DNA of 64,000 bases from Desulfosporosinus sp. FKB (lineage in GTDB: Bacteria; Bacillota; Desulfitobacteriia; Desulfitobacteriales; Desulfitobacteriaceae), in contig NZ_NADJ01000040.1 of NCBI RefSeq assembly GCF_002196705.1, positions 1 through 64,000 of the forward strand. The letters run 5' to 3'. A model generated the notes under the pieces. The model saw only the letters and a list, made by a program, of their open reading frames with translations. It searched no databases and was not told where the DNA came from. Below are positions 1-64,000 of this stretch, in pieces. Numbering within the stretch: the first letter of the stretch is position 1; the number at the start of each line of letters is the position of its first letter. The position numbers were made by a program, and so were the translations under genes.

Positions 1-283
1 ACGCTCCCCATCCCCATTTGCGATTCTCCGGATTACTGTCACTGACCTCTCCGCGCAAAGTCAGCATCACTGCGAAAACGACCATAATCGATACGGCACC
101 GGTATAGACGAGCAATTGAACAGCTGCAAGGAAATCCGCGTTCATAAGAACATAAAGTACGGCTACTCCCGAAAAGGAAAGCGCCAGATAGAACGCACTG
201 TGGACAATGTTCCTGGAGGTGACAACCCCCCAGGCTGCAGCTATTGCCAAGATAGCAAAGATAAAGAAAACGATAGTGCCCAC
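1..283 (-). CDS. nuoJ: NADH-quinone oxidoreductase subunit J (NuoJ), N-terminal part
   Basis: Membrane subunit of respiratory complex I (NDH-1). Translation from a GTG at 283 gives about 94 residues: a hydrophobic first helix, the segment VHSAFYLALSFSGVAVLYV and then LVYTGAVSIMVVFAVMLTLR, which is the conserved NuoJ helix region. The window ends before the stop codon, so the C-terminal half is missing. The start follows GGGAAGGAGGGC at proper spacing and lies just past the nuoI stop (286-288), so the two are translationally linked. The family assignment rests on the TGAVSIMVVFAVML motif and the position after nuoI. Confidence 0.9.
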   Translation of the reverse strand, partial: MGTIVFFIFAILAIAAAWGVVTSRNIVHSAFYLALSFSGVAVLYVLMNADFLAAVQLLVYTGAVSIMVVFAVMLTLRGEVSDSNPENRKWGWGA

Positions 284-285
284 GC

Positions 286-690
286 TTAGCCCTCCTTCCC
301 TTTCCGCTCAGCCCGTGCAATCATATCCCATTTCATGTCATCAGCCTCATATACTGCATTTTCATACTCCTGGGTGACTGTCAAAGCCTTAGTCGGGCAA
401 GCTTCCGTGCACAAACCACAAAACAGGCAGCGACCAAGATCCATATGATAGCTTTTAAGAACTCGTTTTTTGCTTTCTTCATCTTTTTCGCTGGTTAATT
501 TAATCACGCCGTTCGGACAAGCCATAGCGCACATATTGCAGGAAATGCATTTTTCCCGCTGCAAACCCATCGAACTCCGCACTTTAGTTGGAAGCACAGG
601 CTTCTGGTCGGGATAAAACTCTGTGATATTGGGACCGACCATGCGTTTGAACGTGATGCCTAATCCTTGAAACAGACCTTTACCAAACAC
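286..690 (-). CDS. nuoI: NADH-quinone oxidoreductase subunit I (NuoI), 2x[4Fe-4S]
   Basis: Peripheral-arm iron-sulfur subunit of complex I that carries electrons through clusters N6a/N6b towards NuoB. Two ferredoxin motifs are visible: C48-x2-C51-x2-C54-x3-C58 (CISCNMCAMACP) and C88-x2-C91-x2-C94-x3-C98 (CLFCGLCTEACP). At 134 residues it is on the short side for the family (about 130-180) but has both clusters. The start is GTG at 690, preceded by GGGAGG eight bases upstream. It lies 4 bases after nuoH and 2 before nuoJ, inside one nuo operon. Confidence 0.97.
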   Translation of the reverse strand: MFGKGLFQGLGITFKRMVGPNITEFYPDQKPVLPTKVRSSMGLQREKCISCNMCAMACPNGVIKLTSEKDEESKKRVLKSYHMDLGRCLFCGLCTEACPTKALTVTQEYENAVYEADDMKWDMIARAERKGKEG

Positions 691-694
691 TGCG

Positions 695-1738
695 TCAACC
701 TCCCATCACGAGCCGGTAAATGTAAATTCCCAGACCCGTTAAGAAAATGTTCAAAATCGAAAGCGGCAGCAATACCTTCCATGCTAAATGCATCAGATGA
801 TCCACCCGGATTCTGGGGAACGTCCAACGAACCCACATCATAAAGAAGATGATTATCCCGACTTTCATCCAAAACCAAATCCAGCCCGGCAGGAAAGGGC
901 CTTGCCAACCGCCTAGAAATACCGTTGCCGCAAGAGCTGAGACCGCCGTCATATTGCCATACTCTCCTAAGAAGAATAAGCCCCAGCGAAGACCGGTGTA
1001 CTCGGTGAAGGGTCCGGCAACAACCTCCTGATCTGCTTCAACCAGGTCAAAAGGAGCACGATTGACTTCAGCAATTCCCGCAATAATATAAATAACAAAG
1101 GCCAAAGGCTGTAGAGCTATAAAGGGAATTGTATGCTGATCTTGAACGATAACACCAAGATTAAAGGACTGAGTAATCATAACTACTCCCAAAAGGGAGA
1201 ATAACAGGGGAATTTCGTAACTGATCATTTGAGCAACTGCCCGCATACCGCCCAACAAGGAGTATTTATTGTTGGACCCCCAACCAGCCATTAAAAAGGC
1301 CAGGGTAGAAATAGCCGAAACCGCCAAGAAATAGAAGATTCCCAAATCAAGATTAATGGGAGCCATCTGATTTCCATAGGGAATGACGGCCAAGGTCATC
1401 ATCGGCAGCGAAAAGACAATCATTGGTGCAATTTTGAAGAGAATTCTATCGGCACCGGCCGGAGTTACATCTTCTTTTCCCATTAATTTCAAAGCATCTG
1501 CAATAGTCTGAAACCATCCCCGCGGACCGAGACGATTGGGCCCTGTTCGTTGTGAAGTCCAACCCGCGATTTTACGTTCAAGTAAAATTAGAATTAAAGC
1601 GGCCAGGACAATGATGATAACCACGATGATAAAATTAATGACATCCATGGTTAAATTAGCCCAAACTGAGTGGGGATCCGCAAAAAGACTGCGGATGAAA
1701 TCCGCGATAATCAAAAACAGATTATTTAAAGCCTGCAT
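695..1738 (-). CDS. nuoH: NADH-quinone oxidoreductase subunit H (NuoH)
   Basis: Membrane subunit of complex I forming much of the quinone chamber next to NuoB/NuoD. The 347-residue product has about eight hydrophobic helices and family hallmarks: [20 protein letters not shown] near residue 55, [19 protein letters not shown]-like ([19 protein letters not shown]) and [15 protein letters not shown] near the C-terminus. The ATG at 1738 follows GGGGAG. It is co-directional with nuoD upstream (24-base gap) and nuoI downstream. Confidence 0.97.
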
Positions 1739-1762
1739 CTTATTCTCCCCTCATTGGATTTT

Positions 1763-2866
1763 CTACTTGTCCACTTCACCCAAGACTGCATCCAAGGTTG
1801 CAAAGATGGCGACAACATCTTGAATTTTCCATCCCTTAGCAACAATCGGAAGCATTTGCAAATTAACAAATGTCCCTGGGCGAATACGGACTCGTGACGG
1901 TTTCGTCGATCCATCACTGACGATATAGAATCCCAATTCCCCTTTTGGGTTCTCCACGCGGTGATAAACTTCGCCAACCGGAGGCTTAATGACTTTCGGT
2001 ACTTTGGCCATAATCGGCCCTTCCGGGATATCTCGTACAGCTTGCTTAATAATCTTAATGCTTTCCTTAATTTCATCCATCCGAATCATCGTTCTGTCAT
2101 AACTGTCACAGCCGTAGCGAACGGGAATATCAAAGTCAAAGCGGTCATAAATACTGTACGGTTCTGCCCGGCGCAGGTCATACTGAACTCCGGATCCGCG
2201 CAAGACCGGACCAGTAATTGACAGACTTTGTGCCAGCTCTTTGCTTAAAATCCCAACGTTCTTCAAACGACCCTGAGCAATTTCATTGCCTAAAAAGACC
2301 CCATAGTATTCCTCGAGCATCTCCGGTGTATCATCTAAAAATGACTTCAAGGCAGGCCAAAATTCAGCCGGAGGTTCTGCGCTCATGCCGCCAATACGCA
2401 TAATGTTAACTGTTAATCGGCTTCCAGCCGTCATTTCATACATATCCAGGATACGTTCACGATCCCGGAAAGCATAGGACCAGGCTGTCCACCCAGCAAT
2501 ATCCAAAGCGGTACTGGCAATCATAACCTGATGACTGGCAATTCGAGAGAGCTCACCGAAAATAACCCGGAGGTATTCTGCACGCTCAGGAATCTCAACA
2601 CCCATCAACTTTTCAACAGTCTGAACGTAGGCCCAGTTATTATGCGGAGAAGCTAAGTAATCCAGGCGATCCGTATAAGGAATAAACTGCGTATAAGTTC
2701 GGCTTTCTGCTAGTTTCTCTATTCCTCGATGTAAATATCCAATTTTGGGATCAATTTCTGTAACTGTTTCTCCCTCTAAATGAACCACCATCCGAAATAA
2801 GCCGTGCATACTCGGGTGCTGGGGGCCCATGTTAAGAATAAGGTCTTCCGTTTTATCAATACTCAT
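1763..2866 (-). CDS. nuoD: NADH-quinone oxidoreductase subunit D (NuoD, 49-kDa)
   Basis: Peripheral-arm subunit related to the [NiFe]-hydrogenase large subunit; it lines the quinone site together with NuoB. The 367-residue protein begins with [20 protein letters not shown], has [13 protein letters not shown] and [16 protein letters not shown], and ends with the conserved [18 protein letters not shown]. The hydrogenase Ni-binding cysteines are absent, as usual for NuoD. NuoC is a separate gene here (2879-3370), unlike the fused NuoCD of enterobacteria. Confidence 0.97.
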
Positions 2867-2878
2867 GGCTTTTCCCCC

Positions 2879-3370
2879 CTATTCCCCTTCTTTACGCTGC
2901 CGGACAAGGTTTCGAAGCTCAATGGGCTCTGTCACATAGTCCTTGCGTAATGGATAACCTTCAAAATCATCCCACATATAGATCCTTTTCAGGTTAGGAT
3001 GACCTTTAAACTGAATTCCAAACATATCAAAAGCTTCACGCTCTAAAAAATCTGCGCCTTGCCAAATCCGCGTTGCTGAATCAATGACTGGGTTTTCTCT
3101 GTCAACACTTGCTTTGACTCGCAAACGCTGCGGGCCGTTCCAACTTGTCAACTGGTAGACGACCTCGAAATGGTCCCCCAGATCTAATCCTGCCAAATCG
3201 TGGAGAAAATCACATGGAACATCGGCGAAGCTTTTCGCCGCAGTTAGGGTTTCGATAATGTAAGGCGCCTGAATTTTAAGAATAATTGCTCCCAAGATCT
3301 CTTCTACTTCGCCGTTAACCTTGCCAGCGAGCTCTTCCACTCGTTGTTTTAATAGTTCTTTATTTTCCAT
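2879..3370 (-). CDS. nuoC: NADH-quinone oxidoreductase subunit C (NuoC, 30-kDa)
   Basis: Peripheral-arm complex I subunit without cofactor that packs against NuoD. The 163-residue product carries the family signature [20 protein letters not shown] followed by [17 protein letters not shown]. Its ATG overlaps the last 11 bases of nuoB, suggesting translational coupling. The C-terminus is short, without the long tails of some homologues. Confidence 0.96.
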
Positions 3371-3881
3371 GTCTCATTAACCTCACCTTAGCGGGATTTG
3401 AAACTTTGAACTGAAGTTGCAAAAGCCCATAGATTAAAGATTCTGGACGTGGAGGACACCCAGGAATATAGACATCAACCGGAACAATTTTATCAACGCC
3501 TGCCAGCATAGAATAAGAATCCACAAAAGGTCCTCCGGCGTTGGCACAGCTTCCCATGGCAATGACCCATTTCGGTTCAGGCATTTGGTCATAAATACGT
3601 CTTAGAAGCGGTGCCATTTTGCGAGTACAGGTTCCTGCCACAATCATGACATCAGCCTGCCGCGGTGACGCTCGGAACACTTCATAGCCGAAGCGCGAAA
3701 TATCGTAGCGAGGTCCGCCGGTAGCCATCATCTCAATGGCACAGCATGCTAAGCCAAGGGTAACAGGCCAAAAAGAGTGCCCCCGTGCCCAGTTAAGAAG
3801 CTTATCAATATTAGTTACTAAAATGTTCTTTTCCAGCAGCGTTTCATCTTCACGCAGCTGTCTTTCCAATCTTACATCCAC
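3360..3881 (-). CDS. nuoB: NADH-quinone oxidoreductase subunit B (NuoB), N2 cluster
   Basis: Holds the terminal [4Fe-4S] cluster N2 that reduces quinone. Counting from the GTG at 3881, the protein has 173 residues and the four expected ligands: C46-C47 ([11 protein letters not shown]), C112 (MGSCANAGG) and C142 (PGCPPRPES). The open frame continues upstream to 3992, but that part overlaps nuoA and looks unlike any NuoB. GTG 3881 has GAAGGTG upstream and gives the normal family length. It overlaps the nuoA 3' end by 10 bases. Confidence 0.96.
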
Positions 3882-4228
3882 TCTAAAGCACCTTCTTTCC
3901 AAGCATACCAGAAGCCAACCAAAAGAATGACGATAAAGATGAACATTTCCACGAAGGCGAATGTCCCTAGTTTTTGGAATGTGAGCGCCCAAGGATATAA
4001 GAAGACAGTTTCCACATCAAACGCCGTAAATACAAGAGCATACATAAAGTAATTACTCTTAAATCCGAGCCAGGTCCGTCCAATAGTTTCGTTCCCGCAC
4101 TCATACGTTGTCAGCTTTTCCTTATGTGGCTTATTGGGCGCCAACAACTTGGGCATTAGCATCATAATGATCGAGACAGCGATGGCACCAACAAGAAACA
4201 CTCCGACAGCAGCAAAATTGTTGTCCAA
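3872..4228 (-). CDS. nuoA: NADH-quinone oxidoreductase subunit A (NuoA)
   Basis: Small three-helix membrane subunit of complex I. The motif [20 protein letters not shown] near the middle and [17 protein letters not shown] after it identify the family. The start chosen is TTG at 4228, eight bases after GGAAGGAGG, giving 118 residues, the usual length. The open frame extends 20 codons further upstream, through an A/T-rich run encoding KKFFFRKEV, and has no better ribosome site. First gene of the nuo operon seen here; 115 bases separate it from rnhB. Confidence 0.94.
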
Positions 4229-4343
4229 CTTCCTTACCTCCTTCCTGAAAAAAAATTTTTTATAAGCCGGGTTAATCCGCAGCCTCATAGAAAGAAAACA
4301 GTTATTATCCCGGCATAAAGCGGCGCCATGGACCTCGGCAGAA

Positions 4344-5126
4344 TTAAAGAGCGGACAGCCCTTCTTTTACCGGGGCAAAACTCTTTCGATGAAGAGGACA
4401 TGGCCCTAAACGCCGCAAAACTTTCATATGTTCACTCGTTCCATAACCCTTATTTTTAGAAAAGGTATATTCAGGATAAAGCGCATCAAGTTCGACCATT
4501 AGCCGATCACGAGTCACTTTTGCTAGGATTGAAGCCGCAGCGATCGAGGCGCTTAACTGATCTCCTCTTACAAGAGGAAGCTGCAGCAAATTGACCGCCG
4601 GCAAGGTAAGGGCATCAATCAATAAGTAATGGGGACGAACCGTTAAACCTTCGACAGCTCTTTTCATTGCCAATTTTGTTGCTTGTAGTATATTTAGCAC
4701 ATCAATCTCGGCGGGTTCAGCACTGCCAATGGCATAGTCTATGGCTTGAGTTTGAATTTGAGAAAATAGTTTTTCCCGTTTACTTTCTGTTAAAGCCTTT
4801 GAGTCATTGAGACCGGGCAGCATAAACCGTGTCGGCAGAATACAGGCTGCAGCAACGACAGGTCCGGCAAGAGGGCCCCGGCCGGCCTCATCAATACCTG
4901 CTATCAGCAAAAAACCCTTCTGCCATAATTTCTTTTCCTCAATAAGTAATCCCTGAACACGCGCATCTTCCTGCACTTGGGCCTGCTGATGCTTAATTAG
5001 ACGTTCTGCGAGCCGCCGAACCCCTTGCCGTGGGTCATTTTGGCAAGCAGCAAGCATTCGAGGAGAAGGATCATTATATAATTCAATTTCAACTTCTTTG
5101 ATATTCATCTGGGATAACGGTACCAC
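4344..5126 (-). CDS. rnhB: Ribonuclease HII
   Basis: Cleaves RNA in RNA/DNA hybrids and at single ribonucleotides in DNA. Catalytic region: GIDEAGRGPLAGPVVAAACIL (Asp-Glu pair), NDSKALTESKREKL, then YLLIDALTL and GDQLSASIAAASILAKVTRD. About 75 residues precede the catalytic core, as in the longer Bacillus RnhB. The start is GTG 5126 after GAGGG; ATG 5108 is an alternative with a weaker site. It follows rbgA, the order also found in Bacillus (rplS-ylqF-rnhB). Confidence 0.96.
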   Translation of the reverse strand: MVPLSQMNIKEVEIELYNDPSPRMLAACQNDPRQGVRRLAERLIKHQQAQVQEDARVQGLLIEEKKLWQKGFLLIAGIDEAGRGPLAGPVVAAACILPTRFMLPGLNDSKALTESKREKLFSQIQTQAIDYAIGSAEPAEIDVLNILQATKLAMKRAVEGLTVRPHYLLIDALTLPAVNLLQLPLVRGDQLSASIAAASILAKVTRDRLMVELDALYPEYTFSKNKGYGTSEHMKVLRRLGPCPLHRKSFAPVKEGLSAL

Positions 5127-5228
5127 CTATTTTCCCTCTTTCTGAGTTCGACATCACAGGTCTATATCCTTTAATTAAGAGGCTCTAATAAGAGGCTCTA
5201 ATTCTTCCAAATAACGGAAATGATTCAT

Positions 5229-6053
5229 TCAAGATCTATCCATGGTAATTTGGCCTAGCTGCCCTGTTCTCAGTTCACGCAAGAATATTTGAGCTGCTTT
5301 TAATGTATCCACCCGCCCGCCTCGAATCAAACAACCCCGTTTAATACCTATAGTCTCTAGGGTAATGTCCGAGTCAGAACTCTGATAGCGGCTTAAAGAC
5401 TGTGGTGAATGTAATCTGAACCAATCGATCATCCAAAGGGCCAATTCTTCCAAATCAAAAACTTCGTCTTTGATTGCCCCTAAAACGGCAAGTTTACGTC
5501 CAATTTCGGGATCTTCAAACTTGGGCCATAACATACCCGGCGTATCTAAGAGTTCGACTCGATCATGAATCCGAACCCATTGGTTTCCCCGGGTCACACC
5601 GGGCTTATTGCCAACTTTGACTTGGGCTCCTCCAGTCAGCTGATTAATTAAAGACGATTTGCCGATATTAGGTATTCCCACGATCATAACCTTGATCATT
5701 TGCGGGCGAACACCTTTTTCCGCAAGCTTCGCCTGTTTTTGCTGTACCATACTTTCTAAGGCCGGTACAATCTGTTTAACACCTTTTCCCGTAACAGCGC
5801 TCAATGCATAGGCCGGACTGATAGTTCTCAACTTTTCGAGCCATTTTGCCGTCCAGGCAGGATCTGCCAAATCGGCTTTATTGAGCAACAATAACTTTGG
5901 TTTTTTGCCAAGGATCTCATACAATAAAGGATTGCGGCTGCTAGCCGGTATTCTGGCATCGGCAAGTTCTATGACAACATCAACCCATCTTAGCTGATCG
6001 GTTAAAAGACGCCTCGCTTTGGCCATATGCCCCGGAAACCACTGTATACTCAT
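5229..6053 (-). CDS. rbgA: Ribosome biogenesis GTPase (RbgA/YlqF)
   Basis: Circularly permuted GTPase for late 50S assembly. The permuted motif order is visible: G4 LLLNKADLADP near residue 60, then G1 GIPNIGKSSLINQL, then G3 LLDTPGMLWP. The N-terminus MSIQWFPGHMAKARR is typical of YlqF. 274 residues is the normal length. It sits between lepB and rnhB on the same strand. Confidence 0.96.
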   Translation of the reverse strand: MSIQWFPGHMAKARRLLTDQLRWVDVVIELADARIPASSRNPLLYEILGKKPKLLLLNKADLADPAWTAKWLEKLRTISPAYALSAVTGKGVKQIVPALESMVQQKQAKLAEKGVRPQMIKVMIVGIPNIGKSSLINQLTGGAQVKVGNKPGVTRGNQWVRIHDRVELLDTPGMLWPKFEDPEIGRKLAVLGAIKDEVFDLEELALWMIDWFRLHSPQSLSRYQSSDSDITLETIGIKRGCLIRGGRVDTLKAAQIFLRELRTGQLGQITMDRS

Positions 6054-6116
6054 TAAAAACCATCCTTAATAGTTTGAAACAACCTTTAATAAATTAAAGA
6101 AATTTAATAAAGCAAA

Positions 6117-6629
6117 TTAGAGAAATTTAACCCGTTGAAAAGGGTAATAAACAAACCAGGCTTTTCCTAAAAGATAGCTTTTAGGAAGAAGTCCCCATTC
6201 TCGGGAATCCTCGCTTTGACGGCGATTATCACCTAAAACAAACACTTTATCCTTAGGTACAACCTGCGGGCCATAAGGCGGATAATCGCCCGGTTTAACA
6301 TAGGGCTCTTGAATTGCTTGGCCATTGACGAATACTTTATTATCGCGAAGTTCAACTTTTTCTCCTTCAACAGCAATAACACGTTTAACAAACGTCCGTT
6401 TTGTATCTTTGGGAAAAGCGAAGACAATAATATCTCCGCGGGTAGGAGCCCAAAGTCGATAGGCTAATCGGTTGACAAGAATACGATCTCCCGGAGCAAT
6501 CCCCGGTTCCATGGAAGGAGAGGGTATTAAATAGGGCTGTAACACACCCCAACGCAGCAACCCTCCACTTAATAAAATGACACCAAATAAAATGACGATC
6601 CACTTTCTTTTTGATTTTGATTGTTCCAT
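6117..6629 (-). CDS. lepB: Signal peptidase I
   Basis: Membrane-anchored serine/lysine protease that removes Sec/Tat signal peptides. Counting from ATG 6629 (170 residues): one N-terminal anchor helix (about 11-29), Ser39 in IPSPSMEPG, the general base Lys82 in RTFVKRVIAVEGE, and the late box VLGDNRRQSEDSREWG. The frame is open to 6698, but ATG 6629 has GGGGAG at good spacing and gives the standard Gram-positive length. Located between rplS and rbgA. Confidence 0.95.
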   Translation of the reverse strand: MEQSKSKRKWIVILFGVILLSGGLLRWGVLQPYLIPSPSMEPGIAPGDRILVNRLAYRLWAPTRGDIIVFAFPKDTKRTFVKRVIAVEGEKVELRDNKVFVNGQAIQEPYVKPGDYPPYGPQVVPKDKVFVLGDNRRQSEDSREWGLLPKSYLLGKAWFVYYPFQRVKFL

Positions 6630-6934
6630 TCCATAGCTCCCCTCTTGAACTACTTCATAGTATGAACAAGATTTTGTGGAGCATACGTTAAAAATCAATA
6701 ATCTCCGAAGTTATCACTAATTCAAGTCAGATAACTCAAAATAGTTCTACGGATCGCATTAAAGAAGACTCGGCTTGCGCCGAGCCTCGCGAGGGCGGAA
6801 GCCGTCAGTTTTACTGCACCATCGTCACGAATGACTGAGTGCCCCTAAACAGATTGCCTATTAAGAAGACCACCTGAGAATCTTTTTCCATGCATGTAAA
6901 AAAAGGGCTAGATCGCTCCAGCCCATTTTTAACC
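6630..6934. other. Intergenic region lepB-rplS (305 bases)
   Basis: Holds no convincing gene. It contains the rplS terminator (6896-6926) and, at 6769-6784, a perfect stem CTCGGC-TTGC-GCCGAG followed by the weaker GGC-GGAA-GCC. Upstream of lepB no promoter with good -35 and -10 boxes was found. A 67-codon open frame across the terminator is rejected. Confidence 0.5.
6896..6926 (-). terminator. Intrinsic terminator after rplS
   Basis: On the minus strand GGGCTGGAGCGATCTAGCCC is followed directly by seven T. It starts about nine bases past the rplS stop, so it should end the translation-gene transcript before lepB or lower the read-through. Confidence 0.85.
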
Positions 6935-7282
6935 TTAGATCGAACGCCGGTCGCGAATTCGTGCCGCCTTTCCGGACAGAGATCGTAAATAATAGAGTTT
7001 AGCCCGACGAACAATACCCCGGCGAATTACCTCAATCTTATCTAAGCGAGGGGAATGCAAGGGAAATGTACGTTCAACTCCTACGCCGGCAAAAACACGC
7101 CGAACTGTAAAAGTTTCCCTGATACCGCCACCTTTCATGGCAATAACAAGTCCTTCAAACACCTGAATACGCTCACGAGTGCCCTCAACAATACGTACAT
7201 GCACACGTACTGTGTCACCCGGACGGAAGTGAGGAAGATCCTTTTTCATTTGCTCTTCTTCAATCATGCGAATATAATCCAT
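6935..7282 (-). CDS. rplS: 50S ribosomal protein L19
   Basis: Large-subunit protein at the 30S interface. The 115-residue product has the family stretches [41 protein letters not shown] and [21 protein letters not shown]. Start ATG 7282 is preceded by GGGGGGT. A leader of about 150 bases with its own probable promoter separates it from the methyltransferase gene, so it can be transcribed independently of trmD. An intrinsic terminator follows. Confidence 0.98.
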
Positions 7283-7369
7283 TATAAAATTACCCCCCTT
7301 CCTTGCCTAGATGTTCATACACTGGTTTGACAGCGAGCGGACCATCCTTTTTAGACCAATTTATATTAA

Positions 7370-7429
7370 CATAACCTGATTAGTTATGCAACTTCCATTA
7401 TAAAATATAATTATTCGTTCTTTTCTCAA
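7370..7429 (-). promoter_or_regulatory. Probable rplS promoter and leader hairpin
   Basis: Minus strand: TTGAGA (7424-7429) with TATTTT (7402-7407) at 16 bases; TATAAT (7397-7402) is a better -10 but 21 bases away. Downstream CATAAC-N7-GTTATG (7388-7370) forms a stem in the leader. Ribosomal-protein leaders are known for L19 in Firmicutes, but the sequence was not matched to that family here. Confidence 0.4.
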
Positions 7430-7435
7430 TAATTA

Positions 7436-7993
7436 TCAGTGTCCCCTTAAACGGTCCAGAATAATGGCAACAGCCGACCTTACAGATAAATGATTATAGT
7501 CTGTGGGGCCATAAACTGGTTCAAGGATTTGATCCATAGTTTCCATGTCTTCTTTTAACAGTCCCCAGCCCGTACCAAATAAAAGCAAAATAGGCGTTTC
7601 CGAAGTTTCAATATCCTTGCGCAATTGGGCGTAAGAAACTGTATTCGCATATTTTCGAGCATCGGTAGCCACTCTCAAGGGAGCCACGCCTTGTTCAGCT
7701 GTGATCTCAGCATAAACTTCGGCTAAATCCGCAGCGATTTTCACCCTGGAAAAGGCCTCTTGGCGATCCGGATTATATTCTGCGCCGTATCCATCTTGCC
7801 AAAAACCCATAATTCGTTTAGCCAACTGACGCTGAGCTTCAGCAGGATGCACAACATAATAGCGTTTAATCCCATAAGTCGTTGAACTGCGAGCAATATC
7901 ATGTAAATCTAAATTTGTGATTGAGGTTGCGACCGTTTCCATGTTTTTATTGTAGACCGGTGCATGGATTAAAGCTAGATAGATATCCGCCAC
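7436..7993 (-). CDS. SPOUT-fold RNA methyltransferase (RNA_Me_trans family)
   Basis: Predicted SAM-dependent RNA methyltransferase with a trefoil-knot fold; target RNA unknown. The 185-residue product starts (GTG 7993 after AGGAGG) with VADIYLALIHAPVYNKN, contains TNLDLHDIARSSTTYGI and ends with ILLLFGTGWGLLKE and DYNHLSVRSAVAIILDRLRG, resembling the TM1570-like family that accompanies trmD in clostridia and Thermotogales. The family call comes from remembered motifs, not a search. It lies 71 bases after trmD. Confidence 0.8.
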   Translation of the reverse strand: MADIYLALIHAPVYNKNMETVATSITNLDLHDIARSSTTYGIKRYYVVHPAEAQRQLAKRIMGFWQDGYGAEYNPDRQEAFSRVKIAADLAEVYAEITAEQGVAPLRVATDARKYANTVSYAQLRKDIETSETPILLLFGTGWGLLKEDMETMDQILEPVYGPTDYNHLSVRSAVAIILDRLRGH

Positions 7994-8064
7994 GATATTT
8001 CCTCCTGATCTCTGAATGAACTTTGTATTTTTGAATAGACCTTTTGCCTTTATAGTCATGTGGA

Positions 8065-8880
8065 TTACTCAAGGAATTTTAATCGTCGCCGGCGTTTTTT
8101 CGGCGGAGGACAGAGGGATTCCCACTTTTCACGCCATACGGCCATTTCTGGATGTTCAAGAAGAAGTTCTTCTAAAATGGAATAATCGGCAGGTTCGAAA
8201 CTTAAATGTTTAAACAAATCCGGACGCCGCAAAAAGGTTCGTCGCAGGGATTCCTTTCTGCGCCAGCGTTTAATATTAGCATGATGCCCGGAAAGCAGGA
8301 CTTCAGGGACCACTCTCCCCTCAAAATCAGCAGGCCTGGTATATTGGGGGTATTCCAAAAGCAGTGTACTATGGGATTCCTCCTCAGCAGAAGTTTCCTC
8401 CCCTAATACGCCGGGAACTAACCGGGCTACAGCGTCCATCATAACCATTGCCGCCAGTTCGCCCCCCGTCAGAACGTAATCACCCAGCGAAGCCTCTTCA
8501 TCTGCCAACTCCCGAATCCGTTCATCAAAACCTTCATAGTGCCCGCAAATAAACACTAACTCTTCATACTCAGACCAGCGTTGAGCAGTATCCTGGCGAA
8601 AAACCTGTCCCTGCGGAGACATTAGGATCGTCCGCCGCCGACCATTCGCCTGAGACAAATCCCGCACGGCTGCAAAGATAGGCTCCGGCTTTAAAACCAT
8701 CCCAACCCCGCCGCCATAAGGAATATCATCGACATTTTTATGTTTGCTGACCGCATACTTGCGAAAATCTATGAACTCAAATTCCAAATACCCAGCTGCC
8801 TGAGCACGTTTGAGAATGCTTTCATGAACAGGCGCAAACATCTCTGGAAACAGGGTCAAGACAATCATTTTAATAGGCAT
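8065..8880 (-). CDS. trmD: tRNA (guanine-N1-)-methyltransferase TrmD
   Basis: Methylates G37 of tRNAs reading CNN codons, using SAM in a deep knot. Motifs: LTLFPEMFAPVHESIL at the N-terminus, RRTILMSPQGQVFRQ, FICGHYEGFDERIREL and the DYVLTGGELAAMVMMDAVAR segment. At 271 residues it is about 20-25 longer than usual because of a basic tail (PPKKRRRRLKFLE). Start ATG 8880 lies 3 bases after the rimM stop. Confidence 0.97.
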   Translation of the reverse strand: MPIKMIVLTLFPEMFAPVHESILKRAQAAGYLEFEFIDFRKYAVSKHKNVDDIPYGGGVGMVLKPEPIFAAVRDLSQANGRRRTILMSPQGQVFRQDTAQRWSEYEELVFICGHYEGFDERIRELADEEASLGDYVLTGGELAAMVMMDAVARLVPGVLGEETSAEEESHSTLLLEYPQYTRPADFEGRVVPEVLLSGHHANIKRWRRKESLRRTFLRRPDLFKHLSFEPADYSILEELLLEHPEMAVWREKWESLCPPPKKRRRRLKFLE

Positions 8881-8883
8881 CTG

Positions 8884-9384
8884 CTAGTCCTCCAACAACC
8901 CTGGGGGAAGAACAACATCCATCCGTCGGCCTTTGACATCCACATGTTTGACAACGCTTTTAAGGGCAGGGACACAAATTTCTCCGCGGGCCCCTTTGAC
9001 AATATAAACATCATTAGCACCCGTTTCCAAAACCTGAGTCAGAACTCCCAAAAAGGTCTCCTCATCATAAACCTTCATCCCCTCAAGCTCAAAATAATAC
9101 CAACCATCCTGAAGAGGAGGAACTTCCGAACGATCAATCCGGACTTCCCAGCCACGAAACGCTTCCGCCTGCTCAACACTCTCAATGCCTTCAACCGAGA
9201 GCAAGACATGATCCGGCTGTACACGGGCAGAAATAACTTTAAAGCGTTGATTTGTCTTGCCCTTACCAAGGATAACTTCCCGCAGCTGAGAAAACCGCTC
9301 CGGATCACTGGTAATCGGGTAGACCTTTAACATCCCGCTCACTCCATGAGGACGCAAAACTTCACCAATCAGCACTTCTTCCAT
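8884..9384 (-). CDS. rimM: 16S rRNA processing protein RimM
   Basis: Assembly factor for the 30S head that binds S19. The start MEEVLIGEVLRPHGVSGMLK is typical (family motif GxVxxxHGlkGelkv), as is the PRC-barrel segment WYYFELEGMKVYDEETFLGVLTQV. ATG 9384 (AAAGGG eight bases upstream) gives 166 residues; a TTG at 9405 is in frame but less likely. A stem-loop (9422-9448) precedes it. Confidence 0.95.
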   Translation of the reverse strand: MEEVLIGEVLRPHGVSGMLKVYPITSDPERFSQLREVILGKGKTNQRFKVISARVQPDHVLLSVEGIESVEQAEAFRGWEVRIDRSEVPPLQDGWYYFELEGMKVYDEETFLGVLTQVLETGANDVYIVKGARGEICVPALKSVVKHVDVKGRRMDVVLPPGLLED

Positions 9385-9421
9385 TTTCCAAGCCCTTTCT
9401 TTCAATTTAGTTCCTAAAACA

Positions 9422-9448
9422 TTAAGAAGGGCCCTAAGCCCTTCTTAA
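9422..9448 (-). terminator. Stem-loop between khpA and rimM
   Basis: TTAAGAAGGGC and GCCCTTCTTAA form a perfect 11-base stem with a 5-base loop, just after the khpA stop. On the minus strand it is followed by TGTTTTAGG, a poor U tract. It may be a weak terminator lowering rimM-trmD expression or an mRNA processing/stability site. Confidence 0.5.
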
Positions 9449-9450
9449 CA

Positions 9451-9681
9451 TCATTGATCAATGTCCATATGAACTCGGCGACCATCTTTAACGGCAGCGG
9501 CTTTGACCAGCGTACGAATAGCGTTCGCGATCTTTCCTTGTTTTCCGATAACCTTCCCCATGTCTTCAGGAGCGACAGTAAGCTGCAAATGCACGTTCTT
9601 ATCTGTCTCAGACTGAGCAACAAGAACCTGGTCGGGATGATCGACCAAGGCTTTCGCGAGGATTTCAACAAGTTCCTTCAC
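9451..9681 (-). CDS. khpA: KH-domain RNA-binding protein KhpA (YlqC)
   Basis: Small single-KH RNA-binding protein that partners with KhpB/Jag in other Firmicutes. The 76-residue product has the KH motif APEDMGKVIGKQGKIANAIR and the C-terminal RVHMDIDQ. The start GTG 9681 (GGGGGTGG upstream) is preferred to the in-frame codon at 9699. It lies between rpsP and rimM, the conserved rpsP-ylqC-rimM-trmD order. Confidence 0.95.
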   Translation of the reverse strand: MKELVEILAKALVDHPDQVLVAQSETDKNVHLQLTVAPEDMGKVIGKQGKIANAIRTLVKAAAVKDGRRVHMDIDQ

Positions 9682-9705
9682 AGGAACCACCCCCCACACA
9701 CTACT

Positions 9706-9972
9706 CTAGTTCTTGGACTCGTGGAATTTTGTTAAGATACCCGCTTGACTTAACAAAGACTTAGCAGTATTTGAAGGCTGAGCTCCCGTAGAAAGCCATT
9801 TTAAAGCCTTTTCCTCGTCGATGTTTATAACAACAGGGCTCTTTGTCGGATCATAATAACCGATTTGCTCAATAAAGCGTCCATCACGCGGAGCTGAAGA
9901 CTCGGCAATTACCATACGATAGAAAGGATTCTTCTTCGCGCCAATACGGCACAAACGAATTTTCGTAGCCAT
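9706..9972 (-). CDS. rpsP: 30S ribosomal protein S16
   Basis: Small-subunit protein, 88 residues. It opens with [20 protein letters not shown] and has [20 protein letters not shown] and [20 protein letters not shown], all characteristic of S16. ATG 9972 follows AAAGGAGGTG. Part of the ylxM-ffh-rpsP-khpA-rimM-trmD block; 137 bases separate it from ffh, including a hairpin related to the 143-bp repeats. Confidence 0.98.
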
Positions 9973-10053
9973 CTTTTCACCTCCTTTACAGAATACCCAA
10001 ATTTATAGGACCGTAGTCCTCGACTCAACAAACTCTGCCAACTCTTCGCAGCA

Positions 10054-10076
10054 GACGGGGCACATTTATGTGCTGT
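10054..10076. repeat. Dispersed hairpin related to the 143-bp repeat
   Basis: GACGGGGCACATTTATGTGC followed by TGTC, an imperfect stem with a TT loop, nearly the same as the hairpin heading each 143-bp unit at 16370-16970. The bases after it (CGCTATCTCCCGTC) also resemble that unit. It lies between ffh and rpsP. Confidence 0.6.
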
Positions 10077-10109
10077 CCACCCGCGCTATCTCCCGTCGTT
10101 CCCCGTCCC

Positions 10110-11465
10110 TCAGAAGCCCTTAAACACAGCTTTCTTACCCTTCTTGCCCTTTTTGCCCATTCCGAACATACCCATACCGCCGGAACCCGTCAATTGCTTC
10201 ATCATTTTTTGCATCTGTTCAAATTGCTTTAAGAGACGTCCAACTTCCTGAACGCTTGTTCCACTCCCTTTAGCTATTCTCTTTTTTCGAGAATCTTTAA
10301 TAAGGGCAGGCTTCCTGCGCTCTTCCAAGGTCATTGAGCGTATAATTGCTTCGATGTGAGCGGTGTCTTTCTCATCAATTTTGACATCTTTTAACTGTTT
10401 TCCGACTCCGGGAATCATTTCCAAAAGAGACGACAACGGTCCCATCTTCTTCATCTGCTGCATTTGATCGAGAAAATCATCAAGAGTAAATTCTTGTTTG
10501 CGCAGCTTTTGTTCCATCTCTTTGGCTTTTTTCTCATCAAAAGACTCCTGAGCTTTCTCAATGAGAGTCAGGACATCCCCCATCCCCAAAATCCGAGATG
10601 CCATGCGGTCCGGATGGAAAGGTTCTATGGCATCCATTTTCTCACCGGTACCGGCAAACTTAATTGTGCAGCCGGTAACTGCTTTAATGGATAGTGCTGC
10701 CCCGCCTCGTGTGTCTCCGTCAAGTTTTGTCAGAATGACACCGTCAAGACCGATTTCCTTGTGAAAGGACTCTGCCACATTCACTGCATCCTGTCCAGTC
10801 ATAGCATCTACCACCAACAGGATCTCGTGAGGTTTAACAGCAGTTCTAATCGCCCGGAGTTCATTCATCAATTCTTCATTGATGTGTAAGCGGCCCGCTG
10901 TATCGATAATCACAACATCATGACCATTTTGATTAGCATGGTTTATACTGGCAACCGCAATATCAGCTGGAGGTTCCTGCCCCATAGAAAACACGGGCAC
11001 CTTCATTTGTTCTCCCAAGACCTGCAATTGCTTAATGGCTGCAGGGCGATAAATATCACAAGCCACCAGCAAAGGATGTTTTCCCTGCTTCTTAAGCATG
11101 TTGGCAAGTTTGGCGGCATGGGTTGTTTTCCCGGCACCTTGCAGTCCCAACAGCAAAATCACAGTAGGCGGCTTTGGAGCGATCAGGATTTTTCCTGTTG
11201 CTCCCCCCATCAGGTCAATCATTTCCTCATGGACAATTTTGATCACTTGTTGCGCCGGAGAAAGGGATTCCAAAACGTCTTGCCCAATACAGCGTTCCTT
11301 AACTTTAGCGACGAAGTCTTTAACTACTTTAAAGTTAACATCCGCCTCGAGCAAAGCAATACGCACTTCTCTCATGGCCTCGGTAACATCAGCTTCTTTT
11401 AAGATGCCTTTTCCCTTAAGTCGCTTAAATGTTTCTTGGAGTTTATCGCTTAGTCCTTGAAACAT
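10110..11465 (-). CDS. ffh: Signal recognition particle GTPase Ffh
   Basis: SRP54 homologue that binds SRP RNA and signal peptides and docks with FtsY. The 451-residue protein has the NG domain (G1 GLQGAGKTTHAAKLA near residue 106, DTAGRLHINEELMNEL, TKLDGDTRGGAALSI) and a C-terminal M domain ending in a Gly/Met/Lys-rich tail (GMGMFGMGKKGKKGKK). Start ATG 11465; ylxM lies 60 bases upstream. Confidence 0.98.
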   Translation of the reverse strand: MFQGLSDKLQETFKRLKGKGILKEADVTEAMREVRIALLEADVNFKVVKDFVAKVKERCIGQDVLESLSPAQQVIKIVHEEMIDLMGGATGKILIAPKPPTVILLLGLQGAGKTTHAAKLANMLKKQGKHPLLVACDIYRPAAIKQLQVLGEQMKVPVFSMGQEPPADIAVASINHANQNGHDVVIIDTAGRLHINEELMNELRAIRTAVKPHEILLVVDAMTGQDAVNVAESFHKEIGLDGVILTKLDGDTRGGAALSIKAVTGCTIKFAGTGEKMDAIEPFHPDRMASRILGMGDVLTLIEKAQESFDEKKAKEMEQKLRKQEFTLDDFLDQMQQMKKMGPLSSLLEMIPGVGKQLKDVKIDEKDTAHIEAIIRSMTLEERRKPALIKDSRKKRIAKGSGTSVQEVGRLLKQFEQMQKMMKQLTGSGGMGMFGMGKKGKKGKKAVFKGF

Positions 11466-11525
11466 ATCTTTGGGACACCTCCTGTGTCGTCGCCTCGTAA
11501 ACCTTAGTTCTGGAGCAACTTACTC

Positions 11526-11882
11526 TCAAATATCAAATATATCCTCTATCTTAACGCCAATTTGGCAGTGACGTTCCCAAGCCTCAGGGCTGGAAAAATC
11601 CCGCTTACCTAGCCCCTGCATCAACGTCCGTACTTCCGCGAGCTTCTCCCGTTCCTTCCAAAATCTTTGGACAAGCCCTAGCTTATGTTCGTATTCTTCA
11701 AGTATTTTCTCTGTTCGCTTGAGCAAGTCATGAATCGCTTGGCGACTGATATGTTCCAACCCAGCTATTTCCGCAAGTGAAAGATCCTGTTGGTAATGCA
11801 GATCCCAAACGTTTCGCTGCTTTTCTGTGAGCAGCGGTCCATAAAAATCTGCGAAAAGAGCCATTAAGGCAAGTTTCTCCAT
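11526..11882 (-). CDS. ylxM: YlxM/p13-like helix-turn-helix protein
   Basis: Small SRP-associated protein usually encoded next to ffh. The 118-residue product has a sigma-70 region-4-like helix-turn-helix: [21 protein letters not shown] followed by [21 protein letters not shown] 11882 follows GGGGGAT; an in-frame start at 11903 is less likely. It is the first gene after a strong promoter. In Streptococcus a homologue binds SRP; its molecular role elsewhere is uncertain. Confidence 0.9.
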
Positions 11883-11893
11883 ATCGATCCCCC

Positions 11894-11949
11894 TGTAAAG
11901 CAATTTTACTTTACATTCGAATATTAGACTAAACCCGACGATTTGTCAA
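11894..11949 (-). promoter_or_regulatory. Sigma-A promoter of the ylxM-ffh block, with palindrome
   Basis: Minus strand TTGACA (11949-11944), 17-base spacer, TAATAT (11926-11921): a near-consensus housekeeping promoter. Just downstream, across the expected transcription start, lies TGTAAAG-N8-CTTTACA (11894-11915), a perfect 7-base inverted repeat placed like an operator. No regulator is identified. Confidence 0.8.
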
Positions 11950-11956
11950 GAAGCTA

Positions 11957-13258
11957 TTACCCATTCAAAGCACTTGCAATCCTCTTTGCCCGGATTTCCG
12001 CTTCCTGGCATACCTTGTGGACATCAAGCGTAAGGATTTTCCGTTCCTCCATCAGTATCTTGCCATCGACCATCATTGTGCGTACGTCTCCGGCATGGGC
12101 CACATAGGCTAAATGGGCAGGAATAGAAAACCGGGGATAAAAATGGGGCTGATCCAGATCAACTGTAATAAGATCTGCCTTAAACCCTGGAGCCAACATT
12201 CCTACGTCTTCAAAACCTAAACTTTGAGCGCCGTTAACTGTAGCCATCTCAAGCACTTCATAAGCAGGGAGGGCTGTGGAATTCACCCGAAGTTTTTGCT
12301 GAAAAGCCGCCGAACGCATCTCCCCAAAAAGATCGAGATTATTATTACTGGAGGCTCCATCTGTACCTAAACTTACAACAATTCCCCGAGCACGAAGTTC
12401 TGTAACGGGGGCAGTTCCGCTGTTCAATTTCATGTTGCTTTCCGGATTATGGGCTACACAAACCTTATTGCGTGCTAAAATCTCCATATCGTTCCTGGTC
12501 AGATGGACACAGTGAGCTGCCACTACATGACCGCCAAACAAACCTAACCCCTCTAACCATTCCACAGGAGTCTTCCCATATTGTTCATGAATCATTTTAA
12601 TTTCATCGAGAGTTTCTGCCACATGAATATGAATTCCCACCCCTAAGTCATCCGCATGGGCTTTAACTTGCTGAAGGTAGTCTCCGGAACAAGTATACGG
12701 AGCATGAGGACCAAACATAACCTTAAGCCGTCCTTGACCGGCGCCTTGATAACGCCGAACGAGATCAATACCTTCTTGCAGAGCGCGCTCTCCATTCGGG
12801 CCATTCCCTATAAGTCCACGGGAAAGAACCGCACGAGTACCTGCCTGCAGGACAGCCTCGGCAACCTGATCCATTGAGGCGTACATATCAAGCATCGTGG
12901 TTGTTCCGGAGCGGATCATTTCGCAAAGTGCTAAAGTTGTTCCCCAATAAATATCATCCTCGGTCATCTTATCCTCAAAAGGCCAAACCTTTTCATTTAA
13001 CCAAGGCATAAGAGGAAGATCATCGGCATAGCTCCTTAGCAAGGTCATCGCTGCATGGGTATGAGTATTAATTAAACCCGGCATGACAACATCATTAGGC
13101 AAATTAAGAACTCGATCCGGGGCAAAGTTCTGAGGTGCAGAACCTTCTTCCCCAACCGATATAATCCGATCGCCATCAATGCCAATCTCTCCGCGGGAAT
13201 AAAAGACTTCGGGGCCGGTCATAGGCAAAACCATAGCCCGAATTAGTAGTTTTGACAA
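11957..13258 (-). CDS. mtaD: 5'-methylthioadenosine/S-adenosylhomocysteine deaminase
   Basis: Amidohydrolase that deaminates MTA (to methylthioinosine) and/or SAH. Metal and active-site motifs: PGLINTHTHAAMTLLRSYAD, GVGIHIHVAETLDEI, AAHCVHLTRNDMEIL and VSLGTDGASSNNNLDLF; WLNEKVWPFE is typical of the MtaD group. 433 residues, normal length. It starts with TTG 13258 after AGGGAGTG. It follows mtnA and the phosphorylase in one operon, which favours MTA as substrate. No metal specificity can be read from the sequence. Confidence 0.9.
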   Translation of the reverse strand: MSKLLIRAMVLPMTGPEVFYSRGEIGIDGDRIISVGEEGSAPQNFAPDRVLNLPNDVVMPGLINTHTHAAMTLLRSYADDLPLMPWLNEKVWPFEDKMTEDDIYWGTTLALCEMIRSGTTTMLDMYASMDQVAEAVLQAGTRAVLSRGLIGNGPNGERALQEGIDLVRRYQGAGQGRLKVMFGPHAPYTCSGDYLQQVKAHADDLGVGIHIHVAETLDEIKMIHEQYGKTPVEWLEGLGLFGGHVVAAHCVHLTRNDMEILARNKVCVAHNPESNMKLNSGTAPVTELRARGIVVSLGTDGASSNNNLDLFGEMRSAAFQQKLRVNSTALPAYEVLEMATVNGAQSLGFEDVGMLAPGFKADLITVDLDQPHFYPRFSIPAHLAYVAHAGDVRTMMVDGKILMEERKILTLDVHKVCQEAEIRAKRIASALNG

Positions 13259-13290
13259 GCTCTATCACTCCCTATATTATGCCTATCACC

Positions 13291-14331
13291 TTAAGAACGC
13301 ACCATTAATTTAAGAAGGTTGACTGAATATGGTGCCGTGACAATTCCTTTCTCCGTGATAATTCCCGTAATATATTTCGCCGGAGTAACATCAAAAGCCG
13401 GATTGTAAACGTTAACGTCTTCAGGAGCCATTGGCACTCCGAAACACTCTCTCATTTCTTTAGCCGGTCTTTCTTCGATAGGAATCTCTTGCCCCGTGGC
13501 AACTTTTAAATCAATGGTTGAAGTTGGAGCCGCTACATAAAAGGGAACTTCATGGGCCTGAGCCAAAACCGCTAAGGAATACGTTCCTATTTTATTGGCT
13601 GTATCTCCATTGGCAGCGATACGATCTGCCCCCACTATAACTAAGTCAATTTTGCCTTGCTGCATTAGTGCGCCCGCCATATTATCAGCAATTAATGTCA
13701 CAGGAATTTTGTCATTCATTAGCTCCAGAGCAGTTAGTCTTGCACCCTGTAACAAAGGCCTTGTTTCATCAGCATATACATGAATTGATTTACCGGCAGA
13801 ATAAGCAGTACGAATAACACTTAACGCCGTTCCATATTCTACAGTAGCTAAAGCTCCGGCATTGCAGTGTGTGAGGATATTACCTTTCTCTGGAACAACC
13901 TCATTCCCAAGTTCTCCAATCAATCGATTCATACGCCGATCGTCTTCAGCAATACGGTCAGCTTCCTCGATAAGTACCTTCCTCACTCCATCCAAGTCCT
14001 CAATTTCCCAGCAATCACGCAAACGATCTTCCATTCGGCGCAAGGCCCAAAACAAATTAACTGCTGTTGGACGCGTCTGAGCTAAACGTTCCTGGACCGT
14101 TTCCATAAAGTCTGTCAAACCTTCTCTGGGACCGTTATATTCGAGGGCACCGAGCACATAGCCATAGGCCACTGCAGCTCCTATAGCAGGAGCTCCGCGA
14201 ACTTCCATCTTTTCAATAGCCTCGGCAACTTCCTCATAGGATTTAGCATCTCGGTAGGCCGTTTCTCTAGGTAGCTTGGTCTGATCTAATATTCTCAAGA
14301 CATTTCCCAGCCATTCGATTGATTTCATCAT
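13291..14331 (-). CDS. mtnA: S-methyl-5-thioribose-1-phosphate isomerase
   Basis: Converts methylthioribose-1-phosphate to methylthioribulose-1-phosphate. Motifs: KMEVRGAPAIGAAVAYGYVL, the catalytic cysteine in ILTHCNAGALATVEYGTAL, and the catalytic aspartate in IVGADRIAANGDTANKIGTY. ATG 14331 (or the adjacent ATG 14328) starts MKSIEWLGNVLRILDQT and gives about 346 residues, the usual size; the longer frame to 14412 overlaps the phosphorylase gene. No downstream methionine-salvage genes (mtnB, mtnW, mtnX, mtnD) are in the window. Confidence 0.93.
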   Translation of the reverse strand: MMKSIEWLGNVLRILDQTKLPRETAYRDAKSYEEVAEAIEKMEVRGAPAIGAAVAYGYVLGALEYNGPREGLTDFMETVQERLAQTRPTAVNLFWALRRMEDRLRDCWEIEDLDGVRKVLIEEADRIAEDDRRMNRLIGELGNEVVPEKGNILTHCNAGALATVEYGTALSVIRTAYSAGKSIHVYADETRPLLQGARLTALELMNDKIPVTLIADNMAGALMQQGKIDLVIVGADRIAANGDTANKIGTYSLAVLAQAHEVPFYVAAPTSTIDLKVATGQEIPIEERPAKEMRECFGVPMAPEDVNVYNPAFDVTPAKYITGIITEKGIVTAPYSVNLLKLMVRS

Positions 14332-14344
14332 CCCACCGCCCTTT

Positions 14345-15130
14345 CTAAAACTTACCAGCTTCTTGATTCGCTGAAGGACACCAACAACTCTGTTCAGGAG
14401 ACAAAACCTCAAAGGTTCCCTGGAGGAGTTCAGCGGCCTTCAAACCTAAGTTCTTTAAACTCTCCGTTACTTCAGCATGACTTAAGCGATGATCCGCTAT
14501 CCCAGCGGCTTCATTTGTTACCATTCCGACAGAAGCATAACACATTCCGAGTTCCCGCGCCAAAACGACTTCCGGGACACTTGTCATACCAACCACATCC
14601 GCTCCGAACTGCTGAAACATCCGTATTTCCGCGGGCGTCTCAAATCTCGGCCCTTCTGTACAAACATAACATGCCCCATCCTTAACTACAATCCCTATTT
14701 TTACGGACACATCCAAAACAGCCTTCTTCAGAGAAGGGCAATAAGGTTCAGTCATATCCACATGGAGGACTCCCTGATCTCCGCCTTCAAAAAATGTTTG
14801 GGGACGGCTCTTCGTAAAATCTAAAAACTGACTTAAGAGAACCAGTTCACCCAAGCGGTAATTTCGGGACAGAGAACCGACCGCAGCTGTCGCCAAAATC
14901 TTGCGCACTCCCAAAGAATGCAGAGCCCAAATATTGGCTCTATAATTAACCAAGTGAGGAGGGGTAGCATGTCCACCGCCATGACGGCTTAGAAATACGA
15001 TTTCACGGCCCGCAATCTTCCCAACCATTGGACGAACTGTCCCATAAGGAGTCTCCACCGTAAACAAACATTGATCCGTTAGGGCAAAATTTTCAAGACC
15101 TGTACCGCCAATTAAGGCAAACTGACGCAG
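14345..15130 (-). CDS. Methylthioinosine/methylthioadenosine phosphorylase
   Basis: Phosphorolysis of a methylthionucleoside to a purine base and MTR-1-P. The N-terminus ALIGGTGLENF is the phosphate loop; RHGGGHATPPHLVNYRANIW and TEGPRFETPAEIRMF are family motifs. The purine-contacting position reads VTNEAAGI (Asn about 206), as in 6-oxopurine phosphorylases, not the TDYD of MTA phosphorylases, so methylthioinosine is the likelier substrate. The best-placed start is a CTG at 15130, seven bases after GGAGG; the next in-frame standard start (TTG 15067) would delete the phosphate loop. 261 residues from CTG. It overlaps the Shine-Dalgarno region of the ftsY end. Confidence 0.85.
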   Translation of the reverse strand: MRQFALIGGTGLENFALTDQCLFTVETPYGTVRPMVGKIAGREIVFLSRHGGGHATPPHLVNYRANIWALHSLGVRKILATAAVGSLSRNYRLGELVLLSQFLDFTKSRPQTFFEGGDQGVLHVDMTEPYCPSLKKAVLDVSVKIGIVVKDGACYVCTEGPRFETPAEIRMFQQFGADVVGMTSVPEVVLARELGMCYASVGMVTNEAAGIADHRLSHAEVTESLKNLGLKAAELLQGTFEVLSPEQSCWCPSANQEAGKF

Positions 15131-15132
15131 AA

Positions 15133-16059
15133 TTATCCCTCCTCAGAATTGCCGAAAAGAGCCTCGGCAAAGTCTTTAGGAACAAAGGGACGCAAATCTT
15201 CCATACCTTCACCGATCCCAATCCATTTCACGGGAATTCGCGTTTCCCCCTGAATTCCCAGGACGACGCCCCCTTTTGCCGTTCCATCAAGTTTTGTCAG
15301 CACAATTCCCGTAACCCCGGCAACCTCCTGGAATAACTTTGCCTGCTGCAAGGCATTTTGACCAGTCGTCGCATCTAAAACCAGCAGAACTTCCTGGGGC
15401 GCACCAGGAATTTCCCGCTCAATCACCCGCTTAACCTTCCGCAACTCTTCCATTAAATTCACTTTATTATGAAGACGTCCTGCGGTATCCACAAGGACAA
15501 CATCTAAATCGCGTGACTTTGCTGCCTGCACCGCATCATAAGCAACAGCAGCCGGATCAGCACCTTCACGCTGTTTAATCACCTCAACTCCCGAACGTTC
15601 TCCCCAAACCTCCAATTGATCAATAGCCGCTGCCCGAAACGTATCCCCGGCAGCCAGAACAACACGTTTCCCATCCTTTTTAAAACGATTAGCAAGCTTC
15701 CCGATCGTCGTCGTCTTACCAACCCCATTAACTCCAACAACCAGAATAATACTCGGTCCCCTCGCCGCAAAAGCAATCGTTTCCTCCTCACCTAACAATT
15801 CCACAATCAGCTCTTGAAGAACCTTAGTCAACTCTTGAGGATCAGAAATCTTCCGCTGTTTTACCTCTTTGCGCAAACGTTCAACCAGCTCCATGGAGGT
15901 ATTAACTCCAACATCTGAACGAATCAATACCTCTTCCAATTCCTCAAATAACTCTTCATCAATTTTTTTATAACCGGTAAAAATTTGCTCAACTTTTTCC
16001 ACGAAATTTTGACGTGTTTTCGTTAGACCAGCCTTCAGCTGCGAAAAAAAACCTGCCAT
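15133..16059 (-). CDS. ftsY: Signal recognition particle receptor FtsY
   Basis: SRP receptor GTPase at the membrane. The 308-residue form starting at ATG 16059 (MAGFFSQLKAGLTKTRQNFV) has the N domain, G1 VVGVNGVGKTTTIGKLANRF, the insertion box AAGDTFRAAAIDQLEVW, DTAGRLHNKVNLMEEL and TKLDGTAKGG. There is no acidic A domain, as in Bacillus. The frame is open to 16107, but the chosen start fits the family. In most Firmicutes it directly follows smc; here 1,265 bases of repeats intervene. Confidence 0.96.
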   Translation of the reverse strand: MAGFFSQLKAGLTKTRQNFVEKVEQIFTGYKKIDEELFEELEEVLIRSDVGVNTSMELVERLRKEVKQRKISDPQELTKVLQELIVELLGEEETIAFAARGPSIILVVGVNGVGKTTTIGKLANRFKKDGKRVVLAAGDTFRAAAIDQLEVWGERSGVEVIKQREGADPAAVAYDAVQAAKSRDLDVVLVDTAGRLHNKVNLMEELRKVKRVIEREIPGAPQEVLLVLDATTGQNALQQAKLFQEVAGVTGIVLTKLDGTAKGGVVLGIQGETRIPVKWIGIGEGMEDLRPFVPKDFAEALFGNSEEG

Positions 16060-16085
16060 ACTATACGATGCCACCCTCCCATATC

Positions 16086-16100
16086 GTGATTCGAAATCAC
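16086..16100 (-). repeat. Small palindrome in ftsY leader
   Basis: GTGATT-TCG-AATCAC on the minus strand, 27 bases upstream of the ftsY start and close to its purine-rich ribosome site. It may affect translation initiation; no known family recognised. Confidence 0.35.
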
Positions 16101-16210
16101 AATTCACAGACCGAAATCAGACATAGATGGTATCACTCATTTTGTATGTCGTTTTCGCTCAAATCATGCCAAAAACAAAATACTGATGAATTGTTTACCA
16201 TATATACCAT

Positions 16211-16239
16211 ATCTTTATGTAGCCAAAATAGCAAGTCAA
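16211..16239 (-). promoter_or_regulatory. Possible ftsY promoter
   Basis: Minus strand TTGACT (16239-16234) and TAAAGA or AAAGAT at 16-17 bases. It lies on the ftsY side of the repeat block, where a promoter would be needed if the block stops smc transcription. The -10 match is mediocre. Confidence 0.35.
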
Positions 16240-16362
16240 AAAGGGGTCGGTTTTATTGTTGCTAAACCAATCCCTATAATATAACTCAAAAAACTCCATT
16301 ATATTCAGTCAGGAGAACTCTCTCTACTTACCTTGTCCTCTCACTGTCCCCTGGTCCGTTCC

Positions 16363-17075
16363 AAAACAGACGGCGCACATTTATGTGCCGTCACCCCAAA
16401 TTCCGTCTCCCGTTTTCGTTTCCTAAGACGACTCCAGGCAAGGACGGATTCCTTAACTCCTTCTTTATTTGAACCAAACAAAAGAGAGCTATCTCCCGAT
16501 CCACCCAGAACAGACGATGCACATTTATGTGCCGTCACCCCAAATTCCTCTCCCGTTTTCGTTTCCTAAGACGACTCCAGGCAAGGACGGATTCCTTAAC
16601 TCCTTCTTTATTTGAACCAAACAAAAGAGAGCTATCTCCCGATCCACCCAGAACAGACGGTGCACATTTATGTGCCGTCACCCCAAATTCCTCTCCCGTT
16701 TTCGTTTCCTAAGACGACTCCAGGCAAGGATGGATTCCTTAACTCCTTCTTTATTTGAACCAAACAAAAGAGAGCTATCTCCCGATCCACCCAGAACAGA
16801 CGGTGCACATTTATGTGCCGTCACCCCAAATTCCTCTCCCGTTTTCGTTTCCTAAGACGACTCCAGGCAAGGATGGATTCCTTAACTCCTTCTTTATTTG
16901 AACCAAACAAAAGAGAGCTATCTCCCGATCCACCCAGAACAGACGGTGCACATTTATGTGCCGTCACCCCAAATTCCTCTCCCGTTTTCGTTTCCTAAGA
17001 CGACCCGTGGACAAGGACGGATTCGTTAAATCTTTCATCATTTGACCCAAACAAAAGAATTATATCCCCGATTCG
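16363..17075. repeat. Tandem array of 143-bp repeats with hairpin heads
   Basis: The motif GCACATTTATGTGC recurs at 16375, 16519, 16662, 16805 and 16948: spacings of 144, 143, 143 and 143. Units 2-4 differ at only one or two positions (for example C/T in AAGGA(C/T)GGATTCC); unit 1 has one extra G and a different left flank; unit 5 decays after about 16999. Each unit begins with a hairpin, GACGG(T/C)GCACAT-TT-ATGTGCCGTC, with one bulged base. Open frames cross the units, but 143 is not a multiple of three, so the frame changes each unit and coding is unlikely. The low divergence suggests recent amplification. Confidence 0.95.
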
Positions 17076-17130
17076 CCCAAAATTCCGTCTCCACCGTTTC
17101 TCCCGTCCCCCGACCCAAGTCCGAGACGCA

Positions 17131-17330
17131 GCATGATACGGGAGTGAGGTCTTTACGTGAGCAGATTAGCAAACTCCGTGAAAGCGACCCCAGACACGGG
17201 GCGGTGCACAGGGATGTGCACCGCCGCCATAGCGCCATGGACGGCGCTTATGGCGGGAACCCCGCTCCCCAAAGAAAAAGCTTGAGCGGTAGTTTGCTCT
17301 GCGAACGTATGACCGAGCGACGTATCATGC
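17131..17330. repeat. 200-bp imperfect palindromic element overlapping the smc stop
   Basis: Ends are exact inverted repeats, GCATGATACG (17131-17140) and CGTATCATGC (17321-17330). Further in, GCAGATTAGCAAACT matches AGTTTGCTCTGC inverted with a 2-3 base difference. The centre holds two strong stems: GGCGGTGCACA-N4-TGTGCACCGCC (17200-17225) and GCCATAGCGCC-N6-GGCGCTTATGGC (17226-17254). The smc TGA (17325-17327) lies inside the right terminal repeat. As RNA it would fold extensively and could also act as the smc terminator. It contains no credible ORF. Resembles a non-autonomous palindromic element; no family recognised. Confidence 0.85.
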
Positions 17331-20300
17331 AAGTCTCTCATTCAACCGTACCGAAAGCAGCTTAGATACCCCGCTCTCCTCCATGGTAATCCCATACAAT
17401 ATGTCCGCCGATTCCATAGTCCCTTTTCTATGCGAAATAACCACAAATTGCGTAGAATCAGATAAGCGATGAAGATACTGGGCAAACCTCTGTACATTAG
17501 CATCGTCGAGAGAAGCTTCAATTTCATCCAAAATACAAAAAGGGCTGGGTTTTACACGCAAGAGGGCGAAAAGGAGAGCTATTGCTGTTAAGGCCCGTTC
17601 ACCCCCGGAAAGCAGCGAAAGCAGCTGGGGTTTTTTCCCGGGTGGCTGAGCGATAATCTCCACACCTGTTTCTAATAATTGATCAGGTTCAACTAAAGAT
17701 AGTTCGGCATTGCCGCCAATAAAAAGCTCCTTAAAGACTTCTTGAAAGGCCGAGTTTACAGCATTAAAACTTTCTAAAAAGCGTACACTCATCGTTTCAT
17801 CAAGCTCATCAATCAATTGACGCAGCGTCTGATCAGCCTCAATTAAATCCCTTTGCTGAGCCAACATAAATTCCTTTCGTTCACGCAGCTTAGGATATTC
17901 TTCAATAGCCGCTTGATTAATCGGGCCAAGTTCCTCAATGCGGCGTTTTAATTCTTGAACTCTTTTGCCGATAGCTGTCCTCTCTTCTTGGGTAAGATAA
18001 GTCACAGCTTCTTCCCATTGAAGTGAAAACTCCTCTTCAAGCCGGGTTAGTCCTGACTGGCACTCTGTTTCCCAACGAACAATCCGAAGATCATTGGCAT
18101 GTAAACGTTGTTCATTTGTGTGGACTTTTTGACTCTGAGCATGCATTTCCTGTTCAAGTGCCTGGGCTTGAGCGAATAGGTCTTCCTTATCCTGTCTTAG
18201 CTGCATCAGAGAGTATTGCAAAGACTCCTGAGCCTTGCCATGGCTTTCCAGACTCTCGTTTAATTCCAGTTGTTCTTTGTCAACCGTCTCAAGGTTATGC
18301 TGGAAGGTCAGGAAGTTATGTTTTTTCTGCTTAAGACTTTGTTCACTTTCTCTGAAGACTTCTTTTTCCTGCCCGATTTGCTCTGAGCACTGCGCCAGTT
18401 CTTGCTCCCACTTGGCTAAGCTTACCTTTTCCTGGGTCAGCTGCTCCCTGCCTTGATTGAGTTCGTCGGCAGCTGTTTGAGCTTCTTGTTCTCGTTGATT
18501 AAATTCTTCGCGTATCCTGCGGGAATTATTTTCTGCGTTTTCAAATTGCTTCGTACTATTTTGCAAATTCAAGGTAATTTCGTCAATCTCCAGCAAGATT
18601 CCCTTTTTACGCTGATCTAACCCACGCAAATCGTTACTGATGCGCCGAATCTGGCTTAAGGAATTGTCATTGGCTGTTTTAAGGATGACCTGGCGTTCTT
18701 TTTCCTGGCGCTGCTTCTGAATTAAGGTTTCCAGATTCTCTTGAAGCTCCCTTTCTTGACTTTCCAGCTTCTGAGATTCCTGTTCTTTTTCCTTATAGTT
18801 TTTCTCTAATTGGCTTAATTCAGAACCCAGTGTTTCTATCTCACGCGAACGCCCCAGCAGATTTCCGCCTTTGCGATGAATGCTGCCGCCGGTTAAGGAA
18901 CCACCCGGGTGTACTTGGTCTCCTTCTAAAGTAACAATCCGCAGCTTGTACCCGGAAATTCGCGCGATCCGTGTTGCAGCATCCATATCTGTAACAACCA
19001 GGATACGACCCAACAAAAATTCAACAGCTTTTTGGTATTTGGGGTCATACCCTACCAAATCTACGGCAATTCCAATAAATCCGGGGTCATTTCCCACAGC
19101 TTTGGCGACACTCATCCTGTTGCCTTGAATTACATCCAAGGGCAAGAAGGTAACTCTTCCTAACTGATGGGCTTTTAAATATCCTATCGCGGTTTTAGCA
19201 GCTTGTTCATTTTCAGCGACAACATTTTGCAAGCCCGCTCCGAGGGCTGTTTCTATGGCAACTTCATGGTTCGCCTGTACAGATATCAAATCGGCCACAG
19301 TACCGCAGAGTCCAGATCCTTCGCGAATTCCTTTTTTCTTCGCAAGCATCACCTCTCGGACTCCGCGTTGATATCCCTCCAAAGAATCTTCCAAGCTTTG
19401 CAAGGCGTGTAACCGGGCGCGAGTTTGATCCATTCTTGTACGATGCCGCTGCAATTCACTCGTTTTATCTTGGCGCAATCCCTTTAGTTTTTCCCACTCC
19501 GACTGAAGTTGGACTTTTCCCCGCTGAAAAGCTTCTGCTTGCTCCTGCAAACGGAGAAGTTCCTGCTCTTGTGCTTCCGCTTCCTCCGTCATGGTATGAA
19601 GTTCATGTTCCTTATTAGCTTGCTCACGCTGTATTTGCAGAAGCTGCTGCTCCAGTGAGGCCAGGGAATGTCTCATACCCGTAAGAGCATTCGAACAATT
19701 CGCTTGCTCTGTCATCGCTTCAAAGAGATCGGCTTTTAAACGGTCGATATCTTCCCGTAGTTCATGATCCCGGGCATTTGCTAATTTAGACTCTTGCTCA
19801 ACAACCTTTTGCCGGGATTCCTCTACCGTTAAGCTTAGAACTGCTTGTTTTGCCGTCAAGGTTTGCTGACGCTGCTCTAATTGCCGAAGTTTATCTTCAC
19901 CTTCATTAATCTCCTGGGTTAAACGTTCAATTTGCTCTTTAAAATTATTTGATCGTTCCAAACGCAAGCTTTGCTCATGTTTTACAGCATTATAGGCCTG
20001 TTCAGCCTGGAATGCTTCTGCCTGTTTGGCCTGAATTTCTTCCTCAATCGCTTTAAGCTTAATCTTTTGCTCCAGATCTTGACTTTCTATTTGGCTCAAA
20101 AGAGTCTGAGCTTCTACTAAGCCTTGTTTCATGGTTTCAGAATCCTGCGTTGCCGCCGCCAGCTTCTGTTTGACATCGGCAACATCTAAAACGACAGCTT
20201 GAATTTCCAAGGATTTTTGTTCAGCCATAAGTGCCAGGCTTTCTTCGGCCACTTGGGCTTGGGCAGCCAGAGGAGTCAGTTGTCCCTCAATCTCTTGGAT

Positions 20301-20903
20301 TATATCCTCAAGACGTTGGAGATTAGTGGTTGTAGCATCAAGGCGTTTTAAGGCTTCGCGCTTCCGATAACGGTATTTAGTAATCCCAGCCGTTTCTTCA
20401 ATCAATGATCGACGTTCTTCCGACTTAAGATTCAAAATTTCCTCAACCCGCCCCTGCCCAATGATCGAAAATCCTTCCTTACCTGCTCCGGTATCCATAA
20501 ATAACTCTTGAATATCCTTCAGGCGGCATGACGCTTTGTTAATTAAATATTGTCCTTCGCCATCGCGATAAACTCGACGGGTTACAGTAACTTCGCGAAA
20601 GTCCAAAGGAAACATTCCAGTTTCATTATCAAAAATCAGAGAGACTTCAGCCATGCCTACGGGTTTGCGCTTAGTGCTTCCGGCAAAAATTACGTCTTCC
20701 ATTTTGGAGCCTCTCAGACTCTTGGCACTCTGCTCCCCCAGGACCCAACGCACGGCATCCGCAACATTACTTTTACCGCTGCCATTGGGCCCTACGATAA
20801 CACTAAGACCATGGCCCAACTCTAACTTAATGCGATCAGCAAACGATTTAAATCCTTGAATGTGAATTTCCTTCAAGAATACCGGGAAATTCTCAGGACT
20901 CAT
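17325..20903 (-). CDS. smc: Chromosome segregation ATPase SMC
   Basis: Condensin ATPase for chromosome compaction, working with ScpA/ScpB. 1,192 residues, normal length. N-terminal Walker A VGPNGSGKSNVADAVRW (Lys44), signature LLSGGERALTAIALLFALL and Walker B FCILDEIEASLDD near the C-terminus. Long coiled coils flank a hinge around residues 520-660 (GYQRGVREVMLAKKKGIREG to VTLEGDQVHPGGSLTGGS). The ATG at 20903 overlaps the rnc stop by 11 bases. The C-terminus SVRLNERLA ends inside the palindromic element, which provides the stop. Confidence 0.97.
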   Translation of the reverse strand: MSPENFPVFLKEIHIQGFKSFADRIKLELGHGLSVIVGPNGSGKSNVADAVRWVLGEQSAKSLRGSKMEDVIFAGSTKRKPVGMAEVSLIFDNETGMFPLDFREVTVTRRVYRDGEGQYLINKASCRLKDIQELFMDTGAGKEGFSIIGQGRVEEILNLKSEERRSLIEETAGITKYRYRKREALKRLDATTTNLQRLEDIIQEIEGQLTPLAAQAQVAEESLALMAEQKSLEIQAVVLDVADVKQKLAAATQDSETMKQGLVEAQTLLSQIESQDLEQKIKLKAIEEEIQAKQAEAFQAEQAYNAVKHEQSLRLERSNNFKEQIERLTQEINEGEDKLRQLEQRQQTLTAKQAVLSLTVEESRQKVVEQESKLANARDHELREDIDRLKADLFEAMTEQANCSNALTGMRHSLASLEQQLLQIQREQANKEHELHTMTEEAEAQEQELLRLQEQAEAFQRGKVQLQSEWEKLKGLRQDKTSELQRHRTRMDQTRARLHALQSLEDSLEGYQRGVREVMLAKKKGIREGSGLCGTVADLISVQANHEVAIETALGAGLQNVVAENEQAAKTAIGYLKAHQLGRVTFLPLDVIQGNRMSVAKAVGNDPGFIGIAVDLVGYDPKYQKAVEFLLGRILVVTDMDAATRIARISGYKLRIVTLEGDQVHPGGSLTGGSIHRKGGNLLGRSREIETLGSELSQLEKNYKEKEQESQKLESQERELQENLETLIQKQRQEKERQVILKTANDNSLSQIRRISNDLRGLDQRKKGILLEIDEITLNLQNSTKQFENAENNSRRIREEFNQREQEAQTAADELNQGREQLTQEKVSLAKWEQELAQCSEQIGQEKEVFRESEQSLKQKKHNFLTFQHNLETVDKEQLELNESLESHGKAQESLQYSLMQLRQDKEDLFAQAQALEQEMHAQSQKVHTNEQRLHANDLRIVRWETECQSGLTRLEEEFSLQWEEAVTYLTQEERTAIGKRVQELKRRIEELGPINQAAIEEYPKLRERKEFMLAQQRDLIEADQTLRQLIDELDETMSVRFLESFNAVNSAFQEVFKELFIGGNAELSLVEPDQLLETGVEIIAQPPGKKPQLLSLLSGGERALTAIALLFALLRVKPSPFCILDEIEASLDDANVQRFAQYLHRLSDSTQFVVISHRKGTMESADILYGITMEESGVSKLLSVRLNERLA

Positions 20904-21681
20904 CGTTTGCTTTCCCCCAGTTCTCTAAGACCTGCTGGGCAGCATGCTGTTCTGCTTCCTTCTTCGTCCGGCCGATTCCTTTACCCATCAGCTTTCCTTG
21001 CAGGAAAACCCCTGCCGTAAAGGATTTATTATGATCAGGACCTTCTTCAACCAAAATTTGATAGCTCACTTCAATTTCCTGACGCTGGGCCTTTTCTTGC
21101 AGCATTGTTTTATAGTCACCATAATTTCCTTGAGCAACGCCTTCAATGGCGGGTTTAAGCATTTCTAAAATTACTCGCCTTGCCTCTTGGAAACCATATT
21201 GCAAATAAATCGCGCCGATAACAGCCTCCCAGGCATCGGCTAAGATTGAAGGCCTTTCTCGCCCGCCTGAGACTTGTTCTCCTTTACCAAGCAAGAGTTC
21301 CTGACCCAAACTTATCTCATGGGCCTTGCGGGCCAATGTTGTTTCATTGACAACAGCGGCCCTCATTTTTGTGAGTTCTCCTTCCGGACGTTCAGGATAA
21401 TTAAGGTACAGATACTCGGCAACGACAAAATCTAAAATCGCATCTCCTAAAAACTCCAGTCGCTGGTTATTTTCTCTGCCAGACTGGGGATTTTCAAAGA
21501 CATACGAAGGATGAGTCAAAGCAGTAATAAAGAGTCGATTGGGAGGAACATCCAATCCCAATCGTTTTGCCAGATTAAGCCCCAAGTCTTTTTTGCTGGA
21601 AACAAATCCATAACGTTTCCGCCCCGATTTCCCATCTGTCTTTGCGGAGACAGGCATCGAGCTGTGGTTCTTTTGTCCCAT
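20893..21681 (-). CDS. rnc: Ribonuclease III
   Basis: Double-strand-specific RNase for rRNA and mRNA processing. 262 residues: nuclease domain with the signature QRLEFLGDAILDFVVAEYLY and ADAWEAVIGAIYLQYGFQEA, then a C-terminal dsRNA-binding domain (DYKTMLQEKAQR to GIGRTKKEAEQHAAQQVLE). A basic extension of about 28 residues precedes the nuclease domain. ATG 21681 follows AAGGAGAT. Order fabF-rnc-smc as in other clostridia; in Bacillus acpA precedes rnc. Confidence 0.97.
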   Translation of the reverse strand: MGQKNHSSMPVSAKTDGKSGRKRYGFVSSKKDLGLNLAKRLGLDVPPNRLFITALTHPSYVFENPQSGRENNQRLEFLGDAILDFVVAEYLYLNYPERPEGELTKMRAAVVNETTLARKAHEISLGQELLLGKGEQVSGGRERPSILADAWEAVIGAIYLQYGFQEARRVILEMLKPAIEGVAQGNYGDYKTMLQEKAQRQEIEVSYQILVEEGPDHNKSFTAGVFLQGKLMGKGIGRTKKEAEQHAAQQVLENWGKANDES

Positions 21682-21703
21682 TTCTCAAGATCTCCTTACC
21701 CCG

Positions 21704-22945
21704 TTATTCGGTAAATTCCTTCAAGACAATGGTGGCATTATGTCCCCCAAACCCTAAAGAATTGGACATTGATACCTTTACCTCCTGATGGCGTGCTTGA
21801 TTAGGAACATAATCCAAATCACATTCCGGGTCTGGCTCTCCATAATTCGCCGTTGGCGGAATTATACCACGATCGATCGTTAGAGTGCTTATAATGGCTT
21901 CAATCGCTCCGGCAGCGCCCATTAAATGCCCTGTCATGGACTTTGTCGAACTAATCGCTAATTTTGAAGCGGCATCTCCGAAAACCGTTTTAATTGCCGC
22001 CGTTTCAGTTGAATCATTGGGCCCGGTTCCGGTTCCATGGGCGTTAATATAATCTACCTCGTTAACGTTCAGGCCTGCATCATCGATCGCCATTTGCATT
22101 GCCCGAGCCGCGCCGGCACCGCCGGGAACAGGAGTCGTAATATGATAGGCATCAGAAGTGCTGCCATAACCTGCAAGTTCAGCATAAATCCGAGCGCCGC
22201 GAGCCTTGGCATGTTCTAAGGATTCTAAAACCAAAACCCCCGCTCCCTCACCCATTACAAAACCACTGCGCCGCTTATCAAAAGGACGACAGGCCTGCTC
22301 AGGATTTTCTTTCTCTGTTGACATTGCTTTCATGGAACAAAATCCGGCATAGGCCAGAGCCGTTAAGGGAGCTTCAGTCCCTCCACATAAGATAACATCA
22401 GCATCTCCGCGCTGAATTAAGCGCAGGGCCTCTCCCACCGCATTTGTTGATGAGGCACAAGCCGTCACAATCGTCATGCTGGAACCTTTCAAGCCAAATT
22501 CAATCGACAAATGACCAGCGGCCATATTGCCAATTAACATGGGAACAAAGAAGGGACTGATGCGGTTACTGCCCCGGTTCATCAGCACCTCTTTCTGTTC
22601 TTCAAAGGTAATGACTCCGCCGATCCCGCATCCCATCACAGCGCCAGCCCGTTCTTTATTAACGTTCTCAAAATCAAGACCGGAATCTTGTACGGCAAGT
22701 TTGGCAGCTGCAATAGCAAATTGGGCAAAGCGGTCCATATGACGGCTTTCCTTCTTATCGATCCACTCCGTAGGTTCAAAATTTTTAACTTCTCCCGCAA
22801 CCTTCGTCGATAAGTTCGAAGTATCAAAACGAGTTAATAACCCGATTCCTGACTTGCCTGCAATCAAGTTATTCCAAAATTCCTCAAGTTGATTGCCAAC
22901 GGGAGAGATGACACCCATCCCTGTGATTACCGCACGATGTTTCAA
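21704..22945 (-). CDS. fabF: 3-oxoacyl-ACP synthase II (FabF)
   Basis: Elongating beta-ketoacyl-ACP synthase of type II fatty acid synthesis. Catalytic triad: Cys163 in VTACASSTNAVGEAL, His in NAHGTGTGPNDSTE and His in KSMTGHLMGAAGAIEAI. 413 residues. It starts with TTG 22945 eight bases after AAGGAGG. 12 bases after the second FabK-like gene and 22 before rnc. Confidence 0.97.
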   Translation of the reverse strand: MKHRAVITGMGVISPVGNQLEEFWNNLIAGKSGIGLLTRFDTSNLSTKVAGEVKNFEPTEWIDKKESRHMDRFAQFAIAAAKLAVQDSGLDFENVNKERAGAVMGCGIGGVITFEEQKEVLMNRGSNRISPFFVPMLIGNMAAGHLSIEFGLKGSSMTIVTACASSTNAVGEALRLIQRGDADVILCGGTEAPLTALAYAGFCSMKAMSTEKENPEQACRPFDKRRSGFVMGEGAGVLVLESLEHAKARGARIYAELAGYGSTSDAYHITTPVPGGAGAARAMQMAIDDAGLNVNEVDYINAHGTGTGPNDSTETAAIKTVFGDAASKLAISSTKSMTGHLMGAAGAIEAIISTLTIDRGIIPPTANYGEPDPECDLDYVPNQARHQEVKVSMSNSLGFGGHNATIVLKEFTE

Positions 22946-22957
22946 ATCTCTTCCTCC

Positions 22958-23902
22958 TTAAGCCTTTTCTATTCCTTCTTTTATATTTTCAAAAATTTCA
23001 TGAACTGATTTGACTTCATTAATTTTATGAACCTTGGCACCGGAAAAAATCAAGCCGTCATGAACATCACCCTCTTGAGCCTTTATCAGGCGGCGCATGA
23101 TACAAAAGTTCCCCTCGCAATGTTTAAGGCACATGGCGCATCCCTTAGACTTGACATCGTCATGAGCCTCCAAGGCCTTTGTAAAAGGGTTTCTTATTCC
23201 TCTTCCCGGCAAACCCACTGGACTATGAATAATAACAATGTCCTCTTCCTTCGCCTTGATCATCTCGTTTTTCCATTCTTCAGCAGCGCTGCTCTCGTTA
23301 CTGAGCGCGAAACGGGTTCCCATCTGTACACCATCTGCACCGGATTTCAGCATTGCTGCCACACCTTGGCCGTCAGTAACTCCTCCGGCACCTATTACCG
23401 GGATATTTACCGCCGCAATAACTTCCGGCAGGATGTCATGGATCGAACGATCTGTACCGAGATGACCGCCCGCTTCTGTCCCTTCCACGATAACAGCAGC
23501 GGCGCCCAGCTTTTCGGATAACTTAGCAAGTTTAGCTGTCGAAACAATCGGTACTACGGGGATACCCTTTTCCTTCCCCCAGGAAAACATATCTCTTGAG
23601 AATCCTGCTCCAGAGACCAGAAGGTCTATTTTTTCTTCAAAAGCAGCGTGCACCAACTGGGCAAATTCTCGAACCGCAAACATAATATTAACTCCAATAA
23701 TCCCCTTTGTGCGCCGACGAGCTTCACGAATTTCTGCAATCAATTCTTCTACAGACAAGCCACTGCCCGCTATCAGGCCAATTCCGCCTTCTTCAGCCAC
23801 TGCGGCTGCCAGGGGAGACATTGATATACGAACGGCCATCCCTCCCTGGATAATCGGAATTTTAGCTACTAAATCTGCAATATGAAGTTCGGGTATTTTC
23901 AC
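22958..23902 (-). CDS. FMN-dependent FabK/nitronate monooxygenase-family protein with Cys cluster
   Basis: TIM-barrel flavoprotein of the 2-nitropropane dioxygenase/FabK superfamily. It has IPIIQGGMAVRISMSPLAAA, EGTEAGGHLG and VIGAGGVTDGQGVAAMLKSG with ADGVQMGTRF, the FMN phosphate region. 314 residues. It differs from the other FabK here (26007-26963) by a C-terminal cluster C255-x2-C258-x3-C262-x4-C267, possibly metal or Fe-S binding. Enoyl-ACP reductase is plausible from the fab neighbourhood; another flavin oxidoreductase activity is equally possible. GTG start 23902 after GGGAGG. Confidence 0.8.
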   Translation of the reverse strand: MKIPELHIADLVAKIPIIQGGMAVRISMSPLAAAVAEEGGIGLIAGSGLSVEELIAEIREARRRTKGIIGVNIMFAVREFAQLVHAAFEEKIDLLVSGAGFSRDMFSWGKEKGIPVVPIVSTAKLAKLSEKLGAAAVIVEGTEAGGHLGTDRSIHDILPEVIAAVNIPVIGAGGVTDGQGVAAMLKSGADGVQMGTRFALSNESSAAEEWKNEMIKAKEEDIVIIHSPVGLPGRGIRNPFTKALEAHDDVKSKGCAMCLKHCEGNFCIMRRLIKAQEGDVHDGLIFSGAKVHKINEVKSVHEIFENIKEGIEKA

Positions 23903-23980
23903 TAATGTTTCCTCCCGTCAGAGTTATACCCCATACTTAATAATTGTTATAAAATCTAATTTATTTATTTAAACTTTCTC

Positions 23981-23998
23981 AGAAGTGTTGACACTTCT
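23981..23998. promoter_or_regulatory. Palindrome upstream of the second FabK-like gene
   Basis: AGAAGTGT-TG-ACACTTCT is a perfect 8-base inverted repeat, 79 bases before the GTG at 23902, between the acpP terminator and the gene. It is placed like an operator, but no regulator is known and it is unlike the FapR site. Confidence 0.4.
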
Positions 23999-24020
23999 AA
24001 AAAAAGCAAACTCTTTAAGA

Positions 24021-24053
24021 GAAAGCCCCGCAACTGTGTACGGGACTTTTGTG
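24021..24053 (-). terminator. Terminator after acpP
   Basis: Minus strand AAAGTCCCGTA-N6-TGCGGGGCTTT with a short T-rich tail immediately after the acpP stop. It should separate the fapR-to-acpP transcript from the downstream FabK-like/fabF genes. Confidence 0.65.
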
Positions 24054-24054
24054 A

Positions 24055-24282
24055 TTATTTGTTTTCCTTGATGTAATTGACTGCATCCCCGACTGTCCGG
24101 ATTTTTTCAGCTTCTTCATCCGGGATATCCATATCGAAGGCCTCTTCCAGAGCCATAATCAATTCAACGATATCCAAAGAATCTGCATTCAACTCTTCAA
24201 AGGAGGTCTCCTGGGTAACCGTTGCTTCGTCGACCCCAAGCTGCTCGACGACGATGGCTTTAACTTGTTCGAAAACTCCCAT
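24055..24282 (-). CDS. acpP: Acyl carrier protein
   Basis: Carries acyl chains on a phosphopantetheine arm. 75 acidic residues with the attachment motif [13 protein letters not shown] (Ser35). The ATG at 24282 follows GAGGTG. It sits 40 bases after fabG; a terminator-like hairpin follows. Confidence 0.98.
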
Positions 24283-24322
24283 GGTGTTTCTTCACCTCCT
24301 CTCACTGACAAACGTCTCTCAT

Positions 24323-25066
24323 TTACATTTCCATACCACCGTCAACACATAAGACTTGCCCTGTTATGTAAGCCGATTCCGGCGAGGTTAAGAATCGGAC
24401 AACTTTGGCAACATCTTCTGGCTTACCTATGCGGCCTAAAGGAATGGTCTGCAGAATCTCATTTTGCACCCCTTCAGGTAATGTTTCCGTCATATCCGTA
24501 CAAATATACCCCGGCGCAACTACATTGACTCGTATTCCCCGAGAAGCAAACTCTTTGGCCGTTGCCTTAGACAAGCCGATGATTCCGGCCTTTGCAGCCG
24601 CATAATTGGCTTGACCGGCATTGCCGGATAAACCAACTACCGAAGAAATATTCACGATGACTCCCGACCGCTGTTTAAGCATTCCTCTGCTAACGGCCTT
24701 CGTACATAGAAAGACACCTTTGAGATTCGTTGCCAGGACCGCATCCCAATCCGCTTCTTTCATACGAAGCATTAAACCATCCCGGGTAATCCCTGCATTA
24801 TTAACAAGAATATCAATTTTCCCAAAACGTTCAAGCGACGTTTGAACTAAGCGATCCACTTCAGCGGCTTGGCTGACATCCGCCTGAACAGCGATGCTTT
24901 CTCCTCCTGCCTGACGGATTAAGGAAACAGTCTCCTCCGCCTTTTCAGAACGGCCCGCATAATTAACAACAACCTTGACACCCGCTGCAGCCAATTCAAG
25001 GGCGATGGCGCGTCCAATTCCCCGACCGCCCCCAGTAACGATAGCCACGCTTTCATTCAGCACCAT
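24323..25066 (-). CDS. fabG: 3-oxoacyl-ACP reductase (FabG)
   Basis: NADPH-dependent short-chain dehydrogenase reducing beta-ketoacyl-ACP. Motifs: VTGGGRGIGRAIALELAAAG (cofactor), LVNNAGITRD, active site NISSVVGLSG with YAAAK, and C-terminal ITGQVLCVDGGMEM. 247 residues. ATG 25066 is one base past the fabD stop. Confidence 0.97.
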   Translation of the reverse strand: MVLNESVAIVTGGGRGIGRAIALELAAAGVKVVVNYAGRSEKAEETVSLIRQAGGESIAVQADVSQAAEVDRLVQTSLERFGKIDILVNNAGITRDGLMLRMKEADWDAVLATNLKGVFLCTKAVSRGMLKQRSGVIVNISSVVGLSGNAGQANYAAAKAGIIGLSKATAKEFASRGIRVNVVAPGYICTDMTETLPEGVQNEILQTIPLGRIGKPEDVAKVVRFLTSPESAYITGQVLCVDGGMEM

Positions 25067-25067
25067 T

Positions 25068-26003
25068 TTAACGACTCTCCTTCAAATATGCAAGTGACTT
25101 TTCCAAGCTCTCCTTATCCTCAACGCGGAGAAGGTTAACTCCCGGGGCGATTTTCTTGATCAGCCCGGTTAAAACCTTGCCGGGACCACACTCAATAAAT
25201 GTATCGACACCTGAATCGACAAGATAGCGCACAGACTGTTCCCATCTCACAGGTCCGCTGACCTGGTCAACCAGGGATTGCACAGTACGCTCCGCAGAAA
25301 CCACCTCTCCGGCATCGATGTTAGCAATAATCGGACAGCTTGGAGTGGTCCAATGAACCTGTTCTAAAACTGAAAGAAGTTCTTCTCCTGCCTTCTTCAT
25401 CAAACTCGAGTGAAAAGGTCCGCTCACGGCAAGAGGTACAGCTCTTTTAGCTCCCAGTTCCTTGGCAATCTCCATGGCCCGGGTTAAAGCCGTCAGCTCT
25501 CCGGAAATCACCACTTGCCCCGGACAATTAAAATTCGCCGGAGCAACAACACCCAGCTCCGCTCCTCGTTGACAAGCTTCTTCCACCTTTTCTGCCGCCA
25601 GCCCCAAAATAGCTGCCATCCCGCCTCCTGCGGGAACCGCCTTCTGCATCAGCTCTCCCCGCCGTCTCACAACGTTTAGAGCCTCTGCCAAAGTTAGACT
25701 GCCTGCGGCCACATGAGCTGAATATTCACCCAGGCTATGTCCTGCCACATAATCAGGCTTAACACCAGCCTCTTGAAGCTGAAGCCAAGCAGCAATACTC
25801 ACAAGAAGAATTGCCGGCTGAGTGTTTGCCGTTTGCTGAAGCTCTTCTTCAGGGCCCTTTTCCAAAAGCTCTAAGAAAGATGTTCCCAGGACCTCCCGGG
25901 CTATTTCATAAGCCCCTTTCCCGCTTACAGTTGGAAACAATTCTTGCCCCATTCCAACATATTGAGAGCCCTGGCCCGGAAAGACTACTGCTAGTTTATT
26001 CAA
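25068..26003 (-). CDS. fabD: Malonyl-CoA:ACP transacylase (FabD)
   Basis: Loads malonyl groups on ACP. Motifs: VFPGQGSQYVGMGQEL, nucleophile elbow AGHSLGEYSAHVAAGSL, and His in VSGPFHSSLM. 311 residues. Starts with TTG 26003 after GGAGACTGAGG; 3 bases after fabK. Confidence 0.97.
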   Translation of the reverse strand: MNKLAVVFPGQGSQYVGMGQELFPTVSGKGAYEIAREVLGTSFLELLEKGPEEELQQTANTQPAILLVSIAAWLQLQEAGVKPDYVAGHSLGEYSAHVAAGSLTLAEALNVVRRRGELMQKAVPAGGGMAAILGLAAEKVEEACQRGAELGVVAPANFNCPGQVVISGELTALTRAMEIAKELGAKRAVPLAVSGPFHSSLMKKAGEELLSVLEQVHWTTPSCPIIANIDAGEVVSAERTVQSLVDQVSGPVRWEQSVRYLVDSGVDTFIECGPGKVLTGLIKKIAPGVNLLRVEDKESLEKSLAYLKESR

Positions 26004-26006
26004 GCC

Positions 26007-26963
26007 TCAGTCTCCCTTCTTTCCAAGCAATGTTGTTAGGCGCGAATATTCTTTTTCTGCTGATTGCATGATATCTTGAACAATCATGGCAGCTGGTTCA
26101 ATTTGTTTTACTGCTCCTGCAATCTGCCCTGCCATGATTGAACCATTTTCAACGTCCCCTTCAACCATAGCCAGGCGGAGTTTTCCCTGACCAAGCCTTT
26201 CGAGCTCAGCCCCTGCCATGCCCTCTTTCTCATACTGTTCAAATTCTCGTGTAAACCGATTGTCTAAGCAGCGAACCGGGTGTCCGGTTGACCTCCCGGT
26301 AACAACCGTCGAACGATCCTTAGCTTTTATAATTTTTTCTTTCACAAGAGGAGAGATCGTACACTCTTGAGCACACATAAAGCGAGTCCCCATTTGCACC
26401 CCTTCTGCGCCGAGAGCCATGGCCGCGACGAGTCCCCTGCCGTCTAAAACCCCGCCTGCTGCTATGACAGGTATATCTACCGCATCCACAATTTGCGGAA
26501 TCAAAGGAAAGGTTCCGATTTCTCCAATATGTCCTCCGGACTCCATACCTTCTGCAATAAGTGCGTCAACTCCGACCTTTTCCAAGCGTTTAGCTAAGGC
26601 TACCGAAGCAACGACTGGAATCACCTTCGTGCCAACTTCTTTGAGATCAGGAACATATTTTCCCGGATTGCCAGCTCCAGTCGTGATGACGGGAACACGC
26701 TCTTCGAGAATTACCTGCATGACTTCATCTACAAACGGGGACATTAACATAACATTAACGCCAAAAGGCTTCGTCGTAATTCTCTTGACTTTGCCAATTT
26801 CCACGCGCAGCCAATCCGCTGGAGCCTGACCTGAGCCAATGATCCCTAGACCGCCTGCCTCCGAAACTGCAGCCGCTAACTCCCCCGTCGCAACCCAAGC
26901 CATTCCCCCTTGAAAAATAGGGTATTCTATACCTATTAACTCACAGATTCTTGTTTTAATCAT
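26007..26963 (-). CDS. fabK: Enoyl-ACP reductase II (FabK)
   Basis: FMN-dependent reductase for the last step of fatty acid elongation, replacing FabI; no FabI-like gene is in the cluster. Motifs: YPIFQGGMAWVATGELAAAV, EGMESGGHIGEIGTF, VIAAGGVLDGRGLVAAMALG and EGVQMGTRFMCAQE. 318 residues. The ATG at 26963 overlaps the fabH stop by 8 bases. Its place between fabH and fabD is the classical fabK position in Firmicutes such as streptococci. Confidence 0.93.
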   Translation of the reverse strand: MIKTRICELIGIEYPIFQGGMAWVATGELAAAVSEAGGLGIIGSGQAPADWLRVEIGKVKRITTKPFGVNVMLMSPFVDEVMQVILEERVPVITTGAGNPGKYVPDLKEVGTKVIPVVASVALAKRLEKVGVDALIAEGMESGGHIGEIGTFPLIPQIVDAVDIPVIAAGGVLDGRGLVAAMALGAEGVQMGTRFMCAQECTISPLVKEKIIKAKDRSTVVTGRSTGHPVRCLDNRFTREFEQYEKEGMAGAELERLGQGKLRLAMVEGDVENGSIMAGQIAGAVKQIEPAAMIVQDIMQSAEKEYSRLTTLLGKKGD

Positions 26964-27960
26964 GCTTTTTTCCTACTTTCATCCATTTAAGGACACAGGC
27001 CCCCCAAGTCAATCCAGCTCCAAACCCAACCATGACAACCACATCCCCTTCATGGAGACGACCCTCTTTTACCGCTTCGTCAAGGGCCACGGGAATGGAA
27101 GCTGCCGACATATTACCATACTTGTCCAGATTGATAACCACTTTTTTCGGCGATATACCTAAACGTTTGATAGATGCATCAACAATTCGAATATTTGCTT
27201 GATGGGGTACAAGCAAATCCACATCTTCTTTGCATAAACCTGCTTTTTCTAAAACATTAACTGAAACATCACCCATAATCCGTACGGCAAATTTATAAAC
27301 TTCCTTGCCTTCCATCTGAATCGTGTGTAAATTTTTCTCAACGGTTTCCTGACTGGCCGGATGCATTGACCCACCGGCAGTTTGGGCTAACAGCTTACCT
27401 CCTGAACCATCGGAGCCTAATTCAAAACTCAGAAAACCATAGCCTTCCTCCACAGGCTGTAATACAGCTGCCCCTGCGCCGTCGCCAAAAAGAACGCAGG
27501 TACCGCGATCTGTCCAATTAATAATTTTACTTAACGTTTCTCCGCCAATGACAAGAACGGTTCTATACATCCCTGCAGCAATGAACTGACTTGCCGTCGC
27601 TACTCCGTAAATAAAGCCTGTACATCCTGCCTGCACATCAAAAGCCGCAGCATTTTTAGCACCTAAGCGATCAGCGACTAAACATGAAGTCGAAGGAAAA
27701 GCATAGTCTCCCGTAATGGTTGCCACAATCACAAGGTCAACCTCTTCCGGGCTTATCTTGGCATCTTCTAACGCTTTTAACCCTGCTTGATAGCATAACT
27801 CTGACACCGGCGTATCTTTAGCCGCAATATGCCTTTCCCGGATCCCCGTTCGTGTGACGATCCATTCATCATTTGTCTCTACAAGTTTCTCCATATCAGC
27901 ATTCGTTAAAACCTTTTCCGGAACAAAGGACCCTGTCCCTACAATTCCAACACTTCTCAT
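26956..27960 (-). CDS. fabH: 3-oxoacyl-ACP synthase III (FabH)
   Basis: Starts fatty acid synthesis by condensing acyl-CoA with malonyl-ACP. Cys113 in FDVQAGCTGFIYGVATA, His in LLVPHQANIRIV and Asn in NLDKYGNMSAASIPVAL form the active site. 334 residues. Located between plsX and fabK. Confidence 0.97.
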   Translation of the reverse strand: MRSVGIVGTGSFVPEKVLTNADMEKLVETNDEWIVTRTGIRERHIAAKDTPVSELCYQAGLKALEDAKISPEEVDLVIVATITGDYAFPSTSCLVADRLGAKNAAAFDVQAGCTGFIYGVATASQFIAAGMYRTVLVIGGETLSKIINWTDRGTCVLFGDGAGAAVLQPVEEGYGFLSFELGSDGSGGKLLAQTAGGSMHPASQETVEKNLHTIQMEGKEVYKFAVRIMGDVSVNVLEKAGLCKEDVDLLVPHQANIRIVDASIKRLGISPKKVVINLDKYGNMSAASIPVALDEAVKEGRLHEGDVVVMVGFGAGLTWGACVLKWMKVGKKHD

Positions 27961-27995
27961 AGCCGCAGTCCTCTCTATTAATTATTTGAAACACG

Positions 27996-28979
27996 TTACT
28001 TTGGCAAGTTACTTTTTATTTGTTCCAGGAGCTGTACCTGCACACATTCCCGGGCTACACGAACTGCATTAAAAATCGCCTTGTTTTTCGAGCTTCCATG
28101 ACAGATAATGCTGATTCCATTGACCCCCAACAGAGGAGCACCGCCATATTCAGCATAATCCATCATTTGGGCGATCTCCTTTAAGCCCGGCTTAACCGCT
28201 AAAGCTCCTAACTTACGCAGCGCGGTAGAGGTGATTTTTTCCTTAATCTGCTCGAACAAAGCCCCAGCCAATCCTTCTGCCGTTTTCAAAAGCACATTGC
28301 CTACAAAACCTTCACAAACAACCACATCGGCCCGGCCGAAAGGCACATCCCGACCCTCAATATTGCCTGAGAAATTTAGGGGAGCATTTTTTAGGAGTTC
28401 ATAAGCTTTTTGGGTCAAATCATTCCCTTTGCCTTCCTCACTGCCGATATTTAACAGCCCGACCCGCGGATTAGCAATTCCTAAGATTTTCTCGGCATAG
28501 ATACTTCCCATAAGTCCATACTGACAAAGTTGTTCAGGAGAAGCGTCCAGGTTAGCTCCCACATCGAGAACTAATTTACCCCCCTGTGCCGTTGGCAGCA
28601 CTGTCGCAATAGCAGGACGTTCAATACCCTTGATGCGCCCTAAGCCCAGCAAAGAAGCTGCCATTTGTGCTCCTGTACTGCCGGCACTAATAAGCGCATC
28701 AGCATCACCTTGCTTTACTAAGCGAGTAGCTACGACAATCGACGAATCTTTCTTCTTGCGCACAGCGTTTGCCGGATGTTCATCCATTTCTATAACTTCA
28801 GAAGCTTCAACTAACGAAAGGTTATCCGGACATGAACCGGGCAGGAAAGGTTGAATCCGTTCTTTTTGTCCAACCAGCAGAAGATGTAATTCAGAGTTTG
28901 CTTCTGCTGCCCTCACGGCCCCTTTCACGATCTCTTCGGGAGCATAGTCTCCTCCCATAGCATCTACGGCAATTTTCAT
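27996..28979 (-). CDS. plsX: Phosphate acyltransferase PlsX
   Basis: Makes acyl-phosphate from acyl-ACP for phospholipid synthesis. The N-terminus MKIAVDAMGGDYAPEEIVKG, SAGSTGAQMAASLLGLGRI and VVCEGFVGNVLLKTAEG are hallmarks. 327 residues. The ATG follows the fapR stop directly (TAG-ATG), so translation is coupled. Confidence 0.97.
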   Translation of the reverse strand: MKIAVDAMGGDYAPEEIVKGAVRAAEANSELHLLLVGQKERIQPFLPGSCPDNLSLVEASEVIEMDEHPANAVRKKKDSSIVVATRLVKQGDADALISAGSTGAQMAASLLGLGRIKGIERPAIATVLPTAQGGKLVLDVGANLDASPEQLCQYGLMGSIYAEKILGIANPRVGLLNIGSEEGKGNDLTQKAYELLKNAPLNFSGNIEGRDVPFGRADVVVCEGFVGNVLLKTAEGLAGALFEQIKEKITSTALRKLGALAVKPGLKEIAQMMDYAEYGGAPLLGVNGISIICHGSSKNKAIFNAVRVARECVQVQLLEQIKSNLPK

Positions 28980-29576
28980 CTACTCCATCTCCGTTTCACG
29001 TACTTCCCCTCGCTCCCTGGCAAACAGGACCCAATGTCCGCGAAGTACAGCCTCTGTATTAGCTTGCAAAAGGACATCCACCCAATATTTGTCCCCTTTT
29101 CGCTTAGTAACCTTGCCTTCTGCCACAACAACTTCCCCTAACCGAACCGGCCGAATGAACTTAAGCTCTACGCTGCCGGTTAAAGCCATCGGAGCATCCA
29201 CTAAGGCAATCGCTAAGGAATTAGCCTGGGCAAAAAGATAATGTCCGCGTGCAACTCTTGCTTTCGCCAAAACCATGGTTTCCTCGATTACCATGGTAGA
29301 ACGTGCCCTTTCCCCGATAACTAATTCCTGAAGCTCCCCAATGACTTCTTGGTCATCTAAGGATTTTAAAGTTGAATATGCTTCCTGGGCAACAACCCTG
29401 GTCCGTTCTCTCAACTCAGGAATTCCAAGGACTCCGCGATCTAAACGAATAGTTGATACACTCACTCTAAAGCGCTGAGCAAGTTCTTCATCCGTAAAAA
29501 AAGGATGTTTGCTTAATTCTGCTTCAAGAATTTTGCGACGTTCATCCTTACCATATCGAACCACCACTATCACCAA
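28980..29576 (-). CDS. fapR: Fatty acid biosynthesis regulator FapR
   Basis: Malonyl-CoA-responsive repressor of fab/pls genes. An N-terminal DeoR-like helix-turn-helix (FTDEELAQRFRVSVSTIRLD) is followed by GIPELRERTR and a C-terminal hot-dog domain (ANSLAIALVDAPMALTGSVE). As first gene of the fapR-plsX-fabH-fabK-fabD-fabG-acpP run it is probably autoregulated. The start is uncertain: TTG 29576, GTG 29573 and GTG 29564 are in frame; MVRYGKDERRK from 29564 is nearest the family. No clear FapR operator was found. Confidence 0.93.
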   Translation of the reverse strand: MVIVVVRYGKDERRKILEAELSKHPFFTDEELAQRFRVSVSTIRLDRGVLGIPELRERTRVVAQEAYSTLKSLDDQEVIGELQELVIGERARSTMVIEETMVLAKARVARGHYLFAQANSLAIALVDAPMALTGSVELKFIRPVRLGEVVVAEGKVTKRKGDKYWVDVLLQANTEAVLRGHWVLFARERGEVRETEME

Positions 29577-29620
29577 ATCTTACTCTATATTTCCTATCGC
29601 CTTAACCTGTGAACTCGAAG

Positions 29621-29655
29621 GGCCCACCCCCACTTATAGAAGTGGGGGGCTTAAA
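29621..29655. repeat. IS605-end-like hairpin, copy 1
   Basis: CCCCCACTT-ATAG-AAGTGGGGG (29627-29648) flanked by GGGCCCA and CTTAAAAACTGGAT. The core and the downstream CTTA motif recur at 56464 and 57657. A separate perfect palindrome, AATTGTGACC-T-GGTCACAATT, follows in the same gap (about 29731-29751). Between rpmF and fapR. Confidence 0.7.
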
Positions 29656-29803
29656 AACTGGATCAATCCATTGAACTAAGGATAATCTTTTCGATACTCG
29701 AAGTTCGCGTACCTCACTTCGCAACTTCGCAATTGTGACCTGGTCACAATTATAAACCATATCTGTCTTCATTACAAGAAATTACCCTGTCGAAAAATAC
29801 GCA

Positions 29804-29840
29804 GAAAAAAACAAAGAACTCTAAAATAGAATTCTTTGTT
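29804..29840 (-). terminator. Intrinsic terminator after rpmF
   Basis: Minus strand ACAAAGAATTCT and AGAGTTCTTTGT pair, followed by seven T. Placed just after the rpmF stop. Confidence 0.85.
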
Positions 29841-29852
29841 TGCTGCTAAACC

Positions 29853-30032
29853 TTAAGCTTCCTTTGAAATTACAACCTTCGAATTATAATACCCACAGTT
29901 TGGGCAAATATAATGCGGCAATTTCGGTTTATGGCATTGGGGGCATTCAATGTGGTTTGGTGCAGTGATTTTCCACATAGCCCGGCGTTTACGTACTCTT
30001 GATTTTGATTGGCGATGTTGCGGAACACCCAT
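29853..30032 (-). CDS. rpmF: 50S ribosomal protein L32
   Basis: 59 residues, beginning MGVPQHRQSKSRVRKRRAMW, with two CxxC pairs (CPQC and CPNC) typical of the zinc-binding L32 form. ATG 30032 follows AAAGGGGGTG. It lies directly downstream of yceD, the usual ylbN-rpmF pair, and ends at an intrinsic terminator. Confidence 0.97.
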   Translation of the reverse strand: MGVPQHRQSKSRVRKRRAMWKITAPNHIECPQCHKPKLPHYICPNCGYYNSKVVISKEA

Positions 30033-30064
30033 GATTACACCCCCTTTAGGTACTCGAAAATTGA

Positions 30065-30574
30065 TTAGTCATTTGCTTGCCATTTGGCCAATGCTGCAAA
30101 TCGAGGATCAACAACGTCCTCTTTACACGAACACGTGGTCTGGTTGAGATTTGCACCACAGGTTAAACATAAACCTCGACAATCCTCTGAACAGATAAAC
30201 TTCATAGGCAAAGCTAACACAATTTGTTCAAAAATGCGTTGTGTAATATCAACGTCATCCTTTTCTAAAAGAAGTGCGGATTCCAGCAAATCTTCCGTAG
30301 CTTGTGAAGGGAAAACCCATTCGTCCTGGTAAGGTAGATTAAGATGATAATTAAAAGGTTCCAAACACCGTCCACACATTACTTTTAATTCCGACTCAAT
30401 TGTTCCCTTAACCAGCACCGCTTTATTTGTGTTGACTACCTGAAGTTGTACGTGTACAGGCGCTGAAAACGAGAATGTTTCTGTTCCTAATTCAAACGGG
30501 GAAAAATCTTCCGTTAAATCAAAATAGATACTTTCTCCAGATCTGTGACGAACCTGGGCAACATTCACTTTCAC
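30065..30574 (-). CDS. yceD: YceD/DUF177 family protein
   Basis: Conserved protein of unknown exact role, often paired with rpmF and linked to 23S rRNA accumulation in some bacteria and plants. 169 residues with CGRCLEPF and a C-terminal zinc-like set CSEDCRGLCLTCGANLNQ plus CSC. Start GTG 30574. A near-consensus promoter precedes it. Confidence 0.9.
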   Translation of the reverse strand: MKVNVAQVRHRSGESIYFDLTEDFSPFELGTETFSFSAPVHVQLQVVNTNKAVLVKGTIESELKVMCGRCLEPFNYHLNLPYQDEWVFPSQATEDLLESALLLEKDDVDITQRIFEQIVLALPMKFICSEDCRGLCLTCGANLNQTTCSCKEDVVDPRFAALAKWQAND

Positions 30575-30601
30575 TTTAATTCACCCCAATACACATACTA
30601 C

Positions 30602-30630
30602 ATTATAGTTGGCACATTTTTCTTTGTCAA
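30602..30630 (-). promoter_or_regulatory. Sigma-A promoter of yceD-rpmF
   Basis: Minus strand TTGACA (30630-30625), 17-base spacer, TATAAT (30607-30602): full consensus at both boxes, 28 bases before the yceD start. Confidence 0.92.
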
Positions 30631-30647
30631 GGAAAACTCTTCACATC

Positions 30648-31844
30648 CTATTTTGCTGTCAATTCTTGAGCCTCGAGAGCAATCATCAGTTCTTCATTGG
30701 TTGGAATCACAAGAACTCGGCACCGGGCATTCGGTTTAGAAACGTCGACTTCTTCACCCCGAACTTTATTTTTCTCTAAATCAAGTTCGATTCCAAAGAA
30801 CTCCATGTTAGCGCAAATTGACGCACGTGTGCTCGCCGAATTTTCTCCAACTCCTGCTGTAAAGATAATGGCATCAACACCGCCTAATTCTGCGGCATAG
30901 GCTCCAATAAACTCCCGAACATCATGAGCGAAAATATCTAATGCCAACTGAGCACGGAAATTTCCCTGTGCTGCTGCAACTTCAATATCTCTGAAGTCAC
31001 TGCTTACGCCTGAAACTCCTAAGGCACCACATTTGGTATTCAGGAATTCATTCATTTGGTCAACATTAAAATTTTCCTTGTTCATAATATAGGTTACAAT
31101 CGCCGGGTCCAAAGCCCCCGAACGGGTACCCATGAGCAGTCCATCTAAAGGAGTAAAGCCCATAGACGTTTCGACAGACTTTCCGCCCTTGATGGCGGAG
31201 ATAGAAGCACCATTTCCTAAGTGGCAGCTAATTAGTTTTAAGTCCTTAAGGGGTTTTTGCAGCAGAACGGCAGCCCGTTGACTGACATATTTATGGGAAG
31301 TTCCATGAAAACCGTATTTGCGGATGCCGTATTTTTGATAAAACTCATAAGGCAATCCATAAATATAACTATCCGGTTTCATTGATTGATGGAAAGCGGT
31401 ATCAAAAACTGCAACTTGAGGCACGCCGGGCATGATCGATTGACAAGCTTTAATTCCGGCAATATTGGGCGGATTGTGTAAAGGAGCAAGTTCTATACAT
31501 TCATCGAGCGCTTTCATTACAGCATCATCAATAACTACAGACTTCGAGAATTTTTCTCCTCCATGGACAACCCGATGGCCTACTGCCGTGATTTCACTTA
31601 AATCTTTGAGGGCGCCGTATTCAGGAGATACCAATTCTTTAAGCACAAGTTCTATGGCCACGGAATGATTCGGTATGCTCGTTTTCTTGACTTCTTTTTT
31701 ACCCGAAGCAGTCGTATGTGTAAGAACTGACCCTTGAAGGCCAATCCGCTCCACTAAACCTTTGGCAACCGGGTTATTAGTATTCATGTCAATAGCCTGA
31801 TACTTCAATGAAGAACTTCCACAGTTTATCACGAGAATTTTCAT
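30648..31844 (-). CDS. ackA: Acetate kinase
   Basis: Interconverts acetyl-phosphate + ADP and acetate + ATP, the ATP-forming step of acetate fermentation. The N-terminus [43 protein letters not shown] and [14 protein letters not shown] are signatures; [10 protein letters not shown] is near the C-terminus. ATG 31844 (AAGGGGATT upstream) gives 398 residues; the open frame upstream to 31991 is a lysine-rich translation of the leader. pta is not adjacent. Confidence 0.97.
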
Positions 31845-32151
31845 TTCTAATCCCCTTCGTTTTTTTCCGGTCTCACTTCGATTTCTGTTTAAGATAATCT
31901 TAGTCTTTCCGAAAAGTTTTTTATTTTTTCTAATTCCGGCACTCCATATTTTTCCACCAAACGTTTTTTTTTTACTAAGTGAGTGTAGCACAATTTTTCA
32001 GGTTATTTCAAGCCCTATCTCCATTATTCTTCTAATTTCAGAAGATTGCGCTAACGTTTGCCACATCATTTCTTCCTCGTCACAACTTCTAGCGCCTGCC
32101 ATTCTTCCATATAAATTAGCAGAGAAGGTGAAGGAAGGTGTGATTTTTCGC
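31845..32151. other. Divergent intergenic region ackA / ylbJ (307 bases)
   Basis: Contains the ackA promoter (31982-32011) and an A/T-rich ackA leader of about 130 bases with long T/A runs. A 67-codon minus-strand open frame (31998-32201) has no ribosome site and overlaps the ylbJ start; it is not called. No clear ylbJ promoter was identified. Confidence 0.5.
31982..32011 (-). promoter_or_regulatory. ackA promoter
   Basis: Minus strand TTGAAA (32011-32006), 18-base spacer, TACACT (31987-31982). Good -35, fair -10. Confidence 0.6.
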
Positions 32152-33303
32152 ATGTCTGTCGTGATTCGTGTCTTAAGTTTAAGTTTCCTTGCCTTCGGCA
32201 TGTTTATTTATCCTCAAGAAGTTCTGAATTCTGCCGCTGCAAGCTTAACCTTATGGTGGCGTTTTGTTCTCCCGGCCTTACTTCCATTTTTTATTCTCTC
32301 AGAACTTCTCATGTCTTCAGGCTTTGTTCATTTTCTCGGTGTCTTTCTTGAATCATTTATGCGTCCTGTTTTTCGCCTGCCGGGCCAAGCCGCCTTTGTG
32401 GTGGCAATGGGATATACCTCAGGATTTCCAATGGGAGCAGTTCTGACTGCCCGGCTCCGTAAAGCCGGGGAAATATCCCGCATAGAAGGAGAACGACTTT
32501 TAGCATTTACCAACAATCCCAGTCCGGGATTCATGTTTGGCGCAGTCGCCTCGGGAATGTTAGGCCAACCGACCCTCGGGATTGTCCTAGCCGGTTCAGT
32601 GTATCTTGCCAATCTCCTGGTAGGATTTCTCTTTCGCTTTTACCGTAAAACTGCCTCCCCTGCGCAGCCGCTTAAATTTCCTTCCTTCAGACGTGCCTGG
32701 CAGGAACTAAAAACAGCTCAGCTCCAAGATAAACGAACCATTGGACAGATTCTCAGTGATTCCATTAAGCAAAGCTTTACAACAGTGCTTATGGTCGGTG
32801 GATTTATGGCCTTTTTTTCTGTAATTCTACGTCTCCTGAATATCTGGCATATCACGTTTTTCTTAGCATCTATGAGTCATTATTTTTTAAGGGTAATCCC
32901 CATATCAATACATCAAGCCTTTTACAACGGCCTTCTCGAAATGACCATTGGCTGTCAGCAGGGCATCCAAGCAGTTCCGATTCTCAGACAGCAAATAGCC
33001 CTCTTAACCTTCCTCATGGGTTGGAGCGGCTTATCCGTCTTCGCTCAAGTAATCGGATTCATCAGCGGCACGGACCTACGGATCACACCTTTTATTGCAG
33101 CCAGAATCCTTCATGGCATTTTCGCTTTAGGACTGAGTCAGCTCTTCTTAAACTACACTAAAATACCGGCCCTTGCCCTGCCCCCACAAGCATTAAGTCC
33201 CATGTCTCAGGCCTGGAATACATGGCATCTTAGTTTAATCATGTTTTTAGGAGCATCGGGTATTCTATTGTCTCTTGCTGCGAGCCAGCGGCTGCATCGT
33301 TAA
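32152..33303 (+). CDS. ylbJ: Sporulation membrane protein YlbJ/SpoVV
   Basis: Multi-pass protein with nucleoside-recognition (Gate) domains; in Bacillus YlbJ (SpoVV) moves dipicolinic acid across the outer forespore membrane. 383 residues, about eight hydrophobic helices; characteristic WWRFVLPALLPFFILSELL, GYTSGFPMGAVLTARLRKAG and FTNNPSPGFMFGAVASGMLG. The ATG at 32152 follows GAAGGTG; an in-frame GTG at 32128 is possible. Surrounded by the same neighbours as in Bacillus (rsmD, yceD-rpmF). Confidence 0.9.
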   Translation: MSVVIRVLSLSFLAFGMFIYPQEVLNSAAASLTLWWRFVLPALLPFFILSELLMSSGFVHFLGVFLESFMRPVFRLPGQAAFVVAMGYTSGFPMGAVLTARLRKAGEISRIEGERLLAFTNNPSPGFMFGAVASGMLGQPTLGIVLAGSVYLANLLVGFLFRFYRKTASPAQPLKFPSFRRAWQELKTAQLQDKRTIGQILSDSIKQSFTTVLMVGGFMAFFSVILRLLNIWHITFFLASMSHYFLRVIPISIHQAFYNGLLEMTIGCQQGIQAVPILRQQIALLTFLMGWSGLSVFAQVIGFISGTDLRITPFIAARILHGIFALGLSQLFLNYTKIPALALPPQALSPMSQAWNTWHLSLIMFLGASGILLSLAASQRLHR

Positions 33304-33316
33304 CTATGACTGTAAA

Positions 33317-33366
33317 AGAGAAAGAGAGAAGGAGGAGCTTATTCCTTTACTCTTCCTTCTCTCTTT
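33317..33366. terminator. Bidirectional terminator ylbJ / 33347 gene
   Basis: AAAGAGAGAAGGAGGAG pairs with CTCTTCCTTCTCTCTTT across a short loop. T- and A-rich tracts flank both sides; it overlaps the end of the convergent coiled-coil gene. Confidence 0.65.
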
Positions 33367-33847
33367 CAATGTTGGCCTTTTGTTCTTTGTCTTCTATGGC
33401 AAGACTCTTTAATTCTTCATGATTCTTTCTTATCGATTGAAGGGTCTCATACAAACTCTGCTCCACATGTTGAAGCATCTCATCAGCATATTGAACCGAT
33501 CCTACCTTAACATTATGGGCAAAGGTCTGGGCTTGTCTGACAATATCCTCCCCATAAGTCTGAGCCTGCTTTACAACCTCGTGTTCAACAGCCATTTTGT
33601 CAACGTAAGCTTTTCCCCGTTCCATAACTTTTTGAGCTTCGGCCTGTGCTTCATCGAGTATGCGTTGACGCTCTTTTAATACCCATTTAGCATTTTCCAA
33701 TTCTTCCGGCAAAGCGGCACGCACCCGGTCAAGGAGTTCAAAAATCACTGCATCATCCACAAGTACTTTTCCTGTCATCGGAATCTTAGGCCCATGATCA
33801 ATAATCTCTTCCACTTCATTAAGTAAACTCAAAATATCATCTTCCAC
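33347..33847 (-). CDS. Coiled-coil protein of unknown function
   Basis: Not firmly recognised. 166 residues, highly charged, mostly helical: an N-terminal VEDDILSLLNEVEEIIDHG region, KVLVDDAVIFELLDRVRAALP, then about 100 residues of predicted coiled coil (ERQRILDEAQAEAQKVMERG), resembling ATP synthase b/E or DivIVA-like stalks in composition only. No membrane helix. GTG 33847 follows GGGGGAGG. It begins 17 bases after rsmD, where Bacillus has coaD. Confidence 0.7.
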   Translation of the reverse strand: MEDDILSLLNEVEEIIDHGPKIPMTGKVLVDDAVIFELLDRVRAALPEELENAKWVLKERQRILDEAQAEAQKVMERGKAYVDKMAVEHEVVKQAQTYGEDIVRQAQTFAHNVKVGSVQYADEMLQHVEQSLYETLQSIRKNHEELKSLAIEDKEQKANIEREKEE

Positions 33848-33864
33848 GTAAATCCTCCCCCTCG

Positions 33865-34422
33865 TTAGACATCCATTCTCTGGATATACCATACTTTTGT
33901 ATCGCCGTATAAACTGGTTTTTCGAATTTCAAAAGAAAAAAAAGCATCATTCTCATTCAATAGTTCATCTTTTGCTGTTTCCGCAATGATAACACCGTTA
34001 GGTGCTAAGTAAGTACTGGAACTTAGAGTTTTTAAAGACTGAAGGACTAATTCTTTATGGTAAGGGGGATCTAAAAAAATCAAGTCATAGGCTTCATCTG
34101 AGCAGTTTTCCAAATACTTAAAAGCATCCATATGCAAGACTTTCGTTTTCGGCCCTAAGCCAAGACGACCGATGTTCTCCTGAATAACTTCAAGTGCATT
34201 ATGGCTTTTTTCTACTAATACTGCCTCGCGAGCTCCTCGGGAAAGAGCTTCCAAGGCTAAATTTCCCGTACCCGAAAATAGGTCTAAAACGCGGGCATCA
34301 ATTATGCGTTCTCCCAAAACATTAAATATAGCGCCTTTAACTTTATCTGAGGTAGGACGCGTCAGCATCCCTTCGACAGCTTTCAGAATTCGTCCCCGCA
34401 TTTCACCTGCTATGATTCTCAT
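33865..34422 (-). CDS. rsmD: 16S rRNA (guanine-966-N2)-methyltransferase RsmD
   Basis: 185 residues from ATG 34422 (GGAGGG upstream): MRIIAGEMRGRILKAVEG, TRPTSDKVKGAIFNVLG, SAM-binding VLDLFSGTGNLALEALSRGA and catalytic FLDPPYHKELV. The open frame to 34491 is ignored. Normally followed by coaD; not so here. Confidence 0.95.
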   Translation of the reverse strand: MRIIAGEMRGRILKAVEGMLTRPTSDKVKGAIFNVLGERIIDARVLDLFSGTGNLALEALSRGAREAVLVEKSHNALEVIQENIGRLGLGPKTKVLHMDAFKYLENCSDEAYDLIFLDPPYHKELVLQSLKTLSSSTYLAPNGVIIAETAKDELLNENDAFFSFEIRKTSLYGDTKVWYIQRMDV

Positions 34423-34539
34423 ATACCCTCCAAACTCCATTATAGCAGAGCTTATTAAGCTTTTCAGCCAATAATTTGGCCAATTGGACATTTTACGTTA
34501 AGTATAACACAAATACTCTGAACTCTTTCTGAATTTCTT

Positions 34540-34569
34540 TGAATATCATTTTTGTTTTTGCCCATACTA
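34540..34569 (+). promoter_or_regulatory. Sigma-G promoter of gpr
   Basis: TGAATA (34540-34545), 17-base spacer, CATACTA (34563-34569). This equals the Bacillus sigma-G consensus at both boxes and spacing. gpr is forespore-expressed in Bacillus, consistent with it. Confidence 0.8.
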
Positions 34570-34651
34570 TCTTTGGTATTCAATGATTTTTAAATTGAGC
34601 ATTGAATACTCTTCCCCCATCCAGCTCTTCCTTTCGTTTTTCCTCTCTGTT

Positions 34652-34687
34652 CACTGGGAGCTTAACAAAGCCCCAGTGACTTTTTTA
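34652..34687 (+). terminator. Terminator-like hairpin in the gpr leader
   Basis: CACTGGG-N13-CCCAGTG, then A, C and six T. It lies between the sigma-G promoter and the gpr start, about 75 bases downstream of the expected transcription start. Either an attenuator or a terminator for a short upstream RNA. Confidence 0.65.
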
Positions 34688-34734
34688 AGCAGATATAAAT
34701 ATTCTCATAATAGCAAGAAAAGGAGCCAAGAACA

Positions 34735-35721
34735 ATGAATAAATCTCAACTTTATCGCCAACTTAATGTCCAGGTTGACCTAGCGGTCGAAGCGCATCAG
34801 CTCCTTCGAGGGGAGAGCGGAGAAGAAATTCCGGGGGTAATTATGGATGAACAAGCATTGGATCATGCCAAAGTAACTATTATTACCGTCGAAACCGATG
34901 AGGGAGTTCAAGCTATAGGTAAACCAAAAGGGCAATACATTACCATTGATGCTCCGGAAATAAGAACTAACGATTATTCTATCCATGATTCCATTACCCA
35001 AATATTAGCAGATCAATTAGCTGAATTAATGGGCCTTAGAGAGGATGCCAGCGTCTTAATTATTGGCTTGGGAAACTGGAATGCCACACCGGATGCCCTT
35101 GGCCCTCAAGTGATCAGTAAGACTATGGTAACCCGTCACCTCTACCAGCTTTCTCCCGACGATTTAAAAGGTAAAATGCGCAAGGTTAGCGCTATCTCCC
35201 CAGGTGTCCTTGGTACTACGGGAATTGAGACCGCCGAAATCATTCGAGGTATCGTTGATCACGTCAAACCGGATTTGGTGATTGCCATTGATGCCTTAGC
35301 GGCGGGTTCTCTGGAACGCATCGGCACCAGTATCCAGCTGGCCGATACAGGGATTCACCCTGGTTCCGGCGTCGGAAATCCCCGGGCTGGAATTAACGAA
35401 GAAACCGTAGGTTGTAAAGTCATTGCTATTGGCCTTCCGACTGTACTTAACGCTGCTATTATTGCCCACGACGCAGTTGAAGGCATTTTCAAGGAATTTG
35501 TAACTACTCCTTCTTTATATAAACTTTATAAAGGGATTAAACCTGAAGTCCTAAGCAAAATTATCGACGATGTTCTATCGCCTTTTCAAGGAAACCTCAT
35601 GGTCACTCCCAAGGAAATTGATTCCCTGATTCAAACAACTGCCAAAATTATTGCCGGAGCACTTGCCATTAGTATCCATCCAGGAATCGATCGGGAGGAT
35701 TATGAACGGTATTTGCAATAA
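34735..35721 (+). CDS. gpr: Spore germination protease GPR
   Basis: Degrades small acid-soluble spore proteins early in germination; made as an autoprocessed zymogen in the forespore. 328 residues with VQVDLAVEAHQLLRG near the N-terminus (processing region), VLIIGLGNWNATPDALGP, PGVLGTTGIETAEIIRG and GVGNPRAGINEETVG, all conserved in the family. ATG follows AAAGGAGCC. A probable substrate gene, the SASP at 35848-35973, ends 126 bases downstream on the opposite strand. Confidence 0.97.
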   Translation: MNKSQLYRQLNVQVDLAVEAHQLLRGESGEEIPGVIMDEQALDHAKVTIITVETDEGVQAIGKPKGQYITIDAPEIRTNDYSIHDSITQILADQLAELMGLREDASVLIIGLGNWNATPDALGPQVISKTMVTRHLYQLSPDDLKGKMRKVSAISPGVLGTTGIETAEIIRGIVDHVKPDLVIAIDALAAGSLERIGTSIQLADTGIHPGSGVGNPRAGINEETVGCKVIAIGLPTVLNAAIIAHDAVEGIFKEFVTTPSLYKLYKGIKPEVLSKIIDDVLSPFQGNLMVTPKEIDSLIQTTAKIIAGALAISIHPGIDREDYERYLQ

Positions 35722-35741
35722 TCGTAATTTAAATCACAAAC

Positions 35742-35782
35742 TACAGGGCTTGAGGCAGCAATAGCTTAAGCCCTGTTTGCTT
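35742..35782 (+). terminator. Possible gpr terminator
   Basis: ACAGGGCTT-N15-AAGCCCTGT followed by TTGCTTTT, directly after the gpr stop. Confidence 0.6.
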
Positions 35783-35803
35783 TTAGCCTTGGATGGCGAA
35801 TAA

Positions 35804-35838
35804 GAAAAAGGCCAGGTTAATAATAACCGGCCTTTTTC
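35804..35838. terminator. Bidirectional terminator between gpr and the SASP gene
   Basis: AAAAAGGCC(A)GGTTA-N4-TAACCGGCCTTTTT, with T runs on both strands. It separates the convergent gpr and SASP transcripts. Confidence 0.85.
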
Positions 35839-35847
35839 AGGGATACG

Positions 35848-35973
35848 TTATTGTGGTGTATTGGGAAAGCGTTTGTGTTTGCGATTGGCAATCCCAATCT
35901 CTTGAGCGACTTCATACTTGAATTTCTCTAATTCCGGTGTGAGTTGGACCATCGGTTTCGTTGACTTAGCCAA
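35848..35973 (-). CDS. Short alpha/beta-type small acid-soluble spore protein
   Basis: 41 residues from TTG 35973, preceded by GGAGGTG at six bases. It opens MAKSTKPMVQLTPELEKFKY and continues EVAQEIGIANRKHKRFP. LEKFKYEVAQEIGI is the alpha/beta SASP helix with the GPR cleavage site (after E in VAQE-IGI). The C-terminal DNA-binding half (GGxMxxxLVxxAE region) of normal 60-70 residue SASPs is missing, so it may be a short variant or a truncated copy. Too short for usual ORF cut-offs. It should bind forespore DNA if functional. Confidence 0.8.
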   Translation of the reverse strand: MAKSTKPMVQLTPELEKFKYEVAQEIGIANRKHKRFPNTPQ

Positions 35974-36062
35974 AGCTTACACCTCCATAGATTTTTTCAG
36001 TAAGGCAGCAGACCTACATCGCTGCTGCTTCGCTTTCAAACTCTTACGCTTTGTTCTGATTC

Positions 36063-36092
36063 TAGTATTCTCATTCAGAGAAAATCAATACT
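36063..36092 (-). promoter_or_regulatory. Candidate sigma-G promoter of the SASP gene
   Basis: Minus strand AGTATT (36092-36087), 17-base spacer, AATACTA (36069-36063), close to GNATR and CATACTA with one mismatch each, about 90 bases before the SASP start. Confidence 0.45.
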
Positions 36093-36116
36093 CGGCAATT
36101 CTTACCAAGATTAAGT

Positions 36117-38573
36117 TTAATGAACACCAATCTTCTCAGGCGGGAACATTCTCTGAACTTCGTGAAAAAGCAACGTGTAGTTTTCAGGATGAAGCAGAGC
36201 CTTTTGGACCATCTGATAGGCCTTTTCCACAAGCTGTCCGTCACGTGAAAGGTCCGCAAGATGTAATTGACTAAGTCCATGCTGCCGAGTCCCCAAAAGT
36301 TCGCCAGTCCCGCGCAGCCGCATGTCTTCTTCGGCAATTTCAAAGCCATCTTCGGTTTGACAAAGGACATCCAAGCGGCGGCTTTGAGATTGTTCCGACA
36401 ATAAAAAGCAATAGGATTGTTCACTGCCTCGTCCGACCCGTCCTCTAAGCTGATGTAACTGGGCCAGGCCAAATCTTTCCGCCGATTCGATAACCATAAC
36501 TGAGGCGTTAGGAACATTGACCCCCACCTCCACCACTGTCGTTGCAACGAGGATATCAATGTTCCCCCTTTGAAACTCGGTCATAATTTCATCTTTTTCC
36601 GAACCCTTCATCTTCCCATGCAATAATGCTACGCGACGCTTGGGAAAGCGATCTTGAAGTTCTGAAGCCCTTTGGGTTGCTGAAATAAGGTCAAGAGTTT
36701 CCGATTCCTCAACTAACGGACACACGACATAAACTTGTCGCCCTATGGTTACCTGCTCTTCAAGAAATTTTTCTAATTTAGCACGACTTCGTTCTGTCAA
36801 TTTCCTTGTAATAATTGGTTTTCGGCCTACAGGCATTTCATCAAGAACGGAAAGCTGTAAATCTCCATAGAGAGTTAAGGCCAACGTTCTCGGAATCGGT
36901 GTAGCAGTAAGTACTAAGACATGGGGGTTATCCCCTTTATCTTGAAGCATCGTTCTTTGACGGACGCCAAAACGATGTTGTTCATCTGTTATCGCCAACC
37001 CAAGTGCTTTAAAAACCACCGTATCTTGAATTAAGGCATGAGTTCCGACAACGACCTCTGCACTGCCATCAGCGATTCCAGCCAAAATGCCCTCTCTTTC
37101 ACTTTTGCTTTGGCTGCCCAGCAAACAAACAACAGTGATTCCCAAAGGAGCGAACATCTTTTCCAGGGCCTGGTAATGCTGCAGGGCTAAGATTTCCGTT
37201 GGGGCCATCATTGCTCCCTGATATCCGGACCCCACCGCCCGCAGCAAGGCCGCCATAGCTACTGCTGTTTTCCCCGAACCAACGTCTCCCTGAACTAAAC
37301 GAGCCATTCCTTGAGGCTTGGCCATATCTTGAAATATCTCGCGAATCACACGCTGCTGAGCACCGGTTAATTGAAACGGCAAACCTTCGCAAAAGCTTTG
37401 GATCAACGTTTCCCCTCCGATAAGCGGTGGACTTCCAAGTCTGACTAACCCTTGACGCAGATTTGCAAAGGCTAATTGTAAAAGGAGAACCTCTTCCCAA
37501 ACCAAACGATCTCTTGCCTTGGCCAAACTTTCATAGTCTATCGGAAAATGGATTTCACGATGAGCTTTTGCTCGCTCCATCCAACCCTTGGCTTCTTCCT
37601 CCGGAATTATCTCAGGAAAGATTGTGTCTGCCTCTTGCAGCACATATTGCATAATTCGACGAATCGCCTTCGAGGATAAGCGTGCAGTCTCAGAATACAC
37701 CGGCAAAATCGCCGATGAATCAGGAGTTGGTGATGAACGGGAAGACTCAACCATTTTATCCATCTCAATGTCAGTTACTAATATTTCCGGAATTTGTTGC
37801 TGCCAGCGCACTTTTCCTGTTACAACTACCCTAGCCCCAACCGGATATTGTTTAAGAATAAACGGCTGATTAAACCAAGTCGCCTGAACTAAGCGCCCTT
37901 GTTGCTCAATGCTCAGCTTGACCACCTTTAGCTTGCCTCTGATAACTTGTCCCGCTGCAACGTTTCCCGAAACAGTGGCAACTTCTCCGTCTTTTAATTC
38001 AGAAATCATTCGTCTTCGGCGATCTTCATATCTGCGGGGATAGTAGAGCAGTAAATCCAGGATAGTATTAATTCCTAATTTTTCAAGTTGTTTCGCTCTT
38101 TCCGGTCCAACTCCTTTTACAAATTGCAAGGCTTTGCCGCTGTCGACCTTCTTTGAGGGCTTAGGCTCTTTTTTAAGACGTTCTTGATTATGTACTTGCT
38201 GTTTATCTTCTTTTTCCTGCTCTTTTGGGTTTACTTGGGTCGTTAAACATTCTGCTAACCCTATTTTAGCGGCAGAACCATTAGCCTGGTGATAGCGATT
38301 TTCCGCTTCCAGCAACATTTCCTGCCGAAAGCGCCGCAATTCGGAGAAAGCCTCGCGGCGGCGCAATGGACTCCAAGCACCATAATTTTGGGCTAATTCC
38401 CTAAGTAAGTCCATATCATACCCCGGGAACAGCTGTTCAAGCCTGGGGAGTATTCCTCCCAAAAAGGAACTGAATCCCCCAAGAACCCCTGTATTCAAGA
38501 AACCTTGCTTTTCTTCGGCCCTCAGCGCTCTTTGCAGATTGCTAAGAACAATTTCCACTTGATTTAATTTCAT
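36117..38573 (-). CDS. recG: ATP-dependent DNA helicase RecG
   Basis: Branch-migration helicase for stalled forks. 818 residues. An N-terminal extension of about 135 residues precedes the wedge/OB domain (FVKGVGPERAKQLEKLGI). Walker A LVQGDVGSGKTAVAMAALLR, motif II as ITDEQHRFGVRQR, motif III LVLTATPIPRTLALTLYGDL, and C-terminal QLHQLRGRVGRGSEQSYC. The ATG overlaps the sdaAA stop (ATGA). Confidence 0.97.
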   Translation of the reverse strand: MKLNQVEIVLSNLQRALRAEEKQGFLNTGVLGGFSSFLGGILPRLEQLFPGYDMDLLRELAQNYGAWSPLRRREAFSELRRFRQEMLLEAENRYHQANGSAAKIGLAECLTTQVNPKEQEKEDKQQVHNQERLKKEPKPSKKVDSGKALQFVKGVGPERAKQLEKLGINTILDLLLYYPRRYEDRRRRMISELKDGEVATVSGNVAAGQVIRGKLKVVKLSIEQQGRLVQATWFNQPFILKQYPVGARVVVTGKVRWQQQIPEILVTDIEMDKMVESSRSSPTPDSSAILPVYSETARLSSKAIRRIMQYVLQEADTIFPEIIPEEEAKGWMERAKAHREIHFPIDYESLAKARDRLVWEEVLLLQLAFANLRQGLVRLGSPPLIGGETLIQSFCEGLPFQLTGAQQRVIREIFQDMAKPQGMARLVQGDVGSGKTAVAMAALLRAVGSGYQGAMMAPTEILALQHYQALEKMFAPLGITVVCLLGSQSKSEREGILAGIADGSAEVVVGTHALIQDTVVFKALGLAITDEQHRFGVRQRTMLQDKGDNPHVLVLTATPIPRTLALTLYGDLQLSVLDEMPVGRKPIITRKLTERSRAKLEKFLEEQVTIGRQVYVVCPLVEESETLDLISATQRASELQDRFPKRRVALLHGKMKGSEKDEIMTEFQRGNIDILVATTVVEVGVNVPNASVMVIESAERFGLAQLHQLRGRVGRGSEQSYCFLLSEQSQSRRLDVLCQTEDGFEIAEEDMRLRGTGELLGTRQHGLSQLHLADLSRDGQLVEKAYQMVQKALLHPENYTLLFHEVQRMFPPEKIGVH

Positions 38574-39433
38574 AGAAAATCAGCTCGGATTTTTCGGCCT
38601 GTCGGTGTTACAGCCAGGCCACCTTGAGCAGTTTCCTTTAAAGAGCAAGACATTTGATGGCCTATTTCCGCCATCGTATCAATAACCTCATCGATAGGAA
38701 TGGCACTTTTTACTCCTGCAAGGGCCATCTCGGCTGCAGTAAGTGCAATCATTGCCCCTGTAGCGTTACGTTTCACACATGGCACCTCAACAAGGCCGGC
38801 GACAGGATCACACACTAAACCCAGCATAGACTTTAAGGCAATAGCGGCGCCATGAGCCGTTTGCCTTGGCGATCCCCCCGCCAGTTCCACAGCCGCTGCC
38901 GCGGACATGGCCGCGGCCGATCCGATCTCCGCCTGACATCCGCCTTCAGCTCCTGACACATTGGCTCTCTCGGTAATAATGATTCCTAATCCTGCTGCTG
39001 TAAAAAGAGCGGAGAGCAATTCTTCTTCACCCGAATGAAAAATCTCCTCAAGAGTAAAAAGAACTGCCGGCAAAACACCACAAGAACCAGCTGTAGGCGC
39101 AGCAACAATTCTGCCCATAGAGGCATTGACTTCAGCCACGGCCAAGGCTTTGGCTATAGCCCCGCTCATAGGTCCTCCGATCAATGTGGTCCCGCTTTTT
39201 CTGCGTTCTTCAACTTTGGCCGCATCGCCTCCCACCAGACCCGAAGCAGAACGTCGTTTACCACTCAGACCAATCTTAACAGATTCTCTCATGACCTTAA
39301 GATTTTTCCCCATACGTTCAAAGAGAGCTTCCTCGGATAATTCCAGCTCTTCAATTTGGTTCTGAAGAACAATGCTGCTGATTTTCAAACCCTTCGTCTC
39401 AGCCTCAACAACCCAATCTTCATAAGCGCGCAT
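38570..39433 (-). CDS. sdaAA: L-serine dehydratase, alpha subunit
   Basis: Oxygen-sensitive [4Fe-4S] enzyme turning L-serine into pyruvate and ammonia. 287 residues: GPMSGAIAKALAVAEVNASM, VAAPTAGSCGVLPAVLFTLE, SGAEGGCQAEIGSAAAMSAA and CDPVAGLVEVPCVKRN hold the cluster cysteines. It follows sdaAB by 12 bases; recG overlaps its end. Confidence 0.96.
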   Translation of the reverse strand: MRAYEDWVVEAETKGLKISSIVLQNQIEELELSEEALFERMGKNLKVMRESVKIGLSGKRRSASGLVGGDAAKVEERRKSGTTLIGGPMSGAIAKALAVAEVNASMGRIVAAPTAGSCGVLPAVLFTLEEIFHSGEEELLSALFTAAGLGIIITERANVSGAEGGCQAEIGSAAAMSAAAAVELAGGSPRQTAHGAAIALKSMLGLVCDPVAGLVEVPCVKRNATGAMIALTAAEMALAGVKSAIPIDEVIDTMAEIGHQMSCSLKETAQGGLAVTPTGRKIRADFL

Positions 39434-39445
39434 CTGTGCTACCTC

Positions 39446-40114
39446 CTATTCCAGTGGTTCAATGGCTAAGGCCTGCTTAATGCTCGGAAGTCTCCGAGTT
39501 AAATCCAGTACAGCTTCATCTATTTTTTGATCCGTCTCCAATACCATTAAGGCCTGTGCACCCTTCTTCTCACGGGAAACCCGCATTGTGGCAATATTGA
39601 TCTGAGCCGTTGCCAAAAGTAGAGTCACTTGAGCCACAACTCCAGGCAAATCCTGATGTAGAATGACGAGAGTCGGGTAATCTCCATTAATCCCCACCCT
39701 AAAATTATTGATTTGCCGAATTAGAATAGCGCCTCCACCAATGGAGGAACCAATAATTTCAACTCTTTCCTTTGGGCCCGTTAAATCAAATTTCACAGTA
39801 TTAGGATGGACATCGCCAAGATCGGCCTTTTCAAAGCGAACCTTAAGCCCTCGTTCCTTAGCAATTTCAGGTGCGTCGGGAATTCTTTCATCATCCGGCG
39901 CCATCCCTAAAAGACCTGCAATTAAAGCTACATCTGTCCCATGACCCTTTCCCGTTTCGGCAAAAGAACCATGAAGCGTGACAATTCCCTCAAGAGGTTC
40001 TTCTCCGAGAATTTTCCTGGCCATAGTACCTAAACGGACGGCACCGGCAGTATGTGAACTTGACGGACCAACCATAATCGGTCCAAGAAGATCAAAGACA
40101 TTACTTTTGCTCAC
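39446..40114 (-). CDS. sdaAB: L-serine dehydratase, beta subunit
   Basis: Partner of SdaAA. 222 residues from GTG 40114 (GGGGGAGAT upstream): VSKSNVFDLLGPIMVGPSSS with HTAGAVRLG, the conserved N-terminus, then a C-terminal ACT domain (LVILHQDLPGVVAQVTLLLA). The frame open to 40147 is an upstream extension through the ribosome site. Same gene order as Bacillus (fakA-sdaAB-sdaAA-recG). Confidence 0.95.
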   Translation of the reverse strand: MSKSNVFDLLGPIMVGPSSSHTAGAVRLGTMARKILGEEPLEGIVTLHGSFAETGKGHGTDVALIAGLLGMAPDDERIPDAPEIAKERGLKVRFEKADLGDVHPNTVKFDLTGPKERVEIIGSSIGGGAILIRQINNFRVGINGDYPTLVILHQDLPGVVAQVTLLLATAQINIATMRVSREKKGAQALMVLETDQKIDEAVLDLTRRLPSIKQALAIEPLE

Positions 40115-40198
40115 TGTTCCATCTCCCCCGATAAATCTAAGACACATCGTTTAATAACCTATACATTTAATAACCTATACAAACAGAATTTTGTTTTT

Positions 40199-40230
40199 AT
40201 AAAAAAAACCTCCGGAAATTCCGGAGGTTA
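40199..40230 (-). terminator. Terminator after fakA
   Basis: Minus strand AACCTCCGGAA-TTT-CCGGAGGTT followed by eight T, directly after the fakA stop. It separates fakA from sdaAB. Confidence 0.9.
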
Positions 40231-40232
40231 AC

Positions 40233-41924
40233 CTATTCCACACCAAAAATATAATAGTAGAGTGGTTGTTTACCGGGGTGAGCCTCAACTTCCACATTTG
40301 AGTTTTCTTCTTGGAGCCAGGTTTTTAATTGTTCAACCTCTTGCAATTCCGTATCTTCTCCATAGAATATGGTAACCAAATCATGATCTTTCCACTCCAT
40401 CTTTTCCAAAGTTGCTTTCGCAACTTCAAGGAGACTTTGTCCCGTCTCGACGATGGTGCCCTCAACCAATCCTAGAATGTCACCCGAAGCTATGGTAAAC
40501 TCTCCAAACTGCGAATCTCTGACTGCATAGGTTACTTCTCCGGAACAAACGTTCTTCAGGGCACGCTCCATATTTTGAAGATTATCCTTCCTTTCACCTT
40601 CAGGGTTTAAATTCAAAAGTGCCGAAATTCCTTGAGGTACCGACTTACTGGGAATTACATGGACTTCTCGATCCAAAACGACATCTTTTACTTGACGTGC
40701 TGCCAAAATAATATTTCCATTGTTCGGCAGGATAAAAACATTGCGTGCCTTCACTTTGCGAACGGCTGCCGCCAGATCCTCTGTACTGGGATTCATAGTT
40801 TGTCCGCCTAAGACCACTTCATCAACACCCAAACTCAAAAAAACATCTGCAATTCCTTGTCCCATAGCTACAGCAATGACACCATATTCTTTCAGGGGGG
40901 TTAGTCCGGCTTCAACCTCCGTCGATCCTGAAGATTTTGATTTCATTGCATGAGCCATTGCTTCATTTTGTTCTAACATATTGTGAATTTGGACTTGATG
41001 CAGAGAACCCCACTGAATGGCATAATCTAAAATCTTGCCCGGATTTTTTACATGAACATGGATCTTAACTACTTCAGGTGTCCCAACCACAAGCAAACAA
41101 TCACCGCGGTTGAGTAGATCCTGACGAATTCGATCAACCTGCAAATCCGTTCCTTTAACCAGGAATTCTGTGCAGTAAGGATATTCTAAATTCTCCAGCT
41201 GAATAAAGTCTTGATTTCCCTGATTCAGCTCCTTGGCTTGAGAGGTTTCCGAATTGATCTTTTGCTCCTGCGAAATTCCAGCCTTTACGGCTTCACCAGT
41301 CAAAGCTTCAATCCATCCTCCCAAAATAATTAAGAAACCCTGACCGCCTGCGTCTACAACACCGGCCTGTTTTAATGCCGGTAACATCTCAGGAGTTCTG
41401 GCCAGAGATTCCAGACCCTTTTTTTGAGCCTCTTGCAGCGTATCTAAAAGCGATCCCCCTGCTTTCGCTTTACTAAGTGCAGCTTTAGCTGTTTCTCGAG
41501 CAACAGTAAGAATCGTTCCTTCAACGGGCCTCATCACAGCCTTATAAGCCGTATCTACTCCAGATTGCAAAGCCTGTGCCAGTTGGAGAGGATTGGCCGT
41601 AACCAGCCCATCCAAACCTTTGGCGATCCCTCGCAAAAGCTGAGATAGAATAACCCCTGAATTTCCTCGCGCCCCCATTAGAGAACCCATTGAAGCAGCA
41701 CTGGCAACCTCACTAATTGAAACTCCTGCTGCCTTCTCAGCATCCCTGGCGGCCGATTGAATCGTTAAGAACATATTGGTTCCCGTATCTCCGTCAGGCA
41801 CAGGAAAAACATTCAGGGCATCCACATCCTGTTTTTTTAGTTCTAAGGTCTGGGCACCGGCAACCATCATTTGTTTCCACTCTTGGGCATTAAGAACGCT
41901 CTTTGTATTTGAAACTGGTCTCAA
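40233..41924 (-). CDS. fakA: Fatty acid kinase catalytic subunit FakA (YloV, DhaL-like)
   Basis: ATP-dependent kinase phosphorylating fatty acids bound to FakB. 563 residues: N-terminal DhaL domain (DALNVFPVPDGDTGTNMFLT, MGARGNSGVILSQLLRGIAK, GVVDAGGQGFLIILGGW) and a C-terminal DegV-like/DAK1-related half (ILPNNGNIILAARQ). TTG start 41924 after GGGGGAT. Paired with the Asp23 gene as in Bacillus yloU-yloV. No fakB in the window. Confidence 0.92.
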   Translation of the reverse strand: MRPVSNTKSVLNAQEWKQMMVAGAQTLELKKQDVDALNVFPVPDGDTGTNMFLTIQSAARDAEKAAGVSISEVASAASMGSLMGARGNSGVILSQLLRGIAKGLDGLVTANPLQLAQALQSGVDTAYKAVMRPVEGTILTVARETAKAALSKAKAGGSLLDTLQEAQKKGLESLARTPEMLPALKQAGVVDAGGQGFLIILGGWIEALTGEAVKAGISQEQKINSETSQAKELNQGNQDFIQLENLEYPYCTEFLVKGTDLQVDRIRQDLLNRGDCLLVVGTPEVVKIHVHVKNPGKILDYAIQWGSLHQVQIHNMLEQNEAMAHAMKSKSSGSTEVEAGLTPLKEYGVIAVAMGQGIADVFLSLGVDEVVLGGQTMNPSTEDLAAAVRKVKARNVFILPNNGNIILAARQVKDVVLDREVHVIPSKSVPQGISALLNLNPEGERKDNLQNMERALKNVCSGEVTYAVRDSQFGEFTIASGDILGLVEGTIVETGQSLLEVAKATLEKMEWKDHDLVTIFYGEDTELQEVEQLKTWLQEENSNVEVEAHPGKQPLYYYIFGVE

Positions 41925-41949
41925 AACAGTATCCCCCTACTCTTTTGCG

Positions 41950-42306
41950 CTACTCTAAAACGCGAACTCCTTGTACGTTCACATTCACTTGGGATACGTT
42001 TAATCCCGTAAGTTTCTCTGTGGTATAACGAACGCGTTCCATAACATTAGCAGCCACTTCAGAAATTCGAACACCATACCCTACCACAATATGGAGGTCA
42101 ATTATAACTTCATTTCCATTGAGGGTAACAACAACCCCTCTGGCCAGGTTCTCACGGCCCAATAAATCAACGAAGCCATCGGTAATTTTGCGCGATGCCA
42201 TACCAACTAAACCGTAACATTCAACAGCAGTAGCACCGGCAATAGTGGCAATCACTTCTTCCGAAATATCGATTTTCCCTAAGCTATTCATTATTTCCTT
42301 ACCCAT
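41950..42306 (-). CDS. Asp23/Gls24 family protein (YloU)
   Basis: Asp23-family envelope-stress protein, role not settled. 118 residues: SLGKIDISEEVIATIAGATA, ECYGLVGMASRKITDG and a C-terminal VSQVNVNVQGVRVLE. ATG 42306 follows GGAGGGT. Directly upstream of fakA. Confidence 0.93.
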   Translation of the reverse strand: MGKEIMNSLGKIDISEEVIATIAGATAVECYGLVGMASRKITDGFVDLLGRENLARGVVVTLNGNEVIIDLHIVVGYGVRISEVAANVMERVRYTTEKLTGLNVSQVNVNVQGVRVLE

Positions 42307-42464
42307 CAAGGACCCTCCCCTTCCAGCTTAGTCCACATGATTTCCATTTTACCAAGTAAATGAAAAATGTTCAAAGAAAAATTTAGTTATTTTACTAAAT
42401 TCCCCGAAAAATAAGTTTAAAATAGTTTAAGATTCAAGTATTCAGGAAATACAGGGGGAAAACC

Positions 42465-42493
42465 TTGCCAATCTCTTCGACATTTGATAAAAT
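42465..42493 (+). promoter_or_regulatory. rpmB promoter
   Basis: TTGCCA (42465-42470), 17-base spacer, TAAAAT (42488-42493), 40 bases before the rpmB start. Confidence 0.8.
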
Positions 42494-42532
42494 ACATAAG
42501 TGTCATTTCGGCTGCAAAGGAGGATTTAGAGC

Positions 42533-42724
42533 ATGGCCAATGTTTGTGCAGTATGCGGCAAAGGGGTTGTCAGCGGATTTCAAGTCAGCCACTCTCATAT
42601 AAGAACAAAACGTACTTGGAAACCTAACCTGCAGAGCGTTCATGCTATTGTGAACGGTACTCCTGCCAGGATCAAAGTTTGCACCAGATGCTTACGTTCC
42701 GGCAAAGTCCAACGCGTTAGCTAA
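42533..42724 (+). CDS. rpmB: 50S ribosomal protein L28
   Basis: 63 residues: [20 protein letters not shown] and [15 protein letters not shown] identify L28. Two CxxC pairs (CAVC, CTRC) make the zinc-binding form. ATG follows AAAGGAGGA. Oriented divergently from the Asp23/fakA pair. Confidence 0.98.
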
Positions 42725-42729
42725 TGAAT

Positions 42730-42757
42730 TAAAAGCCCGACTATGTCGGGCTTTTTT
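42730..42757 (+). terminator. rpmB terminator
   Basis: AAAGCCCGAC-TAT-GTCGGGCTTTTTT just after the stop codon. Confidence 0.92.
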
Positions 42758-42810
42758 CATACTATCAGGCCCTCACGCCACAAACGCAACCAATAGCTTC
42801 ACCTGTGCTA

Positions 42811-42837
42811 AGACTCGGCTAAGCCGGGTTTTTTTAT
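42811..42837 (+). terminator. Second plus-strand terminator before hslO
   Basis: GACTCGGCT-AAGCCGGGTTTTTTT. It backs up the rpmB terminator ahead of the convergent hslO gene. Confidence 0.7.
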
Positions 42838-42846
42838 TTCCCCGCA

Positions 42847-43728
42847 CTAACTTTCCACTCTGTCTTTAAGAGCCTCTAAATCCACTTTAGAAAACAAATA
42901 ATGCTCATTACAAAAATGACAAATCACTTCCGCCTTGCCCTCTGAGATTAAACTTTCCAGTTCCTCTGCACCCAGGGAAACCAATGAATCCCCCAGACGT
43001 AACTTAGAACAGGTACAAGAAAATCTGACAGAACGACGTTCCAACACCTGATAAGAAAGACTTCCCAGCAAACTGCCAAGGAGTTCATCCATACTGTGAC
43101 TCTCAGCCACTAATTCACTAATTCCAACCTTTATCTGCCCAAGTATATCTTCAAGGGCTTGAATATCCTCTTCCTGAGCTCCGGGTAAGGGCTGCATCAA
43201 AAAACCGCCGGCTCCGGCCACATGATAATCTTTTTCAACAAGTACACCCAGCAGCATAGCTGAAGGAATTTGTTCCGACGTCAACAAATAATGAACCAGA
43301 TCTTCCGCAATTTCTCCGCTCACCAGAGGAACCGTCCCCGTATAAACCTCACCATTCTGCAGACTCCGGCTCAAAGCCAGCTCTCCAGCTCCCACCGCAG
43401 CCGCCACATCAAGCTTGCCATTAGGCTTCAAAGGCAAATCTACCCACGGTTCCCGCACATATCCCCGAACCTCTCCAAGAGCATTCCCCACGCTCACAAC
43501 GCCTTGCAGGGGCCCATCCCCCAATAAGCGCAGCGTAACACTCTCGTCCCCTTTGAGCGAACTCGCTAAAATAAGCGTCCCCGTCATCGACCGCCCTAAA
43601 GCCGCCGCAGCAACAGGAGACAGCTCATGACGTCTCCGAGCCTCTTCCACCGTATCCGTCGTCCTAACCGCGACCCAGCGAGCCCGGCCCTCAAACATCG
43701 TACCAATCCAAAGTTCATCATGCTGCAT
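42847..43728 (-). CDS. hslO: Redox-regulated chaperone Hsp33
   Basis: Holdase activated by oxidation of a zinc-bound cysteine set. 293 residues with AAAALGRSMTGTLILASSLK in the N-terminal domain and C-terminal zinc ligands CTC (FSCTCSKLRLG) and CHFC (EVICHFCNEHYLF). Plausible for an anaerobe needing oxidative-shock protection. Its upstream region is the repeat-rich gap before thiN. Confidence 0.96.
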   Translation of the reverse strand: MQHDELWIGTMFEGRARWVAVRTTDTVEEARRRHELSPVAAAALGRSMTGTLILASSLKGDESVTLRLLGDGPLQGVVSVGNALGEVRGYVREPWVDLPLKPNGKLDVAAAVGAGELALSRSLQNGEVYTGTVPLVSGEIAEDLVHYLLTSEQIPSAMLLGVLVEKDYHVAGAGGFLMQPLPGAQEEDIQALEDILGQIKVGISELVAESHSMDELLGSLLGSLSYQVLERRSVRFSCTCSKLRLGDSLVSLGAEELESLISEGKAEVICHFCNEHYLFSKVDLEALKDRVES

Positions 43729-43857
43729 TAATTCTTCGTCCTTTATAACATAATATTGATTATATACCTATAATATCCGAACAGCTTTGCATTTACAAAG
43801 CCCAACCTCAACTTATTTCCGCAATTAAATTTAATTTCATCAAACCCACAAACATAA

Positions 43858-44290
43858 CCCAAGCGGCGCCCCCAGCGCCCGTTGACCAGGAGGGTGTGAT
43901 TTTGCAAAGCGAACCATTCAGCAGAGGCGCGTCCAGCACGCTTAGATTTCGAGGGAGACAGCAGGTCAATAGTTTACAACACCTAATAAGCCAGCATCCC
44001 AAGCGGCGCCCTCAGCGCCACGTTGACAGCGCAGCGCCTCAACGCCGTTCCCCTCGTTCCCTCGCTTCAAAGCCCTACTCTCATCCCCCCGTCGACCCTT
44101 GACCAGGAGGGTGTGATTTTGCAGAGCGAACCATTCAGCAGAGGCGCGTCCAGCGCGCTTAGATTTCGAGGGGAACAGCGGGGCAATGGTTCACATCAGG
44201 TATTACCCGGAGGTTTTGCCCCGCTCCCCTCGGAATCAAGCGTGCTAGCGACGGCGCTGTGGTGAGCGGCGCAAATCACACCCTCCCGCT
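43858..44290. repeat. Repeat cluster: duplicated arm and 181-bp palindromic element
   Basis: Two direct copies of about 90 bases, beginning GACCAGGAGGGTGTGATTTT, lie at 43884-43975 and 44101-44192 with few differences. The second is the left arm of an imperfect palindrome: GGAGGGTGTGATTTTGC (44106-44122) matches GCAAATCACACCCTCC inverted (44271-44286), and GAGGGGAACAGCGGGGCAA matches TTGCCCCGCTCCCCTC inside, around a loop of about 29 bases. A 22-base GC-rich motif, CCCAAGCGGCGCCC(C/T)CAGCGCC, repeats at 43858 and 43997. The right arm runs into the 3' end of thiN. Together with 43729-43857, where nothing was seen, this fills the 516-base gap hslO-thiN. Confidence 0.9.
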
Positions 44291-44931
44291 AAAGCGACCA
44301 CCAAAACCCATCCCTCATGAACCTCAATCCCCACGCTCTCTCCAAGGCAAACATTGCTCACTCCCCGCGGAACATCCTGCCGCAAAGCACCATGCTCCAG
44401 CGGATAATACAATCCCCGCGTACTCACAACAGCCCTCTCAGACAGAGCCAGCAAAGAAAGCTCCTGCCCTTTGAACGTCAAAAATTCCTCCTGCCCTTGG
44501 AGAACCCACATCTCATGCTCAGGGTCAACCAAACGTATGCGAATCCCTTGCCGGGCATAACCCAACATCAGGGCCAAATTACCCATAAAATGATCGATAC
44601 GTTTCCCCGTAGCACCATAGAGCCAAATATCCCGTTCACCCTCCGCTAAGGCTTTTTCCTTTGCCCGCAGAAGAGCCAATTCAAGATCTGTTTCATCTTT
44701 TTCACGCGGAAATTGTTCAATAGAGCAACCGGCTTTCCGGCACAAGGTTAACGTCTCCCTGGAAACCGAATCCAAATCTCCGATAAGCTGATGCGGCGTA
44801 TACCCTGAGTTCAGAGCGTGATTGGCGCCACCGTCTGCGCAGATCAGATAATCAGCCTTTCCCAGCGCTTTCTTACCCCATTCCGGGTCCCAACAGCCAT
44901 TGGCCAATACCACTATATTCATCCTATTCAC
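44245..44931 (-). CDS. thiN: Thiamine pyrophosphokinase
   Basis: Makes thiamine pyrophosphate from thiamine and ATP. 228 residues: LICADGGANHALNSGYTPHQ, LIGDLDSVS, QFPREKDETDLELAL and WLYGATGKRIDHFMGNLALM are typical. The C-terminus after EGWVLVVALA (GGCDLRRSPQRRR) is encoded by the right arm of the palindromic element, which also supplies the TAG stop; family members normally end soon after the EG-x-LLV strand. Start GTG 44931 or ATG 44922. It overlaps the rpe stop by 8 bases. Confidence 0.93.
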   Translation of the reverse strand: MNRMNIVVLANGCWDPEWGKKALGKADYLICADGGANHALNSGYTPHQLIGDLDSVSRETLTLCRKAGCSIEQFPREKDETDLELALLRAKEKALAEGERDIWLYGATGKRIDHFMGNLALMLGYARQGIRIRLVDPEHEMWVLQGQEEFLTFKGQELSLLALSERAVVSTRGLYYPLEHGALRQDVPRGVSNVCLGESVGIEVHEGWVLVVALAGGCDLRRSPQRRR

Positions 44932-45592
44932 TCTGAACCGTACTAGCTGCCCGACGGAGCTTTTCTACGGCAAGCTTCGGATCGGCCTGACCAAATACCG
45001 CCGAGCCTGCTACCAAAATATCAGCCCCCGCTCGAGCAGCTAAAGGCGCCGTTTCCAAATTGATCCCGCCATCTACTTCGACCACGCAGGAAGACTGCTT
45101 TTGTTCAATGTGACGATGAAGTACCTGAATTTTGGGAATCACACTATTGATAAATTTTTGGCCTCCGAAGCCCGGATTCACCGTCATTAACAATACCATA
45201 TCTAAATCTTCAAGAATATATTTAAGTCCGTCCAATTGAGTTGCCGGATTAAGGGCAATCCCTGCAGTAAGTCCCAGTTCCTTAATCTGTTGGACTACGC
45301 GATGGACATGACGTGACGCCTCCAGGTGAAAGGTAATGTGATCCGCTCCTGCGGCGGCAAAATCTGCGATAAAACGTTCCGGCTCCTCAATCATCAAATG
45401 AACATCAAAGCGCATTTTGCTATGAGACCTCAGTGCTTTTACCATCGCAGGTCCAAAGGTGAGATTCGGGACAAAATGCCCATCCATAACATCAATATGT
45501 AAAACCTCAGCACCGGCATCCTCAACCAAACGAACCTGTTCCCCCAAACGAGCAAAATCAGCGGATAAAATAGACGGGGCAAGTTGAATCAT
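44924..45592 (-). CDS. rpe: Ribulose-phosphate 3-epimerase
   Basis: Pentose-phosphate epimerase. 222 residues: APSILSADFARLGEQVRLVE, VLHIDVMDGHFVPNLTFGP, MTVNPGFGGQKFINSVIPKI and VEVDGGINLETAPLAARAGA. ATG after AAAGGAGAT. In the Bacillus order prkC-rsgA-rpe-thiN. Confidence 0.97.
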   Translation of the reverse strand: MIQLAPSILSADFARLGEQVRLVEDAGAEVLHIDVMDGHFVPNLTFGPAMVKALRSHSKMRFDVHLMIEEPERFIADFAAAGADHITFHLEASRHVHRVVQQIKELGLTAGIALNPATQLDGLKYILEDLDMVLLMTVNPGFGGQKFINSVIPKIQVLHRHIEQKQSSCVVEVDGGINLETAPLAARAGADILVAGSAVFGQADPKLAVEKLRRAASTVQSE

Positions 45593-45593
45593 T

Positions 45594-46487
45594 TTAATAT
45601 CTCCTTTCGGCAGCGATCACTTCTTGCAAGAAATCCCGATAATGTTCATAGCGAGTTCTGGAAATCTCTCCATTTTCTTGAGCAGTTTTAATCGAACAAT
45701 CGGGTTCTTTATCATGCAAACAACTGCTAAAACGGCATTCATGCCGATATTCTTCAAATTCCGGGAAATAGCCTGCCAAATCCTCCCGTTTCATTTTAGG
45801 CAGGAAAAGGGAGGAAAAACCTGGTGTATCTGCCACTAACCCTCCTGCGCACACCATCAGCTCAACATGACGGGTCGTATGGCGGCCACGCTGGGACTTC
45901 TGACTGATTTCACCGGTTTTCAATTGTTTCCCATCCGATAAAGCGTTAAAAAGGCTTGATTTACCGGCGCCTGAAGGACCGGCCAGGACACTGATCTTCT
46001 CCTCTAAACGGTTTCTTAATTCCGGTATACCTGTACCTGTTTTATTCGATACCTCAAAAACCGTATACCCTACTCGGCGGTATATATCCGAAACAAAGGG
46101 CTGAGGCTTAGAATCGGGGGATAATGTTTCAGCGTTATATTTGTCCAATTTGGTAAAAACGATAATTGGTTCTATTGCCGAATGGGTCACCTGAATTAAT
46201 AAGCGGTCTAAAAGGTTCAGATCAGGTTTTGGCGAAGTCATGGCAAAGACAAGAAGTGCCTGATCGACATTTGCAATGGACGGACGGCTAAGAGAATTAA
46301 GCCGAGGTTCTGCTCCTTCAATTCTCGCCTTATTATCACTTTCAGGTAAAATTCTCACTCGATCACCAGGCAGAAAGTCTTGATCTTTAATGCGAAAACG
46401 ACCGCGCAGAGAACATTCCCATACCCGGTCTTCCGCATAGACATAATAAAATCCACCATAACCTTTAAGTAAAACTCCTTCGATCAT
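45594..46487 (-). CDS. rsgA: Ribosome small subunit-dependent GTPase RsgA
   Basis: Circularly permuted GTPase for 30S maturation. 297 residues: N-terminal OB fold, IVFTKLDKYN (G4), VLAGPSGAGKSSLFNAL (G1), GLVADTPGFSSLFLP (G3) and a C-terminal zinc knuckle with Cys/His (EYRHECRFSSCLHDKEPDC). One base from rpe. Confidence 0.96.
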   Translation of the reverse strand: MIEGVLLKGYGGFYYVYAEDRVWECSLRGRFRIKDQDFLPGDRVRILPESDNKARIEGAEPRLNSLSRPSIANVDQALLVFAMTSPKPDLNLLDRLLIQVTHSAIEPIIVFTKLDKYNAETLSPDSKPQPFVSDIYRRVGYTVFEVSNKTGTGIPELRNRLEEKISVLAGPSGAGKSSLFNALSDGKQLKTGEISQKSQRGRHTTRHVELMVCAGGLVADTPGFSSLFLPKMKREDLAGYFPEFEEYRHECRFSSCLHDKEPDCSIKTAQENGEISRTRYEHYRDFLQEVIAAERRY

Positions 46488-46524
46488 ACAATTTCCTCAC
46501 TGTTACATTTCGGGACTGATCCAG

Positions 46525-48327
46525 CTAGGGATTTGGCCTGAGCCGGATGGTTTCTTTAGGGATAACACTGAAAATCTGAGCCATAAACATTGAGACGTCT
46601 TTATCAATATTCAGCGCCAGAGGCCCCGGACCATGCGATACGACGATGGTAACCTGACTCCCTTGCTGAACCGTTTCTCCCGGGCTAGGCGAGGTACTGA
46701 TGACGACATCCGCAGGAATAGTGGTAGAATCTTGAGTTTGTACCAAGGGAACTAAATTATTCTGCTGAAGAATCGTTTTAGCATCTTCAGACGTTTTATT
46801 AATCACATTGGGCATGTTAATGCTTACAAAAGGAGAGCCATTGCTAATGGTCAATTTAATAGGCCCGCTCTTCGGCCAAGTCGCCGAAGGCAGAGGGTCC
46901 TGCTGGATAACATAATCTTTGGGAACGGTTGAATTTGGCTGGGTTTGAAAGGTAATCTTGCCCGTAAATCCAGCGTTTTGAATCATATTAACGGCATCCG
47001 CTTTCGACATTGGCGCACTGGTTACATCCGGAAATGTACCGCTGTCCGGTCCTTTACTCACAACGACTTGAATTTCCCGGCCGACTTTAACCATTGTATC
47101 TGCTTTCGGGTTCTGTTCAATGATCAGATCTTTGTCAACTTTATCGCTGAACCCATACGTTACCTCTGGGTTGAGTTTCAATCCTGCTGATTTAAGATAG
47201 TCCCCAGCCACCGGCAGAGTCTTACCAGTCACATCAGGAACTTTCGTCGTACCGACCAGGAGGTAATTTCTTAACATTATCCCGCCCACCAAAAGAAGCA
47301 ATACGACAGCAATTCCTGAGATCCACAGCCAACGTTTTTTCTTGGCTCTAGTTAAAAAACCACTCATATGCTTTTCCGGTTCTTGTTCTTGTTCTGGTTC
47401 TTGCTCACGCACACTAATCGGTGCTAAAATCTTGCTCATACCTTGATGAGTCCGGGTTGCTTCCAGATCGTCAACAGGAATTACTTCAGGCCGATTGATT
47501 GGACGGCCGGCAAGAAGATGGTTCAAGTCCTCCAAAAGCTCTTTAGCAGAAGCATACCGTTGTTCAGGTGACTTAGCAATAGCCCTCATAATCACGCCCT
47601 CGAATTCTTTCTCAACTCGAGGATTAAGCTTACTCGGCAGCGTTGGCTGTTCCTGAAGATGCTTAAGAGCGATAGCAATGGGAGTTTCACCATCATAGGG
47701 TACCTGACCAGTAACCAATTCATACAGAATAATCCCCAACGAATAAATATCCGATTGCTCATTGCTCTGCAGGCCTTTAGCCTGTTCCGGTGATAAATAG
47801 TGAACGGAACCGATAATGTCCCCTGTATGCGTTACCGTTGCCGATGATACTGCTCGGGCGATACCGAAATCCGTAACTTTAGCGCGTCCATCCTCAGTTA
47901 CTAAAATATTATGGGGTTTTATATCTCTGTGAATAATATGGTGTTCATGGGCATTTTGAACGGCACTAGAAATTTGGCGGGCAAGGTTAATCGCCTGATC
48001 TGTGGTCAAGGGAGCATAATCTCGAATAATTTCTTTGAGATTCCGCCCTTCTACGTATTCCATAACGATATATTCAGTATCCCCTTCTTTGCCCACATCA
48101 TAAACAGAGACAATATTTGGATGAGACAAACTGGCGACAGCCTGGGCTTCCCTTCGAAAACGGCGAATAAAGTCTTCATCAGTAGCAAATTGTTCGCGAA
48201 GAACTTTGATCGTTACGACACGATTAAGCAGCTGATCTTTAGCTTTATAAACAATCGCCATCCCACCGGCACCAATACGCTCTAAAACTTCATAACGTCC
48301 TCCGAAGATTTTACTCACTATGTTCAC
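46525..48327 (-). CDS. prkC: PASTA-domain Ser/Thr protein kinase (PrkC)
   Basis: Membrane kinase sensing peptidoglycan/muropeptides, linked to growth and spore germination in Bacillus. 600 residues: kinase domain 1-270 (IGAGGMAIVYKAKD, HRDIKPHNILVTEDG, DFGIARAVSS), juxtamembrane linker, one helix near 333-353 (WLWISGIAVVLLLLVGGIML), then three extracellular PASTA repeats and a tail of about 35 residues. GTG 48327 follows the preceding stop directly; GTG 48318 is an alternative. PP2C phosphatase and FHA genes are upstream in the same operon. Confidence 0.95.
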   Translation of the reverse strand: MNIVSKIFGGRYEVLERIGAGGMAIVYKAKDQLLNRVVTIKVLREQFATDEDFIRRFRREAQAVASLSHPNIVSVYDVGKEGDTEYIVMEYVEGRNLKEIIRDYAPLTTDQAINLARQISSAVQNAHEHHIIHRDIKPHNILVTEDGRAKVTDFGIARAVSSATVTHTGDIIGSVHYLSPEQAKGLQSNEQSDIYSLGIILYELVTGQVPYDGETPIAIALKHLQEQPTLPSKLNPRVEKEFEGVIMRAIAKSPEQRYASAKELLEDLNHLLAGRPINRPEVIPVDDLEATRTHQGMSKILAPISVREQEPEQEQEPEKHMSGFLTRAKKKRWLWISGIAVVLLLLVGGIMLRNYLLVGTTKVPDVTGKTLPVAGDYLKSAGLKLNPEVTYGFSDKVDKDLIIEQNPKADTMVKVGREIQVVVSKGPDSGTFPDVTSAPMSKADAVNMIQNAGFTGKITFQTQPNSTVPKDYVIQQDPLPSATWPKSGPIKLTISNGSPFVSINMPNVINKTSEDAKTILQQNNLVPLVQTQDSTTIPADVVISTSPSPGETVQQGSQVTIVVSHGPGPLALNIDKDVSMFMAQIFSVIPKETIRLRPNP

Positions 48328-49731
48328 CTACTTTCTGGCTAATGCTTCTTCAATAATTTGGCGCGCAATGGGAGCAGCTGCCCCTCCTCCAGTTCCGCCA
48401 TGTTCTACAAAAACAGCCACCGCAATGCGTGGAGCCTCCGCAGGCGCAAAAGCGATATACCAAGCATGGGTAGGTTCATTGCCTCCCGGCTCCGCGGAAC
48501 CGGTCTTTGCCGCAACCTGGACGTCCGGCAAAGCTCCGGGAGAAGCAGTTCCATCAGTCACAGCAGTCACCATGGCACTTGTAATTTTATCTGCTTCATC
48601 TTTAGAAAGTGCAGTTAGCCAAGGCTGAGGCTCTTGTTCATATTGTACGGATTGCGAAGGATCAAGAACTCGTTCCACAATGTGGGGAGTCATTATAACC
48701 CCATGATTTGCAATACCGGCGGTAATCAGAGCCATTTGAAAGGGGGAAACTAAGACCTCACCCTGTCCAAAGCAGCTTGCAGCAAGAAGATTCGTTGACA
48801 GAGTTTCCGGAACCTTAGGAGAATTAGTGATCTGACTCACTGGAACATTTAGTTCAAATGGGATCTTTTGTCCAAAGCCAAATCCTTTAACCGCAGACAG
48901 AAAACTTTTATCTCCTGCCTGAACCCCAAAGGTCGCAAAATACGTATTACAGGAATCGGCTAAGGCCATGTTATAGTTAACCCAACCATGAGCCTCTTGG
49001 TTTTGTTCCGGAATAACTTGTCCGTTGATAACCGTTGAGCCTTTACAATCATATAGATTCGTGGTGTTTATGCCGCTTCTGAATAGGCTGGCGGAGGTTA
49101 CTACCTTCATCGTTGACCCCGGAGGATAGAGGGAAAAAGCACGATTATCTAAAGGTTTTTCCTGAGTTTGCTTAATAATATCTTTCCAGTGATCGTCCAA
49201 ATTTGTCGGGTTGTATCCCGGCTGACTCACTAAGGCAAGTACTTCTCCGGTTTTAGGGTCAATAGCAACAGCCGCGCCCATCTTTCCTTTGAGGGCGTTA
49301 TAAGCCACACTTTGCAAATGGGAATCTAACGTCAGCACCACATCATCTCCTTGACGCGGCAAAGAAAATAACTGCTGAATCGTTTGGGTAGCTGTAGCAT
49401 TTTTAACACCCATGAGCCAATTCGCTAAACTTCCTTCAAGCCCTGCTGCGCCAAGCCGAACAGTAGAGTAACCAAGAGTAGGCTCATACATTTCTCCATT
49501 GGGATAGACGCGAACCTTCTTCCCGTTGATTGTTTGAGTTTGTGCTATTATTTCGCCGTTACGGTCAAAAATTCCTCCACGGGTCACTCGGCTTTCCAGG
49601 AGAATTAAGCGTCGATTCGCGGAATTATTCAAGAGAGTATCGGATTGAACCACTTGCCAATAAACAAGTCCCAGACTTAAAACAAAGAAGCTAAAGGCCA
49701 TTCCTAATGCTACACGACGTACCCCTCGCAT
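48328..49731 (-). CDS. Penicillin-binding protein (transpeptidase, PbpA/PBP2-like)
   Basis: Class-B-type PBP: 467 residues, one N-terminal helix (VALGMAFSFFVLSLGLVYWQ), a short dimerisation region and a transpeptidase domain with YPPGSTMKVVTSASL (SxxK), ADSCNTYFATFG (SxN) and AAKTGSAEPGG (KTG). Small size and pairing with the SEDS gene match the PbpA of actinobacterial pknB clusters. The ATG overlaps the SEDS stop (TAATG). Confidence 0.93.
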   Translation of the reverse strand: MRGVRRVALGMAFSFFVLSLGLVYWQVVQSDTLLNNSANRRLILLESRVTRGGIFDRNGEIIAQTQTINGKKVRVYPNGEMYEPTLGYSTVRLGAAGLEGSLANWLMGVKNATATQTIQQLFSLPRQGDDVVLTLDSHLQSVAYNALKGKMGAAVAIDPKTGEVLALVSQPGYNPTNLDDHWKDIIKQTQEKPLDNRAFSLYPPGSTMKVVTSASLFRSGINTTNLYDCKGSTVINGQVIPEQNQEAHGWVNYNMALADSCNTYFATFGVQAGDKSFLSAVKGFGFGQKIPFELNVPVSQITNSPKVPETLSTNLLAASCFGQGEVLVSPFQMALITAGIANHGVIMTPHIVERVLDPSQSVQYEQEPQPWLTALSKDEADKITSAMVTAVTDGTASPGALPDVQVAAKTGSAEPGGNEPTHAWYIAFAPAEAPRIAVAVFVEHGGTGGGAAAPIARQIIEEALARK

Positions 49732-51014
49732 TATGTTGCATACTCCCTTCCTCTTGTCTTATTACGCTTAGCTCCCACCGCAGTAGCATTGGAAATATTC
49801 AACAATACACCCAAAAGAATAAAATGAACGAGTATAGAACTTCCTCCATAGCTGACCCAAGGCAGCGGGATACCTGTCAGAGGAAGTAATTTTGTCACCC
49901 CGGCAAGAATAATTAAGGTCTCTGTTCCCAGAAGAATTCCAATTCCGGCAGCCAGAATCTGGCCAAAGCGGTCTTTGGCTCTCAAACTAATTGAAAACGC
50001 CCTCATGACCACGATAAGAAAAAGAGCCAGAACAGCCATCGCCCCCGCAAACCCCAGTTCCTCCGCTATGACGGAAAAAATAAAGTCAGTACTTGAGGCC
50101 GGCACCATAGAAGCCCCAATTCCATTGCCTAGTCCAGTTCCCAGGATCTTCCCTCCACTAATGGCAAACAGGGATTGAGCGATCTGATATCCCATACCCG
50201 TTGGATCTTGCCAAGGGTTTAGCCAAACCAACACCCTAACGCGAACGTGTCTAAAAAGTAAATATCCTGCACTTCCCACCAATAGAAAAATAGGCAGAGA
50301 AATTCCTAAATACAGCGCACGTTCCGTTACTACGTAAATCATAAGGACAAATAAAGCGTAAAACACCAGCGCCGTTCCGAGGCTTTTTTGCGCCCCTAAA
50401 AGTCCAAGGGAAAAAACAGCCATAATTAGAAAGGGGCCTAAAGTTCGCCAATCCGGCAAGGAGAACTTTCCTACTTGGACAGTTCCAACCCGCAGCAACT
50501 CTTCATTTTCTTCCAGATATGTTGCCATAAACAAGAGTAAGGCAAGTTTTACGAATTCCTCAGGTTCGACACCAATTCCTCCGATTCTTAGCCAACTCGT
50601 TGCGCCACCGGCGGCAAACCCAAAAACTAGTGTTACAAACAGCAAACTGACAGCAAGCAATCCCCATAGATAGCGAAACTTGCCTAAGTGTCGATAATCC
50701 CTAACGGCAAATAAAATCGCGTAGAAAATCAGCTGTCCAATATTGGCCCACCAAAACTGGTGCAAAGCTTCATTAGGACTAATGCGTACCAAAAATACCA
50801 GTCCTAAGGCCAGAATTGCCTGAACAACCGGAAGGACATAAGGATCTCCTTGGTAATGAAGAATTTCTTCCGCAAAACTTCCCATGAGAATAAGGGCAGT
50901 AAATATTAAAGCCTGCCAGAGAAGTTGATCCTTATTGCCTCCCCATTTTAGCAGAACCAGCCCCAACCACATCATTCCTATAATTATAAAGCGAGAAACG
51001 AAACGATAAAGCAT
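49731..51014 (-). CDS. SEDS-family glycosyltransferase (FtsW/RodA/SpoVE)
   Basis: Polytopic peptidoglycan polymerase working with a class B PBP. 427 residues, about ten helices; motifs FGFAAGGATSWLRIGGIGVE with PEEFVKLALLL, GMGYQIAQSLFAISGGKILG, DFIFSVIAEELGFAGA and LTGIPLPWVSYGGSSILVHF. Whether it serves division, elongation or sporulation cannot be read from sequence. Confidence 0.95.
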   Translation of the reverse strand: MLYRFVSRFIIIGMMWLGLVLLKWGGNKDQLLWQALIFTALILMGSFAEEILHYQGDPYVLPVVQAILALGLVFLVRISPNEALHQFWWANIGQLIFYAILFAVRDYRHLGKFRYLWGLLAVSLLFVTLVFGFAAGGATSWLRIGGIGVEPEEFVKLALLLFMATYLEENEELLRVGTVQVGKFSLPDWRTLGPFLIMAVFSLGLLGAQKSLGTALVFYALFVLMIYVVTERALYLGISLPIFLLVGSAGYLLFRHVRVRVLVWLNPWQDPTGMGYQIAQSLFAISGGKILGTGLGNGIGASMVPASSTDFIFSVIAEELGFAGAMAVLALFLIVVMRAFSISLRAKDRFGQILAAGIGILLGTETLIILAGVTKLLPLTGIPLPWVSYGGSSILVHFILLGVLLNISNATAVGAKRNKTRGREYAT

Positions 51015-51018
51015 CTTC

Positions 51019-51738
51019 TTACTCCATAATACAGCACAAAGCTGTGAAATTATCCGGTGCGCCGCGTTCTAAAATAAGCTGCCGCAATCTCTCCAAGCGT
51101 TCTTCCCAAGTACCTGACTCAGAAAATTCAGCCGCTAATTCCTGATCGCTGATCATATTGGAAAAACCATCTGTACACAACAGAAACACGTCCTCGGACC
51201 GCAGAGATATAGTCTGACAATCAACTTCAATTTCCTGATCCGCACCGACCGCCCGCATTAAAACGTGACGTTGAGGATGTTTCTCCGCTTCTTCCAAAGA
51301 GATTTGGCCTAAACGTACAAGCTCACCCACTAAGGAATGATCTTTCGTCAAAGGTGTCAGCTCTTCTTGCCGCCACAAATATGCCCGGCTGTCTCCCGCA
51401 TGGGCAATCAAAGCCCTTGTGTCACGAATGAGCAACGCCGTAAGAGTCGTACCCATTCCAGCATTTTGGGGCTCTGTTGTCGACGATTCGTAAACAACCC
51501 GATTAGCCTGTGTAAAGGATTCCACAAGCCATCCTTCCAAATCTTGATCACTCAGCCCCTTTAGCTGAGGGGCAAGTTTTTCTAATTCCCCTAAAGCTGT
51601 TGATGAAGCAACTTCTCCAGCCCGATGCCCTCCCATTCCGTCGGCCACAGCAAAGATTCCGTGATCATGTAATACTAAAAAGGAATCCTCATTATTTTTC
51701 CGGATACACCCTTTTTCACTAAAGCTTAGCACTCTCAT
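51019..51738 (-). CDS. PP2C-type Ser/Thr protein phosphatase (Stp/PrpC)
   Basis: Metal-dependent phosphatase counteracting PrkC. 239 residues from ATG 51738 (GAGGTGG upstream): KGCIRKNNEDSFLVLHDHG, VADGMGGHRAGEVAS, IAHAGDSRAYLWRQ, LLCTDGFSNMISDQE and GAPDNFTALCC hold the metal aspartates. Its start overlaps the upstream FHA gene by 20 bases. Confidence 0.95.
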   Translation of the reverse strand: MRVLSFSEKGCIRKNNEDSFLVLHDHGIFAVADGMGGHRAGEVASSTALGELEKLAPQLKGLSDQDLEGWLVESFTQANRVVYESSTTEPQNAGMGTTLTALLIRDTRALIAHAGDSRAYLWRQEELTPLTKDHSLVGELVRLGQISLEEAEKHPQRHVLMRAVGADQEIEVDCQTISLRSEDVFLLCTDGFSNMISDQELAAEFSESGTWEERLERLRQLILERGAPDNFTALCCIME

Positions 51739-52168
51739 TTTGCCACCTCGAGTATTGGAATGTGATACTTCCAATTTTCACATAATCTCCAGCAACTAAT
51801 TGGACCGGAGAATGAATTTGTTCTCCATTAACCCAAGTACCATTCGTACTTCCCAGGTCTTCGACAAAGGTTTTTCCTTTTTGGCAGCGAAAAGCGGCAT
51901 GATCGACAGAAGCAAAATGATCCGGTAAAACGATATCATTATGTTTGCCCCGTCCCAGACGCAAGCCCTTCCCATCAACTTTAAAAACTTGGCCTCTGGG
52001 AAGAGTGTCCGTACCTGTCAAAACCTCTAGTCGTCCATAGTCCTGATTCGAACGCTGAAACATCCCTTTCAGCTGCAGGTCAGCTAATAGCGCCGTAAAA
52101 ATCCTAAAGATAAAAAGATAAATCAAGGCGACAAAAACCAGTCGTCCGATCACTGTAACAACTTCCAT
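51719..52168 (-). CDS. Membrane-anchored FHA-domain protein (FhaB-like)
   Basis: 149 residues: one N-terminal helix (VVTVIGRLVFVALIYLFIFR), linker, then a C-terminal FHA domain with LRLGRGKHNDIVLPDHFASV and FVEDLGSTNGTWVNGEQI (phosphothreonine-binding Arg, Ser, Asn). Layout equals mycobacterial FhaB (FipA-binding). ATG 52168 follows GGAGGG. Likely reads PrkC phosphorylation at the membrane. Confidence 0.88.
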   Translation of the reverse strand: MEVVTVIGRLVFVALIYLFIFRIFTALLADLQLKGMFQRSNQDYGRLEVLTGTDTLPRGQVFKVDGKGLRLGRGKHNDIVLPDHFASVDHAAFRCQKGKTFVEDLGSTNGTWVNGEQIHSPVQLVAGDYVKIGSITFQYSRWQNESAKL

Positions 52169-52218
52169 ACAACCCTCCAAATACAATATCAGAGAGCAGC
52201 TGTGACAACTCTCTAAAA

Positions 52219-53019
52219 TTACGGCAAGGGTACTTTTTGAATCACGAGAACACTAAGGCCGATCTGGATTCGATCACCCGGAGCCACCGTCTGATGCGTG
52301 ATTCTTTGACCATTGACAAAGGAACCATTGGTGCTCCCCAAATCATCAAGCCACCAGCCGTTTTCCCCTGAAGTAATCTTTAAATGTCGTCTTGAAACCT
52401 CGGGATCCTGGAGCACAAGATCACACTGCCCGTGTCGTCCAATATAGATATCATGATCCGGCAATTTAAAGGATTGTCCCTTATTCGGTCCTTCTATAAT
52501 TTCGAGAAAGTAATCCGAAATCCTTCCCGCACTGTCCTCTGCACTTAAGTTTGTCATGACACTTTCCCGGAAGATCGTTGTATTTTCACGCCAATTCGAT
52601 TCTTTGGGAAAGTCCTTTTCTTTTTCCTCTTCATCTCCCCATTCAACGTCAATAGAATCGTCAAAATCGACCTCAACAATCATTTCCCTGGGATTGACAG
52701 TGTCATCAGAATGCAGCTCAATCGCTGGTTTCGATAAGAACGTATACCCCTCACGCTTAGCCTCGGCATATAAATACTTGGACAACTCGATCAGAAAAAC
52801 CTCTCCAAAACTAGCTAAGGGACCCCAATCACTGGAATGAAGGTAAACCCGGTATATATTCGGTACATATACTTGAGAAATACTAATTTGTTTATTCCTA
52901 AACATCGCTTTCACCAGTTCTTTAGCCAGTTCAACTGGTTGGAGCCGAGCTCCTCCTTTCTTAAAAGCACCGGTAAAAAGGAACTCAGCCATTCCTTCAA
53001 ATCGAGTCAATAGGCTCAT
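52219..53019 (-). CDS. FHA-domain protein with DUF3662 N-terminus (FhaA-like)
   Basis: 266 residues from ATG 53019 (GGAGGGAGGG upstream), overlapping rlmN by 23 bases. The N-terminal DUF3662 domain (LTRFEGMAEFLFTGAFKKGG to about 110) is followed by an acidic linker (DVEWGDEEEKEKDFPKE) and a C-terminal FHA domain with IYIGRHGQCDLVLQDPEVSR and LDDLGSTNGSFVNGQRI. Same layout as FhaA of actinobacteria, which binds the kinase substrate MviN. The longer frame to 53112 is rejected. Confidence 0.9.
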   Translation of the reverse strand: MSLLTRFEGMAEFLFTGAFKKGGARLQPVELAKELVKAMFRNKQISISQVYVPNIYRVYLHSSDWGPLASFGEVFLIELSKYLYAEAKREGYTFLSKPAIELHSDDTVNPREMIVEVDFDDSIDVEWGDEEEKEKDFPKESNWRENTTIFRESVMTNLSAEDSAGRISDYFLEIIEGPNKGQSFKLPDHDIYIGRHGQCDLVLQDPEVSRRHLKITSGENGWWLDDLGSTNGSFVNGQRITHQTVAPGDRIQIGLSVLVIQKVPLP

Positions 53020-54079
53020 GGTTACCCTCCCTCCACTGTCGTCGAAGTTGACCACAGGCTGCGTTAATGTCCGACCCCCGTTCTTCACGCAGGGAGACAG
53101 AAATTCCGCCAACTTCTAAATGATGAGCAAATTTCTTCAGTTTTTCAAGGTCAGGACGTTTTAAGCCTGTTCCTGCTACCGGATTAACCGGAATCAAATT
53201 CACATGCCCTAATTGGTCTTTTAATAAACGGGCTAAAGCTTCTGCTTCACCAAGATTGGCATTGTCATCCGTCAAGGCTACCTCAAAGGTAATTCTTCTG
53301 CGCGTAATTTTTGCATATTCCTTGCATGCCTCCATAAGCTGAGCTAAAGGATAGCGGCGATTCATTGGAACTAAACGGCTTCTTGCCGGATCATTAGACG
53401 CATGAAGGGAAATGGCCAAACCCACCTGAGGATTGTCCTTCGCCAATTGAATGATTCGAGGCACTACTCCACTTGTCGAAATTGTCATGCGCCGCATGCC
53501 AATATTTAGCCCCCGTTCCTGATTCATAAGCATGATTGCTGAAAGCACTTGCTCATAATTTAACAGAGGTTCCCCCATTCCCATAAAGACAACATTCGTA
53601 ACCTGAAAGTCCGGGTCTTCCTGACGAATAAAATGCGTTATATCCAGAATCTGACCCACTATCTCTCCAATGGTGAGATCTCTGCGGAAACCCTCCATGC
53701 CCGTTGCGCAAAAGGCGCAGCCTACTGCGCAGCCAACCTGAGTGGAAACACAAACGGTATGGCGATCCCTTGTCAGCTCACGAGCATACTCCATTAAAAC
53801 GCATTCGATCATTTCCCCGTCTTGAAGACGAAATAAATATTTTCGGGTACCATCAATGGACCTGCGCTCTTTCACGAGTTCCGGCGGATAAAAACTCAAA
53901 CGCGATGATAGTAACGCAAGATCTTTCGCACCAATATTTTTGATTTCGTCCCAAGAACGCACCGCTTTTTGTTGTACCCATTGAAATAACTGCGCTGCTC
54001 GAAAACGCTTCAAACCAAGCTCTCCGCAAACTGTCTGCAGCGTTTCTTCAGTGCAGCTTCGCAGATCGTACATTTCCAT
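52997..54079 (-). CDS. rlmN: Dual-specificity rRNA/tRNA adenine-C2 methyltransferase RlmN
   Basis: Radical-SAM methyltransferase for A2503 of 23S rRNA and A37 of some tRNAs. 360 residues: cluster motif VGCAVGCAFCATGMEGFRR, VVFMGMGEPLLNYEQV, RRMTISTSGVVPRI, and C-terminal SDINAACGQLR with the catalytic Cys. Follows rsmB as in Bacillus. Confidence 0.97.
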   Translation of the reverse strand: MEMYDLRSCTEETLQTVCGELGLKRFRAAQLFQWVQQKAVRSWDEIKNIGAKDLALLSSRLSFYPPELVKERRSIDGTRKYLFRLQDGEMIECVLMEYARELTRDRHTVCVSTQVGCAVGCAFCATGMEGFRRDLTIGEIVGQILDITHFIRQEDPDFQVTNVVFMGMGEPLLNYEQVLSAIMLMNQERGLNIGMRRMTISTSGVVPRIIQLAKDNPQVGLAISLHASNDPARSRLVPMNRRYPLAQLMEACKEYAKITRRRITFEVALTDDNANLGEAEALARLLKDQLGHVNLIPVNPVAGTGLKRPDLEKLKKFAHHLEVGGISVSLREERGSDINAACGQLRRQWREGNHEPIDSI

Positions 54080-54233
54080 AGTTATTATTATTCACCCAAT
54101 TCGTTCCAGTTAAACTTCTCTTCAAAGAAAACTTATTTTACTAAAGATATTTAACGTTTGACCATTACTCTTTTATCACTATGTGTCCTGCAAAAGAAAT
54201 ACCACTATTATTTTGTTCACTTCCAGTTTATCT

Positions 54234-55589
54234 CTAGCTCCTGCGATGAAATTTTGCCAAAAAAAATCCATCGGTGCCATGACGTTGCGGCAAGAGCTGA
54301 AGCATCCCCTTAGCGGCTTGTTGAATATCTCTGGTATCCTTAAGTTTAAAGGGTAAGGCATCCACTAAGTTCACTGCCTCAAATTCAGGATGGGCTGAGC
54401 GAAATTTCTTGACCAATTCAAAGTTCTCTTCCGGTTCAATCGTACAGGTCGAATAAATTAAGTCTCCGCCAACTTCGACACAAGAAGCAGCACGCTCTAA
54501 GATAGCAAACTGTAGTAGTGGCAGATCCCCAAGGTCTTGTTCCGCTTTCCTCCAACGCAGATCAGCTCTCCGCCTGAGAACACCCAAACCGGAACAGGGC
54601 GCATCCACTAAAACCCTTTGTTGGGAATCGAGTCTTATTCCCGGCAGATGGCGCGCATCGCCTAACTGAGTTTCTATGCAGGTAATCCCTAACCTTTGGG
54701 CCAATTGCTCAATCAGCTCTAACTTATGGGCATGAACATCAAACGCCAGGATAACTCCTTCATTATTCATCATTTGGGCCAGATGCGTTGTTTTGCCGCC
54801 GGGAGCACTGCAGGCATCCAGAACGTGTTGACCTGCTTCAGGCGCCACGACATGAGCAATTATTTGGGAACTTTCGTCTTGTACTGTAAACAAACCGGCT
54901 TTAAACGTTTCCAACCCTTCAAGAGAACCAAAGTTTTGAATCCGTAAACTTTCAGGCACTCGTTCTCCCAATTCGACGGTAATACCGTCTCGAATCAGCA
55001 GATCCGCTAAATCCTGACGTGAAATTTTGAGAGTATTTGTTCTGATCCAGGTAGGAGCAGGTTCATTATTTGCTTGACAAAAAGCTTCCGTTTCTTCCTT
55101 GCCCCAGCGTTTTAACCAGCGCTGAATCATCCATTCGGGATGAGAATAACGCACGGAAAGATAACGGACCGCATCCCGTTTCGCATCAGGCCAGGGGATA
55201 TCCCAGCCTTTTGTCAGCACCTTGCGCAGGACGACATTCACTAATCCTGTAAACTTGGCAAACGATTTAGCCAATTCGACGCTTTCATTAACAGCCACAG
55301 CCGGCGGAACCTTTTCAACGAAAAGCAGCTGAAAGGCTCCGATTCTTAAAATGGCCCGAACTTCATGGGGAAGGGCTGACATTGGCTTACTCAAATGAAG
55401 ACGCAGAGCATAATCCAAAGTTAATCTGTGTTTCAAAACACCGTTAACCAATAACGTTACAAATTGACGTTCCCGGGCATCGGACAATCTGGCAATTGTT
55501 TTTTGCATTAAGAGATTGGCATAGGCTCCTTCTACCTCAACACGGGTCAGTATCTGGACTGCCATCCCTCGTGACGTTTCTCTAATCAT
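54234..55589 (-). CDS. rsmB: 16S rRNA (cytosine-967-C5)-methyltransferase RsmB
   Basis: 451 residues. N-terminal NusB-like domain (QILTRVEVEGAYANLLMQKT), then the methyltransferase: VLDACSAPGGKTTHLAQMM, VLVDAPCSGLGVLRRRADLR and the catalytic YSTCTIEPEEN. The ATG at 55589 overlaps the end of the YugP gene; TTG 55607 is in frame but less likely. Confidence 0.95.
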   Translation of the reverse strand: MIRETSRGMAVQILTRVEVEGAYANLLMQKTIARLSDARERQFVTLLVNGVLKHRLTLDYALRLHLSKPMSALPHEVRAILRIGAFQLLFVEKVPPAVAVNESVELAKSFAKFTGLVNVVLRKVLTKGWDIPWPDAKRDAVRYLSVRYSHPEWMIQRWLKRWGKEETEAFCQANNEPAPTWIRTNTLKISRQDLADLLIRDGITVELGERVPESLRIQNFGSLEGLETFKAGLFTVQDESSQIIAHVVAPEAGQHVLDACSAPGGKTTHLAQMMNNEGVILAFDVHAHKLELIEQLAQRLGITCIETQLGDARHLPGIRLDSQQRVLVDAPCSGLGVLRRRADLRWRKAEQDLGDLPLLQFAILERAASCVEVGGDLIYSTCTIEPEENFELVKKFRSAHPEFEAVNLVDALPFKLKDTRDIQQAAKGMLQLLPQRHGTDGFFLAKFHRRS

Positions 55590-56268
55590 CCCGTCTGCCT
55601 TGGGCAATAATTATGAACCTCGCCAACTGGAGCACAGCCGCTAAGGCCGCAGCGACATAGGTCAAGGCAGCCGCATTTAAAACCTTGCGGGCACCGCGGA
55701 CTTCCTCACTCCCCAGCAGTCTTCCTTCCTGCAAGAGAACTAAGGCTCTGTGGCTGGCATTAAATTCTACAGGCAAAGTAATTAGTTGAAAGAGTACAGC
55801 CAGAGAAAAAACCAGAATTCCTAACTGCAACAGCCAGCCAAAGGTTGGCAGGAACAATCCGATTAGAATTAATATCGGTCCTGCCCCGCTGCCAAAATTA
55901 GCTGCCGGTACAAAGGACGATCTGAGCTGCAATGGCACATATCTGGAAGAATGTTGCAGAGCATGACCCGTTTCATGAGCCGCAACCGCCACTGAAGCCA
56001 GGGAATTTCCATAATATACATCCTCACTCAAACTAATAACTCGCGAGCGAGGGTCATAATGATCCGAAAGGTTACCGCGAATAGCCTCCACACCTACATC
56101 ATAAAGTCCCTTGCTGTTTAAGAGTGCTTTCGCTGCCTGTGCTCCGGTAAGTCCCGACTGAGCACGCACTTTAGAGTAATAATTGTAAGCAGAGGATATT
56201 TTATATTGTGCATAAAGGGATAGCAGGATTGCCGGAATTAAAAGAACCATCGTACGGTCCCAAAACAT
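55582..56268 (-). CDS. Neutral zinc metallopeptidase, YugP family
   Basis: Membrane metallopeptidase of unknown substrate. 228 residues: N-terminal helix (TMVLLIPAILLSLYAQYKIS), zinc motif VAVAAHETGHALQHSSRYVP (HExxH) and three further hydrophobic helices; QLITLPVEFNASHRAL is typical. ATG 56268 follows AAAAAGGAGG. Its gap to fmt contains an IS605-like relic. Confidence 0.92.
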   Translation of the reverse strand: MFWDRTMVLLIPAILLSLYAQYKISSAYNYYSKVRAQSGLTGAQAAKALLNSKGLYDVGVEAIRGNLSDHYDPRSRVISLSEDVYYGNSLASVAVAAHETGHALQHSSRYVPLQLRSSFVPAANFGSGAGPILILIGLFLPTFGWLLQLGILVFSLAVLFQLITLPVEFNASHRALVLLQEGRLLGSEEVRGARKVLNAAALTYVAAALAAVLQLARFIIIAQGRRDD

Positions 56269-56326
56269 AGCTTAACCTCCTTTTTCAAATCCCGCATTTA
56301 AATATCATAGAAATAAACGAACTTAG

Positions 56327-56510
56327 TGAACTCGCTTACGCTAAAGCTGAACATCGGGGCTTCAGATACAATAATGTCCAGTGGACATTATTGCCGAGCC
56401 GCCTTTCCCAATAGGAACACTTAGCTGCGAAGGAAGACTCTAGCCCACCTGAAGATAACGAAGGACCCACCCCCACTTATAGAAGTGGAGGTCTTAAAAG
56501 CCGGATAAAT
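56327..56510. mobile_element. Putative IS200/IS605 (tnpB/omegaRNA) 3'-end relic
   Basis: The 319-base gap between fmt and the YugP gene holds a perfect palindrome AATAATGTCC-AGT-GGACATTATT (56370-56392) and, at 56464-56493, the hairpin GACCCACCCCCACTT-ATAG-AAGTGGAGGTC followed by CTTAAAAGCCGGAT. One frame across 56340-56412 reads LKLNIGASDTIMSSGHYCRA and then a stop, which loosely recalls the C-termini of TnpB proteins. The hairpin recurs twice elsewhere in the window. Interpretation as a decayed transposon end or orphan guide-RNA scaffold is inference. Confidence 0.45.
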
Positions 56511-56587
56511 ATTAGGCAGAAAACTTAACTGCGCTCGAAGAAATTGTCTTAACACTTGTTAGCCTCTGACGAAAACGACGAGCTCTT

Positions 56588-57547
56588 TTAACTGAATTTC
56601 TCTCCGGCTTGACCATGTCTCCCGTTCAAAAAGTCACGCGCAGACATAGAACGTTTACCAGCCGGCTGAACCTCGAATATCCCAAGGATCCCCTCTCCGG
56701 TTTGGACAAGCAGACCCTCTTCCAGTACTTCGATGATTTGGCCTGGCTTAGGGAGTAAATCCCCAAGTGAATTTCCCGTCTGTTCAGTAATTGGAGATGT
56801 AGATACTGAACTGCGCCAAACCTTAAAGTTCTCTTCTCGAAATACTCCAAAGGCCCCCGGCCAAGGATTTAAGCCCCGGATTTTATTATGCAATTCAATG
56901 GCCGGCCGTGTCCAATCGAGACGTTCGTGTTCACGGTTTAAAAGAGGAGCATAATTGGATTCTCCCGATTGAGGAATAGAAATTAGGGATTCTTGTTCCA
57001 GCTCACGCAGCGTTTCAACCAGCAAATCCCCTCCCAAATCTGCCAATTGATTATGAATTTCTCCCATGGTTGCATCTTGGGAAATCATGATTTCACGCTT
57101 AAGTAAGATATCCCCGGTATCCAGTCCTTCATCCATAAGCATCGTCGTTACACCGGTACGCTTTTCGCCATTGATAATCGCCCAATGAATCGGCGCAGCT
57201 CCTCGATATGAGGGGAGCAAAGAAGCGTGTACATTTATGCATCCCTGCAAAGGTAAGTTTAAAATTTCCTTGGAGAGCAGCTGCCCATATGCCACAACAA
57301 TAATACATTCAGGAGCCAACTCGCGCAAACATTGAACACCTTCAGGCGTTTTTATTTTGGCAGGCTGAAAAATCGGCAAGTTTAATTCTTCAGCGGCAGT
57401 CTTTACAGGACTGGGTTTTAACTTTTTCCCTCGGCCTGCCGGCCGATCAGGTTGTGTAAAGACGCCTGCAATCTCATATCCATGGCTGGCCAAGGCTCGC
57501 AGAGAAGGTACCGCAAAATCCGGCGTTCCCATGAAAACAATACGCAT
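56588..57547 (-). CDS. fmt: Methionyl-tRNA formyltransferase
   Basis: Formylates initiator Met-tRNA. 319 residues: MRIVFMGTPDFAVPSLRALA, INVHASLLPSYRGAAPIHWA, and MLMDEGLDTGDIL are hallmarks; C-terminal OB domain ends KRSMSARDFLNG. Def is upstream in the same direction, with a 156-base gap containing a hairpin repeat. Confidence 0.97.
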   Translation of the reverse strand: MRIVFMGTPDFAVPSLRALASHGYEIAGVFTQPDRPAGRGKKLKPSPVKTAAEELNLPIFQPAKIKTPEGVQCLRELAPECIIVVAYGQLLSKEILNLPLQGCINVHASLLPSYRGAAPIHWAIINGEKRTGVTTMLMDEGLDTGDILLKREIMISQDATMGEIHNQLADLGGDLLVETLRELEQESLISIPQSGESNYAPLLNREHERLDWTRPAIELHNKIRGLNPWPGAFGVFREENFKVWRSSVSTSPITEQTGNSLGDLLPKPGQIIEVLEEGLLVQTGEGILGIFEVQPAGKRSMSARDFLNGRHGQAGEKFS

Positions 57548-57649
57548 AACTATTCTCCTTTATAGCGAGGTTCGGAGTCGAAACTCAAAACCCATTATTT
57601 CCTAAATATAGTTTGGCAAGCCATTATATCGTGAATCCAACAACGTATG

Positions 57650-57695
57650 GGAAACCACTCCCACTTGTAGAAGTAGGAGTCTTACGATTGGATTA
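57650..57695. repeat. IS605-end-like hairpin, copy 3
   Basis: ACTCCCACTT-GTAG-AAGTAGGAGT (57657-57680), then CTTACGATTGGATTAACC. Same core and same strand sense as the copies at 29621 and 56464. Between fmt and def. Confidence 0.7.
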
Positions 57696-57703
57696 ACCAT
57701 CGT

Positions 57704-58156
57704 TTACTTCCGATAGGTCTTTTTAGCCAGATCGACAAACATAATTCCCTCGAGATGATCAATTTCATGTTGGAGTGCTCTTGCCATCAAACGATCGGCA
57801 TGAATATCTACCATTTTCCCCTCACGATTTAACCCTTGAACATGAACTTTCGCCGCTCGCACCACGTCCCCTGTCATATTAGGGACGCTCAGACATCCTT
57901 CCTCGGCAACAGACTCTCCCTCTTTTTCTAAGATCACCGGATTTACGAGTTCAAGCAGAACATCTCCAACCTTAATGACGACGACTCTCTTGGAGACGCC
58001 AATCTGAGGCGCCGCTAAACCTACTCCATCTGCGGCTATCATGGTATCCACCATATTATCCAGGAGTTTGATGATCGAGGGATTAATCTCTTTAACCTCT
58101 TTTGCTTTCTCCCGTAATATATCTGCACCTATTTCAACAATTTGATAAACTGCCAT
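57704..58156 (-). CDS. def: Peptide deformylase
   Basis: Removes the formyl group from nascent proteins. 150 residues with the three motifs GVGLAAPQIGVS, EEGCLSVPN and QHEIDHLEGIMF (metal Cys and two His). Works with Fmt next door. 73 bases after priA. Confidence 0.97.
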   Translation of the reverse strand: MAVYQIVEIGADILREKAKEVKEINPSIIKLLDNMVDTMIAADGVGLAAPQIGVSKRVVVIKVGDVLLELVNPVILEKEGESVAEEGCLSVPNMTGDVVRAAKVHVQGLNREGKMVDIHADRLMARALQHEIDHLEGIMFVDLAKKTYRK

Positions 58157-58229
58157 AACCAGTACCCCTTTCTCTTAAACGATTTATTGTTCTGTCTTTA
58201 TTTTACTACAATCAAACTAACCCATAGGC

Positions 58230-60485
58230 CTAATTTGTCAGTGGATCTACTTCAATATTTAATATAATACCATTACTCGCCGAAGTCTTGAAAAAATCTC
58301 GTATTCCCTGGTGTAAAAATTCTCTCAGTTCCTCAAGATTTATCCCGCGCACCGAAATTTGCCAGCGCCATTGATTTTTCAGCCTCGCCAAAACGGCTTG
58401 TGCCGGACCAAGGATATCTAAATCAGTATTTCCAAATTTAGGATTACACATTCTTTCTTTCAAACAGGCCCCTAAACTACTTGCTCCCATAATAACTCGT
58501 TCCTCCTTGTCATGAAGCAGCAGGACGCGAATGATATGGGTAAAAGGAGGATAGTTTCGGCCCTTGCGATAGCGAATCTCTTCCCAAAAAAACCCCTCAT
58601 AATCATGATGGGAAGCCTTCTCAATGGCACTATCTCCCGGAGTATACGTTTGAATAATAACTTCACCCGCTTTTTCGCTTCGCCCGGCTCTGCCGGCGAC
58701 TTGAGTTAATAGCTGAAAAGTCCGCTCTTTAGCTCTGAAATCCGGCATATTAAGCATTTGGTCAGCTGCGATAACCCCTACTAAGGTTACATTCGGAAAA
58801 TCCAGACCCTTCGCCATCATTTGGGTCCCTACAAGGATTGACGCCTTCTGCCGGCGAAAACTTTCCAAGATCGTCGTGTGGGCTTCACGATTGCGAGTCG
58901 TATCAAAATCCAACCGAAGAATTGATGTTTCCGGCAATAGTACCTGCAGTTCCTCCTCAACTCTCTGAGTTCCTTGCCCAAAAAAGCGAATATACCGACT
59001 CCCGCATTTGGGGCACGTCAACGGCGGCTGTTCTTTATGATCACAATAATGACAACGCATGGACTGGCCTTGACTATGATACGTTAAAGCCACATCACAG
59101 TTAGGGCAGCTTACCACATAGCCGCATTCACGACAAACCACAAAGGTGGAATACCCTCTGCGGTTGAGGAAGAGCATCGCTTGCTCCCCTAGTTCTAATC
59201 GCTCACAGAGTTTTTGCTGCAAGACTTTTGAGAAGATACTTCGATTTCCCTGCATCAATTCTTTGCGCATGTCCACGATTTCAACGGGGGGCAATTGACT
59301 ATGGCCAATGCGCCGAGACATGGTTAATAAACGAATTTTACCGGCTTTCGCCGCGGCGTAAGCCTCTAAAGAGGGTGTTGCACTACCAAGCAGAACCACC
59401 CCGCCGGCCTGCTCCATTCTTTTACGGGCCACATCACGAGCATGGTATTTAGGATTCTCGTCTTGTTTATAAGCGCCGTCATGCTCCTCATCCAAAATAA
59501 TGAGCTGTAAATTGGCCAAGGGAGCAAACACTGCCGAGCGCGCGCCAATCACAATTCTCTTTGTCCCTTGCAGAATTTCTTCCCAAGCTTGCATTTTTTC
59601 TTTAGCACGCAAACCAGAATGTAAAATGATCACATTCTCACCGAATTGTGCCTGAAAATAACGAGCCACCTGAGCAGTTAAGGAAATTTCCGGAACTAAA
59701 AGAATCGCATCACCACCCCGGGAAAGTACTTGAGCAATTAGTTTCCGATAGACTTCGGTTTTTCCGCTTCCCGTCACCCCGTGCAATAAAATAGTCTCGC
59801 ATGAGCCCGCTCTTAACGAAGTCATAACGTCCTTCACAGCCGCTTCCTGTTCCGCGGATAACGTGAACGTTCTTTCGCTAAACTCTTGCGGCCTATTCAC
59901 CTTCTTCTCTCGTCTCTGTCCAACTCCCATGGAAATAAACCGGTATCCTTGCCTGATCATACCCTTTTGGAGTAGCAGCTCAACAGTCTCTTCAGAAATA
60001 TGAGCTCGTTTTAAAAAGAGATTCCGTGAAATCTCTTTATTGCGGGTCCGGGCAAGCACTTCGATCCCTCGAAAGGCCTCTTCATTGAGCCAACGAAGAG
60101 TCTGGACATCAGAATCTTCCGGTGAGGCGAGAAGGAATAACCGTTTCTCCATCTTGCCTTTAAGAAGTGGCCAAACTGTATGTAAGCTTTGGGCCATGGA
60201 ACAAAGTGTGGTTTTGGCCAGCCAATGCGATAATTCAATAAGATCTGGCGGCACAAGACTGTGTTCGTCTATGATTTCCAAAACCGGTTTGAGGGGAGTC
60301 CTCTCCAATTCTTCCGGCAAGTCCGATGTTATACCAACGATAAGCCCTTGGACCTTACGATTTTGGAGATTAACGAGCACTCTCATCCCGATCTTTAAGC
60401 TTAAATCCTCCGGAATAAGATAGTGATAGCTTTGATCTAAGCGTCGGTTAGCTACATCAAGCAAGACCTCAGCATAACGTAACAT
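58230..60485 (-). CDS. priA: Primosomal helicase PriA
   Basis: Restarts replication at abandoned forks. 751 residues: N-terminal DNA-binding domain, Walker A LLHGVTGSGKTEVYRKLIAQ, DEEHDGAYKQDENPKYHARD, zinc-binding cysteines in CRECGYVVSCPNCDVAL and CHYCDHKEQPPLTCPKC, then VGTQMMAKGLDFPNV and QVAGRAGRSEKAGEVIIQT. ATG after AAGGAGG. First minus-strand gene left of the uraA control region. Confidence 0.97.
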   Translation of the reverse strand: MLRYAEVLLDVANRRLDQSYHYLIPEDLSLKIGMRVLVNLQNRKVQGLIVGITSDLPEELERTPLKPVLEIIDEHSLVPPDLIELSHWLAKTTLCSMAQSLHTVWPLLKGKMEKRLFLLASPEDSDVQTLRWLNEEAFRGIEVLARTRNKEISRNLFLKRAHISEETVELLLQKGMIRQGYRFISMGVGQRREKKVNRPQEFSERTFTLSAEQEAAVKDVMTSLRAGSCETILLHGVTGSGKTEVYRKLIAQVLSRGGDAILLVPEISLTAQVARYFQAQFGENVIILHSGLRAKEKMQAWEEILQGTKRIVIGARSAVFAPLANLQLIILDEEHDGAYKQDENPKYHARDVARKRMEQAGGVVLLGSATPSLEAYAAAKAGKIRLLTMSRRIGHSQLPPVEIVDMRKELMQGNRSIFSKVLQQKLCERLELGEQAMLFLNRRGYSTFVVCRECGYVVSCPNCDVALTYHSQGQSMRCHYCDHKEQPPLTCPKCGSRYIRFFGQGTQRVEEELQVLLPETSILRLDFDTTRNREAHTTILESFRRQKASILVGTQMMAKGLDFPNVTLVGVIAADQMLNMPDFRAKERTFQLLTQVAGRAGRSEKAGEVIIQTYTPGDSAIEKASHHDYEGFFWEEIRYRKGRNYPPFTHIIRVLLLHDKEERVIMGASSLGACLKERMCNPKFGNTDLDILGPAQAVLARLKNQWRWQISVRGINLEELREFLHQGIRDFFKTSASNGIILNIEVDPLTN

Positions 60486-60623
60486 GACGACGCCTCCTTA
60501 TCTGCAAAGAACTTCAATTCCAATCCTTATCAAGACACCTCCCTTATTTTATCATATTACTTGCTTCGAATATAATTAAAAGATTTTTCTATACTCCATC
60601 AGGATGAGAAATGCATAAAACTC
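60486..60623. other. Divergent gap priA / uraA leader
   Basis: A/T-rich. A purine-rich AAGGGAGGTG on the minus strand is followed by no usable ORF. No clear priA promoter was found. Confidence 0.4.
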
Positions 60624-60653
60624 TTGTCAAACCGATGTGAATTATGATATGCT
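60624..60653 (+). promoter_or_regulatory. uraA promoter
   Basis: TTGTCA (60624-60629), 18-base spacer, TATGCT (60648-60653), immediately ahead of the PyrR leader. Confidence 0.65.
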
Positions 60654-60674
60654 CTTTACAGCAAAAAAACCTTT

Positions 60675-60775
60675 AAACCTTTAAATTAGTCCCGTGAGGC
60701 TAAGAAGGAAATGGCGGACCATGAATGTATATGGACACCTCTTTCTTGCTTGCGGGCAGGAAAGAGGTTTTTTAG
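60675..60775 (+). promoter_or_regulatory. PyrR-type pyrimidine attenuator of uraA
   Basis: AGTCCCGTGAGGCTAAGAAG (60688-60707) closely matches the PyrR anti-antiterminator consensus AGTCCAGAGAGGCTGAGAAG. Downstream ACCTCTTTCTTGC and GCAGGAAAGAGGT (60737-60768) form a terminator followed by six T. With high UMP/UTP, PyrR binding should favour termination, lowering uracil permease. The gene for PyrR is not in the window. Confidence 0.88.
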
Positions 60776-60854
60776 TGCCAAAGAGGAGGTATAACGATAT
60801 CAACCGCAGCCCAAATTAAAAAGGGAAACATCGACTGCAAGGAAGATTCCTTCA

Positions 60855-60892
60855 GAGTAAACCTGAGAGTTTACATGCCTGCAAGGCATTAA
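60855..60892 (+). other. Two small stem-loops ahead of uraA start
   Basis: GTAAAC-N6-GTTTAC followed by ATGCC-TGCAA-GGCAT, shortly before the AGGAGG of uraA. Function unknown; perhaps mRNA stability. Confidence 0.4.
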
Positions 60893-60915
60893 GTTGAATT
60901 AGGAGGATGACAGTT

Positions 60916-62142
60916 ATGAAAGAAGTTCAAATTAACGAAAGGTTGCCACTAACACGAGCAATACCTTTAGGGGTTCAACATTTGTTTGCTATGACGGGTT
61001 CTACGATCCTTGTCCCCTTCCTTGTTGGATTGAGTCCTGCAACGGCCCTATTTTGTTCCGGTATTGGTACTATTGTATTCTTACTTCTAACACGCAGCAA
61101 AGTTCCAGCCTATCTCGGTTCGTCTTTCGCCTTTATTGCAAGTTTAACCGCATTTATTAAAGATCAGCATAATCTTGGTGGAGCAATGGCGGGAGTTTTG
61201 TCAGTTAGTTTAGCATATATTTTAATATTTATTATACTCCGTTTATTCGGTACGAAATGGATCAATAAACTCATTCCTCCCGTCGTTGCAGGAAGCGTCG
61301 TAGCAATTATCGGATTAAGCTTAACTCCAACAGCAGTTTCAATGGCTAGTGCAAATTGGATCATCGCCATATTTACTTTAGCAGTGGCAACTCTAGTTAG
61401 TGTATATGGAAAAGGGTTTTCTAAAGTTATACCAATTCTGATTGCGATTGTCGCAGGATACATCCTTGCTGGATTTATGGGATTGGTCGATTCAGCTAAG
61501 ATTATGGCATCATTTAAAACCCCATTTGTTTTGCCTTTTCAAAGCTTCGGCGCAATCCACTTGAATGTGACCGCCATTATTACTTTCGCTCCATTAGCAC
61601 TTATAACATTGATCGAAGATTTAGGACACATGATGATTCTTAGCAACATCACGCATACTGATATAATTGAAGACCCGGGTTTTGATAAAGTCGTCTTAGG
61701 AAACGGTCTGGCAACAGGTATTGCCAGTTTATTCGGTGGTGTTCCGCTTACGACCTACGCAGAAAATATCGGAGTCTTAGCGATAACGAAGGTATACAGC
61801 TCCTTGAACCTCTGGATAGCAGCGATTGCCGCGATCATCCTAAGTACCTTTAACCCCTTGCAAGCCTTAATTATGTCTATCCCAACCCCTGTTATGGGTG
61901 GTGTAGTAATCCTACTGTTCGGAATGATAGGTGCAGCCGGACTAAGAACTTTAATCGAGGCCAAAGTGGATTTCTCCAAAAACAAGAACCTTATTATCGC
62001 TGCGGTAATCTTCGCCATAGGAATTGGGTTAACCAATCATGGTATTATGTTCGCTACTCTAGCAGGAATCTTCTTGAATCTTGTCCTAAAGGATGAAAAA
62101 GAAGAAAATTCCTTGAGTTCTACTAAAGAGGCCGCAAAATAA
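60916..62142 (+). CDS. uraA: Uracil permease (NCS2 family)
   Basis: Proton-coupled uracil importer. 408 residues, about 12-14 helices. Motifs: PLGVQHLFAMTGSTILVPFL, STFLLFTR-type region (IVFLLLTRSKVPAYLGSSFA), LITLIEDLGHMMILSNIT and GNGLATGIASLFGGVPLTTY with AENIGVLAITKV. ATG 60916 lies nine bases after AGGAGG; ATG 60907 overlaps that site and is less likely. Regulation by the PyrR-type leader supports uracil rather than xanthine as substrate. Confidence 0.95.
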   Translation: MKEVQINERLPLTRAIPLGVQHLFAMTGSTILVPFLVGLSPATALFCSGIGTIVFLLLTRSKVPAYLGSSFAFIASLTAFIKDQHNLGGAMAGVLSVSLAYILIFIILRLFGTKWINKLIPPVVAGSVVAIIGLSLTPTAVSMASANWIIAIFTLAVATLVSVYGKGFSKVIPILIAIVAGYILAGFMGLVDSAKIMASFKTPFVLPFQSFGAIHLNVTAIITFAPLALITLIEDLGHMMILSNITHTDIIEDPGFDKVVLGNGLATGIASLFGGVPLTTYAENIGVLAITKVYSSLNLWIAAIAAIILSTFNPLQALIMSIPTPVMGGVVILLFGMIGAAGLRTLIEAKVDFSKNKNLIIAAVIFAIGIGLTNHGIMFATLAGIFLNLVLKDEKEENSLSSTKEAAK

Positions 62143-62167
62143 TAGAGTTAATGTTGCTATTCTAACA

Positions 62168-62218
62168 TAAAAACATAGCCTAGCAGGGGAGTTACCCCTC
62201 GCTAGGCTATGTTTTTAT
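62168..62218 (+). terminator. uraA terminator
   Basis: AAAACATAGCCTAGC and GCTAGGCTATGTTTTT form a 15-base stem enclosing a second stem AGGGG-AGTTA-CCCCT; T run follows. Confidence 0.92.
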
Positions 62219-62318
62219 GTCTTAAACTTCCCTTTGCTGGATAACAAATAGTTTTGAGGAAATAATATTACCTGAGGTTTTGGATACTCATACAAACCAC
62301 TTTCTTGGAGGAATTTGC

Positions 62319-62867
62319 ATGAAAAAATTTATTTGTACAGTTTGTGGCTATGTTCATGAAGGTAATAATCCGCCGGAAGTTTGTCCAATTTGTAAAGCAA
62401 GCAAAGACAAATTTAAAGAAATGACCACTGAACTAAACTTCGCTGATGAACATAGGATTGGAGTGGCAGCATCGGGATGTGACGATGAATTATTGGAAGG
62501 ATTAAGAGCTAATTTTATGGGTGAATGCACTGAAGTTGGCATGTATCTTGCGATGTCCCGCCAAGCTGATCGTGAAGGTTATCCTGAGGTTGCTGAAGCT
62601 TATAAGAGAATTGCTTGGGAAGAAGCAGAGCATGCTTCAAAATTTGCCGAACTCCTGGGTGAAGTCGTGGTTGCTGATACTAAAGCAAATTTATCCGCTA
62701 GAGTTGAGGCTGAATATGGTGCTTGTGAAGGCAAAAAGAAGCTTGCCACAATAGCTAAGCAAAATAATTTGGATGCTATTCACGACACAGTCCATGAAAT
62801 GTGTAAAGATGAAGCTCGACATGGCAAAGCTTTTAAAGGCTTACTCGATAGATATTTTAGTAAATGA
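62319..62867 (+). CDS. Reverse rubrerythrin
   Basis: Non-haem di-iron peroxidase/oxygen-defence protein. The rubredoxin-like domain is N-terminal (C6-x2-C9 in [12 protein letters not shown] and C22-x2-C25 in VCPICKAS), with the ferritin-like di-iron domain after it ([49 protein letters not shown]). This order is the reverse of classical rubrerythrin and is known from clostridia, where it detoxifies H2O2 and O2. ATG 62319 follows TTGGAGGA; 182 residues. Confidence 0.95.
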
Positions 62868-62908
62868 GACATCTTAAGTGAAAATAAATCATAAAGGAGT
62901 GTGTATTA

Positions 62909-63232
62909 GTGCAAAGAATTAATTGCAGTGCAACAACTTGTTCACATAATAAAAGCGGTATTTGCTATTCAAATAGGGTTGATATCGGAGGCGTTACTGC
63001 TTCTACTGAGAGCGGAACGGTATGTGGTTCATTCTTAAATAAATATGAGTACAGCAGTTTAACAAATAATACGAATTCTTCAGGGCCATGTGATGCCCTT
63101 ACTTGTAATGTGGTGAGCTGCAAACATAATGATAATAAGCTTTGTAATTTGGATTCTATACAAGTGTCTGGTAATGAAGCTCACATATATACTGAAACAG
63201 AATGTTCCAGCTTTAACGATAAAGATAAATAA
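62909..63232 (+). CDS. Protein with two DUF1540 domains
   Basis: 107 residues, two tandem Cys-rich repeats: INCSATTCSHNKSGICYSNR and LTCNVVSCKHNDNKLCNLDS, each ending in a further Cys (GTVCGSF, ETECSSF). DUF1540 is of unknown function, common in clostridia; the four-cysteine pattern suggests metal binding. GTG 62909 follows AAAGGAGTG. 41 bases after the rubrerythrin gene, so possibly co-transcribed. Confidence 0.88.
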   Translation: MQRINCSATTCSHNKSGICYSNRVDIGGVTASTESGTVCGSFLNKYEYSSLTNNTNSSGPCDALTCNVVSCKHNDNKLCNLDSIQVSGNEAHIYTETECSSFNDKDK

Positions 63233-63329
63233 ATAATCACTCCTTCTCAGGACGATGACATTAAATCATTGTTAACAACTTTTCGTCGCAGCGCAATTTT
63301 TCCGGGAACACCTTCAATTTAATTACAAC

Positions 63330-63370
63330 AAAGGCCGTGGGAAAACCAGTTTTCAGCACGGCCTTTGTTA
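63330..63370. terminator. Bidirectional terminator DUF1540 / ACT gene
   Basis: AAAGGCCGTG-N17-CACGGCCTTT with A- and T-rich flanks, in the 223-base gap between the convergent genes. Confidence 0.8.
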
Positions 63371-63455
63371 TATTATTGGAAAGTATAAACTTCAGTTAAT
63401 TACTTCTTCCAGCCCACTCTTCAGCCAACGACTTCGCTTTCGCAAAGGCTCGTCA

Positions 63456-63857
63456 CTACAACAAGGGCAGATTAAGTTCCCGCATAGCCTTCTCCATAAC
63501 TGCCTGATCCTGAGCTCTGATAACAACGCGGGCTTGTTCGTTTTCTTTTTCCACAAACGCATACATGTACTCAATTACAACATCGTGTTTAACCAATTGA
63601 TTAAGCACTTCGGCAAGTCCCCCGGTCCGATCTGGAACCTTAAGTACCCATACATGGGTTAATGAGACAACAACCTTACGTTCACGCAATTTTTCCGTAG
63701 TAAGTTCCGGATTATCGACGATAATACGCAGAACTCCGAAATCCTTTGTATCTGCTAAAGACAGGGCACGCAAATTTACCTTAAGTTCTGCAAGAAGACT
63801 GACGACCTCAGCTAAACGTCCTTTAGCGTTCTCCAGAAAAATAGATAATTGTAACAT
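63456..63857 (-). CDS. Tandem ACT-domain protein
   Basis: 133 residues made of two ACT-like units: LSIFLENAKGRLAEVVSLLA and VLKVPDRTGGLAEVLNQLVK. Small amino-acid-sensing proteins of this type are commonly encoded just downstream of PaaK-type phenylacetate-CoA ligase in anaerobes. Ligand unknown. ATG 63857 follows AGGGAGGTAA. Confidence 0.9.
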   Translation of the reverse strand: MLQLSIFLENAKGRLAEVVSLLAELKVNLRALSLADTKDFGVLRIIVDNPELTTEKLRERKVVVSLTHVWVLKVPDRTGGLAEVLNQLVKHDVVIEYMYAFVEKENEQARVVIRAQDQAVMEKAMRELNLPLL

Positions 63858-63869
63858 AAATTTACCTCC

Positions 63870-64000
63870 CTATCGACGTTTATCAATAACACGAACTGCT
63901 TTTCCTTCACTCCGCGGAATACTTTTAGGTTCTACTAAGCGAAGACGAATGGAAATGCCTAAGATTTCTTCAATTTTACGTTGTAAACGTTCCTGGCGGC
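63870..64000 (-). CDS. Phenylacetate-CoA ligase family protein (PaaK), C-terminal end
   Basis: Only the last 42 residues lie in the window: RQERLQRKIEEILGISIRLR, then LVEPKSIPRSEGKAVRVIDK and RR before TAG. The end (P-x-S-x-P-R-S-E-GKA-x-RV-x-D-x-R) is typical of anaerobic PaaK paralogues. It lies 12 bases before the ACT gene, consistent with the common paaK-ACT pair. It may activate aryl-acetates from aromatic amino acids; substrate unknown. Confidence 0.85.
   Translation of the reverse strand, partial: RQERLQRKIEEILGISIRLRLVEPKSIPRSEGKAVRVIDKRR

Follow-up and report, generated by a model that had tools for sequence, protein, structure and literature searches.

What are the near-identical repeats that lie between the genes for SMC and FtsY in Desulfosporosinus sp. 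FKB, and to what larger structure do they belong? The window, i.e., the whole stretch of DNA that was analysed, comprises 64,000 nucleotides (contig NZ_NADJ01000040.1, positions 1 to 64,000). The answer that appears probable to us, if not strongly so, is that the repeat array is the amplified flank module of a composite foldback element with BOX-like architecture, and that the core of this element is a candidate CsrA-binding RNA, presumably spread by mobilisation. Taken alone, the array is an ordinary VNTR; the adjoining element is more interesting.

TRF detects a tandem array at 16361-17058, with a period of 143, 4.9 copies and 96% matches. The palindrome GCACATTTATGTGC starts at 16375, 16519, 16662, 16805 and 16948 (spacings of 144, 143, 143 and 143), which confirms the five hairpin copies at a 143-144 period reported in the first-pass annotation. 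The same palindrome occurs at one further place within the window, 10060; when up to two mismatches are allowed on both strands, it is found at 6 places, or 12 matches, against 0.38 expected, and 12 matches were reached in none of 100 shuffles. The middle three units had been called almost identical, and indeed unit 3 is the same as unit 4 (143/143), with 2 differences separating unit 2 from unit 3. Mutual identity of units 1-4 is 97-100%, with 140/144 aligned positions matching between units 1 and 2. Unit 5 has diverged from the other units to 83-85% identity; its first 70 nt resemble units 2-4, and the remainder is 71-72% like units 1-4. This is the highest unit number among the arrays of the element that were examined, and it is known from one draft assembly.

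Both flanking ORFs, which we take from their protein sequences to be smc and ftsY, lie on the minus strand, in the order smc-array-ftsY, with the smc stop at 17325. This agrees with the position given in the first-pass annotation, which had missed a 216-nt foldback core that separates the array from the smc stop codon; because of this core, the feature extends rightwards to 17337. Repeated 61-aa ORFs are present inside the array, and their frame shifts between successive units. A coding array was considered and rejected, as the frame shift and the 143-base period both fit non-coding DNA, in agreement with the original proposal. A search of this genome with the array gave no second full-length match at E <= 0.001, and three short ones of 28-44 nt. 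In an Rfam search of the array, a match to ylbH scored 18.3 bits and a second one 14.6, below the cut-off of 50, and both were treated as chance. A literature search gave no related description of a tandem repeat between smc and ftsY. All features are listed in the table.

Features of the repeat array and the composite element (coordinates are positions in the window)
Feature	Position	Strand	Description and basis
Unit 1	16361..16504	+	144 nt, adjoins ftsY
Unit 2	16505..16647	+	143 nt
Unit 3	16648..16790	+	143 nt
Unit 4	16791..16933	+	143 nt
Unit 5	16934..17082	+	Diverged edge copy; end set by us, TRF end 17058
Module A hairpin, unit 1	16369..16392	.	GACGG..CACAT..ATGTGCCGTC, 2-nt bulge; paired in predicted folds
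Module A hairpin, units 2-5	16513-16536, 16656-16679, 16799-16822, 16942-16965		Sequence and predicted folds
AYGGAY hairpin aaggaCGGATtcctt, unit 1	16440..16454	+	Read from sequence
AYGGAY hairpin, unit 2	16583-16597	+	GGA-hairpin search; 3/200 unit-2 shuffles had one
AYGGAY hairpin, unit 3	16726-16740	+	GGA-hairpin search; 8/200 unit-3 shuffles had one
AYGGAY hairpin, unit 4	16869-16883	+	From identity of units 3 and 4
Composite-element core	17122..17337	+ (GGA strand, antisense to smc and ftsY)	Long stem, two GGA-loop hairpins; 216 nt
RF01731 TwoAYGGAY match	17154..17309	+	Rfam, 40 bits; gathering score 43
Core hairpin 1, ggcggtgcacaGGGAtgtgcaccgcc	17200..17225	+	GCACAGGGATGT inside matches RUACARGGAUGU 11/12
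Core hairpin 2, agcgccATGGACggcgct	17231..17248	+	GGA-hairpin search
Element end read in frame by smc	17325..17337	-	GAGACTTGCATGA gives last SMC residues and TGA stop
Lone module A-like hairpin	10052..10082	+	After ffh-like ORF (name presumed; stop 10110); the gap there holds this hairpin only

FtsY of this genome is 99% identical to FtsY of Desulfosporosinus acididurans M1, and the genome is therefore that of a close relative. At the same locus D. acididurans has two diverged units, 77-87% like the units here, while the ftsY-side flank is identical at 241/253 positions; with 97-100% identity among units 1-4, these figures bear out the earlier suggestion of recent amplification or homogenisation. 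When the first 70 nt of each unit are compared with D. acididurans unit 1, unit 1 is 92% identical and units 2-5 are 85-86% identical. Unit 5 resembles the D. acididurans units no more than the interior units do, and its second half is about 70% like every sequence compared, so that the expected age gradient is seen at one array edge only, on the ftsY side. The sequences fit duplication or homogenisation of the array interior after the split from D. acididurans, with the older edge on the ftsY side only. Among other species, this locus has 3 units with another spacer sequence in Desulfosporosinus sp. PR, and 3 units at 82 and 85 bp in SbF1, so species differ in unit number: there are 5 here, 2 in D. 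acididurans and 3 in each of the other two. These counts depend on the search, the strict module A pattern missing copies that BLAST finds (1 instead of 2 in D. acididurans, 2 instead of 3 in sp. PR).

On an FtsY tree with labels that we assigned, the element lies between smc and ftsY in 14 rows (some of them judged by partial core matches), 13 rows are without it and 1 is not assigned; four changes are needed to explain the distribution. In L073 the contig ends inside the element. No element match was found at six smc-ftsY loci of the Desulfosporosinus clade (L072, L074, L075, L076, L078 and L079).

The general plan of the element, as read from a consensus of 43 copies (the unique ones among 51 full-length copies of 79 found), consists of module A, which is a bulged hairpin, a variable spacer, and a core of about 222 nt with imperfect inverted ends. 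Conservation in the consensus drops sharply at both element ends, and the terminal inverted repeats, GGGACGCAGTGTGACAC.../...GTGTCACACAAGTCCC, are imperfect and of the type seen in MITEs. One of the ends, with up to two mismatches, occurs at 14 places in genomes G000 and G008; of five that were read, one is a full copy, two are remnants and two look like chance matches. With a query made of array and core, at least 23 of the 40 genomes searched (this one counted) gave a match, and those listed all belong to a single genus. By consensus search, with partial loci included and segments merged by eye, there are 11 element loci here, 11 in G008, 8 in G007, 3 in G003 and 3 in G015; several loci are common to more than one species. 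The upstream genes, judging by their C-terminal sequences, probably include smc, pyrG, deoC, cdd, rsmE, hisF, phoH, leuS, engB and ffh. In G008 (L186), the ORF ahead of one core has a C-terminus similar in kind to that of the ffh-like ORF that precedes the lone module A-like hairpin in the window. In the gap after hisF in the same genome (L204, G008:C3:983476) there are about 16 nt of the element end and a partial copy that supplies the stop; this remnant is a deletion or excision scar.

At other loci, partial 5' copies stand before a full core at spacings of about 80 to 320 bp; they comprise module A and the spacer, frequently joined by about 60-110 nt from the 5' part of the core. The likeness of the 143-bp unit to element sequence was assessed with shuffles: beyond module A, its likeness to the stretch before and into the window core was reached by 12/500 of them, its likeness to the genus consensus by 278/500, and the likeness of unit 5 to element sequence by 403/500. 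The 118 nt of the unit outside module A thus do not seem convincingly core-derived, and the idea that the unit is a decayed 5' half of the core, which finds little support in these figures and none in unit 5, was set aside.

The core is mostly seated at or near stop codons. In the sense of the preceding gene, it starts with GGGACTTGTGTGACAC. At 59 of 66 distinct junctions an ORF on the opposite strand stops no more than 20 nt from the core end, and the other 7 lack an ORF longer than 100 aa there; in 35 the stop codon ends at -2 to +1 of the core end, and in 15 the ORF runs into the element and stops at the TGA or TAA of the element itself, at +13/+14, smc of the window being one such case. 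Among 5280 random positions from the same loci, drawn anywhere on both strands and not restricted to intergenic DNA, 18 were abutting, 3 fell at +13/+14 and 154 were within 20 nt. Orthologous loci are counted per species, so that junctions and cores are not independent and represent fewer separate events. In an earlier junction table of 65 rows, one flank was too short, and four rows had no long opposite-strand ORF beside the end. TAG accounts for 25 of the 35 abutting stops; among long ORFs, this codon is the stop of 17 of 68 across six large loci and of 31 of 116 across the named smc loci. Six smc genes without a detected element end, by eye, in TGA (3), TAA (2) and TAG (1). The terminal 13 or so nt of the element (GGGACTTGTGTGA) are often tandemly duplicated at the junction, with the first copy serving as the gene stop (for example at L070, L051, L046 and L064).

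Two accounts of this seating may be given. In E. coli, ribosomes repress terminators close behind a stop codon (PMC4824070); a strong hairpin just behind a stop may therefore be tolerated, and selection may explain part of the pattern. Alternatively, the core may insert at TAG into the lagging-strand template while this is single-stranded. Of the 25 element loci in four complete or near-complete genomes, which have dnaA at about 1.7 kb, 23 are co-oriented with the replication fork, as are most genes, if the terminus is assumed to be mid-chromosome.

The predicted structure of the core is well supported by covariation. In alignment A1, which comprises 38 of 40 listed cores (L089 and L085 were left out, as were the longer copies that carry an additional hairpin or an insertion), 97.4% of cells pair as compared with 90.7% in shuffles, and both partners have changed in 26 of the 64 pairs as compared with 12.4; shifting the pairing partners lowers pairing to 26-46%. 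The structure was predicted from the same alignment and is favoured by it, and related copies may exceed shuffles without any structure. GGA is found in both apical loops of all 38 aligned cores of standard length. Strand preference was examined in the 44 cores that have both ends and measure 200-245 nt, a range that excludes longer copies in which a further hairpin or an insertion is present: 57 shared pairs gave 15 G-U and 21 A-C, i.e., no strand preference, which argues against selection purely at the RNA level. Alignment A1 gave 26 G-U against 16 A-C, an excess that leans to the plus strand by construction, because the A1 structure was predicted on that strand.

The two core hairpins look like CsrA binding sites, judging from their loops. 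The SELEX consensus of CsrA is RUACARGGAUGU (PMC7492729), and on the plus strand of the 38 cores it is matched at 12/12 positions in 11, at 11/12 in 8, at 10/12 in 4 and at 7-9 in 15. The minus strand gave at most 9, and 760 mononucleotide shuffles at most 10, so that a predicted recognition site with 11 or 12 of 12 matches is present in half of the aligned cores, while in 15/38 the match is no better than in the minus strand or shuffles. In 12/38 cores, the A of loop 1 is followed directly by GGA, the intervening base being absent. Hairpin 1 of the window copy has a sequence like the consensus with GGA in the hairpin loop, as a predicted CsrA site should. Read on the plus strand, the core can be considered a candidate for a CsrA-binding RNA of the TwoAYGGAY kind. 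No conserved promoter before the core was found in the 43-copy consensus; this and the antisense position of the GGA strand relative to the preceding genes count against a role as RNA. The csrA gene is present here, and the search found it in 35 of the 40 genomes. G023 (94% complete) has, among the matches listed, no csrA, no TwoAYGGAY and one element DNA match; G005 and G012 (79% and 67% complete) have no csrA match, yet the element is matched several times in them; in G015 there are three matches to csrA and only fragments of the element.

TwoAYGGAY, RF01731, was rated in its discovery screen as probably RNA and probably not cis-regulatory (PMC2864571), and Gardner and Eldai proposed it as a CsrA-binding family (PMC4333381); the portions of the literature on the family that were available give no proven function. 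The core shares with it a long stem and two apical hairpins with GGA loops, the stems covarying and GGA being present in 38/38. The window copy, at 40.0 bits, stays below the gathering cut-off of 43, while other copies in the genus score 43 to 55 bits, and the family is above cut-off in at least 19 of 40 genomes, own included. The GGA strand here is antisense to the preceding genes. In this genus TwoAYGGAY appears as an interspersed composite repeat with a flanking array, located mostly against stops between co-directional genes, a form that those portions of the TwoAYGGAY literature do not describe. Loci L061 and L039 (G000:C35:549550-549994) carry two tandem TwoAYGGAY copies, 284 bp apart and above the Rfam cut-off, which belong to another subtype with sequence unlike the main element. 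In other genera (L033, L057, L198, L194) the family has the long stem and the GGA-loop hairpins, with little shared sequence by eye.

Several other families of small repeats offer partial parallels. BOX elements of Streptococcus pneumoniae have the composition boxA-boxBn-boxC, a composite repeat with one module in variable tandem number (PMC3049150). The element described here likewise combines fixed parts with a variable tandem module, a likeness of architecture only; its variable module is at one flank and not between end modules as in BOX, and its core mostly ends at stops. ERIC and NEMIS are also small foldback elements in transcribed regions, likened here by description, and the orientation of ERIC affects the stability of upstream mRNA (PMC2229807); the parts of their descriptions that were available do not mention stop-codon abutment or GGA-loop hairpins. 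Module A resembles REPs in being a short hairpin repeated in the genome, and CGTC-tagged REPs, as far as the source was available, likewise occur without a transposase (PMC3733652). In REPs, however, the tag is unpaired, whereas the CCGTC of module A is paired with GACGG in predicted folds. Two Y1 genes were found in this genome (G000), C22:36133 (266 aa) and C35:501612, and neither is flanked by module A (for the latter, by eye). Mobilisation of module A by a RAYT is not supported, as the 266-aa gene is flanked by a different palindrome, GGACCGTCC. Such GGACCGTCC/GTGTCA palindromes beside the RAYT-like Y1 gene are located at L155:1490-1530 and 2685-2715 (G000:C22:34500-38500), and are also seen by eye inside some element arrays (L069, L066).

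The sequences show an element made of (A-spacer)n followed by the core of about 222 nt, the latter lying at or near a stop codon in one orientation at most junctions examined, and an array that is a tandem amplification of the A-spacer module. In the explanation that we prefer, slipped replication or unequal recombination, promoted by the hairpins, would add and remove units, and homogenisation would act inside the array; the array would therefore be a VNTR-like by-product and not a machine of its own. The spread of the core to stops, often TAG, would be best explained by mobilisation, as with other small foldback elements; no transposase could be assigned to the element, and several of its loci are shared between species, both of which count against mobility.

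Several other readings of the array have to be weighed against this one. The hairpins might act in the smc-ftsY mRNA as an attenuator or insulator that cuts read-through, with ftsY using its own promoter, and the insulation of transcription raised in the first-pass annotation survives in this form as possible but rather unlikely. Units 1-4 each carry a single terminator-like match on the sense strand, four in all compared with 1.2 (sd 1.2) in shuffles, yet these matches represent one weak 5-bp stem repeated, with which another fold competes, and by eye the stem is not kept in D. acididurans. A promoter-like site does precede ftsY on the sense strand (16326-16298), but such sites are no commoner than in shuffles (1 vs 1.8). 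The longest ORF within 1.6 kb downstream is co-directional with the gene before the element at 53 of 60 loci, which speaks for this reading. It is hardly credible that chromosome organisation near smc involves the repeats, for instance as a protein-binding array: the array does lie beside smc, but the same composite element occurs at 11 loci in this genome and after many other genes, so the tie to smc suggested earlier is not supported, and the six clade members mentioned above have the two genes and no element match between them. An assembly artefact, with the true copy number lower or higher than five, is very unlikely. Any two of units 2-4 show 2 differences or none over 143 bp, which is hard for short reads, and there is one assembly; on the other side, units 1 and 5 can be told apart from those in the interior, and this locus has 2 or 3 units in independent assemblies of other species.

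The boldest reading makes the array part of a CsrA sponge, in which plus-strand RNA would bind CsrA through the core and the hairpins of units 1-4, and unit number would tune the capacity. A hairpin search in the window found GGA hairpins on the plus strand only, one each in units 2 and 3 (aaggaYGGATtcctt) and two in the core, and none on the minus strand; this, the proposal of Gardner and Eldai, as far as their paper was available (PMC4333381), and the consensus match in many cores all speak for such a role. Against it, the AYGGAY hairpin was not found in unit 5 nor in either D. acididurans unit, nine other arrays have a GGA hairpin on the plus strand in three cases (one each) and on the minus strand in three (one to four), and the core lacks a conserved promoter. 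A sponge of this kind is clearly unlikely in our judgment, and we keep it as the boldest and not the best reading, because the hairpin is absent or inconsistent in unit 5, D. acididurans and other arrays. In its fullest form, the element would be an interspersed CsrA-binding family that inserts precisely, in antisense, at the stops of operon genes, often TAG; the array would multiply its GGA hairpins, and the dispersed antisense RNAs would jointly form a sponge with a capacity set by repeat number. This larger scheme is an improbable one too.

In some genomes, the element loci crowd into the origin-proximal left part of the chromosome: 11/11 in G008 lie within about one fifth (C3:3.80-4.86 Mb), 6/8 in G007 at C1:3.89-4.48 Mb, and 3/3 in G003 at C1:5.19-5.46 Mb; G015 does not follow. 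A csrA gene is in or near the element-rich zone in these three genomes, at 4.01, 4.09 and 5.11 Mb (G008, G007 and G003, respectively). Elsewhere in the window, a PyrR binding site (RF00515) scores above cut-off at 60674-60775.
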